From contig NC_133300.1 in NCBI RefSeq assembly GCF_005239225.2, forward strand, positions 16,273,875-16,337,874: DNA of 64,000 nucleotides, written 5' to 3'. A program made the position numbers and the translations under genes. Positions 1 to 64,000 of this stretch are shown one piece after another. This DNA comes from Populus alba (Eukaryota; Streptophyta; Magnoliopsida; Malpighiales; Salicaceae). The first letter of the stretch is position 1. The number at the start of each line of letters is the position of its first letter. The notes beneath the pieces are model-generated. The model was not told the origin of the DNA. It saw only the letters and a program-made list of their open reading frames with translations, and did not search any database.

Positions 1-200
1 TACCTTTAACAAAAGAACATAAATAATGTAATAATCCAATGTGCAACCCACAATCATATGTTAAAGTGTGTGTGTGAAAATGAAGATTTAAAAATACTTG
101 TTAAATGAGCATATGAGCAGAATCAAGTGCTAGCAATACGAGAGTTTGTAAACCTGAATATTTCAAGAAGTATTCTGATAGACCTTGTTAAAAATGTTTA
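1..200. other. left-edge non-coding sequence, probable Ty3 3' flank
   Basis: No gene is visible. The stretch is AT-rich. A 15-base string starting at position 4 (ctttaacaaaagaac) recurs at about 1111, on the far side of the MITE, so both sides of the MITE may belong to the same repetitive sequence, probably the 3' part of the Ty3 element read on the minus strand. No LTR matching the 5' LTR at 4688-6544 is recognisable here. Confidence 0.3.
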
Positions 201-208
201 CTAAGATG

Positions 209-1088
209 TAGGGGTGTTCACGGTCCGGTTCGGTCCGGTTTTAACATAAAAATTCAATCGAACCGGAAAATACCATTTCTTGTTAATATAAACCGAACCG
301 AACCGAAAACCGATTCGAACCGAAAACCGATTCAAACCGAACCGGTTTTGTTCGGTTCGGGTCGGTTTTTTAGCCTTAGAAACCAGAAAAACCGAAACTA
401 ATTAAGTAAAAAAAAACTTGGCTGAATCACAATCATTAACAAACTTGGCCGAATCATATTCAAAAAATCCTTGTTGAAAACTTTGAATCCAAGCTCTTCG
501 GTTGAGATCAATTGAATCAAAATCACTGGATCTATCTTTAAGCCTTGTGCATAGAGGAGAGGGAGAGAGGGAGGGGCAGGGCCAGGGCCACTGGAAAAGG
601 GGAAGGGGGGAAAGAGAGCGGGGAGGGAGGGATGGGGTTGTTGGAAAGGGAAGGGGGAAGGTGAGCAGCTCGAAAGGTTTTGGGAGGGAGAGAGAGTGGG
701 GAGGGAGGGGTTGCTGGAAGGGGGAAAAGGGAAGGGGGAGGGTGAGTGAGGTGGAAAGGTTTTGGGGAAAAGGGAAGGGGGATGGTGAGTGGGCTGGAAA
801 AGTTACGGGGAAAAGGGAAGGGAGAGGGTGAGTGGGGTGGAAAAGTTTTGGGGAAAAGGGAAGGTTTTGGGGAAAATTTATTTTGTTTTAGATTTAATTA
901 AACTGGTTCGGTTTGGTCCGGTTTAATCGGTTTAAGCTTTTTAAAACCGGAACCGAACCGGACCGGGTGGTTTTTTAAAATTTTTAATCGGTTTATTCGG
1001 TTTTTTTTTTCGGTTCGGTTTTTTTCGGTTAATTTTTTTCTCGGTTTTCTCGGTTTAATCGGTTGGTCGGTTTTTTTGAACACCCCTA
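209..1088. mobile_element. hAT-type non-autonomous transposon (MITE-like, 880 bp)
   Basis: Perfect 12-bp terminal inverted repeats (TAGGGGTGTTCA at 209-220, TGAACACCCCTA at 1077-1088) are flanked by an 8-bp target duplication, CTAAGATG, at 201-208 and 1089-1096. The 8-bp duplication and TAGGGGTG-type ends are the hallmark of the hAT superfamily. Subterminal regions (about 220-365 and 900-1075) are packed with CGGTTCGGT/ACCGAACCG units, which could bind a transposase. There is no transposase ORF. The middle is a purine-rich minisatellite described separately. It interrupts the 3' side of the Ty3/LOG unit, so it is younger than that unit. Confidence 0.9.
725..872 (+). repeat. 43-bp purine-rich minisatellite inside the hAT MITE
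   Basis: Three full 43-bp units start at 725, 768 and 811, with a partial unit at 854. Each begins AAAAGGGAAGGG and ends GTTTTGGGG or GTTACGGGG. Less regular G/A-rich copies extend back to about 555. The plus strand from about 555 to 880 is almost pure purine, so long open frames here are compositional artefacts and not genes. Confidence 0.8.
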
Positions 1089-1219
1089 CTAAGATGCGTC
1101 TCAAGAGTGACTTTAACAAAAGAACTCCTTTTACTCTGCCATCCTAGTAACAACAGTTTTGCAAATAGTTTATGAAATAGAAAACACAATTTTTTTTTTT
1201 TTTAAAATATCAACTACTA

Positions 1220-1235
1220 CCCTTTACCCCCAACC
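1220..1235 (-). other. polypurine tract-like site of the Ty3 element
   Basis: On the minus strand this reads GGTTGGGGGTAAAGGG. It is preceded by a short 'gacattgaggacaatgtc' segment of the kind found just before the purine tract in plant Ty3 elements, and followed by TTGATATTTT. It lies downstream of the LOG copy in the element's sense, which suggests LOG lies inside the element. The 3' LTR start is not verified, because the following sequence does not match the 5' LTR start. Confidence 0.45.
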
Positions 1236-1385
1236 AAAATGAGACATTGTCCTCAATGTCCTAAGGTAGAAAGATAGAGTATAGAAGACATCACCTGAAA
1301 TAACAAACATTAACAACCTGAAACACACTTAAACAAATATAAGAAACAACAAAACATAATAATAAAAACAAAAGACACAAATTTT

Positions 1386-2039
1386 TTACAAACTAAGGCT
1401 CAAATCCAATCTAAGCTTTTTACAGCTTTCCTTAGTTGACCAATTTATGCGACTTATGGAGGGATCAATTACAGGGATGAAAGATTGTAGTTGGTCAATC
1501 AATTATTCAGTAGTAACAACAGAGATTATGATTTGTCGTGTCGAAGATGTTAGAAATTCCTGTTCCACAGCATGATCAAGAAAAGACAACAACTTATCAT
1601 AAAAACCATTAACATTTAACAGACCTATGGGTTTATGGTGAATGTGCAGTTGGGCCCAAGAGAAAATATGAAAGATCTCTTCCAATGTGCCCAGACCACC
1701 TGGTAAGGCAATGAAGGCGTCAGCATGGTTAAACATTGTATTCATTCGATCAGACATTATGGGGACCTGTAGTTCCTCTCCAATTGTTTTTCCAATGATG
1801 TCCCCTTATGCTAAAGCTTTGGGGACAACCCTCAAAACTTGACTACCTCTTAAAAATGCAGTTTTTGACACTCCCCCCATTAACCCAAGGCTGCCTCCTT
1901 CATACACTAAATGAATCTTTCGCTCAGCTAGTACCTGACCAAGATGATTTGCTGATTCTAAAAACTCTTTTTCTTTCCCAGGACTGGATCCACCGAAAAC
2001 ACAAATATTGTTTATCTGATGACTTGAGGAACCTGCCAT
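1386..2039 (-). pseudogene. LOG: LOG-like cytokinin riboside 5'-monophosphate phosphoribohydrolase, intronless and broken
   Basis: LOG enzymes release active cytokinin bases from their nucleotide precursors in the cytosol. The minus strand reads as one continuous frame of about 217 codons from an ATG at 2039 to a stop at 1386-1388, the usual length for the family. It includes the signature PGGLGTLEE and the flanking segments typical of LOG8/LOG10-type proteins. Two in-frame TAA stops break it: one after VVPKALA (1806-1808) and one after VVTTE (1503-1505). A glycine in the VYGGGS phosphate-binding stretch reads E, and the cysteine of CVFCGSS reads G. Most plant LOG genes have several introns and none is seen here, so this looks like a retrocopy. 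It lies between Ty3 pol sequence and a Ty3-type purine tract. A TATA-like TATAAAT and a CT repeat lie upstream. Confidence 0.85.
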
Positions 2040-2328
2040 TTCTACACACTTCTGTATTTGATGAATGTATGGGTTGAGTAGAAATGAAGGGAAGGAAGAG
2101 AAGAATTTATAGATGAGAAATTGAAAATGCAATCATATCACCTATATGTAGGCTAGCCGTAGTCTCACTTTCTCTCTCTCTCTCTCTCTCTCTCTATTTA
2201 TTTATTTTGAAAAAGCACGTGTATGTACAGGTAGTTGTGATTATGGCTCATATATTCCCTTGGTTTTACGTCCAAGAACAGCTTAAACGCCCTCTATGGA
2301 TCGAGGATAGGCTTCCCATCCAGTTTTC
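2040..2328 (-). promoter_or_regulatory. 5' flank of the LOG copy with TATA-like box and CT/GA repeat
   Basis: Read on the minus strand, a CTATAAATT box lies about 75 bases before the ATG, with a (GA)n microsatellite (plus strand (CT)n, about 2168-2195) further up. It could be promoter or 5' untranslated sequence carried along with LOG. Whether it was ever active cannot be told. Confidence 0.35.
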
Positions 2329-2988
2329 TTAAAAACTAGCAAAAATGGTCTTTTTTTTAGTCAGATTCCCAAGACTATGATGAGCATGTTCTTTATGAAA
2401 ATGGGGCCATAAATCATGAACTGCACGATGCACATCTCCACTATGATGAGACTTAAGAGTCAACAAAAGATTATCTAAAGACTCTCTATGCTTTGAAATA
2501 AATCCCACCTTTTGATAATTTTCACAAGTTTTGCAGAATGCATATGAATGCTTGAACATGATGGGCCAGTAAAATCTACTTTGTAAGATTTTTGCAGTCG
2601 TCTTTCTTGATGAGAATTGACTTCCACATGCTTCAGAATGACAAAGTTTAATGACACTACTTACCTCATTGTCGGGAATGCATCTTTGAAATATTTGATC
2701 AGGACAATATTTGAATAAGTAAGGGTCATCCCAATAAAGGTTTTGCACGTTGCTCAAAAACTTTCTTTTGTCTTGGTTATCCAAATGAGCTGGCAAAAAT
2801 CCTGAAGCAAGAAAATTGTTATTTTTAGAAAACCAAGGCATTGAACTAAGAGAAAGTAAAGAATCATCAGGAAAGTAATCATTGATTGGTGTGATGTCGG
2901 ATGTCAAATCTATTGTCAACTTTGATAAATGATCCGCGACAACATTTTCGGTGCCTTTTTCATCATCGATTGCTTCCTGTTTGGTCAT
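2329..2988 (-). pseudogene. Ty3 pol remnant: end of RNase H plus integrase zinc-binding domain
   Basis: The start (about residues 10-28) has KGTENVVADHLSKL, the typical RNase H C-terminal segment of plant Ty3 polyproteins. Residues about 85-160 hold the HHCC zinc-binding integrase region (a histidine pair near KLCHSEACG, then CKTCENY). The integrase catalytic core (DDE) is absent; after about residue 165 the sequence no longer resembles integrase. Upstream the frame joins gag-tail sequence (PFPHAM) directly, so the deletion removed protease and reverse transcriptase. Confidence 0.75.
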
Positions 2989-3039
2989 GGCATGAGGAAA
3001 TGGAAGTGCTGGTAGGGAATTAGTCTTTTCTTTGCAATG

Positions 3040-4497
3040 TTAAGATTCAACCCCTTCCTTACCCTCAGAGATTGACTCATCATCTTTCTCACAAGGTTCA
3101 AGAATGGGTTTTTCAATAACCTTACCACTACGAAGAGTGATGTCTGATTTAACTTGATCCATGTGTTGACTTCTGGAACTACTTGCATTTACATTGTATT
3201 TCTCCTTTGGATTTTGTTGTGGTTGAGATGGAAACTTACCGTTCTCTTGAAAACTGAGAGCAAATGTTAACTTTGCAAGAGTATCTTTAAAACCTGTCAT
3301 GCTTTGAGCAAGTTGAGTGTTGATTATCTCTTGTTTTTCAATTAATGAATGCAATGTTTCCTCAAGATTTATTCTAGAAGGTGGAGCATAAGGAGGTGCA
3401 TATCCATGAAAATTTTGGAAATTATGGTGTGCTTGAAACGATGGCTGTAAAGTTTGTGCATTATTGTTATCACTCTTCCAACTAAAATTTGGGTGATTTC
3501 TCCAACCAGGATTGTATGTTTGCGAGTATGGGTTATGATTGGGCCTTTGGAAACTGTTTAAAGCATGGGCTTGTTCATGGAGGCATTCCTTGAAAGAAGG
3601 CAAAGTTGGACAATTATTGGTTGCATGTTCATTTGTTTCACAGATTTGACACACAATGTCTTGAACAGATTTTAATTGACCACTCCTTTTCAATTCTAGT
3701 GCCTCGACTTTTCTAGCTAAAGATGTAGTGGATTGGAGGTCATGATCTTCCCTAAGGTTATACATACCTCCATTAGATGTATGAGGTTGAGTTTTACCCA
3801 GTGTCTCATAAGTGCCCGTAGTGTCCCAGTTTTGTGCATTTTCAGCTAGCAAGTCTAGGTACTCCATTGCTTCATCAGGGTCTTTATCTTCAAAAGTTCC
3901 ATTGCACATCAATTCCACCATTTGCCTATCTTTAGGTGTTAATCCTTTATAAAAATGTGAAACCAATCTCCATGTTTCAAAACCATGATGAGGGCAAGTA
4001 TTAATCAAGTCTAGATACCTATCGCAACATTGGTAAAATGTTTCTCCTGGTTTTTGAGTGAAAGTGATGATTTGTCTTTTGAAAGAGTTTGTTCTCTGAG
4101 ATGAAAAAAACTTCTTTAAAAATTGTTGTTGCATTTCATCCCAAGCACGAATGGATCCTGGTCTCAAATTTTGTAGCCATGTTTTAGCTTTATCTTTTAA
4201 AGAAAAAGGAAAAAGCTTTAATCTGATGGTGTTCATGCTACAATTTGAGTCATTATAAGTGTTACAAACTTCCTCAAATTCTCTCAAATGCAAGTATGGA
4301 TTTTCTAGATCTAAGCCATGAAAAGAAGGTAAAAGTTGAATAATGTCTGGCTTAAAATTAAAATGAGATGCATCAAGAGGAAAAAATAGACATGATCGTG
4401 CAATTGTTCTTGTTGGATTCATGTAGTCTCTAAGTGTTCTAACCCGATTATTCTCATTATTCTCATTATAAAGCGATTGATTATCCTCTTCGGCCAT
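3040..4497 (-). CDS. Ty3/gypsy Gag protein (485 aa)
   Basis: Gag forms the virus-like particle that packages retrotransposon RNA. The ORF is open for 485 codons. The Retrotrans_gag core runs over about residues 55-215 (KLFPFSLKDKAKTWL, WDEMQQQFLKKFF, GETFYQCCDRY). A CCHC zinc knuckle, CQICETNEHATNNC, lies at about residues 286-299, and the ITLRSGKVI segment common at the gag/protease border of this lineage is near the C-terminus. The ATG lies 165 bases after the tRNA-Asp primer site. The gag is uninterrupted while pol is deleted, so the element could only move with enzymes supplied by others. Confidence 0.85.
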   Translation of the reverse strand: MAEEDNQSLYNENNENNRVRTLRDYMNPTRTIARSCLFFPLDASHFNFKPDIIQLLPSFHGLDLENPYLHLREFEEVCNTYNDSNCSMNTIRLKLFPFSLKDKAKTWLQNLRPGSIRAWDEMQQQFLKKFFSSQRTNSFKRQIITFTQKPGETFYQCCDRYLDLINTCPHHGFETWRLVSHFYKGLTPKDRQMVELMCNGTFEDKDPDEAMEYLDLLAENAQNWDTTGTYETLGKTQPHTSNGGMYNLREDHDLQSTTSLARKVEALELKRSGQLKSVQDIVCQICETNEHATNNCPTLPSFKECLHEQAHALNSFQRPNHNPYSQTYNPGWRNHPNFSWKSDNNNAQTLQPSFQAHHNFQNFHGYAPPYAPPSRINLEETLHSLIEKQEIINTQLAQSMTGFKDTLAKLTFALSFQENGKFPSQPQQNPKEKYNVNASSSRSQHMDQVKSDITLRSGKVIEKPILEPCEKDDESISEGKEGVES

Positions 4498-4662
4498 GTT
4501 TTCTAAAAAAGATGAGTATACTTTACAAAGTTATCATTTAATGTACGTGACCAAACTCTCATGCACGTGTAGAAAGAGAAGAAAAGAAAAACAAAAAGAA
4601 ACAAAACAAAAGAAACAAAGTTAGAAAAAAAAAACACTATAATTTATACAAGGAATTTTACC

Positions 4663-4680
4663 TCCCCGACAACGGCGCCA
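4663..4680 (-). other. tRNA-Asp primer-binding site
   Basis: The minus strand reads TGGCGCCGTTGTCGGGGA, complementary to the 3' end of plant tRNA-Asp with one mismatch. It lies 7 bases inside the 3' end of the LTR (TGTCA at 4692-4688). Confidence 0.9.
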
Positions 4681-4687
4681 AAAAACT

Positions 4688-5010
4688 TGACACGACCAAA
4701 AGATTGATGTCTTCTCCCAAGAGCAGGAGTGTCGAAGTAATAAATAACCCGGCAAGACCGGGGTCGAACCACATAGAGGTTAATTGTATAAATTATAAAT
4801 AACAAGAAAACAACAACAACAACAACAACAACAATAACAATAATAGTAATAGTAATAGTAATAGTAATAGTAATATTAATAGTAGTAGTAGTAATAATAA
4901 TAATAATAAATAATAATACTCAGTACGTGGCGTTGTTATACCTGAGAATGATCTAAAAGATCGGGTCACAAGTTTCCAGCCTATATACTGATTTTATGAT
5001 AATAATAGTA

Positions 5011-5052
<42 letters not shown>

Positions 5053-6544
5053 GTGTTAGTAGTAGTAATAGTAATAACAATAATAATAATAAAAAGAAGA
5101 GGAGGAGGAATAAATTAATGAGAACTTTGAGATGGAAGATTAATGTAATGATTAAACAATGATAAAAAACAAATGTCAAGGTTAGAGGATCCACCAATGG
5201 TATTTCAAACAAGTATAGTATAAACTCTTATTACTCAATTTAGAAACCACACATGAAGGAGGTTCCAATCGGATGATTTGTCATTAATAAGCTCATTATA
5301 AATTATTAACATGATCATATTAATTATCTTAATTACGTAACACCAAACTTTTAAATATTATCAGGAATTCATGATATGAACTTATGCTAACAACAAATCT
5401 AGTTATTTTCATAGCCCAGGTGTAGGTAATACCATACTGTTGGGCTATGAGAGTGCCAAGCATTTGCTGTACCAAATGTTATACAACACAAATCTAGATT
5501 AACCATTTAACAAGCAAGGTATTAAGAATTAGTAAGATAAAAAAGATAAGACATGTTAATATTAAACATTAAGATCCATATTGAGTTTACACCATACTTG
5601 TTCTTACACCATTAGTGTAACCTTTTCACCTTGACATAATAAAAAATTAGCTAAACATAATGAAGAAGAGAAACATAAATAAACAAAACAAGAACATAAA
5701 TAAGATACAAGTTAACTAAGGAAAGGAAAGGAAATGAAAAGCATAAACAAGAAAATTAATGAAAGCAAAACTTAAGAATTACAAAAAATATAAAGAGAGA
5801 AATAAAGAGCATGAACTTGATCCGAACAATCAAGCCCCCAAATACATGGCAAATGCCTCCTTTTATAGGCCAAAATTCAGAATTATTGATTTGATGAATA
5901 ATTGTTGAGTGGGTGGCCAACTTTTGACTTGGTGAAAATCCTTATCTTCTTGTCTGAATAAAACAAAAATGCTACCATCCGAACTGGGTCCTCTAGAAAA
6001 CATGAAAGTTGTAGGAAATTGACTCAGATTTCCAGGAAAAAAACATGGAGATGATTTGGACTTCTAGAACTCCAGATATGGGCCAAACACTGAACACTGT
6101 TCGGGCTGTATGACAGATTCGGACTTCTCCATTGTTGCTATTATTTGGACTTGAAAACGGCCTTGTTAGATTTTTATGTTCACATGAAAGTTGTAGGCCT
6201 ATGTCTCACCAAGTTTGTGTAAATGTTTGAGGTCATTTGGACATCTAGAACTCGAGTTATGACCCAAACACCAAAGAGTGTTCCAGTTTGAACTACACCA
6301 ACATCTCTTTTCTAAGTTTCACCCTCTCTTTATCTTCACAAATTTCAGTAGTTGAATTCATCAATCAATCCTTTGATTTATGTGATAGGCCTGCATTTAA
6401 GATGAACATTTACCATATATTAGGGCATTTTATAGTATTAGACTTTTTATTATAAAACATGCTTTAGTTAAAGAGTTATTGATACTTTAAGTGCAAGATT
6501 ATGATATAAAACCTTGATAAATATGCACTTTTAAGTACTAATGA
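4688..6544 (-). repeat. 5' LTR of the Ty3 element (about 1.86 kb)
   Basis: This matches the solo LTR at 10706-12460 along its length, in reverse orientation. It ends in TGTCA at the primer site. The start reads TCATTAG where the solo LTR has TGATTAG. It contains ATT/ATTG-type triplet tracts (about 4808-5095), the conserved hairpin element (4918-4993), and an internal duplication of about 182 bp (near 6000-6105 and 6182-6285). Confidence 0.85.
4918..4993 (-). ncRNA. conserved hairpin element in Ty3 LTR (copy 1)
   Basis: In element sense it contains the blocks GGC-TGGAA-ACTTG and CAGGT-ATAACAAC-GCC around a small hairpin (GATC/GATC), closed by TCAGTA/TACTGA. It differs from the solo-LTR copy at one loop base and one outer-stem base. 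See the finding for the comparison with the caulimovirid leader. Function is unknown. Confidence 0.6.
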
Positions 6545-6689
6545 GCTGGCTTCAAGGCAATGGTTTGCTAAATTTTCTACTACCCTGCTCGAGTTTGGAT
6601 TCATACAATCCAAAGCTGATTACACTTTATTCACACGAATTTTAAAGGGTTCTTCTATTGCCTTACTAGTTTATGTTGATGACATAATT

Positions 6690-7622
6690 ATGGCCAACAA
6701 TAATTCTGCTGCAGTTTCAGGATTTATCAAATTGCTTAATGATAGATTTAAACTAAAAGACCTTGGTCAATTGAAATATTTCCTTGGTTTAGAGATAGCT
6801 CGCAGTGAGCTTGGTATCTCTGTCTGCCAAAGAAAATATGCTTTGGAAATCCTTGAAGATACTGGTATGTTGGCTTCAAAACCAATACAATTTCCAATGG
6901 AACCCAATGTGCAATTATCTAAAGATTCTGGACAAATCTTAGATAATCCTACTGCCTACAAACGGCTTGTTGGGCGGTTACTCTATCTCACTATTAGCAG
7001 ACCTGACATTTCATTTGCAGTGCAAGTTTTAAGTCAATTTATGGACAAGCCTCGAGTCCCTCATTTAACTGCAGCTACTAGAGTCCTGCGATACATTAAG
7101 GCATCTCCAGCTCAAGGGCTGTTCTTTCCAGTTATTTCTAGTTTACAAATGAAGTCCTTATGTGACTCTGACTGGGCCGGTTGTGTTGATACCAGAAGAT
7201 CAGTCACAGGGTACTGCGTCTTCCTTGACAACTCTTTAATCTCTTGGAAATCAAAGAAACAGACCACTGTTTCCAGGTCTTCTGCTGAGGCTGAGTACAG
7301 AGCAATGGCATCAACTTGTTGTGAGATTGTGTGGCTTCGTAATCTTCTTCAAGACCTACAGGTTTCTCCTCAAACTACTCTTCTTTATTGTGATAGCAAA
7401 GCTGCTCTTCACATTGCAGCTAACCCTGTCTATCATGAGCGTACCAAACACATTGACATTGATTGTCATGTGGTTCGAGAAAAGCTTCAGTTAAGCATTT
7501 TGCGCACTTTTCATGTTTCGTCCAAACATCAGCTCGCTGATATATTTACTAAGGCTCTTGGCTTCTCTCTTTTTTATCCTTTGTTATCCAAGATGAGTCT
7601 TCACAACATATATTCTCCTTGA
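6690..7622 (+). pseudogene. copia reverse transcriptase (C-terminal part) and RNase H
   Basis: The frame is actually open from 6545. The catalytic YVDDI of the reverse transcriptase lies at 6673-6687, just before the first ATG at 6690. RNase H motifs follow: [44 protein letters not shown] and the terminal [11 protein letters not shown]. No stop or frameshift interrupts this part. It is only a fragment, because gag, protease, integrase and the first half of RT are absent. Confidence 0.9.
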
Positions 7623-7654
7623 TTCTTTTTCTGTCTCATCTTGAGGGGGAGTAT

Positions 7655-8008
7655 TGAGCTGCATGCAATTCAATCTTCTTCACTGTCCACAATGAAGCCA
7701 ACAATGCAATTCTGTTTTCTCTAGCTTATCCACATCAGCAATGCATACAGCAATGCAAATCCCCAGCAGCAACAGTAACGGGCAATCCTGCAGTCTTCAG
7801 TTAACTTCTTCAGCAAGCAATAGTGGAGGAGTTAGAGTTTGTTAAAGTTGTTTGAGTTAGTTAAAGCTGTTATAGGAAGTTTGTTATTTCTGTTAATTAG
7901 TCGTTACTTAATCTGTTTTCAACTAGTCTATATATACAGTGTAATAGACAATAGTAAGATTAACAAAGTGAAATATTCTGTTCATAACTCTTTCAATTTC
8001 CATTTCCA
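7655..8008 (+). repeat. 3' LTR of truncated copia element
   Basis: It begins TGAGCTG directly after the purine tract and ends TTTCCA. A TATATATA-type promoter box lies near 7930. There is no partner LTR in the window. It abuts the left breakpoint of the RPOT partial copy, so the original duplication boundary may be hidden beneath it. Confidence 0.75.
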
Positions 8009-10705
8009 ATAGCCACAGGCAGGAGAATTTAAGGATTGCTATGAAATTCTTTATTATAATGTTTTTTATGTTAAAGGGAGAGGTATACTTCATGGAAAAG
8101 AATGGTTGGCAGTTAGAGATAAAATATAGAGAAAGAAAAGGTGTTAGGTTTTCTACAAGGATGCTGTGGTGGATTATTTTAGCACAAGAAAAGATAAGAG
8201 TATCGAATTGTTGTTTTCATGTGAAGTCAGACATATAGTTAATTTAGGATTAGGATAGTACATAGAGAACTTGATTGAAGTAGTTTAGTTTCTTTAGGTG
8301 AAGATTCATATATAGGTATTTATTTCAAATTTCAAATGTGCCAGAAGCGCAAGGAGACAACAGATGATTACATGGGAGAAATGGCACAGACAGATCTCTG
8401 CTGTCAAACTGAGATTTTTGAACCTTCTTGTTTGGCAAGTTAGTTAGGATATGTTTTTCATGGACTTTGGTTAAGTTTTTCATGAATAGGTGATCACAAT
8501 CCTCATTGGAAAAACTACACATGCTTTGGAATATGAAGAGGCCTCTATGGCAGCTTCTGCCATTCAACTTATTGCCTTTAAATCTGATAAGCTCCCTAGC
8601 GCTTTTGGTTGTAAATTGCCCATTAGGACTGAGATTCCTGGGCACACTTTCTATCTACAAAAAGAAAAGATTTAAACCAGTGATTGATCTCTGAATATCT
8701 TAATTTGATCAGATTGAGCATCAAATGAAAACCATTTCATGAATTGGTTTTGGGGAAAGAGCACTTTGTTTACGAGCAAGTTTATAGTGGTCTTGGCTCT
8801 TTCACTCAATCATCATGCAAGTTGCAGGAGGCACATTAGCATAGTCCCCACTAAAATTAATTTTAGATCCTTGTATACAAATTTGGAAGATACAAATTCT
8901 TAATACATGTTCCTTACATATGCTACTTTAATCTGGCATTTAATGAGTTTGTGGTTATATTCTGGTTCCCATGTAGTTGTAGCAACTCTTAACACCACTA
9001 TTGCTTCTAGTAACAAATCAGGACCTGGTATTTAAGTAGCTTTTTGGTGTGTTCTAAGCTCTTCTTAGATAATTGTGTCATAGCTTGTGATATTTACCTC
9101 TCTCTTACTCCTGTCGAGCATAACCTCAATGCCCTTTGCAGTTATGATAAAGGAGCTCACTTGTTCTTACCATCCTATGTCATGCGGATACATGGTGCTA
9201 AACAGCAACCTGAAGCAGTTAAGAGGGCACCTAGGAAGCAGCTACAACCACTTTTTGAGGTCTGTACACATTAGATGCATTGCATGGTTACTGATGCGTA
9301 TTTTATTGTTTGAACTAAATCATCTTTTGGTACTAACATGTGATGTTCTTTGAACACAATCTTATACTAATAATTGTGTATACCTTCACATGTGTAGATT
9401 TTACCAGCTTAGCTTCTGGTTTAACAAGGATTCTCTTTTGTTTGAATTAATTTTCCAGGCCCTGGATACACTAGGGAATACCAGATGGAGGGTAAATAAG
9501 AGGGTACTTAGTGTTGTTCATAGAATATGGAGTAATGGAGGCTGTCTTGCTGATTTGGTAGACCACAGTGATGTGAGTATCTTTTCTAACTTTCCTCAAT
9601 GTAACTTTTTTTTTTTCTGAGAAACTCCTTAACCTTTACCTTTGTGTTCCAAGAATTGATCATGATAGCAACTAAAAAACCTTTCTCATTTAATTTCTTC
9701 ATTTCAGGTTCCTTTACCTGAGAAGCAAGAAACAGAAGATGAAGCACTACTTAAGAAGTGGAAGTGGAAACTCAGAGGAGTGAAAAAAGAGAACAGGGAA
9801 AGACATGCACATCGTTATGACATAGAACTTAAACTTGCTGTAAGACTCAATTTACTTTATTTTAGACAGTACACTTTCAATCTTCTTGATGGCATTCATG
9901 CCATCATTCTTAATTGGCTCCAGGTAGCACGGAAGATGAAAGATGAAGAAGGTTTCTATTATCCACACAATATTGACTTTCGTGGGCGTGCCTACCCCAT
10001 GCACCCATACTTAAACCATCTTGGATCAGATCTGTGCCGGGGGATTTTGGAGTTCATAGAGGGACGCCCTCTTGGAAAGTCAGGCTTACGCTGGCTGAAG
10101 ATACACATTGCAAATCTATTTGCTGGTGGTGTAGACAAGCTATCTTACGAGGGACGTATAGCTTTTACTGAGAATCACCTTGATGATATATTTGATTCCG
10201 CAGACAAACCCCTTGACGGAAAGTGTTGGTGGTTGCATGTCGAAGATCCATTTCAGTTCTTGGCTATGTGCATTAACCTAACTGAAGCTTTGAGAAGCTC
10301 CTTGCCAGAAACATATATTTCACATATTCCTGTTCATCAAGTATATCTTATCAATGTATTGCATTGTGCTCATAAAAACTTTTTGTGGACATTTTTTAAG
10401 GATTGTAAAGCATCCTACCCGATTGAGCATAGTTTTACTGGAATGGTAGGGAATGGATTGAGAGTGGCAGAGGTGTTAGGAAGATGAATGGTAAAACGAG
10501 AGTCAAGATTCTTTGTTATTGTACCTTGTATGCTTTAGGAAAATAAATAAAATGATAAGCTTAAGTGGTTTCTATTGGTTCTATTACATAAAAAACTATT
10601 GGACTATGTGGGACAATCAACTTAAGTACTCTTCCCTGGGCTTATCTTTGTACTTCTGGCCTATAATTTTTCTCATAACCTGTTGTGCCTTCTGATGTAC
10701 CCCTT

Positions 10706-12124
10706 TGATTAGTACTTAAAAGTGCATGTTTATCAAGGTTTTATATCATCATTTTGCACTTGAAGTATCAATAACTCTTTAACTAAAGCATGTTTTATAA
10801 TAACAAGTTTGATACTATAAGATACCTTAATTTATGGTAAATGCTCATCTTATATGCAGGCCTATCACATAAATAAAAGGATTAATTGATGAGTTTAAGT
10901 ATTGAAAGTGAAAGGACAAAGAGATGGCCAAACTTAGAAAAGAGATGTCGGTGTAGTCCAAACCGGAACATTGCTCGGTAATTGGATCATATCTGGAGCT
11001 CTAGATCTCGGATTTAGGTCCATTTTATATGGATGGAAAGGTAAGACAAAGGCCTACAACTTTCATGAGGAGCCCAAGATTTAAAAAGGTCGTTTTGAAG
11101 TCCAAATTGAAGGAACAACGAAGATGTCCGAAGCTGTCCTGCAACCCAAACACTATTTAGTGTTCAACCCATATCTTGAGTTCTAGAAGTCCAAATGACC
11201 TCATCTTTTTTTTTTTTGTTGAAAAGCTGAGACAATTTCCTAGAACATTCCTGAGGATTCTGGGCAAATTATGATGTTAGCAATGACGTTTTGTTCAGAC
11301 AAGAAGATAAGGATTGTCACCAAGTCAAGATGTGGCCACCCACTCATCAATTAGTCAACAAATCAATAGTTCCAAATTTTGGCCTATAAAAGGAGGCACT
11401 TACCATGTATTGAGTCATCTTGGTGTTCAGATTAAGATCATGCTCTTGCTTTCTCTCTTTGTATTGCTTATGTTTTGCTTTCATTAATATCAAGTTTATG
11501 CACTTCATTTCCTTTCCTTTACTTAGTTAACTTCATTCTCATTTATGTTCTTATCTTGTTCATTTATGTTTCTTTCTTTCATTATGTTTAGCTAAGTTAA
11601 TTATGTCAAGGTGAAAAGGGTACACTAATGGTGTAAGAACAAGTATAATATAAACTTAACATGGACCTTAACGTTGGATACTAACATGTTTTATATTTGT
11701 TATCTTGTTCACTTTTAATACTTTGCTTGTTAAAGTGGTTAATCTAGAATTTATGTTGTATAACACTTGGTACAACAAATACTTGGCACTTTCATAGCCC
11801 ATACTGTATGGTTTTAACCGACACCTGAGCTATGAAAGGAACTTGATTTGTTGTTAACATAAGTTATAATCATGAATGCCTGCCAACATTACAAGTATTA
11901 GCTTTATTCGAATAAGATAACTAATGTAATAATGTTAACAATTTATAATCTGATTGAAACCTCCTTTATGTGTGGTTTCCAACTGAGTAATAAGAGTTTA
12001 TACTATACTTGTTTTTGAAGTACCATTAGTGGATCCTCTAACCTTGACATTTGTTTTTATCATTGTTTAATCCTTACGTTAATCTTTCATCTCAAAGTTC
12101 TCATTAATTTTCTTCATCTTCCCC

Positions 12125-12158
<34 letters not shown>

Positions 12159-12460
12159 TATTATTATTTATATTCTGTTTATATTATATAATATATATCT
12201 TTGATCTTTTCATAAACTCAGTATATAGGCTGGAAACTTGTGACCCGATCTTTTCGATCATTCTCAGGTATAACAACGCCACGTACTGAGTATTATAATA
12301 ATAATTATTGTTATTGTTATTGTTGTTATTGTTGTTGTTGTGTTGTTATTTATAATTTATACAATTAACCTCTTTGTGGTTCGACCCCGGTCTTGCTGGG
12401 TTATTTATTACTTCGACACTCCTGCACTTGGGAAAAGACATCAAGCTTTTGGCGTGTCAC
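10706..12460 (+). mobile_element. solo Ty3/gypsy LTR (1755 bp) with 5-bp target duplication
   Basis: It starts TGATTAG, ends GTGTCA, and is flanked by CCCTT at 10701-10705 and 12461-12465. The other RPOT copy has the uninterrupted site with a single CCCTT (42746-42750), which proves both borders. It is the same family as the LTR at 4688-6544. Loss of the internal part by LTR-LTR recombination is the usual explanation. Triplet tracts (ATT)n and (TTG)n flank the conserved hairpin at 12216-12291. Confidence 0.97.
12216..12291 (+). ncRNA. conserved hairpin element in Ty3 LTR (copy 2)
   Basis: The outer stem is ACTCAGTA (12216-12223) with TACTGAGT (12284-12291). Stem 2 is GGC (12228-12230) with GCC (12278-12280). 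The internal loop is TGGAA opposite ATAACAAC. Stem 3 is ACTTG (12236-12240) with CAGGT (12265-12269). The apical hairpin is GATC (12247-12250) with GATC (12256-12259). It lies about 170 bases before the LTR end. Conservation with the caulimovirid leader suggests a shared RNA-level function, which is not known. Confidence 0.65.
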
Positions 12461-12663
12461 CCTTCCCTCTTATGGTTTTTTGTAGGATGGTTTCTGCAAT
12501 GGCCTACAACACTACGCTGCACTTGGAAGAGACAAGGTAACGTCCTTAACTTGAATTGGATGATGTTATGAAGTTTTTCTTTTCTTTATGATTAATGCTG
12601 ATAAAAAAAAAACCCAATATGTGCAATCTGTTTGTCTGATTTTCGTTTCCTAAGGCAATATGC

Positions 12664-12913
12664 TGATGCCAATCATTGTTGAATTCAAGTCGTGTTTTTT
12701 AGAAGTGGTCTGCAAACTATTATTTTTTGAACTTCGTGTTTTATTTTGAAAAAGGAAAGTAATGCATTTGATTATATTTTGAATCCCTCTACTTTTGTTA
12801 AATCATTGGAATCTTGAACAGTTGGGAGCAGCTGCTGTTAATCTAGTTGCAGGAGAGAAGCCTGCAGATGTCTACTCGGGAATAGCTGCTAGGTAAGAGG
12901 TTTCCTCATGATA
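12664..12913 (+). repeat. 250-bp host segment, left copy of a duplication flanking copia-1
   Basis: It runs from TGATGCC to CTCATGATA and includes RPOT exon 11 (12822-12892). An equally long copy follows copia-1 (17618-17843 plus 22827-22850, itself split by copia-2). The two differ at about three bases. The complete RPOT gene has this segment only once. Confidence 0.9.
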
Positions 12914-13210
12914 TGAGATTTTGCCTTTAGATAGATAAAATTAAGATCATTTTTTTAATATTTGAATTCTGTAACAGTTTATTTCCTTCAGGATTTGCAG
13001 CAGTAGCATTCTGCTTAGTCTAGGATTTCAATTCCAATAATCTCTCAAGTCTATTGAGAGTTTTAATGCATTTCAAGTTCTATGTAAGCCTATATATAGG
13101 CATTTGAAGTTAATGAATATTATTGATCTTTCTACTCAACTCTACCATCTTAAATCTGTTTCTGTTTCTTTACGTAAACTGTATTGTTTAAGTTTCACTT
13201 ATTTCCATCA
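12914..13210 (+). repeat. copia-1 5' LTR
   Basis: 297 bp ending TTTCCATCA, one base before the tRNA-iMet primer site. It contains a TATATATAGGC promoter-like box at about 13091. It differs from the 3' LTR at seven positions. Confidence 0.9.
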
Positions 13211-13211
13211 G

Positions 13212-13223
13212 TGGTATCAGAGC
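13212..13223 (+). other. copia-1 primer-binding site (tRNA-iMet)
   Basis: TGGTATCAGAGC is the exact complement of the initiator tRNA-Met 3' end used by most plant copia elements. Confidence 0.95.
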
Positions 13224-13353
13224 ATATTGATCCTACGGGCTGTGGGGAAAACAAATTTTTCTTTCTGTTGAGTGATAACAATAAGAGAAGGTGAGGCAAA
13301 CACAGAGAGGGTGAGCGAAACACTTGAGAGTTATTTTCTTTCTGTTTTTATCA

Positions 13354-16300
13354 ATGACTTCTTCAAATAATATTGTATCTGCAATTCCAATGTTTAGTGG
13401 AGAACTCTATCATATTTGGGCTGTCAAAATGAGATTTTATCTAAGATCTCATGGCTTATGGAATGTTGTGGCAACCGATTCTGATCCTCCACCATTGAAT
13501 GCAAATCCTAAAATTGCTCAAATGAAAGCACATGAAGAAGAAAAACTCAAGAAGGACAAAGCCATTACTTGTCTTCATTCTGGTCTTGCAGATCATATTT
13601 TCACAAAAATAATGAATCTGGAAACACCAAAACAGGTATGGGATAAGCTTCAAGTTGAATTTGAAGGCAGCAGCAGAGTCAAAGCAATTAAACTTCTTGC
13701 ATTTAAGAGGGAATTTGAGTTGATGAAGATGGAAGACAATGAATCTGTCAAAGATTATTCTGGCAAATTAATGGATGTTGTAAATCAAATGAGGCTTCTT
13801 GGAAACACATTTGAAGATCATAAGGTAGTAGAAAAACTTATGATGTCTGTTCCTCAAAAGTTTGAAGCTAAGATCTCAGCAATAGAAGAATCTTGCGATA
13901 TGCAAAGTCTGACTATTGCTGAGTTAATTAGCAAACTTCATATTCAGGAGCAAAGAGTTCATATGAGAGATGATGAGGCAGTTGAAGGAGCTTTCCAAGC
14001 AAACAACAGGGAAAGGAGTGCTGGTAATCTACCAAGAAACAAACCTGTCAAGTATGCTAAAAGGAAATCAAGTATACCTTTAAAAAGACAGACTTTCTCA
14101 CCATGTTCTTATTGCAGAAGAACTAACCATACTGAGAAAGATTGCTGGTTTAAGGGGAAACCTTCTCTTCAATGTTTATTTTGTATAATCTCGGTCACAG
14201 TGAGAAATATTGCAGAATCAAGAAGAGATAACCTCAGCAACAAATTCAACAACAAGCAAATGTATCTGAAGAAAGCAAAGATGAGGAGGAGCATTTGTTT
14301 ATGGCAACACAAGCTAGCAATACCTCTGAACTGAATACATGGCTTATAGACAGTGGCTGCACAAGTCACATGTCTAAATTTCTGTCAATTTTCTCCTCTA
14401 TTGACAAATCAGTTCAACAGAAGATTAAGCTGGGAAATGGAGATATTGTGCAAGCTAAGGGGAAAGGAACTGTTGCAGTCAGCACAAATAGAGGTATTAA
14501 AACCATCACAAATGTTCTTTACATTCCTGAACTAGATCAAAATCTCCTTAGTGTTGCACAAATGCTCAAGAATGGTTATGAAGTCTCTTTTAAAGAGAAA
14601 TTTTGCTTTATCACTGATACACATAATTCAGAGATAGCAAAAATCAAAATGGATGGTAATAGCTTTTATTTGAAGCTTGATGCTGTTAATGGACATGTGT
14701 TTAGTGCAAAGATTGATGAAAGCATTCTTTGGCATAAAAGATTCGGTCATTACAATCTTAATTCATTAAAGTTGTTGTATGATACTGGAATGGTAGAAAA
14801 CATGTCTGCAATTCATGTTACTGCTCATACATGTGGAAGTTGTGAACTGGGAAAGCAGCATCGACAACCATTTCCTAAAAGTATATCCAAAAGAGCAACA
14901 CACATGCTGGAGCTGGTTCACTCAGACATATGTGGACCTATGAGCACAACTTCTTTGAATAATAATGTGTATTTTATATTATTCATTGATGACTTCAGTA
15001 GAATGACTTGGATTTATTTTCTGAAACACAAGTCACAAGATCTATCTATGTTCAAAAACTTCAAAAGCATGGTTGAAACTCAAAGTGGTCAGAAGATCAA
15101 AGTGTTGAGAACTGATAATGGTGAAGAGTATATTTCGAAGGAGTTTAATGCCTTTTGTTTAGAAGCTGGGATTGTACACCAGCTGACGATTCCTTACTCT
15201 CCACAGCAGAATGGAGTTTCTGAAAGGAAGAATAGAACAATGATGGAGATGTCCAGATGTATATTGTTTGAAAAGAAGTTGCCAAGGTTTCTATGGGCTG
15301 AAGCAGTAAATACTTCAGTATACTTGCTTAATAGACTTCCAACCAAGTCTGTTCAAAACAAAACACCATTGGAGGCATGGTCTGGAGTCCGGCCTACTGC
15401 CAAACATTTAAAAGTGTTTGGATCATTGTGCTATTTTCATGTTCCATCTGCCAAGAGAGGAAAACTGGATGCTAGAGCAGAGAAAGGGATTCTTATGGGA
15501 TATGCATTAGAATCAAAAGGTTACAGAGTTTTCAATCTGAATTCAGCCAAAATTCAGGTCAGCAGAGATGTGCAATTTGATGAAAATGCCTGCTGGAATT
15601 GGGATTTAAAAGGAGTTCAATAGACTATCACAACTGCACTTGAATCACCAGTACAAAGTAGTTATGTTGAAGATCAACAAGCCATTGAAGCAACTTCAGA
15701 TACAACAGTACTTAAGGTTAGACAATTGTCTGATGTGTATGAAAGATGTAATCTTGTACATGCTGAGCCTACAAATTACTCTGAAGCTGCAGGAGATCCA
15801 GCTTGGATTGAAGCAATGAAATCAGAAATTGATTCCATTGAAAGAAATGGGACTTGGAGATTGACTGAACTTCCTGGAGATAAAAAGGAAATTGGAGTGA
15901 AGTGGGTTTTCAGAACCAAATTCAATCCAGATGGTTCAATCTTCAAACACAAGGCTAGATTGGTTATTAAAGGCTTTGCTCAAGTTGCTGGAGTGGATTA
16001 TGGAGACACTTTCGCACCAGTAGCTAGGCATGACACAATAAGACTCCTACTTGCTCTTGCGGGACAAAAAGGATGGAAAGTATATCATTTAGATATGAAG
16101 TCTGCTTTTCTAAATGGAATACTACTTGAAGAAATTTATGTTCAGCAACCAGAAGGCTTTGTTGTTGGTGGTGATGAACACAAAGTTTACAAGCTACACA
16201 AAGCTCTTTATGGTTTGAAGCAAGCACCAAGGGCTTGGTATAGCAGAATTGATACTCATTTGATTCAACTAGGATTCAAAAGAAGTGAAAATGAAGCTAC

Positions 16301-17312
16301 ACTATATCTGAAACAAGATGAAGATGGTTTGCAGCTGGTGATATCACTCTATGTAGACGACATGCTAGTTACTGGAAGCAATGCAAAGTTACTGGAAGAG
16401 TTCAAAACTAAAATGCAAGATGTTTTTGAAATGTCTGATCTTGGCATTATGAACTACTTTCTTGGAATGGAAATACATCAATGTAGTTCGGGTATTTTTG
16501 TTTCACAAAGGAAATATGCTGTTGATATACTCAAGAAGTTCAAACTTGATTCATGCAAAGAAGTAGCAACTCCTTTAGCACAAAATGAGAAAGTTTCAAA
16601 GAATGATGGTGAGAAACTTGAAGATCCCTGTGGATTTAGAAGCCTGGTGGGCAGTTTACTATACTTGACAGCAACTAGACCTGACTTAATGTTTCCAGCT
16701 GGTTTGCTGTCAAGGTTCATGAGCTCACCTAGCAATATTCACATGGGAATTGCTAAAAGGGTGTTGAAGTACATCAGAGGAACGGCTGATCTTGGCATTT
16801 GGTACTTGAAGACAGGAGGAGTAAAACTAATTGGTTATGCAGATAGTGACTGGGCAGGGAGTGTTGATGACATGAAGAGCACCTCTGGGTATGTTTTTAA
16901 TATTGGTTCAGGTGAAATCTATTGGAATGCAAAGAAGCTGGAGGTGGTGGCACAATCAACAGCTGAAGCAGAGTATATCTCCATGGCAGCTGCTGCAAAT
17001 CAAGCAATTTGGTTGAACAAATTGCTTGCTGATTTGGGTCAAGAACAAAGCTCACAAACTGAGCTTCATTGTGACAATAAATCTGCCATTGCTATTGCTC
17101 TAAATCCGGTTCAACATGGCAGAACCAAGCACATCAATGTGAAGTTTCATTCTATAAGAGAAGCTGAGAAGAACAAGCTTATAAAGCTACACTACTGTCC
17201 AACAGATGTTCAACTTGCTGATATAATGACTAAAGCTCTTCCTAGATCAAGACTGGAATTTCTAAGGATGAAACTTGGTTTGTCTAAGGCAAGTCTCAAG
17301 GAGGAGTGTTAG
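13354..17312 (+). pseudogene. copia-1 Gag-Pol polyprotein, disabled
   Basis: The start MTSSNNIVSAIPMF at 13354 is preferred over the upstream ATG at 13324 because copia Gag usually begins this way. The domain order is UBN2-type Gag, two CCHC-like knuckles near 14107-14200, protease (WLIDSGCTSHM, about 14338), GAG-pre-integrase (LWHKRFGHYN), integrase core (VHSDICGP, RTDNGEEY, QQNGVSERKN), reverse transcriptase (LYVDDMLVTGSN) and RNase H (ADSDWAGS, CDNKSAIAIALNPVQHGRTKHI). It is broken by a one-base frameshift inside the second zinc knuckle (near 14187), a TAA shortly after it (14229-14231), and a TAG at 15621-15623 between integrase and RT. The RT-RNase H part from 15726 is open. Confidence 0.92.
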
Positions 17313-17317
17313 AATTA

Positions 17318-17614
17318 TGAGATTTTGCCTTTAGATAGATAAGATTAAGATCAGTTTTTTAATATTTGAATTCTATAACAGTTTATTTCCTTCAGGATTT
17401 GCAGCAGAAGCATTCTGCTTAGTCTAGGATTTCAATTCCAATAATCTCTCAAGTCTGTTGAGAGTTTTAAAGCATTTCAAGTTCTATGTAAGCCTATATA
17501 TAGGCATTTGAAGTTAATGAATATTATTGATCTTTCTACTCAACTCTGCCATCTTAAATCTGTTTCTGTTTCTTTACGTAAACTGTATTGTTTAAGTTTC
17601 ACTTATTTCCATCA
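17318..17614 (+). repeat. copia-1 3' LTR
   Basis: 297 bp matching 12914-13210. It is preceded by the purine tract AAGGAGGAG and by TGTTAGAATTA, which may be the true first bases of the LTR (start about 17308). Confidence 0.9.
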
Positions 17615-17843
17615 TGGTGATGCCAATCATTGTTGAATTCAAGTCGTGTTTTTTAGAAGTGGTCTGCAAACTATTATTTTTTGAACTTCGTGTTTTATTT
17701 TGAAAAAGGAAAGTAATGCATTTGATTATATTTTGAATCCCTCTGCTTTTGTTAAATCATTGGAATCTTGAACAGTTGGGAGCAGCTGATGTTAATCTAG
17801 TTGCAGGAGAGAAGCCTGCAGATGTCTACTCGGGAATAGCTGC

Positions 17844-18053
17844 TGTTACTTTTAAGGCTTTAGGGTTGGATGTATCCACTGCATCTTCTTCTTCTCCTGT
17901 GGAGGGATGCCTTATATAGGCAAATATATATGTCGGTTACATCTTTCCTATTCTGAAAGGAATACTGCACTGTATATCCTTTCAGGACTCCTATAGAGCA
18001 TGTTTTTTATATATAGAAAACTACCCTCTAATTCAGCTAATTACATGTTAACA
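17844..18053 (-). repeat. copia-2 3' LTR
   Basis: 210 bp, TGTTACTTTT to TGTTAACA on the plus strand. It contains TATATAGG and a (TA)-rich segment. About six differences from the 5' LTR. Confidence 0.93.
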
Positions 18054-18060
18054 CTTCCCC

Positions 18061-21000
18061 TCAAGTTGGTGCGAAGATATCTTCTAAGCCTAACTTGTCT
18101 AGAGACTTATGAAGAGCTTCTGCAGGGACTGCATGGGTTAGAATATCTGCTAGTTGCTCACTTGATCTGACGAAAGGGATGTCCACTAACTTTAGAAGTA
18201 ACTTTTCCTTGATGAAGTGTCGATCTACCTCAATGTGTTTAGTTCGATCATGTTGTACTGGATTATTAGCTATCTCTCGTGCTGCCTGATTGTCACAGTA
18301 TAGTAACATAGGGTTTTTGGGTTCAAAACCTATTTCTGTGAGTAAGGTCCTGAGCCATAACAGTTCGCATATTCCATGTACCATCCCTCTCTATTCTGCT
18401 TCTGCTGAGGACCTTGTTGTCACATTTTGTTTTTTACTTCGCCATGTGACAAGATTTCCTGCAACAAATGTAAAATAGCCAGAGGTGGATCTCCGGTCAG
18501 TGAGATTTCTTGCCCAATCTGCATCAGTAAATCCTTTCACTTCCATAGTTCCATGTCTTTTAAATGTCAATCCTTTTCCTGGAGCCCCTTTTAGATAACT
18601 CAGAATTCTCATTACAGTTGTCATATGATCTTCACTTGGAGCATGCATAAACTGACTTACCACACTAACCGCATAGGCAATGTCTGGACGAGTGTGAGAT
18701 AAATAAATTAACCGCCCTACCAATCGCTGGTATCTTTTTTTGTTTATTGGTACCTGATCTGGGTGAATGGCCAATCGATGATTTTGAACAATAGGAGACT
18801 CTACTGGTTTGCATTCTAGCATACCCGTTTCAGATAATAGGTCCAGTATATACTTTCGTTGTGACAAGTATATACCATCTTTAGTTCTTGCAACTTCAAT
18901 TCCCAAAAAATATTTCAGTCCTCCTAAATCTTTCATTTCGAATTCGGTAGACAAACATTCTTGTAGCTTTTTTATTTCATATGTGTCATCACCAGTTACG
19001 ATCATATCGTCTACATAAATAATGAGCAGTGTAACTTTACCATTCTTCTGTTTGATGAATAGAGTGTGATCAGAGTTACCTTGGTGATAACCAATTCGTT
19101 TCATAGCTTCTGTGAATCTCCCAAACCATGCTCTTGGCGATTGCTTCAAGCCATACAATGCTTTTCGTAATCTACACACTTTTCCACTAGATTGTGAGCT
19201 GTTAAACCCAGGTGGAAGTTGCATATAGACTTCTTCTTCCAGATCCCCATGGAGAAATGCATTTTTCACATCAAATTGCTTCAAAGGCCAACTGAAATTT
19301 GCTGCTAAAGACAACAAGACTCTGATAGTGTTCATTTTTGCAACTGGAGCAAAAGTTTCTTGATAGTCAATGCCGAATGATTGTGTGTACCCCTTTGCTA
19401 CTAGCCTTGCCTTGAACCGATCAATTGTGCCGTCTGCTCTATGTTTGAGGTTGAATATCCACTTGCAGCCCACAGGTTTTTTTCCTGGAGGGAGTGATAC
19501 AATACTCCATGTGTCATTTCTTTGTAATGCACTCATTTCAGCCTCCATTGCTTCTGCCCATTTCGGGTGTTGTAAGGCATCCTCAACCTTTGTAGGTATT
19601 CTTATATTCGCCATCTCACTTATGAAGGCTTGATGCTGTGGAGGTTGTTTGTGTGTAGAGACATACTGTGTGATTGCATATTTTGCTTTTCCATTCGGTG
19701 AGTACCTGTCAGGGGCCTTTCCACGGTTCTATCTAGGAGGGAGAGAGTAGCATGGGGCAGATAATAAAGGGAAAGAGGAAGGGCTTTCAGTGTCACTTAC
19801 CTCATGGATATCCGATCGATCTTGAACATGGATTTGTGGAGAGGAAGGGGTTATTTCATCATGCATGTATTCTTCTTCTGCATCACTGCTGCTATGTGTA
19901 TTGTACTCTATGTGTTCTTTCCCTGCATTGCCCGTTGCAGTTGTTCTGGAGATGGGCTCTGTATTTCCTTCCCCAACATTACTAATTGTGTGTGTACTGG
20001 TTTCCATTTCTTCCCCTGAAGTTGACTGTTGCTGCTCCGTATTTCCTTCCCCTGAATCTGTGTTTCCTTCCCCTGAATCCAACTGAAGATCAATCCAGTT
20101 GTAGGCATCATATTGCAGCTCCCCCTGAGGACTAGAGCTGGATGGATTCATATGGAAAAAATATTATGTTTCAGAGAAGGTAACATCCATACTGACATGC
20201 ATCTGGCGAGAAGAAGGATGGTAGCACCGGTATCCCTTTTGGTGAGGATTGAAACCAAGAAAGACACACCGTACTGCGCATGGTTCCAGTTTTGTGCGTT
20301 GAGTTTTCTGCAGGTGAACATAAGCTACACATCCAAACACACGGGGTTCTAAGTGTAGGAGGGATGGAATCTGAATGTGTTGAGTGAGAGTCTGCAAGGG
20401 AGTGCTGAAGGAGAGGACTTGGGATGACATCCGGTTGATGAGATACACAGCATAGGTTACTGCATCAACCCAATAATGTTGAGGGACATGGACACCAATG
20501 AGAAGAGCTCTAGTAGTTTCAAGAATATTCCTGTTTTTGCGTTCTGCCACACCATTTTGTTGTGGAGTGCGTGGGCAAGTAGTCTCATGGAGAATACCAT
20601 TGTTTTGAAAGAAACTCAAGAGTTCATAGTTAAGATATTCTCCACCATTGTCTGATCGAATAATCTTCACCGGCAGGGAGAACTGAGTGCACACCATGCG
20701 ATAAAAAATTGGGAATATATTACGCACATCACTCTTGTGTCGCATAGTATATAACCAAGTCATTCTGGTGCAATCATCGACAAATGTAAGAAACCATCGA
20801 ATTCCAGATTGGGAAGTAATTGGAGCAGGTCCCCAAACATCAGAGTGGATCAATTCAAAAGGCTTTGTTCTTTTATTCAAGTTTACAGGATATGAAGTTC
20901 GATGGCTCTTGGCCAAGATGCAAACATTACACTTAAGAGAGGAACTTGGATCCGGAATGTCATCAAAGAGGGAAGGAAATAATTTTTTTAAGTAGCCAAA

Positions 21001-22512
21001 GGATGCATGACCCAGCCGACGATGCCATAACCAAATTTTCTTGTGATTATTACCATTGTGACTCTGAACTTGATGGACGTGACCTGAAGCTACGTCATCT
21101 ACATAGTATAACCCCTTCCTCTTAGTACCACGTCCAATGATCGATTGAGTCCGGATATCCTGAAGTAAGCAAAACTTGGGAAACATTAATACCACACAAT
21201 CCAATTCTTCTGTAATTTGACTAACAGACAGTAAATGATTTGAAAGTGCAAGGACAAGTAAACAATTATGTAGTGAAAGATCAGGAGTGAGAACAATTGA
21301 TCCTGCTCCAATGACTGGGGTAGACTCCCCATTGGCTGTCATGACCTTTTCCTTAGACGGGGGAGTCATGTATTGAAATAATGATTTGTTATACGTCATA
21401 TGATCTGTGGCACCCGAGTCAATGATCCAACCTATATCATGAACCGTGGATGTCGACAAAACCACTCCAGTTTTACCTGTCGCTGAAGTCTGGTCAGTTT
21501 TCGCTAAGGAGAGTAATTCATCCGGTTTAGTGTGGTCTTTTTTGCTTATTGCCATGGCAGCAAAACTGGAAGGAATTTCTGTTGCAGTGGTTAATTTTCC
21601 TTGGATTGGACGTTTATTACTTCTTGCTTTACTTTGCTTCCGTTTTTCTAGAAACCAGTCAGGGTAGCCATGAATCTCAAAACAAGTGTCTCTAGTATGG
21701 CGACTTCCATTACAATGGCTGCAGCGCAACTTGTCTTTTTCTGCTTCCTCAATAGCTCGAAGAGTGCGCATGTTAGAAGGGGTGGTGGATTTGGAAATCA
21801 TTGCAATTGATGAACCTTCACCAGTGTTTTTTGCTCCCAGCATGGTGACTTGTCGCTGAGCCTCCCGTCGAATTGTATTGAAGCACTCTTCAATACTTGG
21901 AACAGATTTTTTTCGAAGGAGATCACTGCGTATTGAATCAAAAACTTCATCCAAACCTGCAAGAAAGTCATAGATCCGGTCCTTTTGAATTTCTTCTTGT
22001 CTGGTTCTAAGATCTGCAGCACATATCATCTTAATTGGTCGTCGCTTGTCAATTTCCTGCCATATACTATTCAGCTCTGCGTAATACAAGTTAACTGGAC
22101 ACCCATTCTGTTTCGTCCTCGTGGTTTTGCAGCGTAGCTCATAGAATTGTGACTCGTCAGCCCCATCATAAAAGGTTTGAGTGACACTATCCCAGATTTC
22201 CTTGGCTGATGACAGGTCTATAAATAAACCAATAAGATGAGGCTCCATGGTTTTCAACAACCATCCTCGTACCACTGCATCTTCAGTGCACCACTTTGAG
22301 TAACCTGAATTTCCTTCTTCCACTCTAGCATTCTGCCCAGTTAAGTAGCCAAGTTTGTTCAATCCAGCAGCATGCAGTTCAAGCATACGTGACCAGATTT
22401 TGAAGTTTGTCTCATTCAATTTAAATCCAAAGGGTAAGGTGTTTAGGTTAGGTGTTTCAGCAGAAAATGAAGTTTGGTTTATAGGGATAATAGAAGTATT
22501 TGTGTCATCCAT
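18061..22512 (-). pseudogene. copia-2 Gag-Pol polyprotein: single frame with three nonsense codons
   Basis: From ATG at 22512 to the stop at 18061 the frame never shifts (about 1484 codons), so the coding region is full length for a copia polyprotein. Domains in order: Gag (UBN2), zinc knuckle CSHCNGSRHTRDTC, protease WIIDSGATDHM, GAG-pre-integrase LWHRRLGHASF, integrase IHSDVWGP/RSDNGGEY/QQNGVAERKN, RT with IYVDDMIVTGDD, RNase H with DADWARN (usually DADWAGS) and SSAEAE. In-frame stops: TAA 20164-20166, TAG 19729-19731, TAG 18391-18393. No frameshift was found, which points to recent loss of function. Confidence 0.93.
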
Positions 22513-22599
22513 GGTTGGTCTCTTGTTTCAAGACCAATTCCCAGGAGAAGATTAATGTGGCGGCCGAAAAGTTTAAGGAAGATTTTAGCTTTCAACCTT

Positions 22600-22611
22600 G
22601 CTCTGATACCA
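22600..22611 (-). other. copia-2 primer-binding site (tRNA-iMet)
   Basis: The minus strand reads TGGTATCAGAGC directly next to the 5' LTR. Confidence 0.95.
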
Positions 22612-22821
22612 TGTTACTTTTAAGGCTTTAGGGTTGGATGTATCCACTGCATCTTCTTCTTCTCCTGTGGAGGGATGCCTTATATAGGCAAATATATATG
22701 TTTGTTACATCTTTCCTATTCTGAAAGGAATACTGCAATGTATATCCTTTCAGGACTCCTATAGAGTATGTCTTTTATATATAGAAAACTACCCTCTAAT
22801 TCAACTAATTACATGTTAACA
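22612..22821 (-). repeat. copia-2 5' LTR
   Basis: 210 bp, ending beside the target duplication GCCGC at 22822-22826. Nearly identical to 17844-18053. Confidence 0.93.
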
Positions 22822-24783
22822 GCCGCTAGGTAAGGGGTTTCCTCATGATACAGTAGAAAAGATTTGACCTAAGATGAGCTTTTGTTGAAGCAAACCAATG
22901 GAGCTGGTTGTTTTTACTCAGACTGATTTAAAGATTAGGTCGAAGATTTGAAAACACTCAGATTTTTTGAGAAACTAAAAAACTTGTGCTGAAAATTGTG
23001 GAAACTCTTGGTTAGTGAGCTTAATAAAGGGATACCCTTCTTTAAATCTGAAGTTCCATTTAATTACATGAGGACAGAATCTGAATTTTTAGATTTATAA
23101 ACAACTCTTAATAGGATGACCTGCAAATATGATCCTAGGGATATAAACCAAAAATGTTTCCTAATTGGGTCCCAGTTTTTCTGAAACATACCTACCAGCA
23201 TGTATTGGATCGAATAGAAATCTGCAAAGAACATTATCATCCCAAAGACTAAGAGTTTGGAAGCCCTACTCTCACAAAACTAAAAGAAGCCGAGTTCTCT
23301 GGCTTTCAAGGAAATCCAGGCATTTGTAATGAAGTAGTAATATCCAATCGTAGGTTAATATTTCTGCTTAAATTAGGAACTTTAATTTGTTTCAATTCAA
23401 TCAAAGCAAAACTTTAGTCAGCAATGCTCTTATTTCATGGCCTATGACCAGATCCATATGTTAGCCCTTCATGTGCAGTAGTCAAAGTCCTGTAGTGTTT
23501 ATTGGACATGTTTGATTGGAGCCAAATTTGTAAAGCCTCTACAAGAATTTTTCTTTTTCAATCCTATATTTCTGTAGTGCATTTCTGGATGTGAAGCAAG
23601 CAGATATCTGCAAAAGGATGCTGTGATAAACATGCACTTTTGCGATGCAGAGTACTTGATATCATGCGGAGGGATGCGCAGAAAGATCCAGATGTTTTTC
23701 CTGATGCATTGCGTGCAAAAGAATTAATTAACCAGGTTTTCTGCATGCTTTGATTGTTGATCGGAGTGGTCTCCTGTCACTAAGGGATTGCTTAGTTACT
23801 ATTGGGTCAACACTGTTTCATGGTTTTCCTTTTCTTTTTGGCCCATTCAAAAGATAGGGTTTACCTTGCCATTTTTCAATGTGGATAAGTTCTTTTACTT
23901 TCAAACTAATGGTGGTTTGACTCCATCTAGGTGGATAGGAAATTGGTGAAACAGACAGTGATGACATCTGTATATGGTGTAACTTACAGTGGTGCTAGAG
24001 ACCAGATCAAAAGGAGGTTAAAGGAACGTGGTATCACAGAGGATTCAGATATCTTTGGTTGTTCTTGCTATGCTGCAAAGGTGTGAAGGGAGCATCCCAA
24101 CAGTGATGATTCATAATTCCTTAGCTTTACTCTTTTTCATAAAACATGTCACTTACAATATTTTATATTGTTGCTTGATCAGGTGACCTTAACTGCCTTA
24201 GGAGAGATGTTTGAAGCTGCACGAAGTATCATGAACTGGCTTGGGGATTGTGCAAAGGTGAGTCTGTCTCAATTTATTTGTTTTTCCTTTATGTTGATTT
24301 TCTTTTTTTGGTTATTTTTTTTATCTAGTTTCTATACCAACAACTGACATTCTGTTTACATTTTCTCTTTGCATTTTACCTGACCAGATTATCGCATCTG
24401 AAAATGAGCCAGTGAGGTGGACAACTCCCCTAGGACTTCCTGTTGTACAACCTTATCGTAAATTAGGGACGCGAAGTGTGAGTTCTATAACATTTGCAGA
24501 AGCATAGTAGATCATTTTGTTACATTCATATCGATAGAGAGGGCATTTTGAGTACTCTTATCTTCCTTTTGTGCAATTGCTGCAGATCAAAACTTCCCTA
24601 CAGGTTTTAATACTACAAAAAGAAACTGACAAGGTAACGTTACTTATCTTTGTTGCTCGTTTCTGCTTTGGTAATCAAGATTCCATAATATTTACTTTGA
24701 CTTCGAGTCTGTGCTAAGATGTTGATAACACATGAAATGGTGAAAAATCTGAAATAACCTGTTTTTATTGCTGAAATGTTGTT

Positions 24784-26264
24784 CAAAGAGAGTTCAAAAA
24801 TTAAAAAATGTTATATCTATTTTAATTAATAATAAAATAAAAGAATATAATATAAGTCATAAGATTGAGTTGAATTGATTAGTGTCCATGAACAACCAAT
24901 CCATGATCGTAAAATTTAGATCAAAGCCTATATGTTTTTTGCTTCGAAACTTTAACTTCAATTTAAAACCATTTAAAGTGGATTAGAATAGATTTTGAAG
25001 TTGAAAATGGGTATATAAAAACTATTAGAATGGGTTTGAGGTTTTTATACTAAAAATTAAAAGTGATTATTTTCAATTTGATTAATTTTTACCTATAAAA
25101 ATTACCAAGTCAAAATTTTGGACGGTAGCTCTCGATTTTCTAGCTAATGATTTTGAAGTTGAAAAATGATTGAAAATGGCATTTTGCATGCCCATGAACG
25201 GTGGCTCTCTATTTTCTATCTATCAAAGCATCGCTAAAACATCGATTTTTTTTTTTTTTTATGTTTTATATGAAGTTTATTATATTTTATTTATGATTTA
25301 GATTTTTATTAGTTTCTAAAAATGATCTCTATGTTTATTTTATATTAATTTATTATATTATTTTTTATATATGTTTTTTAAAACACCTCAAAAACATTAT
25401 AGATGGTTTCCCCACCACAACCAACAACTTTTTTCAGGAAAAGCTACAAGTGCCTAGAACTTTAATCCCTTCTCTATGCTTCTTGACAACCTATTAAAAA
25501 AGGTTCAAGATTAGCCATTTCGAAGGAGAAAAAAAGAAACAATCATAAAAATCGAAGATGGAAGAATAAATTACTGTATTTGGACGCAACGAAATCGAAA
25601 AAAAACAAAAGGTAAAGTCTAGACAAGAGCGCGCGCATAAACTATTTATTGATCAGCTTATTTGTATCAACATAAATAAATATCAAAGTAATCCAGGCAA
25701 ACTTTTGCAGATTACGAAGAATCTAAGTCCGACAAAAAAAGCATTCAATCAAAGTGTACATGTGATATAGATTCAGTTTAGTAATAATTGTTTTTTAATA
25801 TTTTATTTTTATTTTTTAAAATTTATTTTTAACATCATATAAAAACATTATAAAAGATTGAAAAATTACAGTAAACCATATAACTTTTTGAAAGATTTTA
25901 TACACGAAACCCTTGCTTAATGACCGTGTAAAATTAATACACTTGGACAATACTTTTGCTACAGTTTTTTGGATAGTTCAAACTCATTTAAAGTATTTTT
26001 AGTTGAATGTTCATATAGGTGAAAACAAAAGGATTACTGTTTTCCACCACGCTTGTTTTGGGACCCCTTATATCTGAAAATGTCTTCAACACGCAATAGT
26101 TATTGAATCCCACAAAGCATATTCACCTTCTTTCTTTGTTTTTGTTTTTAATCTTTTGATATGCATATTAATTCAACATTACATAAGGCTTTTATGAATA
26201 AGGGGCTATTCACACAAAAGAATAAAAAGCCATAAACAAATGTGTAGCAGACACCCATCAATGC
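24784..26264. other. AT-rich intergenic stretch
   Basis: It begins where the RPOT duplicate stops matching (24783). No gene is seen. A segment at about 24870-25200 (with 'agattttgaagtt' and 'ggtggctct') resembles 27930-28150, so a dispersed repeat is present. The rest is low-complexity A/T sequence. Confidence 0.4.
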
Positions 26265-26281
26265 AAGAAATGCTCGTTTTC

Positions 26282-26481
26282 TACACTTGAGGGCTTAGCT
26301 GCTGTGGTAAACTGCAAGTTCAATCCTTGCGAACGTCCCGGGTTCGAACCTCAAAGAGTACCCCTGTCACCCTCGTGGTGCCTTACCTGCTCACTGGGTT
26401 TGCAGGATGTTTAGTGGGCCCGGAGATTAGTTGTGGTGCGCGCAAGCTGGCCCGGACACCCCGGTTATCAAAAAAAAAAGA
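26282..26481 (+). mobile_element. tRNA-derived SINE with 17-bp target duplication
   Basis: The 5' part has the pol III promoter layout: an A-box-like TTAGCTGCTGTGG near 26295 and a perfect B box GGTTCGAACC at 26341-26350. The body ends CCCGGTTATC followed by a run of ten A. Target duplication AAGAAATGCTCGTTTTC (26265-26281) and AAGAAATGCCCGTTTTC (26482-26498) flank it with one difference. The GC-rich tRNA-unrelated body (GGGCCCGGAGATTAG, TGCGCGCAAGC) stands out from the AT-rich surroundings. An open frame across it is incidental. Confidence 0.92.
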
Positions 26482-26498
26482 AAGAAATGCCCGTTTTC

Positions 26499-26954
26499 AA
26501 GAACTCTAAGCAACTCCTGAATCATTATAAGAAGCACAATAGTAATGTCCGGTTGTTCGAATAGTTAAAATACATTTTCTTCTACTAAAATACTATTTTT
26601 ACATATCTACATACAAAAACCAACGTCTCTTTATCTATGGTTGGCTTTTGTGTCTCTTTTTAAAGACACAACAAGAAGAAGAAAAGAAGCTTGCAAACCT
26701 AAAAATTTTAACATTATTATATAAAACTGAAAATATTAATATAAATAAATTTTGATTTTAAAAATGTAAAATTTAAACCTTAAATTATATCTTCAAACTT
26801 TCATGTTATGTCATTAATTTTATAAATTACTCATATTAATTATACAATAAATAACATGATTATATTATACAATATTATATTAATTAAACTAGTTATATAA
26901 TTATATTAAAATTAGTTTAATATAAAATAATTACTACTACATTTTTAAGCATCA
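26499..26954. other. AT-rich intergenic stretch
   Basis: I see no gene, terminal repeat or RNA gene here. Confidence 0.35.
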
Positions 26955-27650
26955 TGGTATGAGATGAGATATTGGTAATGGGAGTCGAATTGGTGTTTTG
27001 AGATTGGGAAAAAATCAAAGTTGAACTGTTTGTCATCAAAATATTAAAGATTGAGATTCTAAACTCAATTTAATATGAATTTTTTTTTTTTTTCGTTAAT
27101 TAGTTCCAGTTAATAGGTTGGTGGTTAAGTTTATTTAAAAAAAAAATCAATGGGAATTTATAATATTTAATATAAGAGTTTAATAGTTAATAGTTTGAAA
27201 ATTCATTAAAAAAATACTTTTCAATTGTGATGTGTGGGGCCAATCCCTGCTCTTGACAGGAAGGTGCCTCTGCTGCCCAATGCGCGTGCGATTTCCCTTT
27301 CATTTGTCTTTTCACTTTTTTCTCCACCGAAAGTCCATCTTCTTTACAGTGTAAGAAAAAGATCCGTAAGAAAATCCAGGAAACTTACCAGTACGAGTTC
27401 TTGACCTAAAGAAACCGGAAATAAATTCGAAGTCATTGGAATAAAAAATATTGGGCTTGGCTGGATATTGTGCCAACACTTACCACACGGTTGGTTTCGT
27501 CTAGATTCGTGAAATACTCGTAGAAATTTGGTGTTTTCTGATTTCTAAGTAGAATTATACATGTTCCAGCTTGAAATTGCTAAGTGGTAGATTTAATTGC
27601 CAAATTTCTTGATCTTACCTTCAGTTTCATGTTTGAGCACAGGAGCAGGG
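26955..27650 (+). repeat. direct repeat A1, upstream block related to the TIR gene 5' region
   Basis: It matches 29545-30447 in order: 'gagatattgg', 'ttagttccagtt', 'caccgaaa..tccatcttctttacagtgtaa', 'tcgtctagattcgtgaaatactcg' and 'gatcttacctt..gtttcatgtttga.cacaggagcagg'. The second copy continues into the TIR exon at 30547; this copy does not, so it is an orphan promoter/leader block. A short part (27364-27450) is repeated again at 27654-27745. Confidence 0.75.
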
Positions 27651-28859
27651 CGCCGTAAGAAAATCCAGGAAACTTACCAGTACGAGTTATTGACCTAAGT
27701 AACCGGAAAAAAATCGAAGTCATTGGAATAAAAAGAAAGAAAAGGGCTTTCGAAGTTGGTTACTAAGATACTAGAAGAATAAACAAATATTGGGTTTGCA
27801 CTTAGTGTTCAAGCTATGGTGGCTAGCTACATTATCCAAGAGGTTGGATTCAGTTTTGCTATACAAGCACTAGTATATTAAAAATTAATAATAAAAACAT
27901 TATTATTATTATTAGAATTAATAAAGAAATAAAAAGACCATGATGTTTTACTATACATAGATCGAAGCCTAGATCATATTTTTTTTTTCAGAACATTGAT
28001 TTCAATTTAAGACCGACTAAATTGGATAGTAATAGATTTTGAAGTTAGAAGTAGGTCTCCAGAAGATATTAGGAGGAGTTTGAGGATTTGTTTTTACTGA
28101 AGAAAAAAGGTGTTAGGATGCACATGGATGGTGGCCCTTGATTTTCTGACTATCGAAGCATTCTCGAGAAAACATAGCACCACATGTTCTTCCAATAAAT
28201 AACGCGTCCTTTTCTACTTCTTGTTGTGGATATCGGATTTGGATTTTAATGGGATGCAAGCATAAATGGAGAATCAAATTGAAAAAAATAACACATTATA
28301 AATTTGAATTGAATTGTGAGATTAAAAGCCGATAACTTTTTAAAAAAAAAAAGTTAAGGGAAAAAAAATTCCAAATAATATAGACCAAATAAAAAAAGGA
28401 ATATGTGAAAATTCAAAATCAAAGGACTAAATTGAAAAGAAATAACACTTATATAAAAGGGCAAAAAGAAACAAAAATATAAATTGAGGACCAAATTAAA
28501 AACAATAAAATAAAATAAACTTGGATTGAAGGATGAAATTGAAAAAAAAAAATCATAAAAGGGTCAATTAAAAAACTAGAAATAAAAAGAATAAGAACCA
28601 AATTGAAAAGTATAATATATTATAAATTAGAATTGAAGAACAAAATTCAAAAAAAATAAAATTTTTATTAAAAGCTCAATGATGAAAATAAAAACTTAAA
28701 AGAAGAAGGATGAAAACAAAAATACAAAAAACAAAAAAAATCAATATGCAATTTTTGGGGGAGCAATAAAAAAAAAAAAAAAACTAATAACTACAAACCT
28801 ATAATTATTGAGTTGTTGACGAGAGGGAAAGAGGTGACTGTAGAGTGGTTGTTGGGGCT
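27651..28859. other. non-coding stretch with A-rich degenerate repeats
   Basis: 27654-27745 repeats part of A1. 27930-28190 resembles 24870-25200. From about 28260 to 28790 the plus strand is a run of imperfect units such as 'accaaattgaaaa' and 'aaattgaagga', strongly A-rich. No coding potential is recognised. Confidence 0.45.
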
Positions 28860-29544
28860 GCTAGTATGGGTGGTGGATGTTGTGGTGGTTTGATATGGTT
28901 ATTTGGGATGGTGTGAAGGAGCGGAGTTGTTGCAACGATGACAGAGGGGCTAGTTCATTGGTTAAGGTTTCTGACAAGTTTAGGGCGATCAAGAATTGAG
29001 GTTTTTGTATTGATAGAAATGCAGAAAAAACTCCAATCTTGAAATCAAAAAATGGCATCACCAAGGGAAGTGTTCTTGAAAGCTATGGCGGCGGCAAATT
29101 GTGTATCTTATTCCTTACCAGTTTTTAATTAGAAACTTATAAATCTATGGAAAATTGAAAGGTGCACCGGAGTAGTTGGAAATATCCGTTAAAATCAAAG
29201 CTTACGACGACACAAGTTTTAAAGAATTTGATTATTTCAATTAGGCCTTTCTATAAACGTAGTGTTGGCACCTCAAGAATAATCCTCATGATTTTTGTAG
29301 CAGAGTGCTTAAAGAGATTCAAATCAATATCTCAAAAAAATTGGATTGGAAAAGCGGTTTCAGACCGTTTTGAAAATTTGATTTATTTAAAAAAAAATTA
29401 TGTATTTTTAAATTTTTAAACGTATTTATATCAAAATTGTTTTTAAAAAAAATTTAAAAAATTATTTTAATATATTAAAAAAATAAACTTTTAAAAAATA
29501 ATTGCTATTATATATCCAAGCACCGCCGTTGTTAAAAGGTTTGA
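28860..29544. other. non-coding stretch, possible MITE relic
   Basis: Short open frames occur on both strands but none resembles a known protein. About 29330-29520 has inverted A/T tracts like the interior of the MITEs at 32228 and 58454, without clear ends. Confidence 0.3.
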
Positions 29545-30447
29545 GATGAGATATTGGGAATGGGAGAAGAAGTGGTATTTGGGATCGGAGAGGAATTAAA
29601 GTTGGGTTGTTTGTGATAAAAATATTAAAGTTGGAGATTCTAAACTCAATTTAATATGAATATTTTTTTGTTTTTCGTTAATTAGTTCCAGTTCATCGGG
29701 TGGTGGCTAAGTTTATTTCTTAAAAAAATTCAATTGGAATTTATAATATTTAAAGTAAGAGTTTTGTAGTTATTAGTTTGAAAATTCATTAAAAAATACT
29801 TTTCAACTGTGATGTGTGTGTCCCAACCCCTGCTCTTAAAAATATTTCTATAAATTCTTATTATTTTCATTTTAACTATTTTTATATAGACAATAATTAA
29901 CGATTTTTGTGATTCACCTTGGAACTTTTGCATGCACATATTAATGCAAAGTTCTTGGAATGCAAAAGCTTTATGCGCTGGAAAAGAGACAAATTTTGTT
30001 AAATAATATGGACTTGATAATTCATTAAAAAATATGAATCACTCAATTGTGATGGGTGTGGCCAATCCGCGTTCGATATCCCTTTCATTTCTCTTTTTGT
30101 TTTTTGTCCACCGAAACTCCATCTTCTTTACAGTGTAAAGAAAAAGATCCGTAAGAAAATCATTGGAAACTTACCGTTACGAGTTCTTGACCTCAAGAAA
30201 CCGGAAATAAATTCGAAGTCATTGGAATAAAAAATATTGGGCTTGGCTGGATCTTGTACCTCTTTAGCCAACACTTACCACACGGTTTGTTTCGTCTAGA
30301 TTCGTGAAATACTCGTAGAAATTTGGTGTTTTCTGATTTCTAAGTAGAATTATACATGTTCCAGCTTGAAATTGCTATTTGGTAGATTACTATATTTAAT
30401 TTCCGAATTTCTTGATCTTACCTTCTGTTTCATGTTTGACCACAGGA
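29545..30447 (+). repeat. direct repeat A2, 5' region of the TIR gene
   Basis: This is the second copy of block A1, with about 230 bp of extra sequence near 29835-30045. It runs to within about 100 bases of the TIR ATG and so probably holds its promoter and 5' leader. It may include a spliced leader: 'cacag|gagcagg' at 30441-30452 looks like a 3' splice site. Confidence 0.65.
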
Positions 30448-30546
30448 GCAGGCCTTATACAAAATAGCGTGGAAAGCAATTGCTGAACCAAGCGAGCTAG
30501 TTGAGGCTAGAAGGATCGGTACTAATTTATCGCTATATGGATTTTC

Positions 30547-31076
30547 ATGGCTTCCACCAGCGTGCAAGGAATAACCTCATCTTCATCTTCTTCTCCTCCA
30601 CTATATATGCATGATGTGTTCCTTAGTTTTAGAGGCAAAGACACGCGGAACAACTTTACTAGTCATCTATATTCTAATCTGAAACAGAGAGGCATCGATG
30701 TGTACATGGATGATAGGGAGCTCGAGAGAGGAAAGCCCATCGAACCTGCTCTCTGGAAGGCCATCGAAGAATCAAGGTTTTCTGTCATTATATTTTCAAG
30801 AGATTACGCATCTTCACCATGGTGCTTGGATGAACTTGTCAAGATTGTTCAGTGCATGAAAGAGATGGGCCAAACTGTTCTGCCAGTTTTTTATGATGTA
30901 GATCCCTCAGAGTTTTATGATGTGGATCCCTCAGAGGTAACCGAGCGGAAACGGAAATATGAGGAAGCCTTCGGTGAGCATGAACAAAATTTCAAGGAAA
31001 ACTTGGAGAAGGTCCAGAACTGGAAAGATTGTCTCTCTACGGTGGCCAATCTATCTGGCTGGGACGTCCGGAATAG
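30547..31076 (+). CDS. TIR domain exon of a TNL-type resistance gene (TIR-only or truncated)
   Basis: TIR domains of plant immune receptors act as NADase signalling modules in the cytosol. After a Ser-rich N-terminus, YMHDVFLSFRGKDTR starts the domain (about residue 20), followed by YMDDRELERG, the catalytic-region glutamate in WKAIEESRFSVIIFS and the SPWCLDELVKI block. The exon ends at a splice donor (AG|GTAAAT at 31076) after SGWDVRN, the usual end of TIR exon 1 in TNL genes. No NB-ARC or LRR exon follows in the next 2.3 kb, so the gene is either TIR-only or truncated. FYDVDPSE occurs twice in a row (about 30886-30936), a 24-bp tandem duplication. Without splicing the frame stops at 31078-31080. 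Confidence 0.85.
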
Positions 31077-32027
31077 GTAAATAATCTATCTACAACTTTT
31101 TATTCTCAAATTCACCCTTAGTGTTTCAACTTTGCTTCTTTTATTTTTTTAAAATGTTTTTCAATTAAAACGTGTGATTAAATATCAAAATAATCACAAT
31201 ACAACAAGAATTTCAAAACTAATTCTTGACTAAATAATTATTAGTATATGTTTTTTATCCATTAAATATCTATTTAACGACTCTTTTCTCTATGATCTAA
31301 CTAATTTTTCTTTAATTTTGACTTTTAAAATAAAAGAGGAGCACGTCTCAAATTTCAATTGTTACAGTTTTTCAGAAATACATATTGAACAAAAAATTAA
31401 AGAAAAAATCTCAAATTTCTTGCTAATTTTTCATTTATTTACCAATGAAAATCATTTTGTTTGTTTTTTTTTAAATCTTTTTTGAATGTTTTGTTCACAC
31501 TAGAAAATTTATTTTTCAATTTATTATATATTCATTATCGCAAATCAATTAGCAAATGCTTTAGTGTTCTTTGAGTTTTGTTAATAAAAAAATGGTAAAA
31601 TAATATTCAATGAATGATAAAATTATGGATTGGATGATGAAACACTTAGTAGTAAATGTATATTTTTTCATATGCATGATTTTTAGAATTTAATTCTTAT
31701 GAAATATTGATCTTATGTGATCAAGCATTCTAATATTTACATAAAAATCCTTTGTTTTCTTTGGTTTTTCTTTATATTTTGAAAAAAAAATATGAGATAG
31801 AAAAACGAATTTTTTTTAAAAAAAGTTGAAAAACAAATCTAGCATGACCAAATAAAAAGTTAGCTTAAAAAATAAAATTTGTGAAGAAATGACAACATAT
31901 TCATCATAAGAAATAAAAAATTGACTAAATTATTTGAATATATTGCTTTTAACTTTTCAAAATAAAATAAAAAATATTTTCCATCATGAATTAATTAAAA
32001 AATTCCAACTATTTATAAATAAAAGAG

Positions 32028-32070
<43 letters not shown>

Positions 32071-32224
32071 GAATATTTTTATTTTTATGTTTTTCTTTTT
32101 AATTTGGAATTAAATTTTGATAGGTGCCTTTTTGTTAAAAAAATATAAAATTAATGTAAAAAAAATTTCAAACTAGTATAGGTGGGTAAAAAAAACTTTC
32201 CAAACTAGCATTGTTTCACGAGTT
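31077..32224. other. AT-rich stretch with one copy of a direct repeat and a TA microsatellite
   Basis: No NB-ARC coding sequence is visible. 31826-32032 is the first copy of an approximately 200-bp direct repeat (second copy 33255-33453). (TA)n runs from about 32031 to 32067. Confidence 0.5.
31826..32032 (+). repeat. direct repeat C, copy 1
   Basis: It shares about 200 bp with 33255-33453, from 'gttgaaaaacaaatctagcatga' to 'tatttataaataaaagagaaa', with few differences. Copy 2 leads straight into the second TIR fragment. Confidence 0.85.
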
Positions 32225-32227
32225 GTA

Positions 32228-32435
32228 GAGTCCGTTTGGGAACATGGTTTGCCGTGTTTTTTTTTAAATTTTGAATTTTTTTTAAATTATTTTTTTTTTT
32301 TATGTTTTTAGATCATTTTAATGTGCTGATATCAAAAATAACTTTTTCAAAATAATAAAAAAAAAATTATTTTGATGTATTTCTAAACAAAAAACACTTT
32401 GAATCACAATTCCTATCACGATCGCAAACAGACCC
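32228..32435. mobile_element. PIF/Harbinger-like MITE
   Basis: Imperfect inverted ends GAGTCCGTTTGGG and (reverse complement of the right end) GGGTCTGTTTGCG are flanked by GTA on both sides (32225-32227, 32436-32438). The interior 'gatcattttaatgtgctgatat' is the reverse complement of the interior of the element at 58454-58678, so they are the same family in opposite orientation. Confidence 0.65.
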
Positions 32436-32629
32436 GTAAAGATCTCACTTATGCAACTTAAGACATGCAGGTCTTACATGTCAAAAAAATCTACCTTTCT
32501 TTTTTTATTGGCCCATTTATTCATCTGGTTTCTCAATTTTTATATTTAGTTAACTTTAGTTCTATTATTACGATTATTTCATCCATTAATTTGCAAAAAA
32601 AGAAGAATATTAACATATGTGATATTTTT

Positions 32630-32920
32630 TTTGAATAAGTCGATATATTGAAAGGGCTAACCAGAAGGTAGCCAAAAACAAGATACATGAAAGAAAAGCA
32701 AAAAAAAAAAAAAAGAGAAGAGAATCACAAAAACAAAGTAAGAAATCTCATTTTCACAAAAGATACAAAAGGCTTGATCAACTGGGATTATATTATGGCA
32801 AAGTAAGAAATCCTTAGTGCATAGTCGATTCTGAACAGCTAGCCAAAGAAAACATTGAACCTTAGGAGGGACCCTTTTTTGCCATATCAAAGCCTTAAAA
32901 GTTCTAAGCCCTGGATTCAC
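32630..32920 (-). pseudogene. LINE fragment: zinc-binding domain of reverse transcriptase and 3' end
   Basis: The minus strand encodes FKALIWQKRVPPKVQCFLWL, then CTKDFLLCHNIIPVDQAFCIFC. This is the zf-RVT pattern found at the C-terminus of plant non-LTR retrotransposon polyproteins. It is followed by a 3' tail that ends at the A-rich stretch near 32625. The rest of the element is absent. Confidence 0.7.
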
Positions 32921-33254
32921 AATTCTGTCAATAAGTAAAGAACAAGTTTTAACTGTATAACCTCCATCTATTGAAGAGGACCAAACTTTTTTATATGAAG
33001 TTGTTTACTTTAGCCGAAAGCTTTCTAGAGATGAGAGAAGGTAGACGACCTGCTCAGTTTCAAAGAGGAACAATTGTCTCCTCCAAGCTAACTCCCAGTT
33101 CCATTCCCCTTGCTCCTAAATTCTTAGGTTTGAACTGATATGATCAAGCATTTCTAATCTTTATATATAAACTTCTTTCTATTCTTAGGTTTTTCTTTAT
33201 ATTTTGAAAATAAAATAAATATTAAAAAAAATTAAAATGTATAAAACTGTTGAA

Positions 33255-33453
33255 AAACAAATCTAGCATGAACAAATAAAAAGTTAGCTTAAAAAAATAA
33301 AATTTGTGAAGAAATGACAACATATTCATCATAAGAAATAAAAAATTGACTAAATTTTTTGAATATATTGGTTTTAACTTTTCAAAATAAAATAAAAATA
33401 TTTTCCATCATGAATTAATTAAAAAATTCCAACTATTTATAAATAAAAGAGAA
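33255..33453 (+). repeat. direct repeat C, copy 2
   Basis: Matches 31826-32032. It ends where the second TIR fragment begins. Confidence 0.85.
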
Positions 33454-33457
33454 AGTA

Positions 33458-33771
33458 ATGGCAATTAGATCAAGACTCTTTGAAGCCATTGAAGAATCAG
33501 GGCTATCAATTATTATATTTGCAAGAGATTGTGTTTCTTTACCTTGGTGCTTTAACGAACTTGTCAAGATTTTTGGATTCATGGATGAGATGACATTGGA
33601 TACTGTGTTTCCAGTTTCTTATGATGTCGAAGAATCAAAGACAAATGATCAAACAGAGAGTTACACAGTTTTCTTTGATAAGAATGAAGAAAATTTTAGG
33701 GAAAACAAGGAGAAGGTACAAAGATGGATGGATATTCTCAATAAAGTTGAGATTTCATCTGTATCGAAAAG
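33458..33771 (+). pseudogene. C-terminal half of a second TIR domain
   Basis: It encodes MAIRSRLFEAIEESGLSIII, ARDCVSLPWCFNELVKIF and FPVSYDVEESKTNDQTE, a TIR variant seen in tree TNL proteins. It stops at a splice donor after SVSKR (GTAATA at 33772). The first half of the domain (FLSFRG, DDxEL) is missing and repeat C lies where it should be, so this is a truncated exon. It may once have been the second TIR of the gene at 30547, but no connecting exons remain. Confidence 0.75.
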
Positions 33772-33775
33772 GTAA

Positions 33776-35100
33776 TAATTAATTCTTCCTTTTTATATAT
33801 TTTTCTAAAAATATTTTTTAAATTTATGTTTCAATTAATATTCCTCATCTATAATTATTATTTATTTATTTATTTTTGGATAGATATTATTTTTTATGTT
33901 GTTGTTCATATTTAATTTAAAAAAAAAAACTTATTATAATTCATCGATAATTTTTTTTTTATCTTTTTGTATAAAAAAATTATTTTCAGATATCATAATA
34001 TATACAACAACCTTGCATAATATGTTTTCGATTTTTATTTTATTTAATCAATTTAATACATGTGTGTTTTTTTTTAATATCATTTGATTGAATAAAAAAA
34101 TTAATTTTAATAAATAAATTCAAAAATATAACTAGGTAAATGTTCCGTTTATTAACACATTTGAATTTTTTAAAATTTTATTTTTAGTTATTGTTAATAT
34201 ATTTTTATAATTATTAATTCATATAGTTATCAATTTATTTGATTACATGTATGTATGAGCTTTTAAATTTGCAATTTAAATTTTTTTATGTATAAATTTG
34301 CATCGAAAAAACATGCATGCACAACTTTTTTATAAGAGAAAAAAATATATGGTTTGTAAAAGACCCTCATCTTTTTTTTTGGCAAACATCTTGCAACTAA
34401 AAAAAAAAAAAGTTAGTGAGCAGGGGCCTTAACAAAATGCGGCAATTGGACTCGCTTAGTAGTCCCAACAATGAATGACCTTTGCTTCTTTTTTTTTTTC
34501 CTTTTATATGTTTTTTTTTTATTTTATATTTAGATTAACATCCCTTCTTCTTATTTTTATGTTGTTTAGAGATCCTCTTTAAATGATGGTTCATTTTTTA
34601 GTTATACATTTAATCTTTGAGAAAGTTTTTCTGATTCATTTATAATTTTTTTAACATTTTGTAAAAATAAACTTCATTTTTGAAAATAAATTTTTTTATT
34701 TTCAAATAATATTTCTAATAAGTACAGCCTTGCATATTTTATTTTATTTTATTCAATCAATTTGATGTGTATGTCTATTTTTATTATCGTTTGATTGAAT
34801 AAAAAACTTGTTTTAATTAATAAATTTAATAAATACAATCACGTAAATATCTCGTCTTTTAAAATTAAATATTTTAATTTACACTTGTTTCTCAATTTTT
34901 TCACTTTCACTTTTAGTTATAGTTTATAGTTGTTTTTTTTTTAATTTATTAACACACATAATTCTTAATTTATTTGATTATATTTATGTATAATTTTTTT
35001 TTTCACTTAGAATTTTTTAAATACAAAAACATGTTGAAAAATTATATCTATAAATATTTTATTAATTGTTTTTTTTAACACCCAACAAAACATGTAACAT
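33776..35100. other. AT-rich intergenic stretch
   Basis: Two similar segments (about 33960-34280 and 34670-35010, sharing 'tttgattgaataaaaaa', 'ttaataaattcaa' and 'atttatttgattac/tat') indicate an old tandem duplication of about 700 bp. No gene is seen. Confidence 0.5.
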
Positions 35101-35134
35101 CGATTCCATGTACAGTTTCACTATACCTGAGCTA

Positions 35135-35427
35135 CAGCAGCAGCTTAAGCAAGAGGAGGAGCTGCTCGAGCAGGAGGAGGAGCTGCAGCTGCAGCAGGTG
35201 CTCCAGCAACACCTCGATGAGCAGTGGCAGGTGCGACAGGTGCTCCGAAAGCGGCGGCAGGTGCTCGTGCAACGGCGGCAACAGGTGCTCCGGCAACGGC
35301 AGCTGCAGCTGCAGCGACTGCAGAAGGAGCAGGTGCAACTGCAGCTGCAGCGACTGCAGCTGCAGCAGGAGCAGGTGCAGCTGCACCTGCTGCAGCGGCT
35401 GCGCCGCCAAAAGTTTCTTTAGCTTGA
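35135..35427 (+). repeat. GC-rich GCN/CAG-type trinucleotide repeat island with Ala-rich frame
   Basis: A 290-bp GC-rich island lies in AT-rich DNA, made of GCA/GCT/GGT/GGA codons. One plus frame reads mostly Ala, Gly, Thr and Pro and ends PPKVSLA and a stop at 35425-35427. Stops occur upstream in that frame (35131, 35146, 35221), while the other plus frames read Gln/Leu or Ser/Cys. Since all frames are open through composition, a real protein cannot be claimed. It may be the end of a decayed Ala-rich gene. Confidence 0.5.
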
Positions 35428-35429
35428 AG

Positions 35430-36620
35430 ATCTTCAGTAGTTTTTGCTCATGGTTTTGGTTTGGGGAATTAGATTCACATTTTACTTTGTATGTATTTTT
35501 TCTTAAATTTAGGATAATCCCATGTTTGCGGATGGAAGGATTGTTTCCATATTAAACAAGCTCTAAAACTTTTACATTGCGAAAAGCCTACCTTTAGAAA
35601 ATTTATACCATTATTTTGAATTGATCAGCTGCATTAGAAAATAATATAAATTATATTTTAAAATTTTATTAGATTAAATTAATTTTTTGATATGGTATAT
35701 GATCATAAGTTTAAATTTTTATTATTTCTATTTATTTGATAAGCATTAAAACACAAGATAATATAAACATGTACAAGTTTTAAGTTTAAAGTGTTTTTAC
35801 TTAAAGATGACTTTACCTATCAGGTTAAGTTATTGGATTGAGATGGTTTTTTAACAATTTATTTTTTTAACTCTAGTTTTGGTGTATGTGTTAGATTTAA
35901 ATTAAAAATAATATATATTTCTAAGAGATAAAACCAATAATTTCTTATCAATATGAATTTGTTTTACATCAATTTCATTCATAATTCTTTGAAATTATTT
36001 TTTATTTATCTATAATTAATTTTAAGTATTTTAATATTTTATGTTATAATTAATATTCATGCAAAAACTATTTTTCAACAAAATCTTAACTCATCAATTT
36101 AATTTTTAATTAAAATTTATATACAATAACTACGTTTTAAAACTAATTTCTTCTAACCGTCAAAGAATTAATTCAATCCAATAATTTAATAAAAATTAAT
36201 TTAGTAACAATGTTTTTATAAGCCTGACAAATTAATAAACTTCTATACTTTTTTCTTAGATGCACCACCAATTTTTATTATTAATAGCTTTATATTCACA
36301 ACTATATAAACACATAAATATTAATATATATAATCACTTACTCCAAAATTGGACTTGCTTCGTTTGTAACTGGTTTGAGAAAAAATAATAAAATTTAATT
36401 CTACATTCCTAATTATGCTCTGCAAATTACAGACAATAAAGATTAATAAAATTATATGCCAAAATTATTTTTCTTTGTTATTTCAAATTGGCCCAACTTT
36501 CTCTTAAGAATCCACCCAGGACTTGCAATTTATAACCCCAAGTCCTAGGAAACTTTTGAGATTATACAAATGCCCCTTCTAGTCCTAGATTCATGGCAAC
36601 ACAAGTAGTGAAAACTGAAA
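35430..36620. other. AT-rich intergenic stretch before RPOT
   Basis: No gene or repeat with clear ends is seen. The sequence becomes less AT-rich from about 36590. Confidence 0.4.
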
Positions 36621-36917
36621 AGAGAGAAACAAACAAGACGACTTAGCCAAAAACCCCAAAGAAGGTTTATGCAGGATTTAGGGCGGCCGGTATGCTAATA
36701 CCACTACCATACATACCCTCTCTATGAACTCATTTCTTTTCTCAAGTTGCATTACCCGCGCATTTCAATTCATCTCTCAATCATTTCAATTCCATTTCTT
36801 CTTCTTTTTTCATTTCCTTTAATTAGAGGACCAACTCCCATATATTTTCTACCAAAAATTTTGTTCTTTTGATTTTGATAAGAAACCCACAATTCTATCT
36901 CTAAACCATCCACAGTT
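36621..36917 (+). promoter_or_regulatory. RPOT upstream region (promoter/5' UTR)
   Basis: A shift to mixed composition with CT-rich stretches ('ccctctctatg', 'ttcttcttcttttttc') before the ATG at 36918. No convincing TATA box is seen, as is common for organelle-protein genes. The transcription start is not determined. Confidence 0.4.
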
Positions 36918-39900
36918 ATGTGGAGAAACGTCGCAAAACAAGCCACTTTGAAATCCCAATCAAAGTCCCTCAATTTCCCTTCATTTCCAAGAACTTACAG
37001 CTTTTTAGGAGCCTCTAAAGAACCCATCTTTTTTGAGAAACTCAAGTTCCATTCGCTTAATAACACAAGTCCACGACTGAGTTTTCGAGCAATTGGCGAA
37101 GTATCAACCCATGAAGATTTTATGGGAAAACCCGGTTCTATTTTTTTGAGAAATAGTGAAAGTACTAATGGGAATCGGTGTGCTGGATTTTGTCCAAGAG
37201 GGTATGTGAGTGTAGCTGAGGCAGTGTCATCAACAGATGTTGAAGATAATGTGTCTGGTGCGGATGAATTGCTGCCAGAAATGAGGAAAGAAGAGGAGAA
37301 AGAGGAGCACTTTAGGAGGAGGAGGCTACATGCTAACCCTGGAATAGGGTCAAGGAAGCATAGGGTCTTAAGGAGAAGGCAAGTGAAGATTGAGGCGGAA
37401 GCATGGGAACTGGCAACGAAAGAATATAAGGAGCTTTTGAAGGATATGTGTGAGCATAAGTTGGCTCCTAATTTGCCATATATGAAGAGTTTGTTCCTTG
37501 GTTGGTTTGAGCCTTTTACAGATGCAATTGCGAAAGAGCAGGAGTTGATTGGAACGGGGAAGAGTAGGCAGGGTTATGCTCCGTATTTTGATCTGTTGCC
37601 AGCTGACAAGATGTCTGTTATTGCAATGCATCAACTCGCAGCAATGGTAATGACAGGTGGGGAACATGGATGTGCAAGAGTTGTGACTGCTGCTTGTATG
37701 ATTGGTGATGCAATTGAGCAGGAGGTAAGTAATTTTTAATGTTTTATTTGCTTATTTTTACTTGCGGTTTGATTTGTAGACAGAGGATAATGAGTGCCCG
37801 TATAAAAATATTGAAAGATAAGGGAAAACATAAAGTTTCTTAAATTTACTTTTAGACAACCTTCATCTGAGGTGATGAACTAGGAAGAAAGATGAAAGTT
37901 ACTATGTACAATTATGAGATAAAAATCAGCTATGGAGCTAGTAGTGCATGGAAAATTAGATTTTGAAGTTACGTTCCGTAAAGTTTTGTCGAATGTTGAA
38001 TGGAGTTTTTCTGGATTTCTTTTTTATATATCTATAGTTTTTACTTTCAGTCCAAGTTCTTCTGCTGTTCATGGTTCCAGGGAGGACACTAAATGTAGGT
38101 ACGAAAAACAATGTAGTGTAAGATCCTTTAGATAGTAAGTTTTTACAATTTTTTCATTAAGTGTTAAACTTTTCATATCACGGGCCTTGTTAGGCTGAAT
38201 ATTCTATTACGCCTTTCTTTTTTGAGCTACAATTTCTTCAAAGCATGGGCATGGTAGACTCATAAGAGTGACATTCAACTTTCCTTTGTCAGAGCTCATC
38301 TCATGTTTCGACATTGTTTCACTATGGATTTATACTTTTGCATTTCCCTGTTGGGGACAGCAATTATCTTTATCATTTCAATTATTTGTGTTCTTGTTTG
38401 TGCCTTTGTTTTGTAAGTTGTTTAAGTTTTTCTCTTGGTTTAGACGTTAAAGGCATGCTCACTTTGCTCTACTGTCTCTTCTGACTATGGGAGTTGCTTA
38501 CTCTTTTCTTTTCCTTGTTTTCTTTTAAAAAAAGAACTATACAATGAAGAGATATTTAGGTGTACCATTCTTAATCCATTTTTGGAACTCCTAACTCTTC
38601 AGTCTTGTTCTCTTTCTTTGAACTGAGGACTGAATCTGTAACAGTTTCTGTGATGAAACAGATTAGAATACACAATATCTTGGAGAAAACAAGGAAGAAA
38701 AAGGAAAAGGCTAATGATAGCAAGAATGGTGTAGAAGGTGAATCCCTTGCTGTCATGAAGGAACAAGAAAACCTAAGAAAAAAGGTTACTGATTTGATTA
38801 AAAAACAAAAGCTGCCAGCTGTGAGGAAGATTGTGAAGGGGAAGGATGATTCAAAACCATGGAATGCAGATGCTAGGGCTAAGGTTTGTGTGCTTGTAAT
38901 CATTGATAAAGGCTAATTTTCTTAAAAAAATGTATCGTGTACCAATTTGATTTCTGTCCTTGCACTTTGCAGGTTGGAAGCCGTCTAATTGAATTGCTGT
39001 TACAAACAGCTTATATACAGCCTCCCTGTGATCAGTTAGCTGATAGTCCATCTGAACCTCGACCTGCATTTGTACATACATTCAGAACTGTGTCATATGA
39101 AAATAAGTATGGAGTTATTCTTTAATTGACTCGATGTGCTCAATTTATCTTTTCTTTCTTGTAATTGCTCCTAACTAATGCACAATGGCCTTTTCTTAAA
39201 CAGGAAGGGCGCAAAAAAAATATGGTGTTATACAATGTGACCCACTAGTCCTCAAAGGCCTAGAGAAAACTGTGAGTAACCCTGTCATATTTTGTTTTTC
39301 TAGTGATATCTAGTTTCATATTTTATCATTCTTTATGACATGAACTTGTGTCGGGGTGCCATATACTTTCAAAGCAGATAGGTTAGTTTCTAGATTTTAG
39401 AGCTGAAACAGATAAGATTTGTAGGCAATTTCCATGGTGCCTCTTAAGTTGCAGATGTTTGTCTTTCATTCTTTTTTCTTGCACAAGAAGTCATAAAAAT
39501 GTTGTTTCTCCAAACAGGCTAGGCACATGGTGATTCCTTATATGCCAATGTTGGTGCCACCACTTAGATGGAGAGGGTATGTTAACTTGTTTTATATTTA
39601 CAGTTTTTCCACGATTGTCTTGTTTTAATTTTATATTTTTTAGTTGGATATATTCCAAGTTCAGAAATATTAACATAGTGTTTTGGTTACTTCTGCTTGA
39701 TGCCTGGAGCTGTTTTCAATTTTCATGTCAAGTTAAATGCTTAAAATGGTATAATAGATGAAGGGATGAATCTCTGATTATAAAGACTGGAATTCCAATC
39801 CCAATTTCAGTTAATTGAAATTAACATTTCAGCATGTTTCAAGGCTCTGCCTCTCCATTTCTGTAACCTCCATTGGAAGGGAAACTAATTGTCTTGCAGG

Positions 39901-42900
39901 TGTTTATTGAAAACATGGTGAATGTGAGATATGAGATGGAAGGTTTTGTCTAGGATTCTCAACAAAACGGAGAACACTGTCTTTAAACATTGAAGAGCAT
40001 TTGCTAATCACAGCCATGTCTAATACCGGAAAATTAACATTATTGCCACAGGCAGGAGAATTTAGGGATTGCTATGGAATTCTTTATTATAATGTTTTTG
40101 ATGTTAAAGGGAGAGGTATACTTCATGGAAAAGAATGGTTGGCTGTTAGAGATAAAATATAGAGAAAGAAAAGGTGTTAGGTTTTCTACAAGGATGCTGT
40201 GGTGGATTATTTTAGCGCAAGAAAAGATAAGAGTATCGAATTGTTGTTTTCATGTGAAGTCAGACATGTAGTTAATTTAGGATTAGGATAGTACATAGAG
40301 AACTTGATTGAAGTAGTTTAGTTTCTTTAGGTGATGATTCATATATAGGTTTTTATTTCAAATTTCAAATGTGCCAGAAGCGCAAGGAGACAACAGATGA
40401 TTACATGGGAGAAATGGCATAGACGGATCTCTGCTGTCAAACTGAGATTTTTGAACCTTATTGTTTGGCAAGTTAGTTAGGATATGTTTTTCATGGACTT
40501 TGGTTAAGTTTTTCATGAATAGGTGATCACAATCCTCATTGGAAAAACTACACATGCTTTGGAATATGAAGAGGCCTCTATAGCAGCTTCTGCCATTCAA
40601 CTTATTGCCTTTAAATCTGATAAGCTCCCTAGCGCTTTTGGTTGCAAATTGCCCATTAGGACTGAGATTCCTGGGCACACTTTCTATCTACAAAAAGAAA
40701 AGATTTAAACCAGTGATTGATCTATGAATATCTTAATTTGATCAGATTGAGCATCAGATGAAAACCATTTCATGAATTGGTTTTGGGGAAAGAGCACTTT
40801 GTTTACTAGCAAGTTTATAGTGGTCTTGGCTCTTTCACTCAATCATCATGCAAGTTGCAGGAGGCACATTAGCATAGTCCCCACTAAAATTAATTTTGGA
40901 TCCTTGTATACAAATTTGGAAGATACAAATTCTTAATACATGTTCCTTACATACGCTACTTTAATCTGCATTTAATGAGGTTGTGGTTGTATTCTGGTTC
41001 CCATGTAGTTGTAGCAACTCTTAACACCACTATTGCTTCTAGTAACAAATCAGGACCTGGCATTTAAGTAGCTTTTTGGTGTGTTCTAAGCTCTTCTTAG
41101 ATAATTGTGTCATAGCTTGTGATATTTACCTCTCTCTTACTCCTGTCGAGCATAACCTCAATGCCCTTTGCAGTTATGATAAAGGAGCTCACTTGTTCTT
41201 ACCATCCTATGTCATGCGGACACATGGTGCTAAACAGCAACGTGAAGCAGTTAAGAGGGCACCTAGGAAGCAGCTACAACCAGTTTTTTGAGGTCTGTAC
41301 ACATTAGATGCATTGCATGGTTGCTGATGCGTATTTTATTGTTTGAACTAAATCATCTTTTGGTACTAACATGTGATGTTCTTTGAACACAATCTTATAC
41401 TGATAATTGTGTATACCTTCACATGCTATCACATGTGTAGATTTTACCAGCTTAGCTTCTGGTTTAACAAGGATTCTCTTTTGTTTGAATTAATTTTCCA
41501 GGCCCTGGATACACTAGGGAATACCAGATGGAGGGTAAATAAGAGGGTACTTAGTGTTGTTGATAGAATATGGAGTAATGGAGGCTGTCTTGCTGATTTG
41601 GTAGACCACAGTGATGTGAGTATCTTTTCTAACTTTCCTCATTGTAACTTTTTTTTTTTTCCTGAGAAACTCCTTTACCTTTACCTTTGTGTTCCAAGAA
41701 TTGATCATGATAGCAACTAAAAAACCTTTCTCATTTAATTTCTTCATTTCAGGTTCCTTTACCTGAGAAGCCAGAAACAGAAGATAAAGCACTACTTAAG
41801 AAGTGGAAGTGGAAACTCAGAGGAGTGAAAAAAGAGAACAGGGAAAGACATGCACAGCGTTGTGACATAGAACTTAAACTTGCTGTAAGACTCAATTTAC
41901 TTTATTTTAGACAGTAAACTTTCAATCTTCTTGATGGCGTTCATGCCATCATTCTTAATTGGCTCCAGGTAGCACGGAAGATGAAAGATGAAGAAGGTTT
42001 CTATTATCCACACAATATTGACTTTCGTGGGCGTGCCTACCCCATGCACCCATACTTAAACCATCTTGGATCAGATCTGTGCCGGGGGATTTTGGAGTTC
42101 GCAGAGGGACGCCCTCTTGGAAAGTCAGGCTTATGCTGGCTGAAGATACACATTGCAAATCTATTTGCTGGTGGTGTAGACAAGCTATCTTACAAGGGAC
42201 GGATAGCTTTTACTGAGAATCACCTTGATGCTATATTTGATTCCGCAGACAAACCACTTGACGGAAAGCGTTGGTGGTTGCATGCAGAAGATCCATTTCA
42301 GTTCTTGGCTGTGTGCATTAACCTAACTGAAGCTTTGAGAAGCTCCTCGCCAGAAACATGTATTTCACATATTCCTGTTCATCAGGTATATCTTATCAAT
42401 GTATTGCATTGTGCTCATATAAACTTTTTATGGACATTTTTTAAGGATTGTAAAGCATCCTACCCAATTGAGCACAGTTTTACTGGAATGGTAGGGAATG
42501 GATTGAGAGAGGCAGAGGTGTTAGGAAGATGAATGGTAAAAGGAGAGTCAAGATTCTTTGTTATTGTACCTTGTATGCTTTAGGAAAACAAATAAAATGA
42601 TAAGCTTAAGTGGTTTCTATTGGTTCTATTACATAAAAAACTGTTGGACTATGTGGGACAATCAACTTAAGTACTCTTCCCTGGGCTTATCTTTGTTCTT
42701 CTGGCCTATAATTTTTCTCATAACCTGTTCTGCCTTCTGATGTACCCCTTCCCTCTTATGGTTTTTTGTAGGATGGTTCCTGCAATGGCCTACAACACTA
42801 CGCTGCACTTGGAAGAGACAAGGTAACGTCCTTAACTTGAATTGGATGATGTTATGAAGTTTTTCTTTTCTTTATGATTACTGCTGATAAACAAAACCCA

Positions 42901-45900
42901 ATATGTGCAATCTGTTTGTCTGATTTCTGTTTCCTAAGGCACTATACTGATGCCAATCATTGTTGAATTCAAGTCGTGTTTTTTAGAAGTGGTCTGCAAA
43001 CTTTTATTTTTTGAACTTCGTTTTTATTTTTGAAAAAGGAATGTAATGCATTTGATTATATTTTGAATCCCTCTGCTTTTGTTAAATCATTGGAATCTTG
43101 AACAGTTGGGAGCAGCTACTGTTAATCTAGTTGCAGGAGAGAAGCCTGCAGATGTCTACTCGGGAATAGCTGCTAGGTAAGGGGTTTCCTCATGATGCAG
43201 TACAAAAGATTTGAGCTAAGATCAGCTTTTGTTGAAGCAAACCAACGGAGCTGGTTGTTTTTACTCAGACTGATTTAAAGATTAGGTCGAAGATTTGAAA
43301 ACACAGAGATTTTTTGAGAAACTAAAAAACTTGTGCTGAAAATTGTGGAAACTCTTGGTTAGTGGGCTTAATAAAGGGATACCCTTCTTTAAATCTGAAG
43401 TTCCATTTAATTACATGATGACAGAATCTGAATTTTTAGATTTATATCCAACTCTTAATAGGATGACCCGCAAATATGATCCTAGGGATATAAACCAAAA
43501 ATGCTTCCTAATTGGGTCCCAGTTTTTCTGAAACATACCTACCAGCATGTATTGGATCAAATAGAAATCTGCAATTAACATTATCATCCCAAAGACAAAG
43601 AGTTTGGAAGCCCTGCTCTCACAAAACTAAAAGAAGAACGTATTTCACTGGCCGAGTTTTCTGGCTTTCAAGGATTGCCGAGTTTTCTGGCTTTCAAGGA
43701 AATCCAGGCATTTGTAATGAACTAGTAACATCCAATTGAAGGTTAATATTTCTGCTTAAATCAGGAACTTTAATTTGTTTCAATTCAATCAAAGCAAAAC
43801 TTTAGCCAAGCAATGCTCTTATTTCATGGCCTATGACCAGATCCATATGTTAGCCCTTCATGTGCAGTAGTCAAAGTCCTGTAGTATTCATTGGATATGT
43901 TTGATTGGAGCCAAATTTGTAAAGCCTCTACAAGAATTTTTCTTTTTCGATCCTATATTTCTGTAGTGCATTTCTGGATGTGAAGCAAGCAGATATCTGC
44001 AAAAGGATGCTGTGATAAACATGCACTTTTGCGATGCAGAGTACTTGATATCATGCGGAGGGATGCACAGAAAGATCCAGATGTTTTTCCTGATGCATTG
44101 CGTGCAAAAGAATTAATTAACCAGGTTTTCTGCATGCTTTGATTGTTGATCATAGTGGTCTCCTGTCACTAAGGGATTGCTTAGTTACTATTGGGTCAAC
44201 ACTGTTTCATGCTTTTTCTTTTTTTTAGGCCCATTCAAAAGATAGGGTGTACCTTGCCTTTTTTCAATGTGGATAAGTTCTTTTACTTTCAAACTAATGG
44301 TGGTTTGACTCCATCTAGGTGGATAGGAAATTGGTGAAACAGACAGTGATGACATCTGTATATGGTGTAACTTACATTGGTGCTAGAGACCAGATCAAGA
44401 GGAGGTTAAACGAGCGTGGTATCACAGAGGAGTCAGATATCTTTGGTTGTTCTTGCTATGCTGCAAAGGTGTGAGGGGAGCGTCCCAACAGTGATGATTC
44501 ATAATTCCTTAGCTTTACTCCTTTTCATAAAACATGTCACTGACAATATTTTATATTGTTGCTTGATCAGGTGACCTTAACTGCTTTAGGAGAGATGTTT
44601 GAAGCTGCACGAAGTATCATGAACTGGCTTGGGGATTGTGCAAAGGTGAGTCTGTCTCAATTTATTTGTTTTTCCTTTATGTTGATTTTCTTTTTTTGGT
44701 TATTTTTTTTATCTAGTTTCTATACCATTACTGACTTTCTGTTTACATTTTCTCTTTGCATTTTACCTGACCAGATTATCGCATCTGAAAATGAGCCAGT
44801 GCGGTGGACAACTCCCCTAGGACTTCCTGTTGTACAACCTTATCGTAAATTAGGGACGCGAAGTGTGAGTTCTATAACATTTGCAGAAGCATAGTAGATC
44901 ATATAGTACTGACAGGAAAAAAAAAATGATTGGCATTTTGTTACATTCATATCGATAGAGAGGGCATTTTGAGTACTCTTATCTTCCTTTTGTGCAATTA
45001 CTGCAGATCAAAACTTCACTACAGGTTTTTAATACTACAAAAAGAAACTGACAAGGTAACGTTACTTTATCTTTGTTGCTCGTTTCTGCTTTGGTAATCA
45101 AGATTCCATAATATTTTACTTTGACTTCGAGTCTGTGCTAAGATGTTGATAACACATGAAATTGTGAAAAATCTGAAATAACCTGTTTTTATTGCTGAAA
45201 TGTTGTTTTAGGATATAGTATCTTACATTGGTACATTCTGCTAGCTGTTTCCCAATTTTCTGAACCAATTTTTCTGAACATGATTTCTGGTAGACTTCAG
45301 TGGGTGCCTTGGCTTTTTTGTCTAGCTAAATTGCCGTGATTTTTTTTCTTTATTTAGTCTGGACTGTGACCAAAATACTAAAACAAAGGGGGAAAAGGTT
45401 GTACCTTCTGGCTCTTGGATCTCAAAGTTTGGCAGTTCTTTTACTGTTACAGGTTATGGTCCAACGACAGAGAACAGCTTTCCCACCAAATTTTGTTCAT
45501 TCCCTTGATAGTTCTCATATGATGATGACTGCAGTTGCCTGCAAAGGGGCAGGCTTAAACTTTGCAGGTTTTTCACTCATTGCTGGATTTTGTCTCAATT
45601 GCTGTCCTATTCCTAGTTTTAATTTCTCATTACTGTATATTGGCATACCATCACAGGAGTTCACGATTCATATTGGACGCATGCATGTGATGTGGATGAG
45701 ATGAACAGGATACTGAGGGAAAAGTTTGTTGAACTCTATGAAACACCTATATTGGAGAATGTAAGTATTAGCACTGCTATATTCTTCTAAAACTCATAAG
45801 GGCAATGGCCCCTTCATTGGCATCATTATATATTTGTAGAAGGCAAAAACCCAATACAATATTTTTGAAGTTTATTTGTCAGAGCGGATAAGAGGAAATT

Positions 45901-46306
45901 AATTATTTTTTACTAGCTTTATTCGATTGCGGTTGTTTTGGTTGTGAGTAAAAGAACAAAGAAAAGGGATATGTGCACCATATGTTAAAAGAAACAACAC
46001 TTGTTGCAGTTAATTAAAGCATTCTTTATAATATGTTCTCATCTGCTGTTTCAATTATGTTTTGGGATAAAAAAAATGCCTATAAATTTCAACTTGAATT
46101 AGCATTTAAAAGAATTGTGCAGTGTCAAATCCAAGTCTGAGGGTTTTTTCTTTTTAAGCAGAACTCATCATTTATACTGTTGGATATGTATGCAGTTGTT
46201 GGAGAGCTTTGAAAAGTCTTTTCCCACGTTGTCTTTTCCGCCTTTGCCTGACCGGGGAGACTTTGAGCTGAGGGAAGTGTTGGAATCACCGTATTTCTTT
46301 AACTGA
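36918..46306 (+). CDS. RPOT: RPOT, phage-type (T7-like) organellar RNA polymerase, all 19 exons present but two frameshifts
   Basis: Single-subunit polymerase that transcribes mitochondrial (or plastid) genes. Exons: 36918-37724, 38662-38883, 38973-39106, 39208-39271, 39518-39576, 41174-41292, 41502-41615, 41753-41884, 41969-42385, 42772-42822, 43106-43176, 44040-44124, 44319-44468, 44571-44645, 44775-44864, 45007-45055, 45453-45567, 45657-45760, 46196-46306, about 988 codons, normal for the family. The N-terminus MWRNVAKQA is basic and Ser-rich, like a mitochondrial presequence. Catalytic landmarks: DGSCNGLQH (exon 10, first Asp), [12 protein letters not shown] (exon 13, Lys and Tyr), [13 protein letters not shown] (exons 17-18, second Asp), and the C-terminal FFN end. 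Exon 6 has one extra T (GTTTTTTGAG) and exon 16 one extra T (GGTTTTTAAT) compared with the 8009-24783 copy. Each shifts the frame, so this is a recent pseudogene or holds sequence errors. Confidence 0.9.
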
Positions 46307-47385
46307 TTCAGTGCAAGGGGTCCTCCTCTCATTGCTACACCAACGTGGCCCCCTTCTTTTATGGGTGTCATTAATTCTTTGTTCCTTGCCAAGCCTGGCT
46401 ATGGAAACCTGTGATCTAATGAAGAACTTCCTGCTAGAGACTAGCCTCTCTATTGTATATAGTTTCTTGAAAGGAGTCGTCAAGCATTGAAGATCTTCAT
46501 TTGGTCTGTGAGTTTTGACTCAGCTCTGAATGCTGTTGTATAGCAAGCATATTTATTTTGTTCTGGGAATAGGCTTCGCCGGGTTCTTGCATTGAACAAG
46601 AATGAATGAAGAGACTTGTGATCATTGTGACCCACCATAGTTCCAATGCATCTTCTTAACCACCAAAGCAACACCCGTTAGCCACCACCACATACAGAAA
46701 ACACAACACTAACAACCACCAGATAGCCACATTTGAGATTCACCATTACAAATCAATCCATACCAGCAATAGCCATACTCTCTTCATTTGTATGAGGATC
46801 ATAACAACACAGGAAATCAAACTCCGAGAGGGACATGAAAGAGAATGGAATTAAATGAGTCTTCTGCCAAAATTCCATTTTGTAATTATTATTTTTATTT
46901 GTATTTCTTTTTACTTCTTTCTTCTATCTTAATTAAAAAATCATAGTAAAAAAATTAAAGTAATCTTTAAAAAAAAAAATGACATCAACAGACAAGTTAT
47001 CCATTACAACACTAAGTCAGCGTTCCTGCCTACATTATTAACAACTTAACTTGCATGATCCAAGTGGTCTATTGCCATTAAATGCATGTTGGTGATAAAT
47101 AACTAAATCTTTTGATTAGTTGAATTTTATTTTTTTTGCTTTTGTACTTATTATTCAAAATTGTTATTAATATTATTTTTATGCCTATAAAATAAATAAA
47201 TATAAAAGAGAAAAATCTAATCTTTCATTTTATTCTATATATTTTTTACTTATCAACTAACTTTGTCATTAATATTTAGCAACTAATCATTTTTATTAAT
47301 TATCAAACTTTCCTGAATTTGTAAAAAGTTGAAATAAGTGTTTGATTGACCCTTTTACATTTAAAGGTTTAGTGTTGCATCTTCG

Positions 47386-47435
<50 letters not shown>

Positions 47436-47700
47436 TAGTTTTGATTAATTTTCATATTTAAAAAAAAAATTAGATTTATTTTTGTATTTTGTTTTCACTT
47501 AGAAAATATGTTTATGATCTCAATTTCATCTATAAGTTAAGCTAGTGTTGCTTGTATTTATGTTATGATCATCTAGTGTCTAACTTTAAATTTATAATTA
47601 TTTTGGACTCTTGAGTGATATCTTTAGAATCAATCATGAGCATAACATTATAGAGTTTATGACAACTAGGTTAAGTATAGTCAAATGTGCCTTGACATTA
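46307..47700. other. RPOT 3' flank and AT-rich intergenic stretch
   Basis: 46307-46680 is probably the 3' UTR and downstream flank. Beyond it there is no gene. A (TA)n microsatellite lies at about 47390-47434. Confidence 0.5.
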
Positions 47701-47749
47701 CCTAAGAAAATTGAAGATTGGAGAATGATTTGCTATTTTTCAAACCTAT

Positions 47750-48420
47750 ATCAAGTATGTGGATAAAAGTCGCAAAATAACCATTAATAATAAAAGTTGT
47801 ATTCATGTAGTATCTTTTAATATTGTAACTCGTTTAGATTTAAAGTTTATTCCATATCATAAGTCATATAACATATCATGGGTTAACACCATTTTAATAG
47901 CAATCAAGGAAATATGTCTTTTTTCTATCAAATTCTTAGGCTTATCATGATAAAAATTGGTGTGATGTGAATCTAATGGATATATAACATGTCATTTTAA
48001 ATATGTCATGGCTATATGATATGTGCATCACCATTTCTAGTAAATTATATTCATTTTCCATCATTTTTAAGGATAGAAATATCTAGTTTATTGGATTACC
48101 TTCGAGGCCTAACCATAAAAAAACAAGAAAAAAAGTTTGAAAGAAAAGGGAATTTTATACAATAAGTCTAAGTGAATTTGTGAAAAAAAAAATCAAGGAA
48201 GATTCTATTGTGTCTGGTTTAGTTATTGAGGAAATTTTTGAAAATTCTCTAGTTAAACCATCTAAAAATGCAATTGTGAGTAACATAATAAGTTCAAATA
48301 ATTTCTAAATGAGGTTCGAGAGAGTTTATTGTGTTTGTGCTTTTTAATTATAGAATAAGTTTTAGATAAAATTTTTAGAGGACTCGCTTGAAAAGATTAG
48401 TGTGGTGTCAAAAAAGTTTT
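47750..48420 (+). pseudogene. decayed Ty3/gypsy protease-region fragment
   Basis: Conceptual translation across frames gives NNKSCIHVVSFNIVTRLDLK, YHKSYNISWVN, WCDVNLMDI and 'HVILNMSWLYDM'. These line up in order with the protease-to-RT linker of plant Ty3 polyproteins (SCTNVAS..LVEKLNLK, DEVLCDVVPMD, HVILGRPWLYD). Many stops and frameshifts interrupt it. No LTRs or ends are seen. Confidence 0.6.
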
Positions 48421-48860
48421 GAAATAATTGTTATGTTTAATATATATTTGTTTGTTATTCTTGATTATAATAACGTATGGTCATAATTAAAATATAATAT
48501 TTTTTTTATATAAAATAACTTAGTAATTTTAAGTCTAATAATTACTTATATAATTATTACGTGAACCTTTCTATAAATATAAATAAATATTTTTATATGA
48601 ATTTTCTCTTAAGAGTTAGTTCAGTGTATTTATCATTCAATAAACATCTGCATATTAATTCTATATATCTTTTATATCTTAATTTACAAGAATAATTTTT
48701 TTTTTCATTATTCAATCTCAATTTACAAGAATATTAATTATGAACAGAATAATATTTTGATATAATAAAAATTTTATAATTATAATAATATTATAATTTT
48801 AAGTTGACTACCAAGAAACTTCAATGACAATCTAGTCAGTTTTCTGCCTCTGCATGGAGA
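48421..48860. other. AT-rich intergenic stretch
   Basis: Nothing recognisable. Confidence 0.35.
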
Positions 48861-48883
48861 CATCGGTCGGTTTTCCCGATGCA

Positions 48884-49162
48884 CTACTTTTCTTTGGTCC
48901 CCTGGGCGGGTGGTTGCTTTTTGGTAGCAGAAACAGGCACCTCTGCTTTATCAGGTTTCTTATCCTTCACTCGCGAATCCCTTTTCTGATCAGCTTCTCC
49001 AGATGGGTCAGCAATCTTCAATAGAAACAAGATCCTGCCCAGTTCAGATTGTAGAAAGGCTAGTTCCTTTCCGAGCTGCACAGTTCTATTCAGCACTGAC
49101 AAGAAAATCAGGAAATGAGCGACTAATGCAGCGATGATGAAATGTTTTTTCTTCTCCATCAA
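48884..49162 (-). CDS. small membrane-anchored coiled-coil protein, unknown (92 aa)
   Basis: I do not recognise the family. From the ATG at 49162 the protein has a lysine-rich start (MEKKKH), one hydrophobic segment (FIIAALVAHFLIFLSVL, about residues 7-23), a short heptad-like stretch (VQLGKELAFLQSELGRILFLL, split here as residues about 27-47) and a Lys/Asp/Pro-rich hydrophilic tail. An upstream ATG at 49219 would add 19 residues; the internal one is preferred because MEKKKH followed by a membrane segment makes a natural N-terminus. It could also be the last exon of a larger gene, since intron-like sequence lies upstream and the copia-3 insertion begins 350 bases away. Confidence 0.5.
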   Translation of the reverse strand: MMEKKKHFIIAALVAHFLIFLSVLNRTVQLGKELAFLQSELGRILFLLKIADPSGEADQKRDSRVKDKKPDKAEVPVSATKKQPPAQGTKEK

Positions 49163-49511
49163 TAAACCATACAACCATTTAGATTTAACACTTCTAATAC
49201 CAGCGAAAAAGCAAGGCATGGAAGTGAGAAGAAAGAGAAAAGGAAAGAAGTCATCACTAAAAATAGTCCTTCGATTTGGAGTATAGGTAACAGGATGAAC
49301 ATTTTAAATGACACTAGAACATAAATCTGAAGGGGATTGAAAAACTGGATGCAGATTAGTCTCGTGTTCAAGGCAAGCGAAATCATCATTGTATTTGACA
49401 CCAAATATCTAGAAATGAGGAACTCGAAGTATGAAACGTAAAACCACTTACCTTTTTATTATTTTATCACGGGTTTTCTCCTGCTTCTCTGTAAGCTGCC
49501 CTTTGTAGGTG

Positions 49512-49743
49512 TGAAAAGAATGAAGAGAAAGATTGAATATGCGGAAGTAATTGTATTTGATTCTGAATCATATACTTATACAGAAGAAGGCTGCAACTGA
49601 TTCCTACAAGTCAGAAATCAGTTGCTGCATTGTAGCTTCATTAGCGACACATTAGGAATTACATATGGAAAGTGAATTAATGCATATCTTCTATTTTATA
49701 CAACTCTGCTATTCTATATACAGGAATATTTCATTTCTTAACA
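49512..49743 (-). repeat. copia-3 3' LTR
   Basis: 232 bp. It ends (minus strand) TTCATTCTTTTCA before the duplicated CACCT. Confidence 0.9.
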
Positions 49744-49750
49744 CTCCCTC

Positions 49751-52700
49751 TCAAGTTGGAGAGTGGATATCCTGCACTCCTAACTTGCCAACCATAGGAA
49801 CAAAGATCTCTTTTCCCAAGGGCTTAGTCAAGACATCTGCTAGTTGATGTGCAGAATCGACATGCTTTGTAGTGATAGAACCATCTTGAATCTTGTTGCG
49901 GATGTAATGACAGTCCATTTCAATGTGCCTAGTTCTCTCATGAAACACTGGATTGGCTGCAATATGTAACGCAACTTTATTGTCACAATATAGTAAGGCA
50001 GATTCATGGTGTGAAATTCCTAAGTCTTTTAGTAGACATTGCAACCATGTCAACTCATAGCAGGCTCCTGTCATTGCTCGGTATTCTACTTCAGTAGAAG
50101 AAAGCGAAACCGTTTTCTACCGCTTCGACCTCCAGGATATCAGTGAAGGTCCAAGAAAAACACAATAGCCCGTTGTAGATCTCCTAGTGAGCGGACAGCC
50201 AGCCCAATCTAAGTCACAATAAGCTCTCAACCTTAAGTCACTCTTGGAAGAGAAAAATAGGCCTCGATCGGGTGCTCCTTTTAGATATCGAACACCTCGA
50301 AAAGCTGCCTCCATATGAAGTTTTCGGGGCTGCTGCATAAATCTACTCAAGACATGTACAGCATATGTTATGTCTGGTCTAGATACAGTCAAATAAATCA
50401 ACCGACCCACCAGCCTTCTATATCAGTTTGTATCCTTGAGTAGGGTGCCCTTGTCCGATAATTTTAAGCCTCGTTCCATAGGAGTATTAATAGGAGCAAC
50501 ACCTAACAAACCTGCATCCTCAATGACTTCCAGTGCATACTTACGTTGTGAAATAAAAATTCCATTCTTTGAAGTAGACACCTCAATTCCAAGAAAGTAT
50601 TTTAAATCACCAAGATCTTTGATATGAAAATGTTTATGCAGGAATTGTTTAGTTGCAACAATGTTACCCGGATCATTTCCAGTGATCAATATATCATCAA
50701 CGTATATCAAGAGGACAGTAAAAGACATACCCTGTTTCCTGGTGAATAGAGAATAATCTGCTCTTGATTGTATAAAACCAGCAGAATGCATAGCTTTGGA
50801 AAATTTGGCAAACCACTGTCGGGATGCTTGCTTTAAACCGTAAAGTGACTTATGGAGGCGACAAACTAGATGATCCTCCCCCTGGCGCTGAAGACCTGGT
50901 GGCAGAGACATGTATATCTCCTCATCTAAGTTACCATGGAGGAACGCATTGTGGACATCCATCTGGTGTAGGGACCAGCCGTGAGCTGTTGTTAAGGCAA
51001 GTAAACAACGAACATAGATTATTTTTGCAGTAGGAGAAAAAGTATCATGGTAGTCGACCCCTTGCATTTGAGTGAAACCTTGGGCGACTAAACGAGCTTT
51101 GTAGCGCTCGACAGAACCATCCGAATGATGTTTAACTTTGTAGACCCATCTGCAGCCAATCGGTTTCTTGGATGGAAGTGTCGTGAGAGACCAGGTGCCA
51201 TTAGTTTGAAGAGCATTCTGTTCGGTGCGCATGGCCTGCTGCCACTCAGGATGAACAACAGCCTCTGCATAAGACTTAGGCTCTGGAACAGTGCTGAGCT
51301 GAGCAACATAGGCGTGATATGCAGGAGTATAACGATGATATGAGACAAAGTTTGCCATGGGATAACGCGTACCTTTGGTTGGACCTGGCAGTAAGGTGGC
51401 TGATTGGTTGGAGGAAACAGTGGAGCAGATAAAATTGTTGAGCTTGGCTGGCGGAGCAGTATGGCGACTGGAGCGACGAAGTGGGGTGGGTTCGGGTGGC
51501 TGTGGATTTTCAACAGCAGTAGATAATGGCAATAGAGATGGGGAAGTGCATGATGGAGATGGGGCAGCTGGTGGGATTGGGTCAGAGGGCCTGGGGCGAC
51601 GGGTATAGGTGCGAAAGATGGGTGAAGGTTGGGTTGATGGGGATTGTGAGGAGGCAGGTGGCGGTGAACATGAAGGTGCAGGTAAATTAATAGGAGGAGA
51701 AGTTTGTGGAATGGAATAAAGAGAAGTTGTGGCAGGATTTAACAGGGGAATAGGACCAAATTCAACGGGTGGAGGTGGAACAAAAACGGGTTTGACCGAT
51801 GCATAAGGAAAAATATTTTCATGAAATCGCACATCGCGACTAGTGAAAATTTTTTAAAAAGATAAATCAAATAGTTTATAAGCCTTTTGACCAATAGGAT
51901 AACCAATAAAAATTGAGGGCATGGAGCGAAAATCAAATTTGTGAGTAGGATGTACATTTGTAGCATAAGCCAAGCAACCAAAAACCCGAATATGAGAAAA
52001 AGAAGGTGGCTTTGAGTAGAGAAGTTCAAATGGAGTTTTGAAGGAGAGCACTGAGGAAGGGAGTCGATTGATGATGTGAACAGCAGTAAGAGCACATTCT
52101 CCCCAAAACTGGGTTGGAAGTTGAGCTTGAAATTTCAAAGCTCAAGCAACTTGTAAAATATGACGATGTTTGTGTTCCACAACCCCATTTTGTTGAGGCG
52201 TGTAAACACAGGAATGCTGAAAAAATAACACCATTATCTTGAAAAAAAGGAAACGAAGTGATATAAATTCACCACCATTATCACTTCGGAAAATTTTAAT
52301 TCAAGATTCAAATTGTGTGAGAACATAACTGAAGAAGCGTTTTATAAGAGATTGAGCTTCAGATTTGTGTCGCATCAAAAATATCCATGTGAAACGGGTA
52401 TAATCATCAACGATAGTAAAAAAATAATAAGCACCAGAAATGGAAGGATGTCGATAACGACCCCAAATGTCACAATGAATTATTTCAAAAGGTTTTATAA
52501 ATGAAATGACACTAGAATTGAAAGGCAAGCGACTTTGTTTAGCCAAAGGACAAATAGAACAAACATGACTGGATTGAACAGAAAAATTTAAAAATTGTTG
52601 GGCAATGAAACTCAAACGATGAGGTGAGATATGGCCTAAGCGTTGATGCCAGAGATCGGTAGATGAGATGGTCAAGTTACAGGCTGGTCAATGTAGTGGT

Positions 52701-53720
52701 GGGGCAGTCGTACCACAGATTTCTTCGTCGCAATGGCCACCAAGTAGTATAGTCCATCACGTTGCTTACCCAAACCAATCATCCTCCTCGTAGCCAGATC
52801 CTGCAAAATACACCAATAAGGGAAAAAAGTTACCAAACAATTCAAACCTCTTGTCAAACGACTGACTGACATCAAGTCAACTTTAAATGTGGGTACACAT
52901 AGCACATCATGCAAATAATAAGTTGAATTCAGAGGCAATGATCCATTTTTAACAATATCGGTCGTTTCCCCGCTAGGCAGTAATACAGGAGGCAATGTGC
53001 AATTATTATCTTGTGGAAAAAATGATTGAGATGATGAAGAAATATGATATGTTGCCCCGCTGTCAATAATCCAATTGCGTGAAGCAATTTTAGGCAAACC
53101 TGGTTTTGTCACAGCATGTGCTTGAGAACTGGATTCGGCACCTTTATCATTAAGTAGAGATAAGAGTTGTTTCAATTGTGTCTCCGAAATTCCAACAACA
53201 GACTTGCCATTATCTTTAGCAAAACTCTCCGACACATGGTTTGCTGCAGATTTGTTGCTGTGGTTGAATCGTCTGGCTGAATTGTGCTTTGCCTTGGGGT
53301 GCCCTGTGGATACCCGTGGAGCTCATAACAGGTTTGGACCCAATGTCCGGTTCTCCACAGTGGGAACAAATGAGGTCGTCCTCGTTGAGGTCCAAAACGG
53401 GCGTCTGTCCTGTTCAAACTGACGTCCCACTTATGAAATGAATCTCTGTCTTGCTGTTCAAATCTGCGCGCCTCCATTGATATTTATCTGTCAATCTGTC
53501 TTAACGATCTAAAAGAATGGTAAGAACGCTCACCTCTGTCATTAAATTTGTTGTTATTGCTTTGAACCGCCATGGCTGCGTTGTTGACTGAATCATTGAT
53601 GTGTGGTGTTGAACTTAGAAGACGTTGCTTTCTCTTTTGAGAGACAAAGGAATAAGCTTGCCGAACCGAAGGAAGGGGAATTCCGGATCAAGAGGACTTG
53701 TCCACGAACAACACTGTAAG
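49751..53720 (-). pseudogene. copia-3 Gag-Pol polyprotein, multiply broken
   Basis: Reading down the minus strand: the end of Gag (about 53720-53600, VFVD..SGIPLPSVRQAYSFVSQ-like), zinc knuckle region near 53350 (GHWVQTCYELHGYP), protease NWIIDSGATYHIS (about 53090), GAG-pre-integrase LWHQRLGHISPHRL (about 52650), integrase IHCDIWGRYRHPS (about 52480) and host-like NRLPSSVLSFKTPFELL (about 52070), RT QMDVHNAFLHGNLDEEIYM and LLIYVDDILITGND (about 50950-50690), RNase H CDLDWAGC and [20 protein letters not shown], ending at 49751. At least six frameshifts or stops separate these pieces. The RT segment 50423-51832 is the longest open stretch. Confidence 0.9.
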
Positions 53721-54442
53721 ACTCATTTAAAACCCATCAAAAATTGCATTAATCTTTGTTGATCCTACAGCGCCCCATGGTAATGACCTCACTGTAGGAA
53801 GCCCAGTTTCATCCCACAGCCCCCCTTCAATTTTTGTGTAATAAATTGAAACATAGAGTTGTTATTACTTTTTATTTAGCCTGAAACAAGCGATATCTCG
53901 ATAATAGGCTAAAATTTCAAACATACGGGGTGCATTGCTTTTTGACAGAGAAGATCGAACCAGTCAAATGAGGTCTTCACTCACTTCATGAGCAGTAGAG
54001 TAGTATTATCACGCTATCAGATTTATAATTTTGGATTGAGAGTGTTATAATCCATGAATGGACCATATTTCATTGCATATTTCGAGAAGAATAGTCCAAT
54101 AATCCACGCCGCATTCATCCTTCAGGATCAGTTTCTTCTGAAGGGGCTTTGATTGAGCATTAACAAGCTGAGTTTGTTTTTTTTTAGAATTCAACGCCAG
54201 GGTCATAGCCCTTTTATCCAAGTAGAATAGTTGTATCTCATCAAGGGTTTGGAATCAAACCAAACCTGGATGATCTGAATGGTGAGCGGTGAAATAGGGA
54301 TTTGACATCCCTTTTTGAAAACTGTATGAGTTTCTAGGTATACTGATGACATTTCAAATTGTTGACCATGGTGACTAAGAAAAATTGCTAGGGCTAGAGA
54401 TTTAATTGCAGTGATGGATCGGGATTCTAAGCCACCTCGTCT

Positions 54443-54454
54443 GAAGGGATACCA
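54443..54454 (-). other. copia-3 primer-binding site, degenerate
   Basis: The minus strand begins TGGTATC directly after the LTR, then diverges (CCTTC instead of AGAGC). Confidence 0.7.
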
Positions 54455-54713
54455 TGAAAAGAATAGAGAAAAAGAAAAAAATTAAATTTGTTGCGGAAGT
54501 AAATTGGTATTTGATTCTGAATCATATACTTATACAGAAGGAGGCTGCAACTGATTCTACAAGTTCAGGAGATCAGTTGCTGATTCCTGCATTGTAGCTT
54601 CATTAGCGACACATTAGGAATTTGTACATATGGAAAGTGAATTATGCATATCTTCTATTTTATACAACACCTCTGCTATTCTAGTACATACAGGAATATT
54701 CATTTTCTTAACA
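54455..54713 (-). repeat. copia-3 5' LTR
   Basis: 259 bp. It shares its length with 49512-49743 but carries extra short insertions. It begins (minus strand) TGTTAAG next to CACCT. Confidence 0.9.
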
Positions 54714-54718
54714 AGGTG

Positions 54719-55383
54719 TGCCATGCTACTTCATCACCATCATCCTAGTTATTCCACAACATAAAACAAACGAGAAGTGTCAGCTTTTTATCATACTTCT
54801 GGAGCGAAGCGTTACCCTTAATTAAGAGTCGTAATTTAGGATTTAAGAAGTTCTGGAGATATCTAAGCCAATGATAACATTCGCAAAAAAATGAAATAGA
54901 CCTGGAGGTAAATTTGACACGCGTAAGTTATGTAACTAGTTGGTCTTCAGGTTCCTTCTAGATGTTGGGATTGAAAGAACCAAAGTTCTCAATGATTATC
55001 TTTTTCTTTTATCTGGATTGGAAAAAATGCTCAGCATAAATTTCTGTACAAGGACGGTAAGGCTGACGAGTGTTGACAGCTATAAATAAACACTAGTGTT
55101 GTCCAACATGCATGCTTCGTACAGAACAAATAATAGTTTTAAGGCACATTCTCTTTGGCACAAAAAGTGCATACAAACCGTAATCTCACTTGTTCTATAT
55201 TTATATTGCAAAGCAGCTTAGGGAAAAAATGTGGACAAAAGAGAAGTCGTATCTGCTGACAGTAATAAAAACGTCAAAAACCAATAATTCCACAAAGTTA
55301 CATCCAGAAAACTGTATGGACTGACAATAACCGCAGCTTCTTTCAATAGCAAACTACTTCTCCCATGTCCCGATGAGATACAA
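54719..55383. other. intergenic or intronic stretch
   Basis: No feature recognised. It continues the host sequence into which copia-3 inserted. Confidence 0.35.
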
Positions 55384-55465
55384 TCAGCAGAGCTGCTTCC
55401 AACCTTGGTCGTTGAAGTGAGGCTTACCGAATCTTAGCATCTCTAAGAATTTTTCGGTCAGCTTA
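55384..55465 (-). CDS. possible terminal exon of an unidentified host gene
   Basis: After a 3' splice site (TTGTAG, minus strand) the frame KLTEKFLEMLRFGKPHFND then QGWKQLC and TGA is protein-like: balanced composition, amphipathic, no low complexity. The family is not recognised. It may belong with the exon-like segments at 56124-56181 and 57542-57633, all on the same strand, but the joins were not established. Confidence 0.3.
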
Positions 55466-56123
55466 CTACAACACATGATACATTATAGCAAATGATGCGT
55501 TCTTGCTATTCAAGCAAGATTACATAACTGTTATGACAGACTACTAAAAAACCTTTGCAAGAGAATGATTTGTTTATGCTCATTTAATTTTCGAAACTAC
55601 AAACTCTTACCGAGTTTATTTTTTTAAGCAAACCAGGCAGCAGCATAAATGCAAACACAAACGGAACCTTTGGAACAATTTATAGAACATTACAGACATA
55701 AAGTTGTAACACGTGCACGTACAAACTTTATTAAGAATAAGGTCAATTAAAAAAAAAGGAAAGAAACAAGGAGTCATGTCCAAGTACACAAAATCTAAGA
55801 TATCTATCGAGCAAACTATTTATGTGTGTGTGGTGACAGCAATCTTACCAGTGGCATCAAGTCAGATGGTCCTTGAAAAATGTACAATTGAGATGAACTG
55901 TGCAAGGAAAGAACACAAGAGGAAATTTCAGAAATATGCAAGGACACAAATGCAGAAACAGTTGCATTCGTTCCTAATTCATGTCTTTTCAACATCCATA
56001 ACACTTCATAATGTAACACTATATGTAAAGACACGCTGAAAACAGTCAGGAGAAAGATACTACGAGCATGAAAGATACAGAATTAATGGATAAGTCGAGG
56101 ACACAAAGAAGAAAGTTACTCAC
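55466..56123. other. non-coding stretch, possibly intron
   Basis: Nothing recognisable beyond flanking exon candidates. Confidence 0.3.
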
Positions 56124-56181
56124 TGGCCAATCGAATAACATCGCCAACATGCAATGCCCACAATAACACTCTCTTCTCCAC
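56124..56181 (-). CDS. possible internal exon of an unidentified host gene
   Basis: On the minus strand a 3' splice site (ATGCCCAG) is followed by the frame VEKRVLLWALHVGDVIRLA and then a donor (GTGAGT). The preceding intron is pyrimidine-rich. The protein family is not recognised. Confidence 0.3.
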
Positions 56182-57541
56182 CTGGGCATACAGAATAAGG
56201 AAAAGCACCGCACTAAAGAAGTGCAACAAAAAAAGCATCACGCCACACCGGAAAGGAAATTTTTTCAGCAAGCAGCAGACATCATTAAAATACACAAACA
56301 TATTCTACATAAAATCTTTTAAGCAAGGAAATTTCAAAGGGAAGAAGCTATCCTGCACTCTCCTTCACCACTGTTCTGAGAGCAAGGCTTTCTTCTACAG
56401 ATTGTCAGCTAATATAATACGCAATTCGTTTGGGGTCAACTCCTCCCTTCCTTGGGTCCTGGCAACAGGACAACTTCAAATTCAAATCAAAACTATAGAG
56501 TAGAAGATTAAATCCATATAACCAAATGCTAAATTCATGAAAATTGAAGAACATTAAATTTGGCTAATTTCGGCCGATGATAAGCGCAGAAGCTAGTTTT
56601 TGTCATTTTCGTGTTAAAAACATGAAACACATAAAAAGTTTGAAAAAATGGTTAATCAGCTGGATGAATTAGCCTTGAAGGTTAGGATTTCTTCTCTGCT
56701 AGAAGATTTCTTAGATCAAACTGAGCAGACATGACAAGAAAAGATTCTTTATCAACTAAGCCAGAGTGGATGTTACTGGAAAAAAAAATGTTGGTTGGCC
56801 ATTGAAAATGTTTGCTCAAGAATTGGAATCCTTGTCCTAATTTCTGAAGTTACACTAGTAGTTTAGAGCATTTCCTATGCAGTCAGATCTATGCAGTGTA
56901 CTTCATTTTTTTGTTAGGATTTCTTTTGTTTAGCAATCAGATACTCAGAGTCCCAATTAGAATACATTTTCTGCCTCTTGAAGTTCTATTGAGATTGCAC
57001 AAACAGGAGAGGCTAGCAATCAATTCTCTGGAAGTTTTTCAAACTGTCATCTTACCATTGCTTTTCTTTTTAATTCCTTCTTCAGGATCAGGAGATTTTT
57101 CTGTTGACACGAACATGTCTGGTGTTAAAGCACACTACATTCTCACCAAGTTGCCTTTTCTTTTATGGGCGCTTATTCTTTATATTTGTGCTTATATTTC
57201 AGTCCTTAGGCGATGATTTCCTTGGTATCAAATAACCAAATAATTCACGATATGGGTTTTATTTGGACAAGATGCATGTTTCCACATACATGACCAGATC
57301 CTCCTTTTAAGTTCGAAAATAATCATCAATCAAACAAATAATCAAAGATTTCTAGATGAGTACATGACTTTATATAACCAGCCGGATATATATAATCGAA
57401 AACATGTGATGCAGAGCACACATACAAGTTCCCTCCACAGTATCAGTGTAATCACTTGCATCAGACCTTTTAAGAAACTCGCATACAATTTAAATATAAT
57501 AGAAACGAATTTTTGTGCTGACCCTGATTCTTGTTAATTAC
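56182..57541. other. non-coding stretch, possibly introns
   Basis: A short minus-strand frame at about 56420-56465 (DPRKGGVDPKRIAYYI after TTGCCAG) could be another exon but lacks a clear donor. The plus-strand frame 56896-57216 looks compositional (Leu/Phe-rich). Confidence 0.3.
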
Positions 57542-57633
57542 TAAGGTGCCATATGGGCGTGCAGGCTGCGAGGTCATAAAGATAGGCATCTCCATTTACT
57601 TCGTACACGACTGATCTTGCTTTGAACTGGAAA
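57542..57633 (-). CDS. possible exon of an unidentified host gene
   Basis: After GTTCCCAG (minus strand) the frame FQFKARSVVYEVNGDAYLYD continues to LAACTPIWHL, followed by either a donor (GTAATT) or an in-frame TAA two codons later. The composition is that of a folded protein. The family is not recognised. Confidence 0.35.
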
Positions 57634-58453
57634 CTGGGAACACCAAGAGAGAACAAATAGTTAAACAAGCGTTCTCCCCAGCATCTACAATCACCTGAGA
57701 AGCTTGTCAACAAACTGCATGCTTCGAAGTCCAGATGAATGAGAATTTTTCCCAGATACTACCACTCCTATGTTTATTTTGGATTCTATAAATGACATGG
57801 AAAGCGACAATCTACACAGTATCACCATACAGCTAGAACAAAATAACTCGAAAACCACATATATAGTTCGCTCTAAGCAAAATAAGCTTCACAAATATCT
57901 GTACAGATTCTGGAATCTCGCGTAAATAACGCCTCGCTCATGATCTTCGAGTTAAACACCTATCTACTTGGTAGGAAGGGAAAAAATGAAAAGGAGAAAG
58001 AGTAAACAGAAGAAGAGGAAGAAAGTCCATCTCTGTAAACCACTTCTTCTCGGAAGATATTTATTGATAATTCTTTTAGCAATAGCAGTCTCACAAGAGA
58101 GAGCAAAAAATGATTACAATGTTGTTGAGCAAGCTCGTGGCTTTGGAGATGGAAATGAGAACAGAAGTTTCAGCAAATTTTATATAAACTTACAAACTAG
58201 AGCTTAACAAAGTCTATATCAACAGATAAGTTTGCTAAATACCAACAGATACAGAAACATTCCTGTCTTCAGGCAGCCAGGTTCATGGCTTTTTGTTCAT
58301 GTTCTTGAGATTTATGGGACAATGGCAGATGCTTCAAAAAAATATTGAACCTATAGTATGATGCTGCTAGTAGTATAGCATGCACTGCTGGTCACAAGCT
58401 AAAATAGCCGAAACTGATTAATTTTTTACGTACAATTTGAGCCCTTATAATTA
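57634..58453. other. non-coding stretch
   Basis: Short open frames on both strands show no family resemblance (for example 57968-58207, Lys-rich). Confidence 0.3.
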
Positions 58454-58678
58454 GAGACGTGTTTTAAGCAGCAAACTATGGGCAGCAGTTGCTTTTTCAA
58501 ATAACTTTTTGTGCCGAAATACATGTAAATGACATTTTTTTATTTTTTTAAATTATTTTTAATATCAGCACATTAAAACGATCTAAAAAATACAAATCAT
58601 ATTAAAATTTTAACAAAAAATAAAATTCAAATTTTATTAGGAATAATTACGATTTGCACCGCGTTCCCAAACGTGCTC
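58454..58678. mobile_element. PIF/Harbinger-like MITE
   Basis: TTA on both sides (58451-58453, 58679-58681). Inverted ends GAGACGTGTTT and (reverse complement of the right end) GAGCACGTTTGGG. The interior shares 'atcagcacattaaaacgatctaa' in reverse with the MITE at 32228-32435. Confidence 0.7.
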
Positions 58679-59128
58679 TTAATAAATTTGGACTAAAAAC
58701 TCCAAATCCAATATACGCTAAGTTAGCGGATGATACTTATCCACACATTAGATGTAGTGGGCTGAAAGAATAGAAATTCTTATCCAAGATAAGATTTTTA
58801 TTATCCAACTTTATCAAACCGAATCTCGGTATGAATCCTCTTAGGTATAATTATTTTGTCGACTCTATGAGCCGTTTGCCCAATGGGGTAAAAGTTATTA
58901 TCTTTCACCATGAAGGTCAAACTGTTGTTTTCACCCAAAATAACTAAGGCTTACCATCAATGTGGCCGAGCCTGGTTTTTTTAGATTCTAAGAGACATGG
59001 AAGTAATTCTAAAGTCCCTGAACCACGAAGAATATTGTTCAAAATCTAGATTTTTGATCAAAAAAGTCTGGGGGAGAATATCAAATATTTAATTATACTT
59101 ACACCTCTGAAGATTTTTATTAAATCTC

Positions 59129-60660
59129 ATGAGTATATCTACAATTGAAGATAAACTCAAAAATGTTTGTAGTGATAATCCACTAGACAACAATATCTCT
59201 AAATATAGATTTAGAGCCCACATAGAATTAGTTGATAAAACAACTAAGATAAAGGGTTCCACAATGCAGTACACTGCACCTGATAGAGAAGAGATTTGGC
59301 CAAAACAAATTCAAGAATTATTAGACGCCGGTCTAATAGAACCTAGCAAAAGGTCCACATTTTAGCCCTGCTTCTTAGTCACACAACACTCAGACAGAAG
59401 CGTGGAAAAAAAAGGGGATGGTCATTAATTACAAAAAAAGGCTTAATGATCACACTATAGGTGATGGTTATCTATTACCTTAGAAAAGGATGAACTGTTA
59501 GATCAGATTCGTGGAAAGAAGCTATTCTCCTCTTTTGATTGCAAAAGTGGATTTTGGCAGGTGCTGTTGGATGACAGCTCACAGTCTTTAACTGCTTTCA
59601 CATGCCCACAAGGACACTTTCAGTGGAAAGTAATTGCACTTTCGGCTTAAAGCAGGCCCGTCCATATTTCAAAGACATATGGATGAGACCTTTTAAAGGA
59701 TTCTGAATCACTTTTGTAGGTCTACCGTAGATGATATTAATATGTGTTCAAAGCAATAATGATAAAGATCCACATACATATCAACAATGTGACCAAAGTA
59801 CTAGACAGATGTAAAAGAAATAGGAGTAATCTATCTTTACCAAAAGCCCAAATTATTTAAAAAGCATCCCTAACTTCGCACTCTCGATTAATAATCGTGA
59901 ACATAAAGGGACAATCAATCGCACTTCAATCAAATCACCATAGTAATCACTTAGGTGAATTTGATATTGAGTAATATAACTAGATAAGCGCTCAAACCAG
60001 TTACCAAAGTTTTTAGGCATATTATTATGTTTTCTACACTAAATTTCTGTCTCATAAAGAGGTGCGACAGATTGCTCAACCCTTGGCAGTCTCCGAGCAC
60101 AAACTCAACCTGAAAGACTCGTACATATGTATGGCAGTGGTCAAAAGAAGATACCAGACTATGTCGATAAATCAAAAAAGGCAATTAAACATCTTCCACT
60201 GTGCATCACCCAGGACGCAGATGAGCCTTTAATCATTTGAGACAGATTGCCCAGATAGTATTGGGGAGGAATCTCAAATCTCTCAGCCTAAAGAAGGACC
60301 AGAAATTAATAGTGGTTATGCAAGTGGGACTTTTAAACTCCCGCAGAACAAAATTATCCACAGTAATGAAAGGTTGTCTCAGCTTCTAGCCTACTATTAG
60401 AATAACCATCAAAACGGTACTCCAGTATATATTTCATTCAGTGAGATTTTAAAGCAAGAACAGATAATAAACATGTGTTTTTATTTTTCTGAATACTAAC
60501 ATTACAGGAGATCCTATAAACAAGGGGAGACTTGTCAGGGTGGCAACATCTGGTTGCAGTATCTTTTGACATAGAGTTTGAACACGTCGAAGGAATCAAA
60601 ACGAAATAGACGTGTTCGCGCTTCTCTCACGAGAGTTTATCAAAGAATATGTCCAGATCG
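59129..60660 (+). pseudogene. endogenous caulimovirid reverse transcriptase/RNase H, heavily decayed
   Basis: The first part encodes DREEIWPKQIQELLDAGLIE and a GMVINYK-like stretch, the start of a pararetroviral RT. Then FDCKSGFWQVLLDDS at about 59535-59580 carries the first palm aspartate in the form typical of Caulimoviridae, followed by TCPQGHFQW. A VDDI at 59727-59738 is the remnant of the YVDD box. Stops and frameshifts occur roughly every 100-200 bases, and RNase H sequence beyond 59760 is hardly recognisable. The left viral boundary is uncertain (between about 58700 and 59100). Coat protein and protease genes were not recognised. Confidence 0.75.
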
Positions 60661-60679
60661 GACATAGTAGAAGAGATCA

Positions 60680-62142
60680 ATGATCTCGGTACCAGAAGAT
60701 CTCATCGAACGAGAAAAAATTGATTCAGGAAAAGCAGACTCAAGCTTGAGCGCCTTACTGAGAAACGAGTGTAAGTTTATCCACAAACTTGAGAGCATGC
60801 CTCTCACAGCTGAAGGTCTTCTCGAAAGATTTTCTGAAAAGATGGCAGTTGCCAAGGAAGCTGGTCAGTCTTCACAGACTCCTTCCAGCCCAGAAGATTT
60901 GGTTGCAAAACCAAAAGTCCTTGATCAAGGATTACAAAAGATAGAGTCAGCTTTAAAGCTCTCTAACCCATATGCTGTGCCAGAAGCACATAAATGTTAT
61001 GTTATATTTTCTGGCCCTAATGCAGGTGTCTACAGAGAATGGTCAACCGTAGATCCAGCCCCTGGTGTCCGGTAAGCCCATATGCCTATCAAGGCTACAA
61101 AACATACGAGCTTGCTCGTAAAGCATTTTATGATTATTGTGTCAAGCACAATACACCCATCCAAAGTGTCCCTCGTTTGATTACACCAGCTGAAATCCTC
61201 CAGCCCAAAATATCAAAGGGTTCCAACCTTTGGCTGATAAAGCTAAAAATGCCCGCCTGTCCGGTCATACCCAGAACCCTGTCTAGGTTCCAAAAAGTTA
61301 GGGTCCAAAACCCAGATGATCATGAGTTCATTCCCATTGAAACTTTTGACCATTATTATACTCTTGCCGAGTCAACCTGTTCTGATGAACAAAACCACTT
61401 TTTTATAAGTGAAACCAAAGGATTCCGTTTGTATAACGTGACCATAGGAGCTGAACCTAAATTTGTTCAGACATTATATTATTGTGGTTTGTTAAATGCA
61501 GCATACCCCAGCTCAAATCTTAAGGAGATCAGTCTCCTTCCTCCAAAGGTGTTAACAGCGGTAAAGCATTATCGCCAAAAGGTTCTTCAGAGCCCTGAAC
61601 GGAGAGTTTATCTCTCTTTCAAAAGTTCCCTCCTAGACTGGGAAGAAACTGAAGATGAGACTGACAGCCTCAGAAACTATCCTGCATACCATTACATAAA
61701 AATGGGACTACTCAGGAAACAAATTGATGTACTTCCTTGTACAGAAACTAAAAATATGACTCCCAACCTGCACGAAGCTTTGCCAGAATTGAGAGCCCAA
61801 AGTTTAGGACATGTCCTAAAGAAGATCAGGACTTCCCTATATACTGACTCTAAGGTCAGAATAAACTATCAAAGTGACCACGTCTTAATGGCCACAGATA
61901 GTCTCCAAATTATCAGTCCAGAAGATTGCCAAAGAATAGAGCGGTTCGAGAAACAGTTCTACTGCAACGATCTAGCCATTTCAGTGGCTACAAAAAGAAA
62001 ATTTTGCTCCTACGCCAGCGAGGACCACAAATGTGACTTCTGTCCAGAAGACGACAAGATGGAGACATGCTCCTCCAACAGTGGCGAAAACTCAGAAGAT
62101 TCCTGCCAACCAGGAAAGAGAAGACAAGCCGACGACATGTAG
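60680..62142 (+). pseudogene. caulimovirid transactivator/viroplasmin (ORF VI type), one frameshift
   Basis: This protein family forms the viral inclusion bodies and lets host ribosomes translate the polycistronic viral RNA. An N-terminal segment (60680-61075) and a long C-terminal segment (to 62142) are in different frames. Together they span about 485 codons. The conserved RNase H1-like viroplasmin motif straddles the break: KCYVIFSGPNAGVY at about 60995-61035 and GYKTYELARKAFYDY at about 61093-61137. A CX2C-type Cys/His cluster (HKCDFCPEDD) and an acidic, Ser-rich tail lie near the C-terminus. The break lies close to 61072. Apart from it the frame is open over 1.4 kb, in contrast to the decayed RT upstream. 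Confidence 0.85.
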
Positions 62143-62524
62143 TTAGTTGGCTACTGTTCAGTGGACCTCACCACTTCAAAAAGGAACTATGTAGTTCTTT
62201 TTACTGTTTATGTTTTCGGCTATTTAAGCCATGCACCATGTATTTAGAACTTCAGAACAAAACTGAAGCACCCACCCTGTTTGTAAACCTTTCCAATCTT
62301 GTAACAAAGTTTTCAATTCAATAAAAGTAATCCTTAGCAGGATTAAAAGTTTTAATATATCTACTTTTGTAGATAATCTTTAAAGTTCGCAAGAACTTCA
62401 AACGGTCTACCTGCATTCTGTAAGTAGCCTACTTCTTAAGTCGCCTGAATAGCGTCTGAATAGCACAAGTAAGTCCCGATGAAGAGTGAAGGAAGGGCAG
62501 CAGTGTTGACGTTGGCGCCGAATA
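62143..62524 (+). promoter_or_regulatory. caulimovirid intergenic region: promoter and poly(A) signal
   Basis: A TATA-like CTATTTAAG at 62220-62228 and an AATAAA at 62320-62325 lie about 95 bases apart. That order fits the 35S-type promoter whose transcript start lies just upstream of the poly(A) signal, giving a terminally redundant genomic RNA. The rest is leader sequence before the 126-codon ORF. Confidence 0.6.
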
Positions 62525-62905
62525 ATGGCGAAAGTACAAGGGCAGAGTCTCCAAAAGACCAATAGAAGATATCCAGGTATGGAAAATATAATTGATGAAA
62601 TTATTACTCGTTTTGAGTATTTAGATTTAAATCATGTTTCTGTTGTCAGAACATTCATAGATAAACTCCAAGAAAGAATAGAATATCATGAATCTAGGAT
62701 TCCTGATGAAATAGATGATGATTGGTTTAACCAACCTGCAAATATACCATTAAGTTATAAACTTAAATTCCTTAGAAGAATTAAAAAGAATTTATTAAAA
62801 ATTCTAAGAGAAGCAGAAGATGATTCCCAGAATCCAGAAGCTGTTGGAAGCAGTGATATTGATACTATCAGTGAAAGTGATAGTTATAATCCAGACAACC
62901 TCTAG
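62525..62905 (+). CDS. unassigned 126-codon ORF between caulimovirid promoter and primer site
   Basis: Intact small ORF in what should be the 5' leader of the viral genomic RNA. It has a basic N-terminus (MAKVQGQSLQKTNRR), a charged helical middle with coiled-coil potential (about residues 20-60), a Lys-rich stretch near residue 90 and an acidic Asp/Ser tail ending DNL. I recognise no family. Caulimovirid leaders usually hold only very short ORFs, although soymovirus-like genomes have small ORFs around the primer site. It is uninterrupted, like the flanking movement-protein ORF. Confidence 0.6.
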   Translation: MAKVQGQSLQKTNRRYPGMENIIDEIITRFEYLDLNHVSVVRTFIDKLQERIEYHESRIPDEIDDDWFNQPANIPLSYKLKFLRRIKKNLLKILREAEDDSQNPEAVGSSDIDTISESDSYNPDNL

Positions 62906-62907
62906 GT

Positions 62908-62981
62908 TGTTGTATATCGGCTGGAAACCTGTACATTGAACCTTGGTTCTAACCTCAGGTATAACAATGCCACGTACAACA
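62908..62981 (+). ncRNA. conserved hairpin element in caulimovirid leader
   Basis: The outer stem is TGTTGTA (62908-62914) with TACAACA (62975-62981). Stem 2 is GGC (62919-62921) with GCC (62969-62971). The internal loop is TGGAA opposite ATAACAAT. Stem 3 is ACCTG (62927-62931) with CAGGT (62956-62960). The apical hairpin is GAAC (62938-62941) with GTTC (62946-62949). Loop lengths equal those of the Ty3 LTR copies. It ends 71 bases before the primer site. Confidence 0.65.
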
Positions 62982-63052
62982 TGTAGTTGTATAATAGAAG
63001 ATAGGTTGATCTTAACCTGTATTATAATTCCGCAAAGGGTTTCGATCTCAAA

Positions 63053-63065
63053 TGGTATCAGAGCC
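63053..63065 (+). other. caulimovirid minus-strand primer-binding site (tRNA-iMet)
   Basis: TGGTATCAGAGCC is the conserved primer site that marks the conventional start of caulimovirid genomes. It lies just before the movement-protein ORF, as expected. Confidence 0.93.
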
Positions 63066-63085
63066 TTGTTTTGATTCAAAAGTTT

Positions 63086-64000
63086 ATGTTTACTCGTCTT
63101 TGCCGAGAAACTAACATTGCAGAAATGAGTTCTCAAACTCAACAAGAAGAAGATTCAGACTTCCATCAAGAAGTTTTTGAAGCAGAAGGTATCTTTGCTC
63201 AAGATGTCACGATAGACAGTAATGTCTTAGACCAGGTAAGTAAAACAGACTTATCTTTAAATTCAGAAGATGTATTTAATTCACTAGGTACAATTGCTAG
63301 TATACGCAATAAATTGTTTAAGCGTAAAAATCATATTATTACCTGTGTAGGTACTAGAGAATATCCTATAGATATAAAAGATACTCGTGGTAGTACAGAA
63401 ATCCCTCTAGTTTTAGAGCAGGAAATATCTCAGAAACTTTCAAAGTTGCCAGCTGAGATACGAAAAACTATTTCTTACATACACGTAGGAAGTATAAAAG
63501 TTATGATGAAATCTACTTTTAGAGTAGGTATCAACAGTCCTGTCAAGATGGCTATTCTAGACAGACGTATGAACAACCCCAAAGATGCTATCTTTGGTGC
63601 TGTACAAGGAAATTTAGCTTATGGTAAGCTAATATTTACTTGTAACCCTAAAATAGGTGTCCCTCTTAAAACAGAGAACATAAATTCTATAATATGTTTA
63701 GCTCATGAATTTGAGAGAACAAACTTAATGCAGAGTGGTGATATGCCTCTCAGTATTACGTATAAGATTTGTTATTCCTTAACAAACAGTCATCATTCAA
63801 TGATGTTTAAAAATAAAGATCCCATCAGTATTGAAGGTATCTTTAAAGAATTTGGACAAATATCCAGAATACCGTTTCAAAAGGTCGAACCTCTTGAGTC
63901 AGTATGGGCCATGGACTTAAGTCCTAAACCCTTCTTAGGTGCCCAACCTAAGTTACAAATTATGGGAACTCCGAATTCACAGTTTGGGTTAAGAAACAAC
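63086..64000 (+). CDS. caulimovirid movement protein, 5' part (runs off the right edge)
   Basis: The frame is open from an ATG at 63086 (a second in-frame ATG at 63125 may be the real start) to the end of the window, 305 codons. The central part matches the 30K-superfamily movement proteins of Caulimoviridae, which line plasmodesmata with tubules for cell-to-cell spread: ILDRRMNNPKDAIFGAVQGN at about residues 170-190, followed by LAYGKLIFTC. The N-terminus is acidic and Gln/Glu-rich. There is no stop or frameshift in the visible part. It should be followed by coat protein beyond the window. Confidence 0.88.
   Translation, partial: MFTRLCRETNIAEMSSQTQQEEDSDFHQEVFEAEGIFAQDVTIDSNVLDQVSKTDLSLNSEDVFNSLGTIASIRNKLFKRKNHIITCVGTREYPIDIKDTRGSTEIPLVLEQEISQKLSKLPAEIRKTISYIHVGSIKVMMKSTFRVGINSPVKMAILDRRMNNPKDAIFGAVQGNLAYGKLIFTCNPKIGVPLKTENINSIICLAHEFERTNLMQSGDMPLSITYKICYSLTNSHHSMMFKNKDPISIEGIFKEFGQISRIPFQKVEPLESVWAMDLSPKPFLGAQPKLQIMGTPNSQFGLRNN

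Follow-up and report, generated by a model that had tools for sequence, protein, structure and literature searches.

A hairpin with near-identical internal loops common to a caulimovirid leader and retrotransposon LTRs in Populus alba

The window analysed here, a stretch of 64,000 nucleotides of the Populus alba genome, contains two kinds of reverse-transcribing element that carry the same hairpin (Table 1). At one end lies a caulimovirid locus with a leader ORF, a primer binding site and the start of a movement-protein/polyprotein ORF. Its label draws on the movement protein, on the primer site (TGGTATCAGAGC), which we take to be of the tRNA-Met type, and on a presumed reverse-transcriptase motif at 59534. 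At the other end lie a solo LTR and a gag-bearing retrotransposon, whose primer site is presumably of the tRNA-Asp type found in Athila/Tat-like elements. The Ty3/Athila-like label is putative, as it draws on the gag match and this presumed primer-site type. The LTRs of one pair (L010/L011) are about 930 nt long and 97% identical. In the original prediction the hairpin precedes the primer site in either element, and this is borne out for the virus and the 5′ LTR at the distances given in the table. For the LTR, we assume that the hairpin lies downstream of the transcription start.

Table 1. Features of the window; bit scores are those of hairpin model R1, which was made from the viral copy and four LTR copies, with all three scored window copies inside the model
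Feature	Position	Strand	Remarks
Retrotransposon gag ORF	3040..4497	-	PF03732, E 5e-19
Retrotransposon primer binding site (TGGCGCCG...)	4663..4680	-	237 nt 3′ of hairpin
Hairpin in retrotransposon 5′ LTR	4918..4993	-	R1 104.2 bits
Hairpin in solo LTR	12216..12291	+	outer stem 12216-12223 with 12284-12291; R1 105.8 bits
Leader ORF, 126 aa	62525..62905	+	TAG ends 2 nt before hairpin
Hairpin in caulimovirid leader	62908..62981	+	outer stem 62908-62914 with 62975-62981; R1 90.1 bits
Viral conserved block 1 (TAT-N, GGC, TGGAAA, CYTG)	62915..62931	+	
Viral conserved block 2 (CAGG, TATAACAAY, GCC, ACG)	62956..62974	+	
Second, unrelated hairpin (TATAATA...AGGTT/AACCT...TATTATA)	62990..63026	+	between element and primer site
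Viral primer binding site (TGGTATCAGAGC)	63053..63064	+	71 nt 3′ of hairpin
Viral movement-protein/polyprotein ORF start	63086..64000	+	PF01107, E 6.1e-40; runs off window

In the viral locus, inspection by eye suggests a TATA box at 62221 and a poly(A) signal at 62320, approximately 590-690 nt upstream of the hairpin, which is therefore probably within the leader. The polyprotein ORF has candidate start ATGs at 63086 and 63125, and three further AUGs (62967, 62981 and 63052) lie between the end of the leader ORF and the polyprotein AUG. The sole relative found for the leader ORF is the Populus tomentosa protein P0001, which fuses it to the polyprotein start and, as judged by eye, leaves out the hairpin along with most of the primer site. 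This gap could be either a predicted intron or a deletion, and if it is an intron, the hairpin would mark unspliced viral RNA. The frame of the leader ORF is also open past its TAG and through the hairpin (62906-62986, VVVYRLETC...NNATYNM), making read-through conceivable, whereas the LTR has no such ORF start. A second viral copy, C17:16341321, lies 4.5 kb behind the window copy and was rejected as an independent case because it is a 410-bp piece of the same locus with 100% identity. It spans L087 2251-2660, corresponding to 62648-63057 of the window, and breaks off no more than five letters into the primer site. The fragment is joined upstream to a stretch that looks protease-coding by eye, and L087 reads, from its sequence, as a viral locus that has been rearranged, the breakpoint lying at the primer site. 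Upstream of the leader and in the same orientation, 59140-62142 (+) holds what appears by eye to be a decayed reverse-transcriptase stretch followed by ORFs at 60680-61075 and 61039-62142, neither of which has a Pfam match; together they may represent a viral insertion in tandem or in circularly permuted form. The leader further contains TGGCGCCG, the first 8 letters of the retrotransposon primer site, at 62513-62520. This is its only plus-strand occurrence in the window, the only minus-strand one being the retrotransposon site at 4680, and it may be due to chance.

The original prediction had described the same ordered blocks in all three hairpins, and both direct reading and a pattern search located them at these positions. 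A two-block core pattern has three matches in the window, exactly the three hairpins, and none in 100 dinucleotide shuffles of the window. Beyond the three copies, model R1 returns a single match in the window (47587-47658), which is at chance level (E 1.6). The observation of three copies of one hairpin is real and unusual.

Between the outer stems, the virus and the window solo LTR can be compared without gaps over 60 nt of equal length. The blocks, comprising the first 18 and last 21 positions, are identical at 36 of 39 positions, whereas the apical part (the middle 21 positions) agrees at 6 of 21. Two LTR copies elsewhere in the genome (L005 and L006, with TATC and CCTG) come closer, matching the viral blocks by eye at 38 of 39. 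The original prediction had named a recent copy from an LTR, with high identity outside the blocks, as one finding that would speak against it. Since apical identity is at background, the viral hairpin is not a recent plain copy of the LTR, and neutral copying would not give such a contrast between blocks and apical part within the same 60 nt. Virus and LTR are nearly the same in their two internal loops and in the short helices that separate these, and they differ in the sequence of the apical arm. The claim that internal-loop lengths are identical stands for the conserved internal loops and fails for the apical part, which, as read from the folds, has a 6x6 loop and a 4-nt end loop in the virus and a 6x5 loop and a 5-nt end loop in the window LTRs. 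Among the genome matches listed, many LTR copies also have an apical arm whose length is off by one base.

The near-fixed blocks could in principle be a short coding stretch, as the frame VYRLETC...LRYNNATY is present in both elements. Consistent with this, the three block differences from the window solo LTR are synonymous in the VYRLETC frame, which in the virus continues the leader-ORF frame behind the TAG. However, the LTR frame lacks an ATG and has simple repeats upstream, the residues encoded by the arms that separate the blocks are not the same, and each of the three variable letters is also polymorphic within the LTR family. We therefore consider a coding role extremely improbable.

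The outer stem has 7 Watson-Crick pairs in the viral hairpin and 8 in that of the solo LTR, which are equalled with the same spacing at 21 and 5 of 63,880 places in the window, respectively. Between virus and LTR, four of these pairs differ on both sides with pairing kept, in what amounts to one independent comparison. When the partners are slid by 1-3 columns, paired cells fall from 97.6% to 27-40%. Of 500 shuffles of five sequences, four of which belong to one LTR family, 14 matched the covariation score, 15 the paired percentage and 5 the count of two-sided pairs. These figures come from only two independent lineages, the virus and one LTR family. The proposed compensatory changes hold for the outer stem, with its four two-sided pairs, and are limited to the comparison of the virus with one LTR family. 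The stem-3 difference cited in their favour, T-G in the LTRs and C-G in the virus, turned out to be a polymorphism within the LTR family: where the 5′ block is intact (39 of 59 distinct LTR copies), 35 copies have C and four have T, both window LTRs being among those with T.

The same outer pairing bears on whether the element acts as DNA, with the blocks as transcription-factor sites and the hairpin as a by-product. The complement of GCCACGTA is TACGTGGC, which we take to be ABRE-like, TATATA resembles a TATA box, and the element may sit at the LTR promoter, depending on where the LTR start site lies. A list of such sites nevertheless leaves 7-8 bp of outer pairing with four two-sided changes unexplained. 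In addition, with a likely TATA box and poly(A) signal upstream, the viral hairpin is probably part of the leader, and we regard the DNA reading as very unlikely.

Variation inside the LTR family gives a different picture of the outer stem. The 59 distinct LTR copies form a set that includes both window LTRs and many copies chosen as variants, and 20 of them keep all 8 outer pairs, the rest having unpaired or shifted positions. Seventeen of the fully paired copies have the commonest form, one has a G-U pair and two are apparently compensated (L068, A-U to G-C, and L043, C-G to A-U). Among 19 LTR copies picked for a changed 3′ letter, four of them by an indel, a matching opposite change is found in one (L068). 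Judged from these sequences, outer-stem variation in the family looks like mostly uncompensated decay. In an alignment of the 59 LTR stretches, which were chosen via the hairpin element itself, two of the four 20-nt segments covering the hairpin are the most conserved of the LTR (0.97 and 0.98), and the remaining two (0.92 and 0.91) are equalled by segments elsewhere in the LTR.

Minimum-energy folds of the three 80-nt stretches share one architecture. From the outside inwards, the outer stem is followed by a small internal loop, GGC/GCC, a two-base bulge (AY) and UG/CA, and then by a GAA versus AUAA internal loop, ACYUG/CAGGU, a variable loop and the apical stem. The pairing is longer than first claimed, since UG/CA adjoins GGC/GCC and an A-U pair adjoins CYUG/CAGG. 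The GAA/UAA loop may resemble the UAA/GAN motif. Compared with shuffles, the hairpin fold has a z of -3.9 in the solo LTR (0 of 200 as good), -2.6 in the 5′ LTR (2 of 200) and -1.8 in the virus (11 of 200). When the 841-nt viral leader is folded as a whole, the hairpin is reduced to its apical stem and the inner CCUG/CAGG helix. In both the minimum-energy and the centroid fold, the outer stem and GGC/GCC give way to other pairing (62890-62995), with CAACC, immediately upstream, taking up the 5′ arm of the outer stem and GTTGTA, immediately downstream, its 3′ arm. This predicted refolding counts against the hairpin or hints at a possible switch between two folds. Apart from the whole-leader fold, the hairpin structure is supported.

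Across the 416-Mb genome, a strict core pattern is found at 897 places (457 forward, 440 reverse), and its reversed control at none on either strand; the approximately 100 of the 897 that were listed, from one contig, are by eye all of the LTR type. Three further patterns that exclude the main LTR type were applied. The first gave 14 matches, consisting of 12 LTR variants and two viral copies. The second gave 78, against 22 in the reversed control; of the 30 loci that head its list, 20 fit the hairpin model (66.7-104.6 bits) and 10 have no model match at E up to 1, and the other 48 matches were judged by eye from the matched text. The third gave 27 (19 LTR, two viral and six chance), against two in the control. 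The six chance matches of the third pattern (L067, L071, L073, L076, L077 and L086) were rejected as element copies, and L047, which has one block by chance, has no model match. No third or intermediate element type appeared among the pattern matches examined in this genome, so the covariation stands on one independent comparison. The original prediction had held that it would be undermined if other elements yielded no more copies whose stems covary, and within this genome that is partly what we see, no third type having appeared among these matches.

Searches of other collections gave negative results. In a viral contig collection, the core pattern had four matches, all rejected because they lie inside ORFs of at least 100 aa and lack the CYTG/CAGG helix. 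There, a movement-protein piece and a back-translated reverse-transcriptase motif each had no match, 60 stretches matched a reverse-transcriptase piece by pattern with none confirmed, and no caulimovirid relative was found. Three core matches in prokaryote contigs were read as chance, and there were no matches to a spurious reading frame that crosses the LTR hairpin. In searches of the open-licence literature, no paper was found that contains five sequence strings of the element, and the titles and abstract openings listed did not show a sequence-fixed non-coding RNA part common to caulimovirids and Ty3 elements.

Given the near-fixed loops, we considered a small self-cleaving ribozyme of an undescribed class, with the internal loops as catalytic core and the stems free, which would cleave the leader and yield RNA in monomeric or circular form in the manner of the hammerheads in retrozyme LTRs. 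Small ribozymes combine small size, fixed loops and free stems, an anatomy that the hairpin shares through its near-fixed loops and free outer and apical stems. To our knowledge, Rfam holds the known small ribozymes. The Rfam search that the original prediction had proposed gave no match for the hairpin, and no ribozyme family appeared either when the viral and the solo-LTR stretch were scanned at E values as high as 10 or when the 5′ LTR was scanned at gathering scores. Retrozymes, as described in PMC4918200 and PMC9695139, are non-autonomous elements with hammerhead ribozymes in their LTRs, and they provide a precedent for a small structured RNA with a fixed core and free stems in an LTR. 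They differ in that the hairpin here matches neither a hammerhead nor another Rfam ribozyme and stands beside gag or movement-protein ORFs. Moreover, a cut in the leader would cost an autonomous element its own 5′ end, and we judge the ribozyme reading quite unlikely.

A second possibility is ribosome shunting, in which the leader ORF would end before the hairpin as at a pararetrovirus take-off site, with the LTR copy acting likewise. As in the shunt hairpins of CaMV and RTBV, the viral ORF ends just before a hairpin that lies upstream of the primer site, and three AUGs precede the polyprotein AUG. We know of no requirement for a fixed loop sequence in shunting, and yet the loop sequence is kept here. 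Downstream of the hairpin, where a shunt landing site would be U/A-rich and unstructured, lies the second hairpin at 62990-63026, both helices of which form in the local fold and the inner one alone in the whole-leader fold. The LTR counterpart has no preceding AUG in the solo LTR over 11990-12460 or in the 5′ LTR from 5240 to the hairpin, AUGs being present further upstream, so that shunting would not explain the kept LTR loops. According to PMC5902531, the shunt arrangement is found in all but one of the examined members of six genera and is predicted in others. The ORFs given there for RTBV and RTSV have 7 and 6 codons with spacings of 7 and 8 nt, whereas the ORF here has 126 codons and a spacing of 2 nt. 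Shunting is thus unlikely, distinctly so, as a role common to virus and LTR, and possible for the virus alone.

The location upstream of the primer site in genomic RNA would also suit a packaging or dimerisation signal, putatively read by the elements' own Gag/CP proteins, and such signals in LTR elements and pararetroviruses share this location. A packaging signal for pregenomic RNA has been reported in the CaMV leader, although the CaMV packaging region is not replaceable by that of RTBV (both from PMC5902531). Coat proteins of different elements would need to retain one RNA specificity, and loops that are nearly letter-identical in two element types would be unexpected if the signal were element-specific. 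As for dimerisation, the end loops, read from the folds as CTTG and as TTTTC or TTTTA, include none that is self-complementary. This reading is in our view unlikely.

Our comparison supports a structured RNA element that a caulimovirid leader shares with the LTRs of a gag-bearing retrotransposon, and a shared hairpin with near-identical loops and rewritten stems points to a working RNA part, as far as sequence can tell. What is observed is that the leaders of two element types contain a part that pairs and whose sequence is nearly fixed. Our preferred explanation, held at somewhat less than an even chance, is a cis-acting structured RNA module of approximately 75 nt in both leaders, exchanged once, with its loops kept, and probably binding a common putative factor. 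From the constraint on the loops we infer that the loops and short helices would form the recognised surface and the stems a scaffold. The module would have passed once between retrotransposon and virus, in either direction, by template switching during reverse transcription or by recombination, and would then have diverged wherever function allowed. Still more tentatively, its putative role could be to bind one factor met by both RNAs that steers unspliced genomic RNA, either in nuclear export or in deciding whether it is translated or packaged, ahead of the onset of reverse transcription further downstream. Since it is hard for two coat proteins to share an RNA specificity, this putative factor would more probably be one host protein than two different coat/Gag proteins. 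Bolder, and to us rather unlikely, is a new functional RNA class, such as a putative self-cleaving ribozyme or export element, moving as a module between Ty3-type retrotransposons and pararetroviruses; if true, this genome would carry the core of such an RNA at 897 places. Judged by their polymerases, caulimovirids and Ty3 elements are distantly related. If the hairpin is kept in other plants, it would offer a handle on the recognition of genomic RNA in plant retroelements and an example of a virus and a retrotransposon exchanging an RNA module.

Apart from the hairpin, the Rfam family MIR2912 matches the window at 6063-6218 (+) and 11032-11187 (-), in opposite orientation and at 77 and 107.9 bits. 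Near these matches, 6363-6542 and 10706-10887 both resemble L088 1-182, and the MIR2912 'miRNA' family may therefore be part of a repeat.
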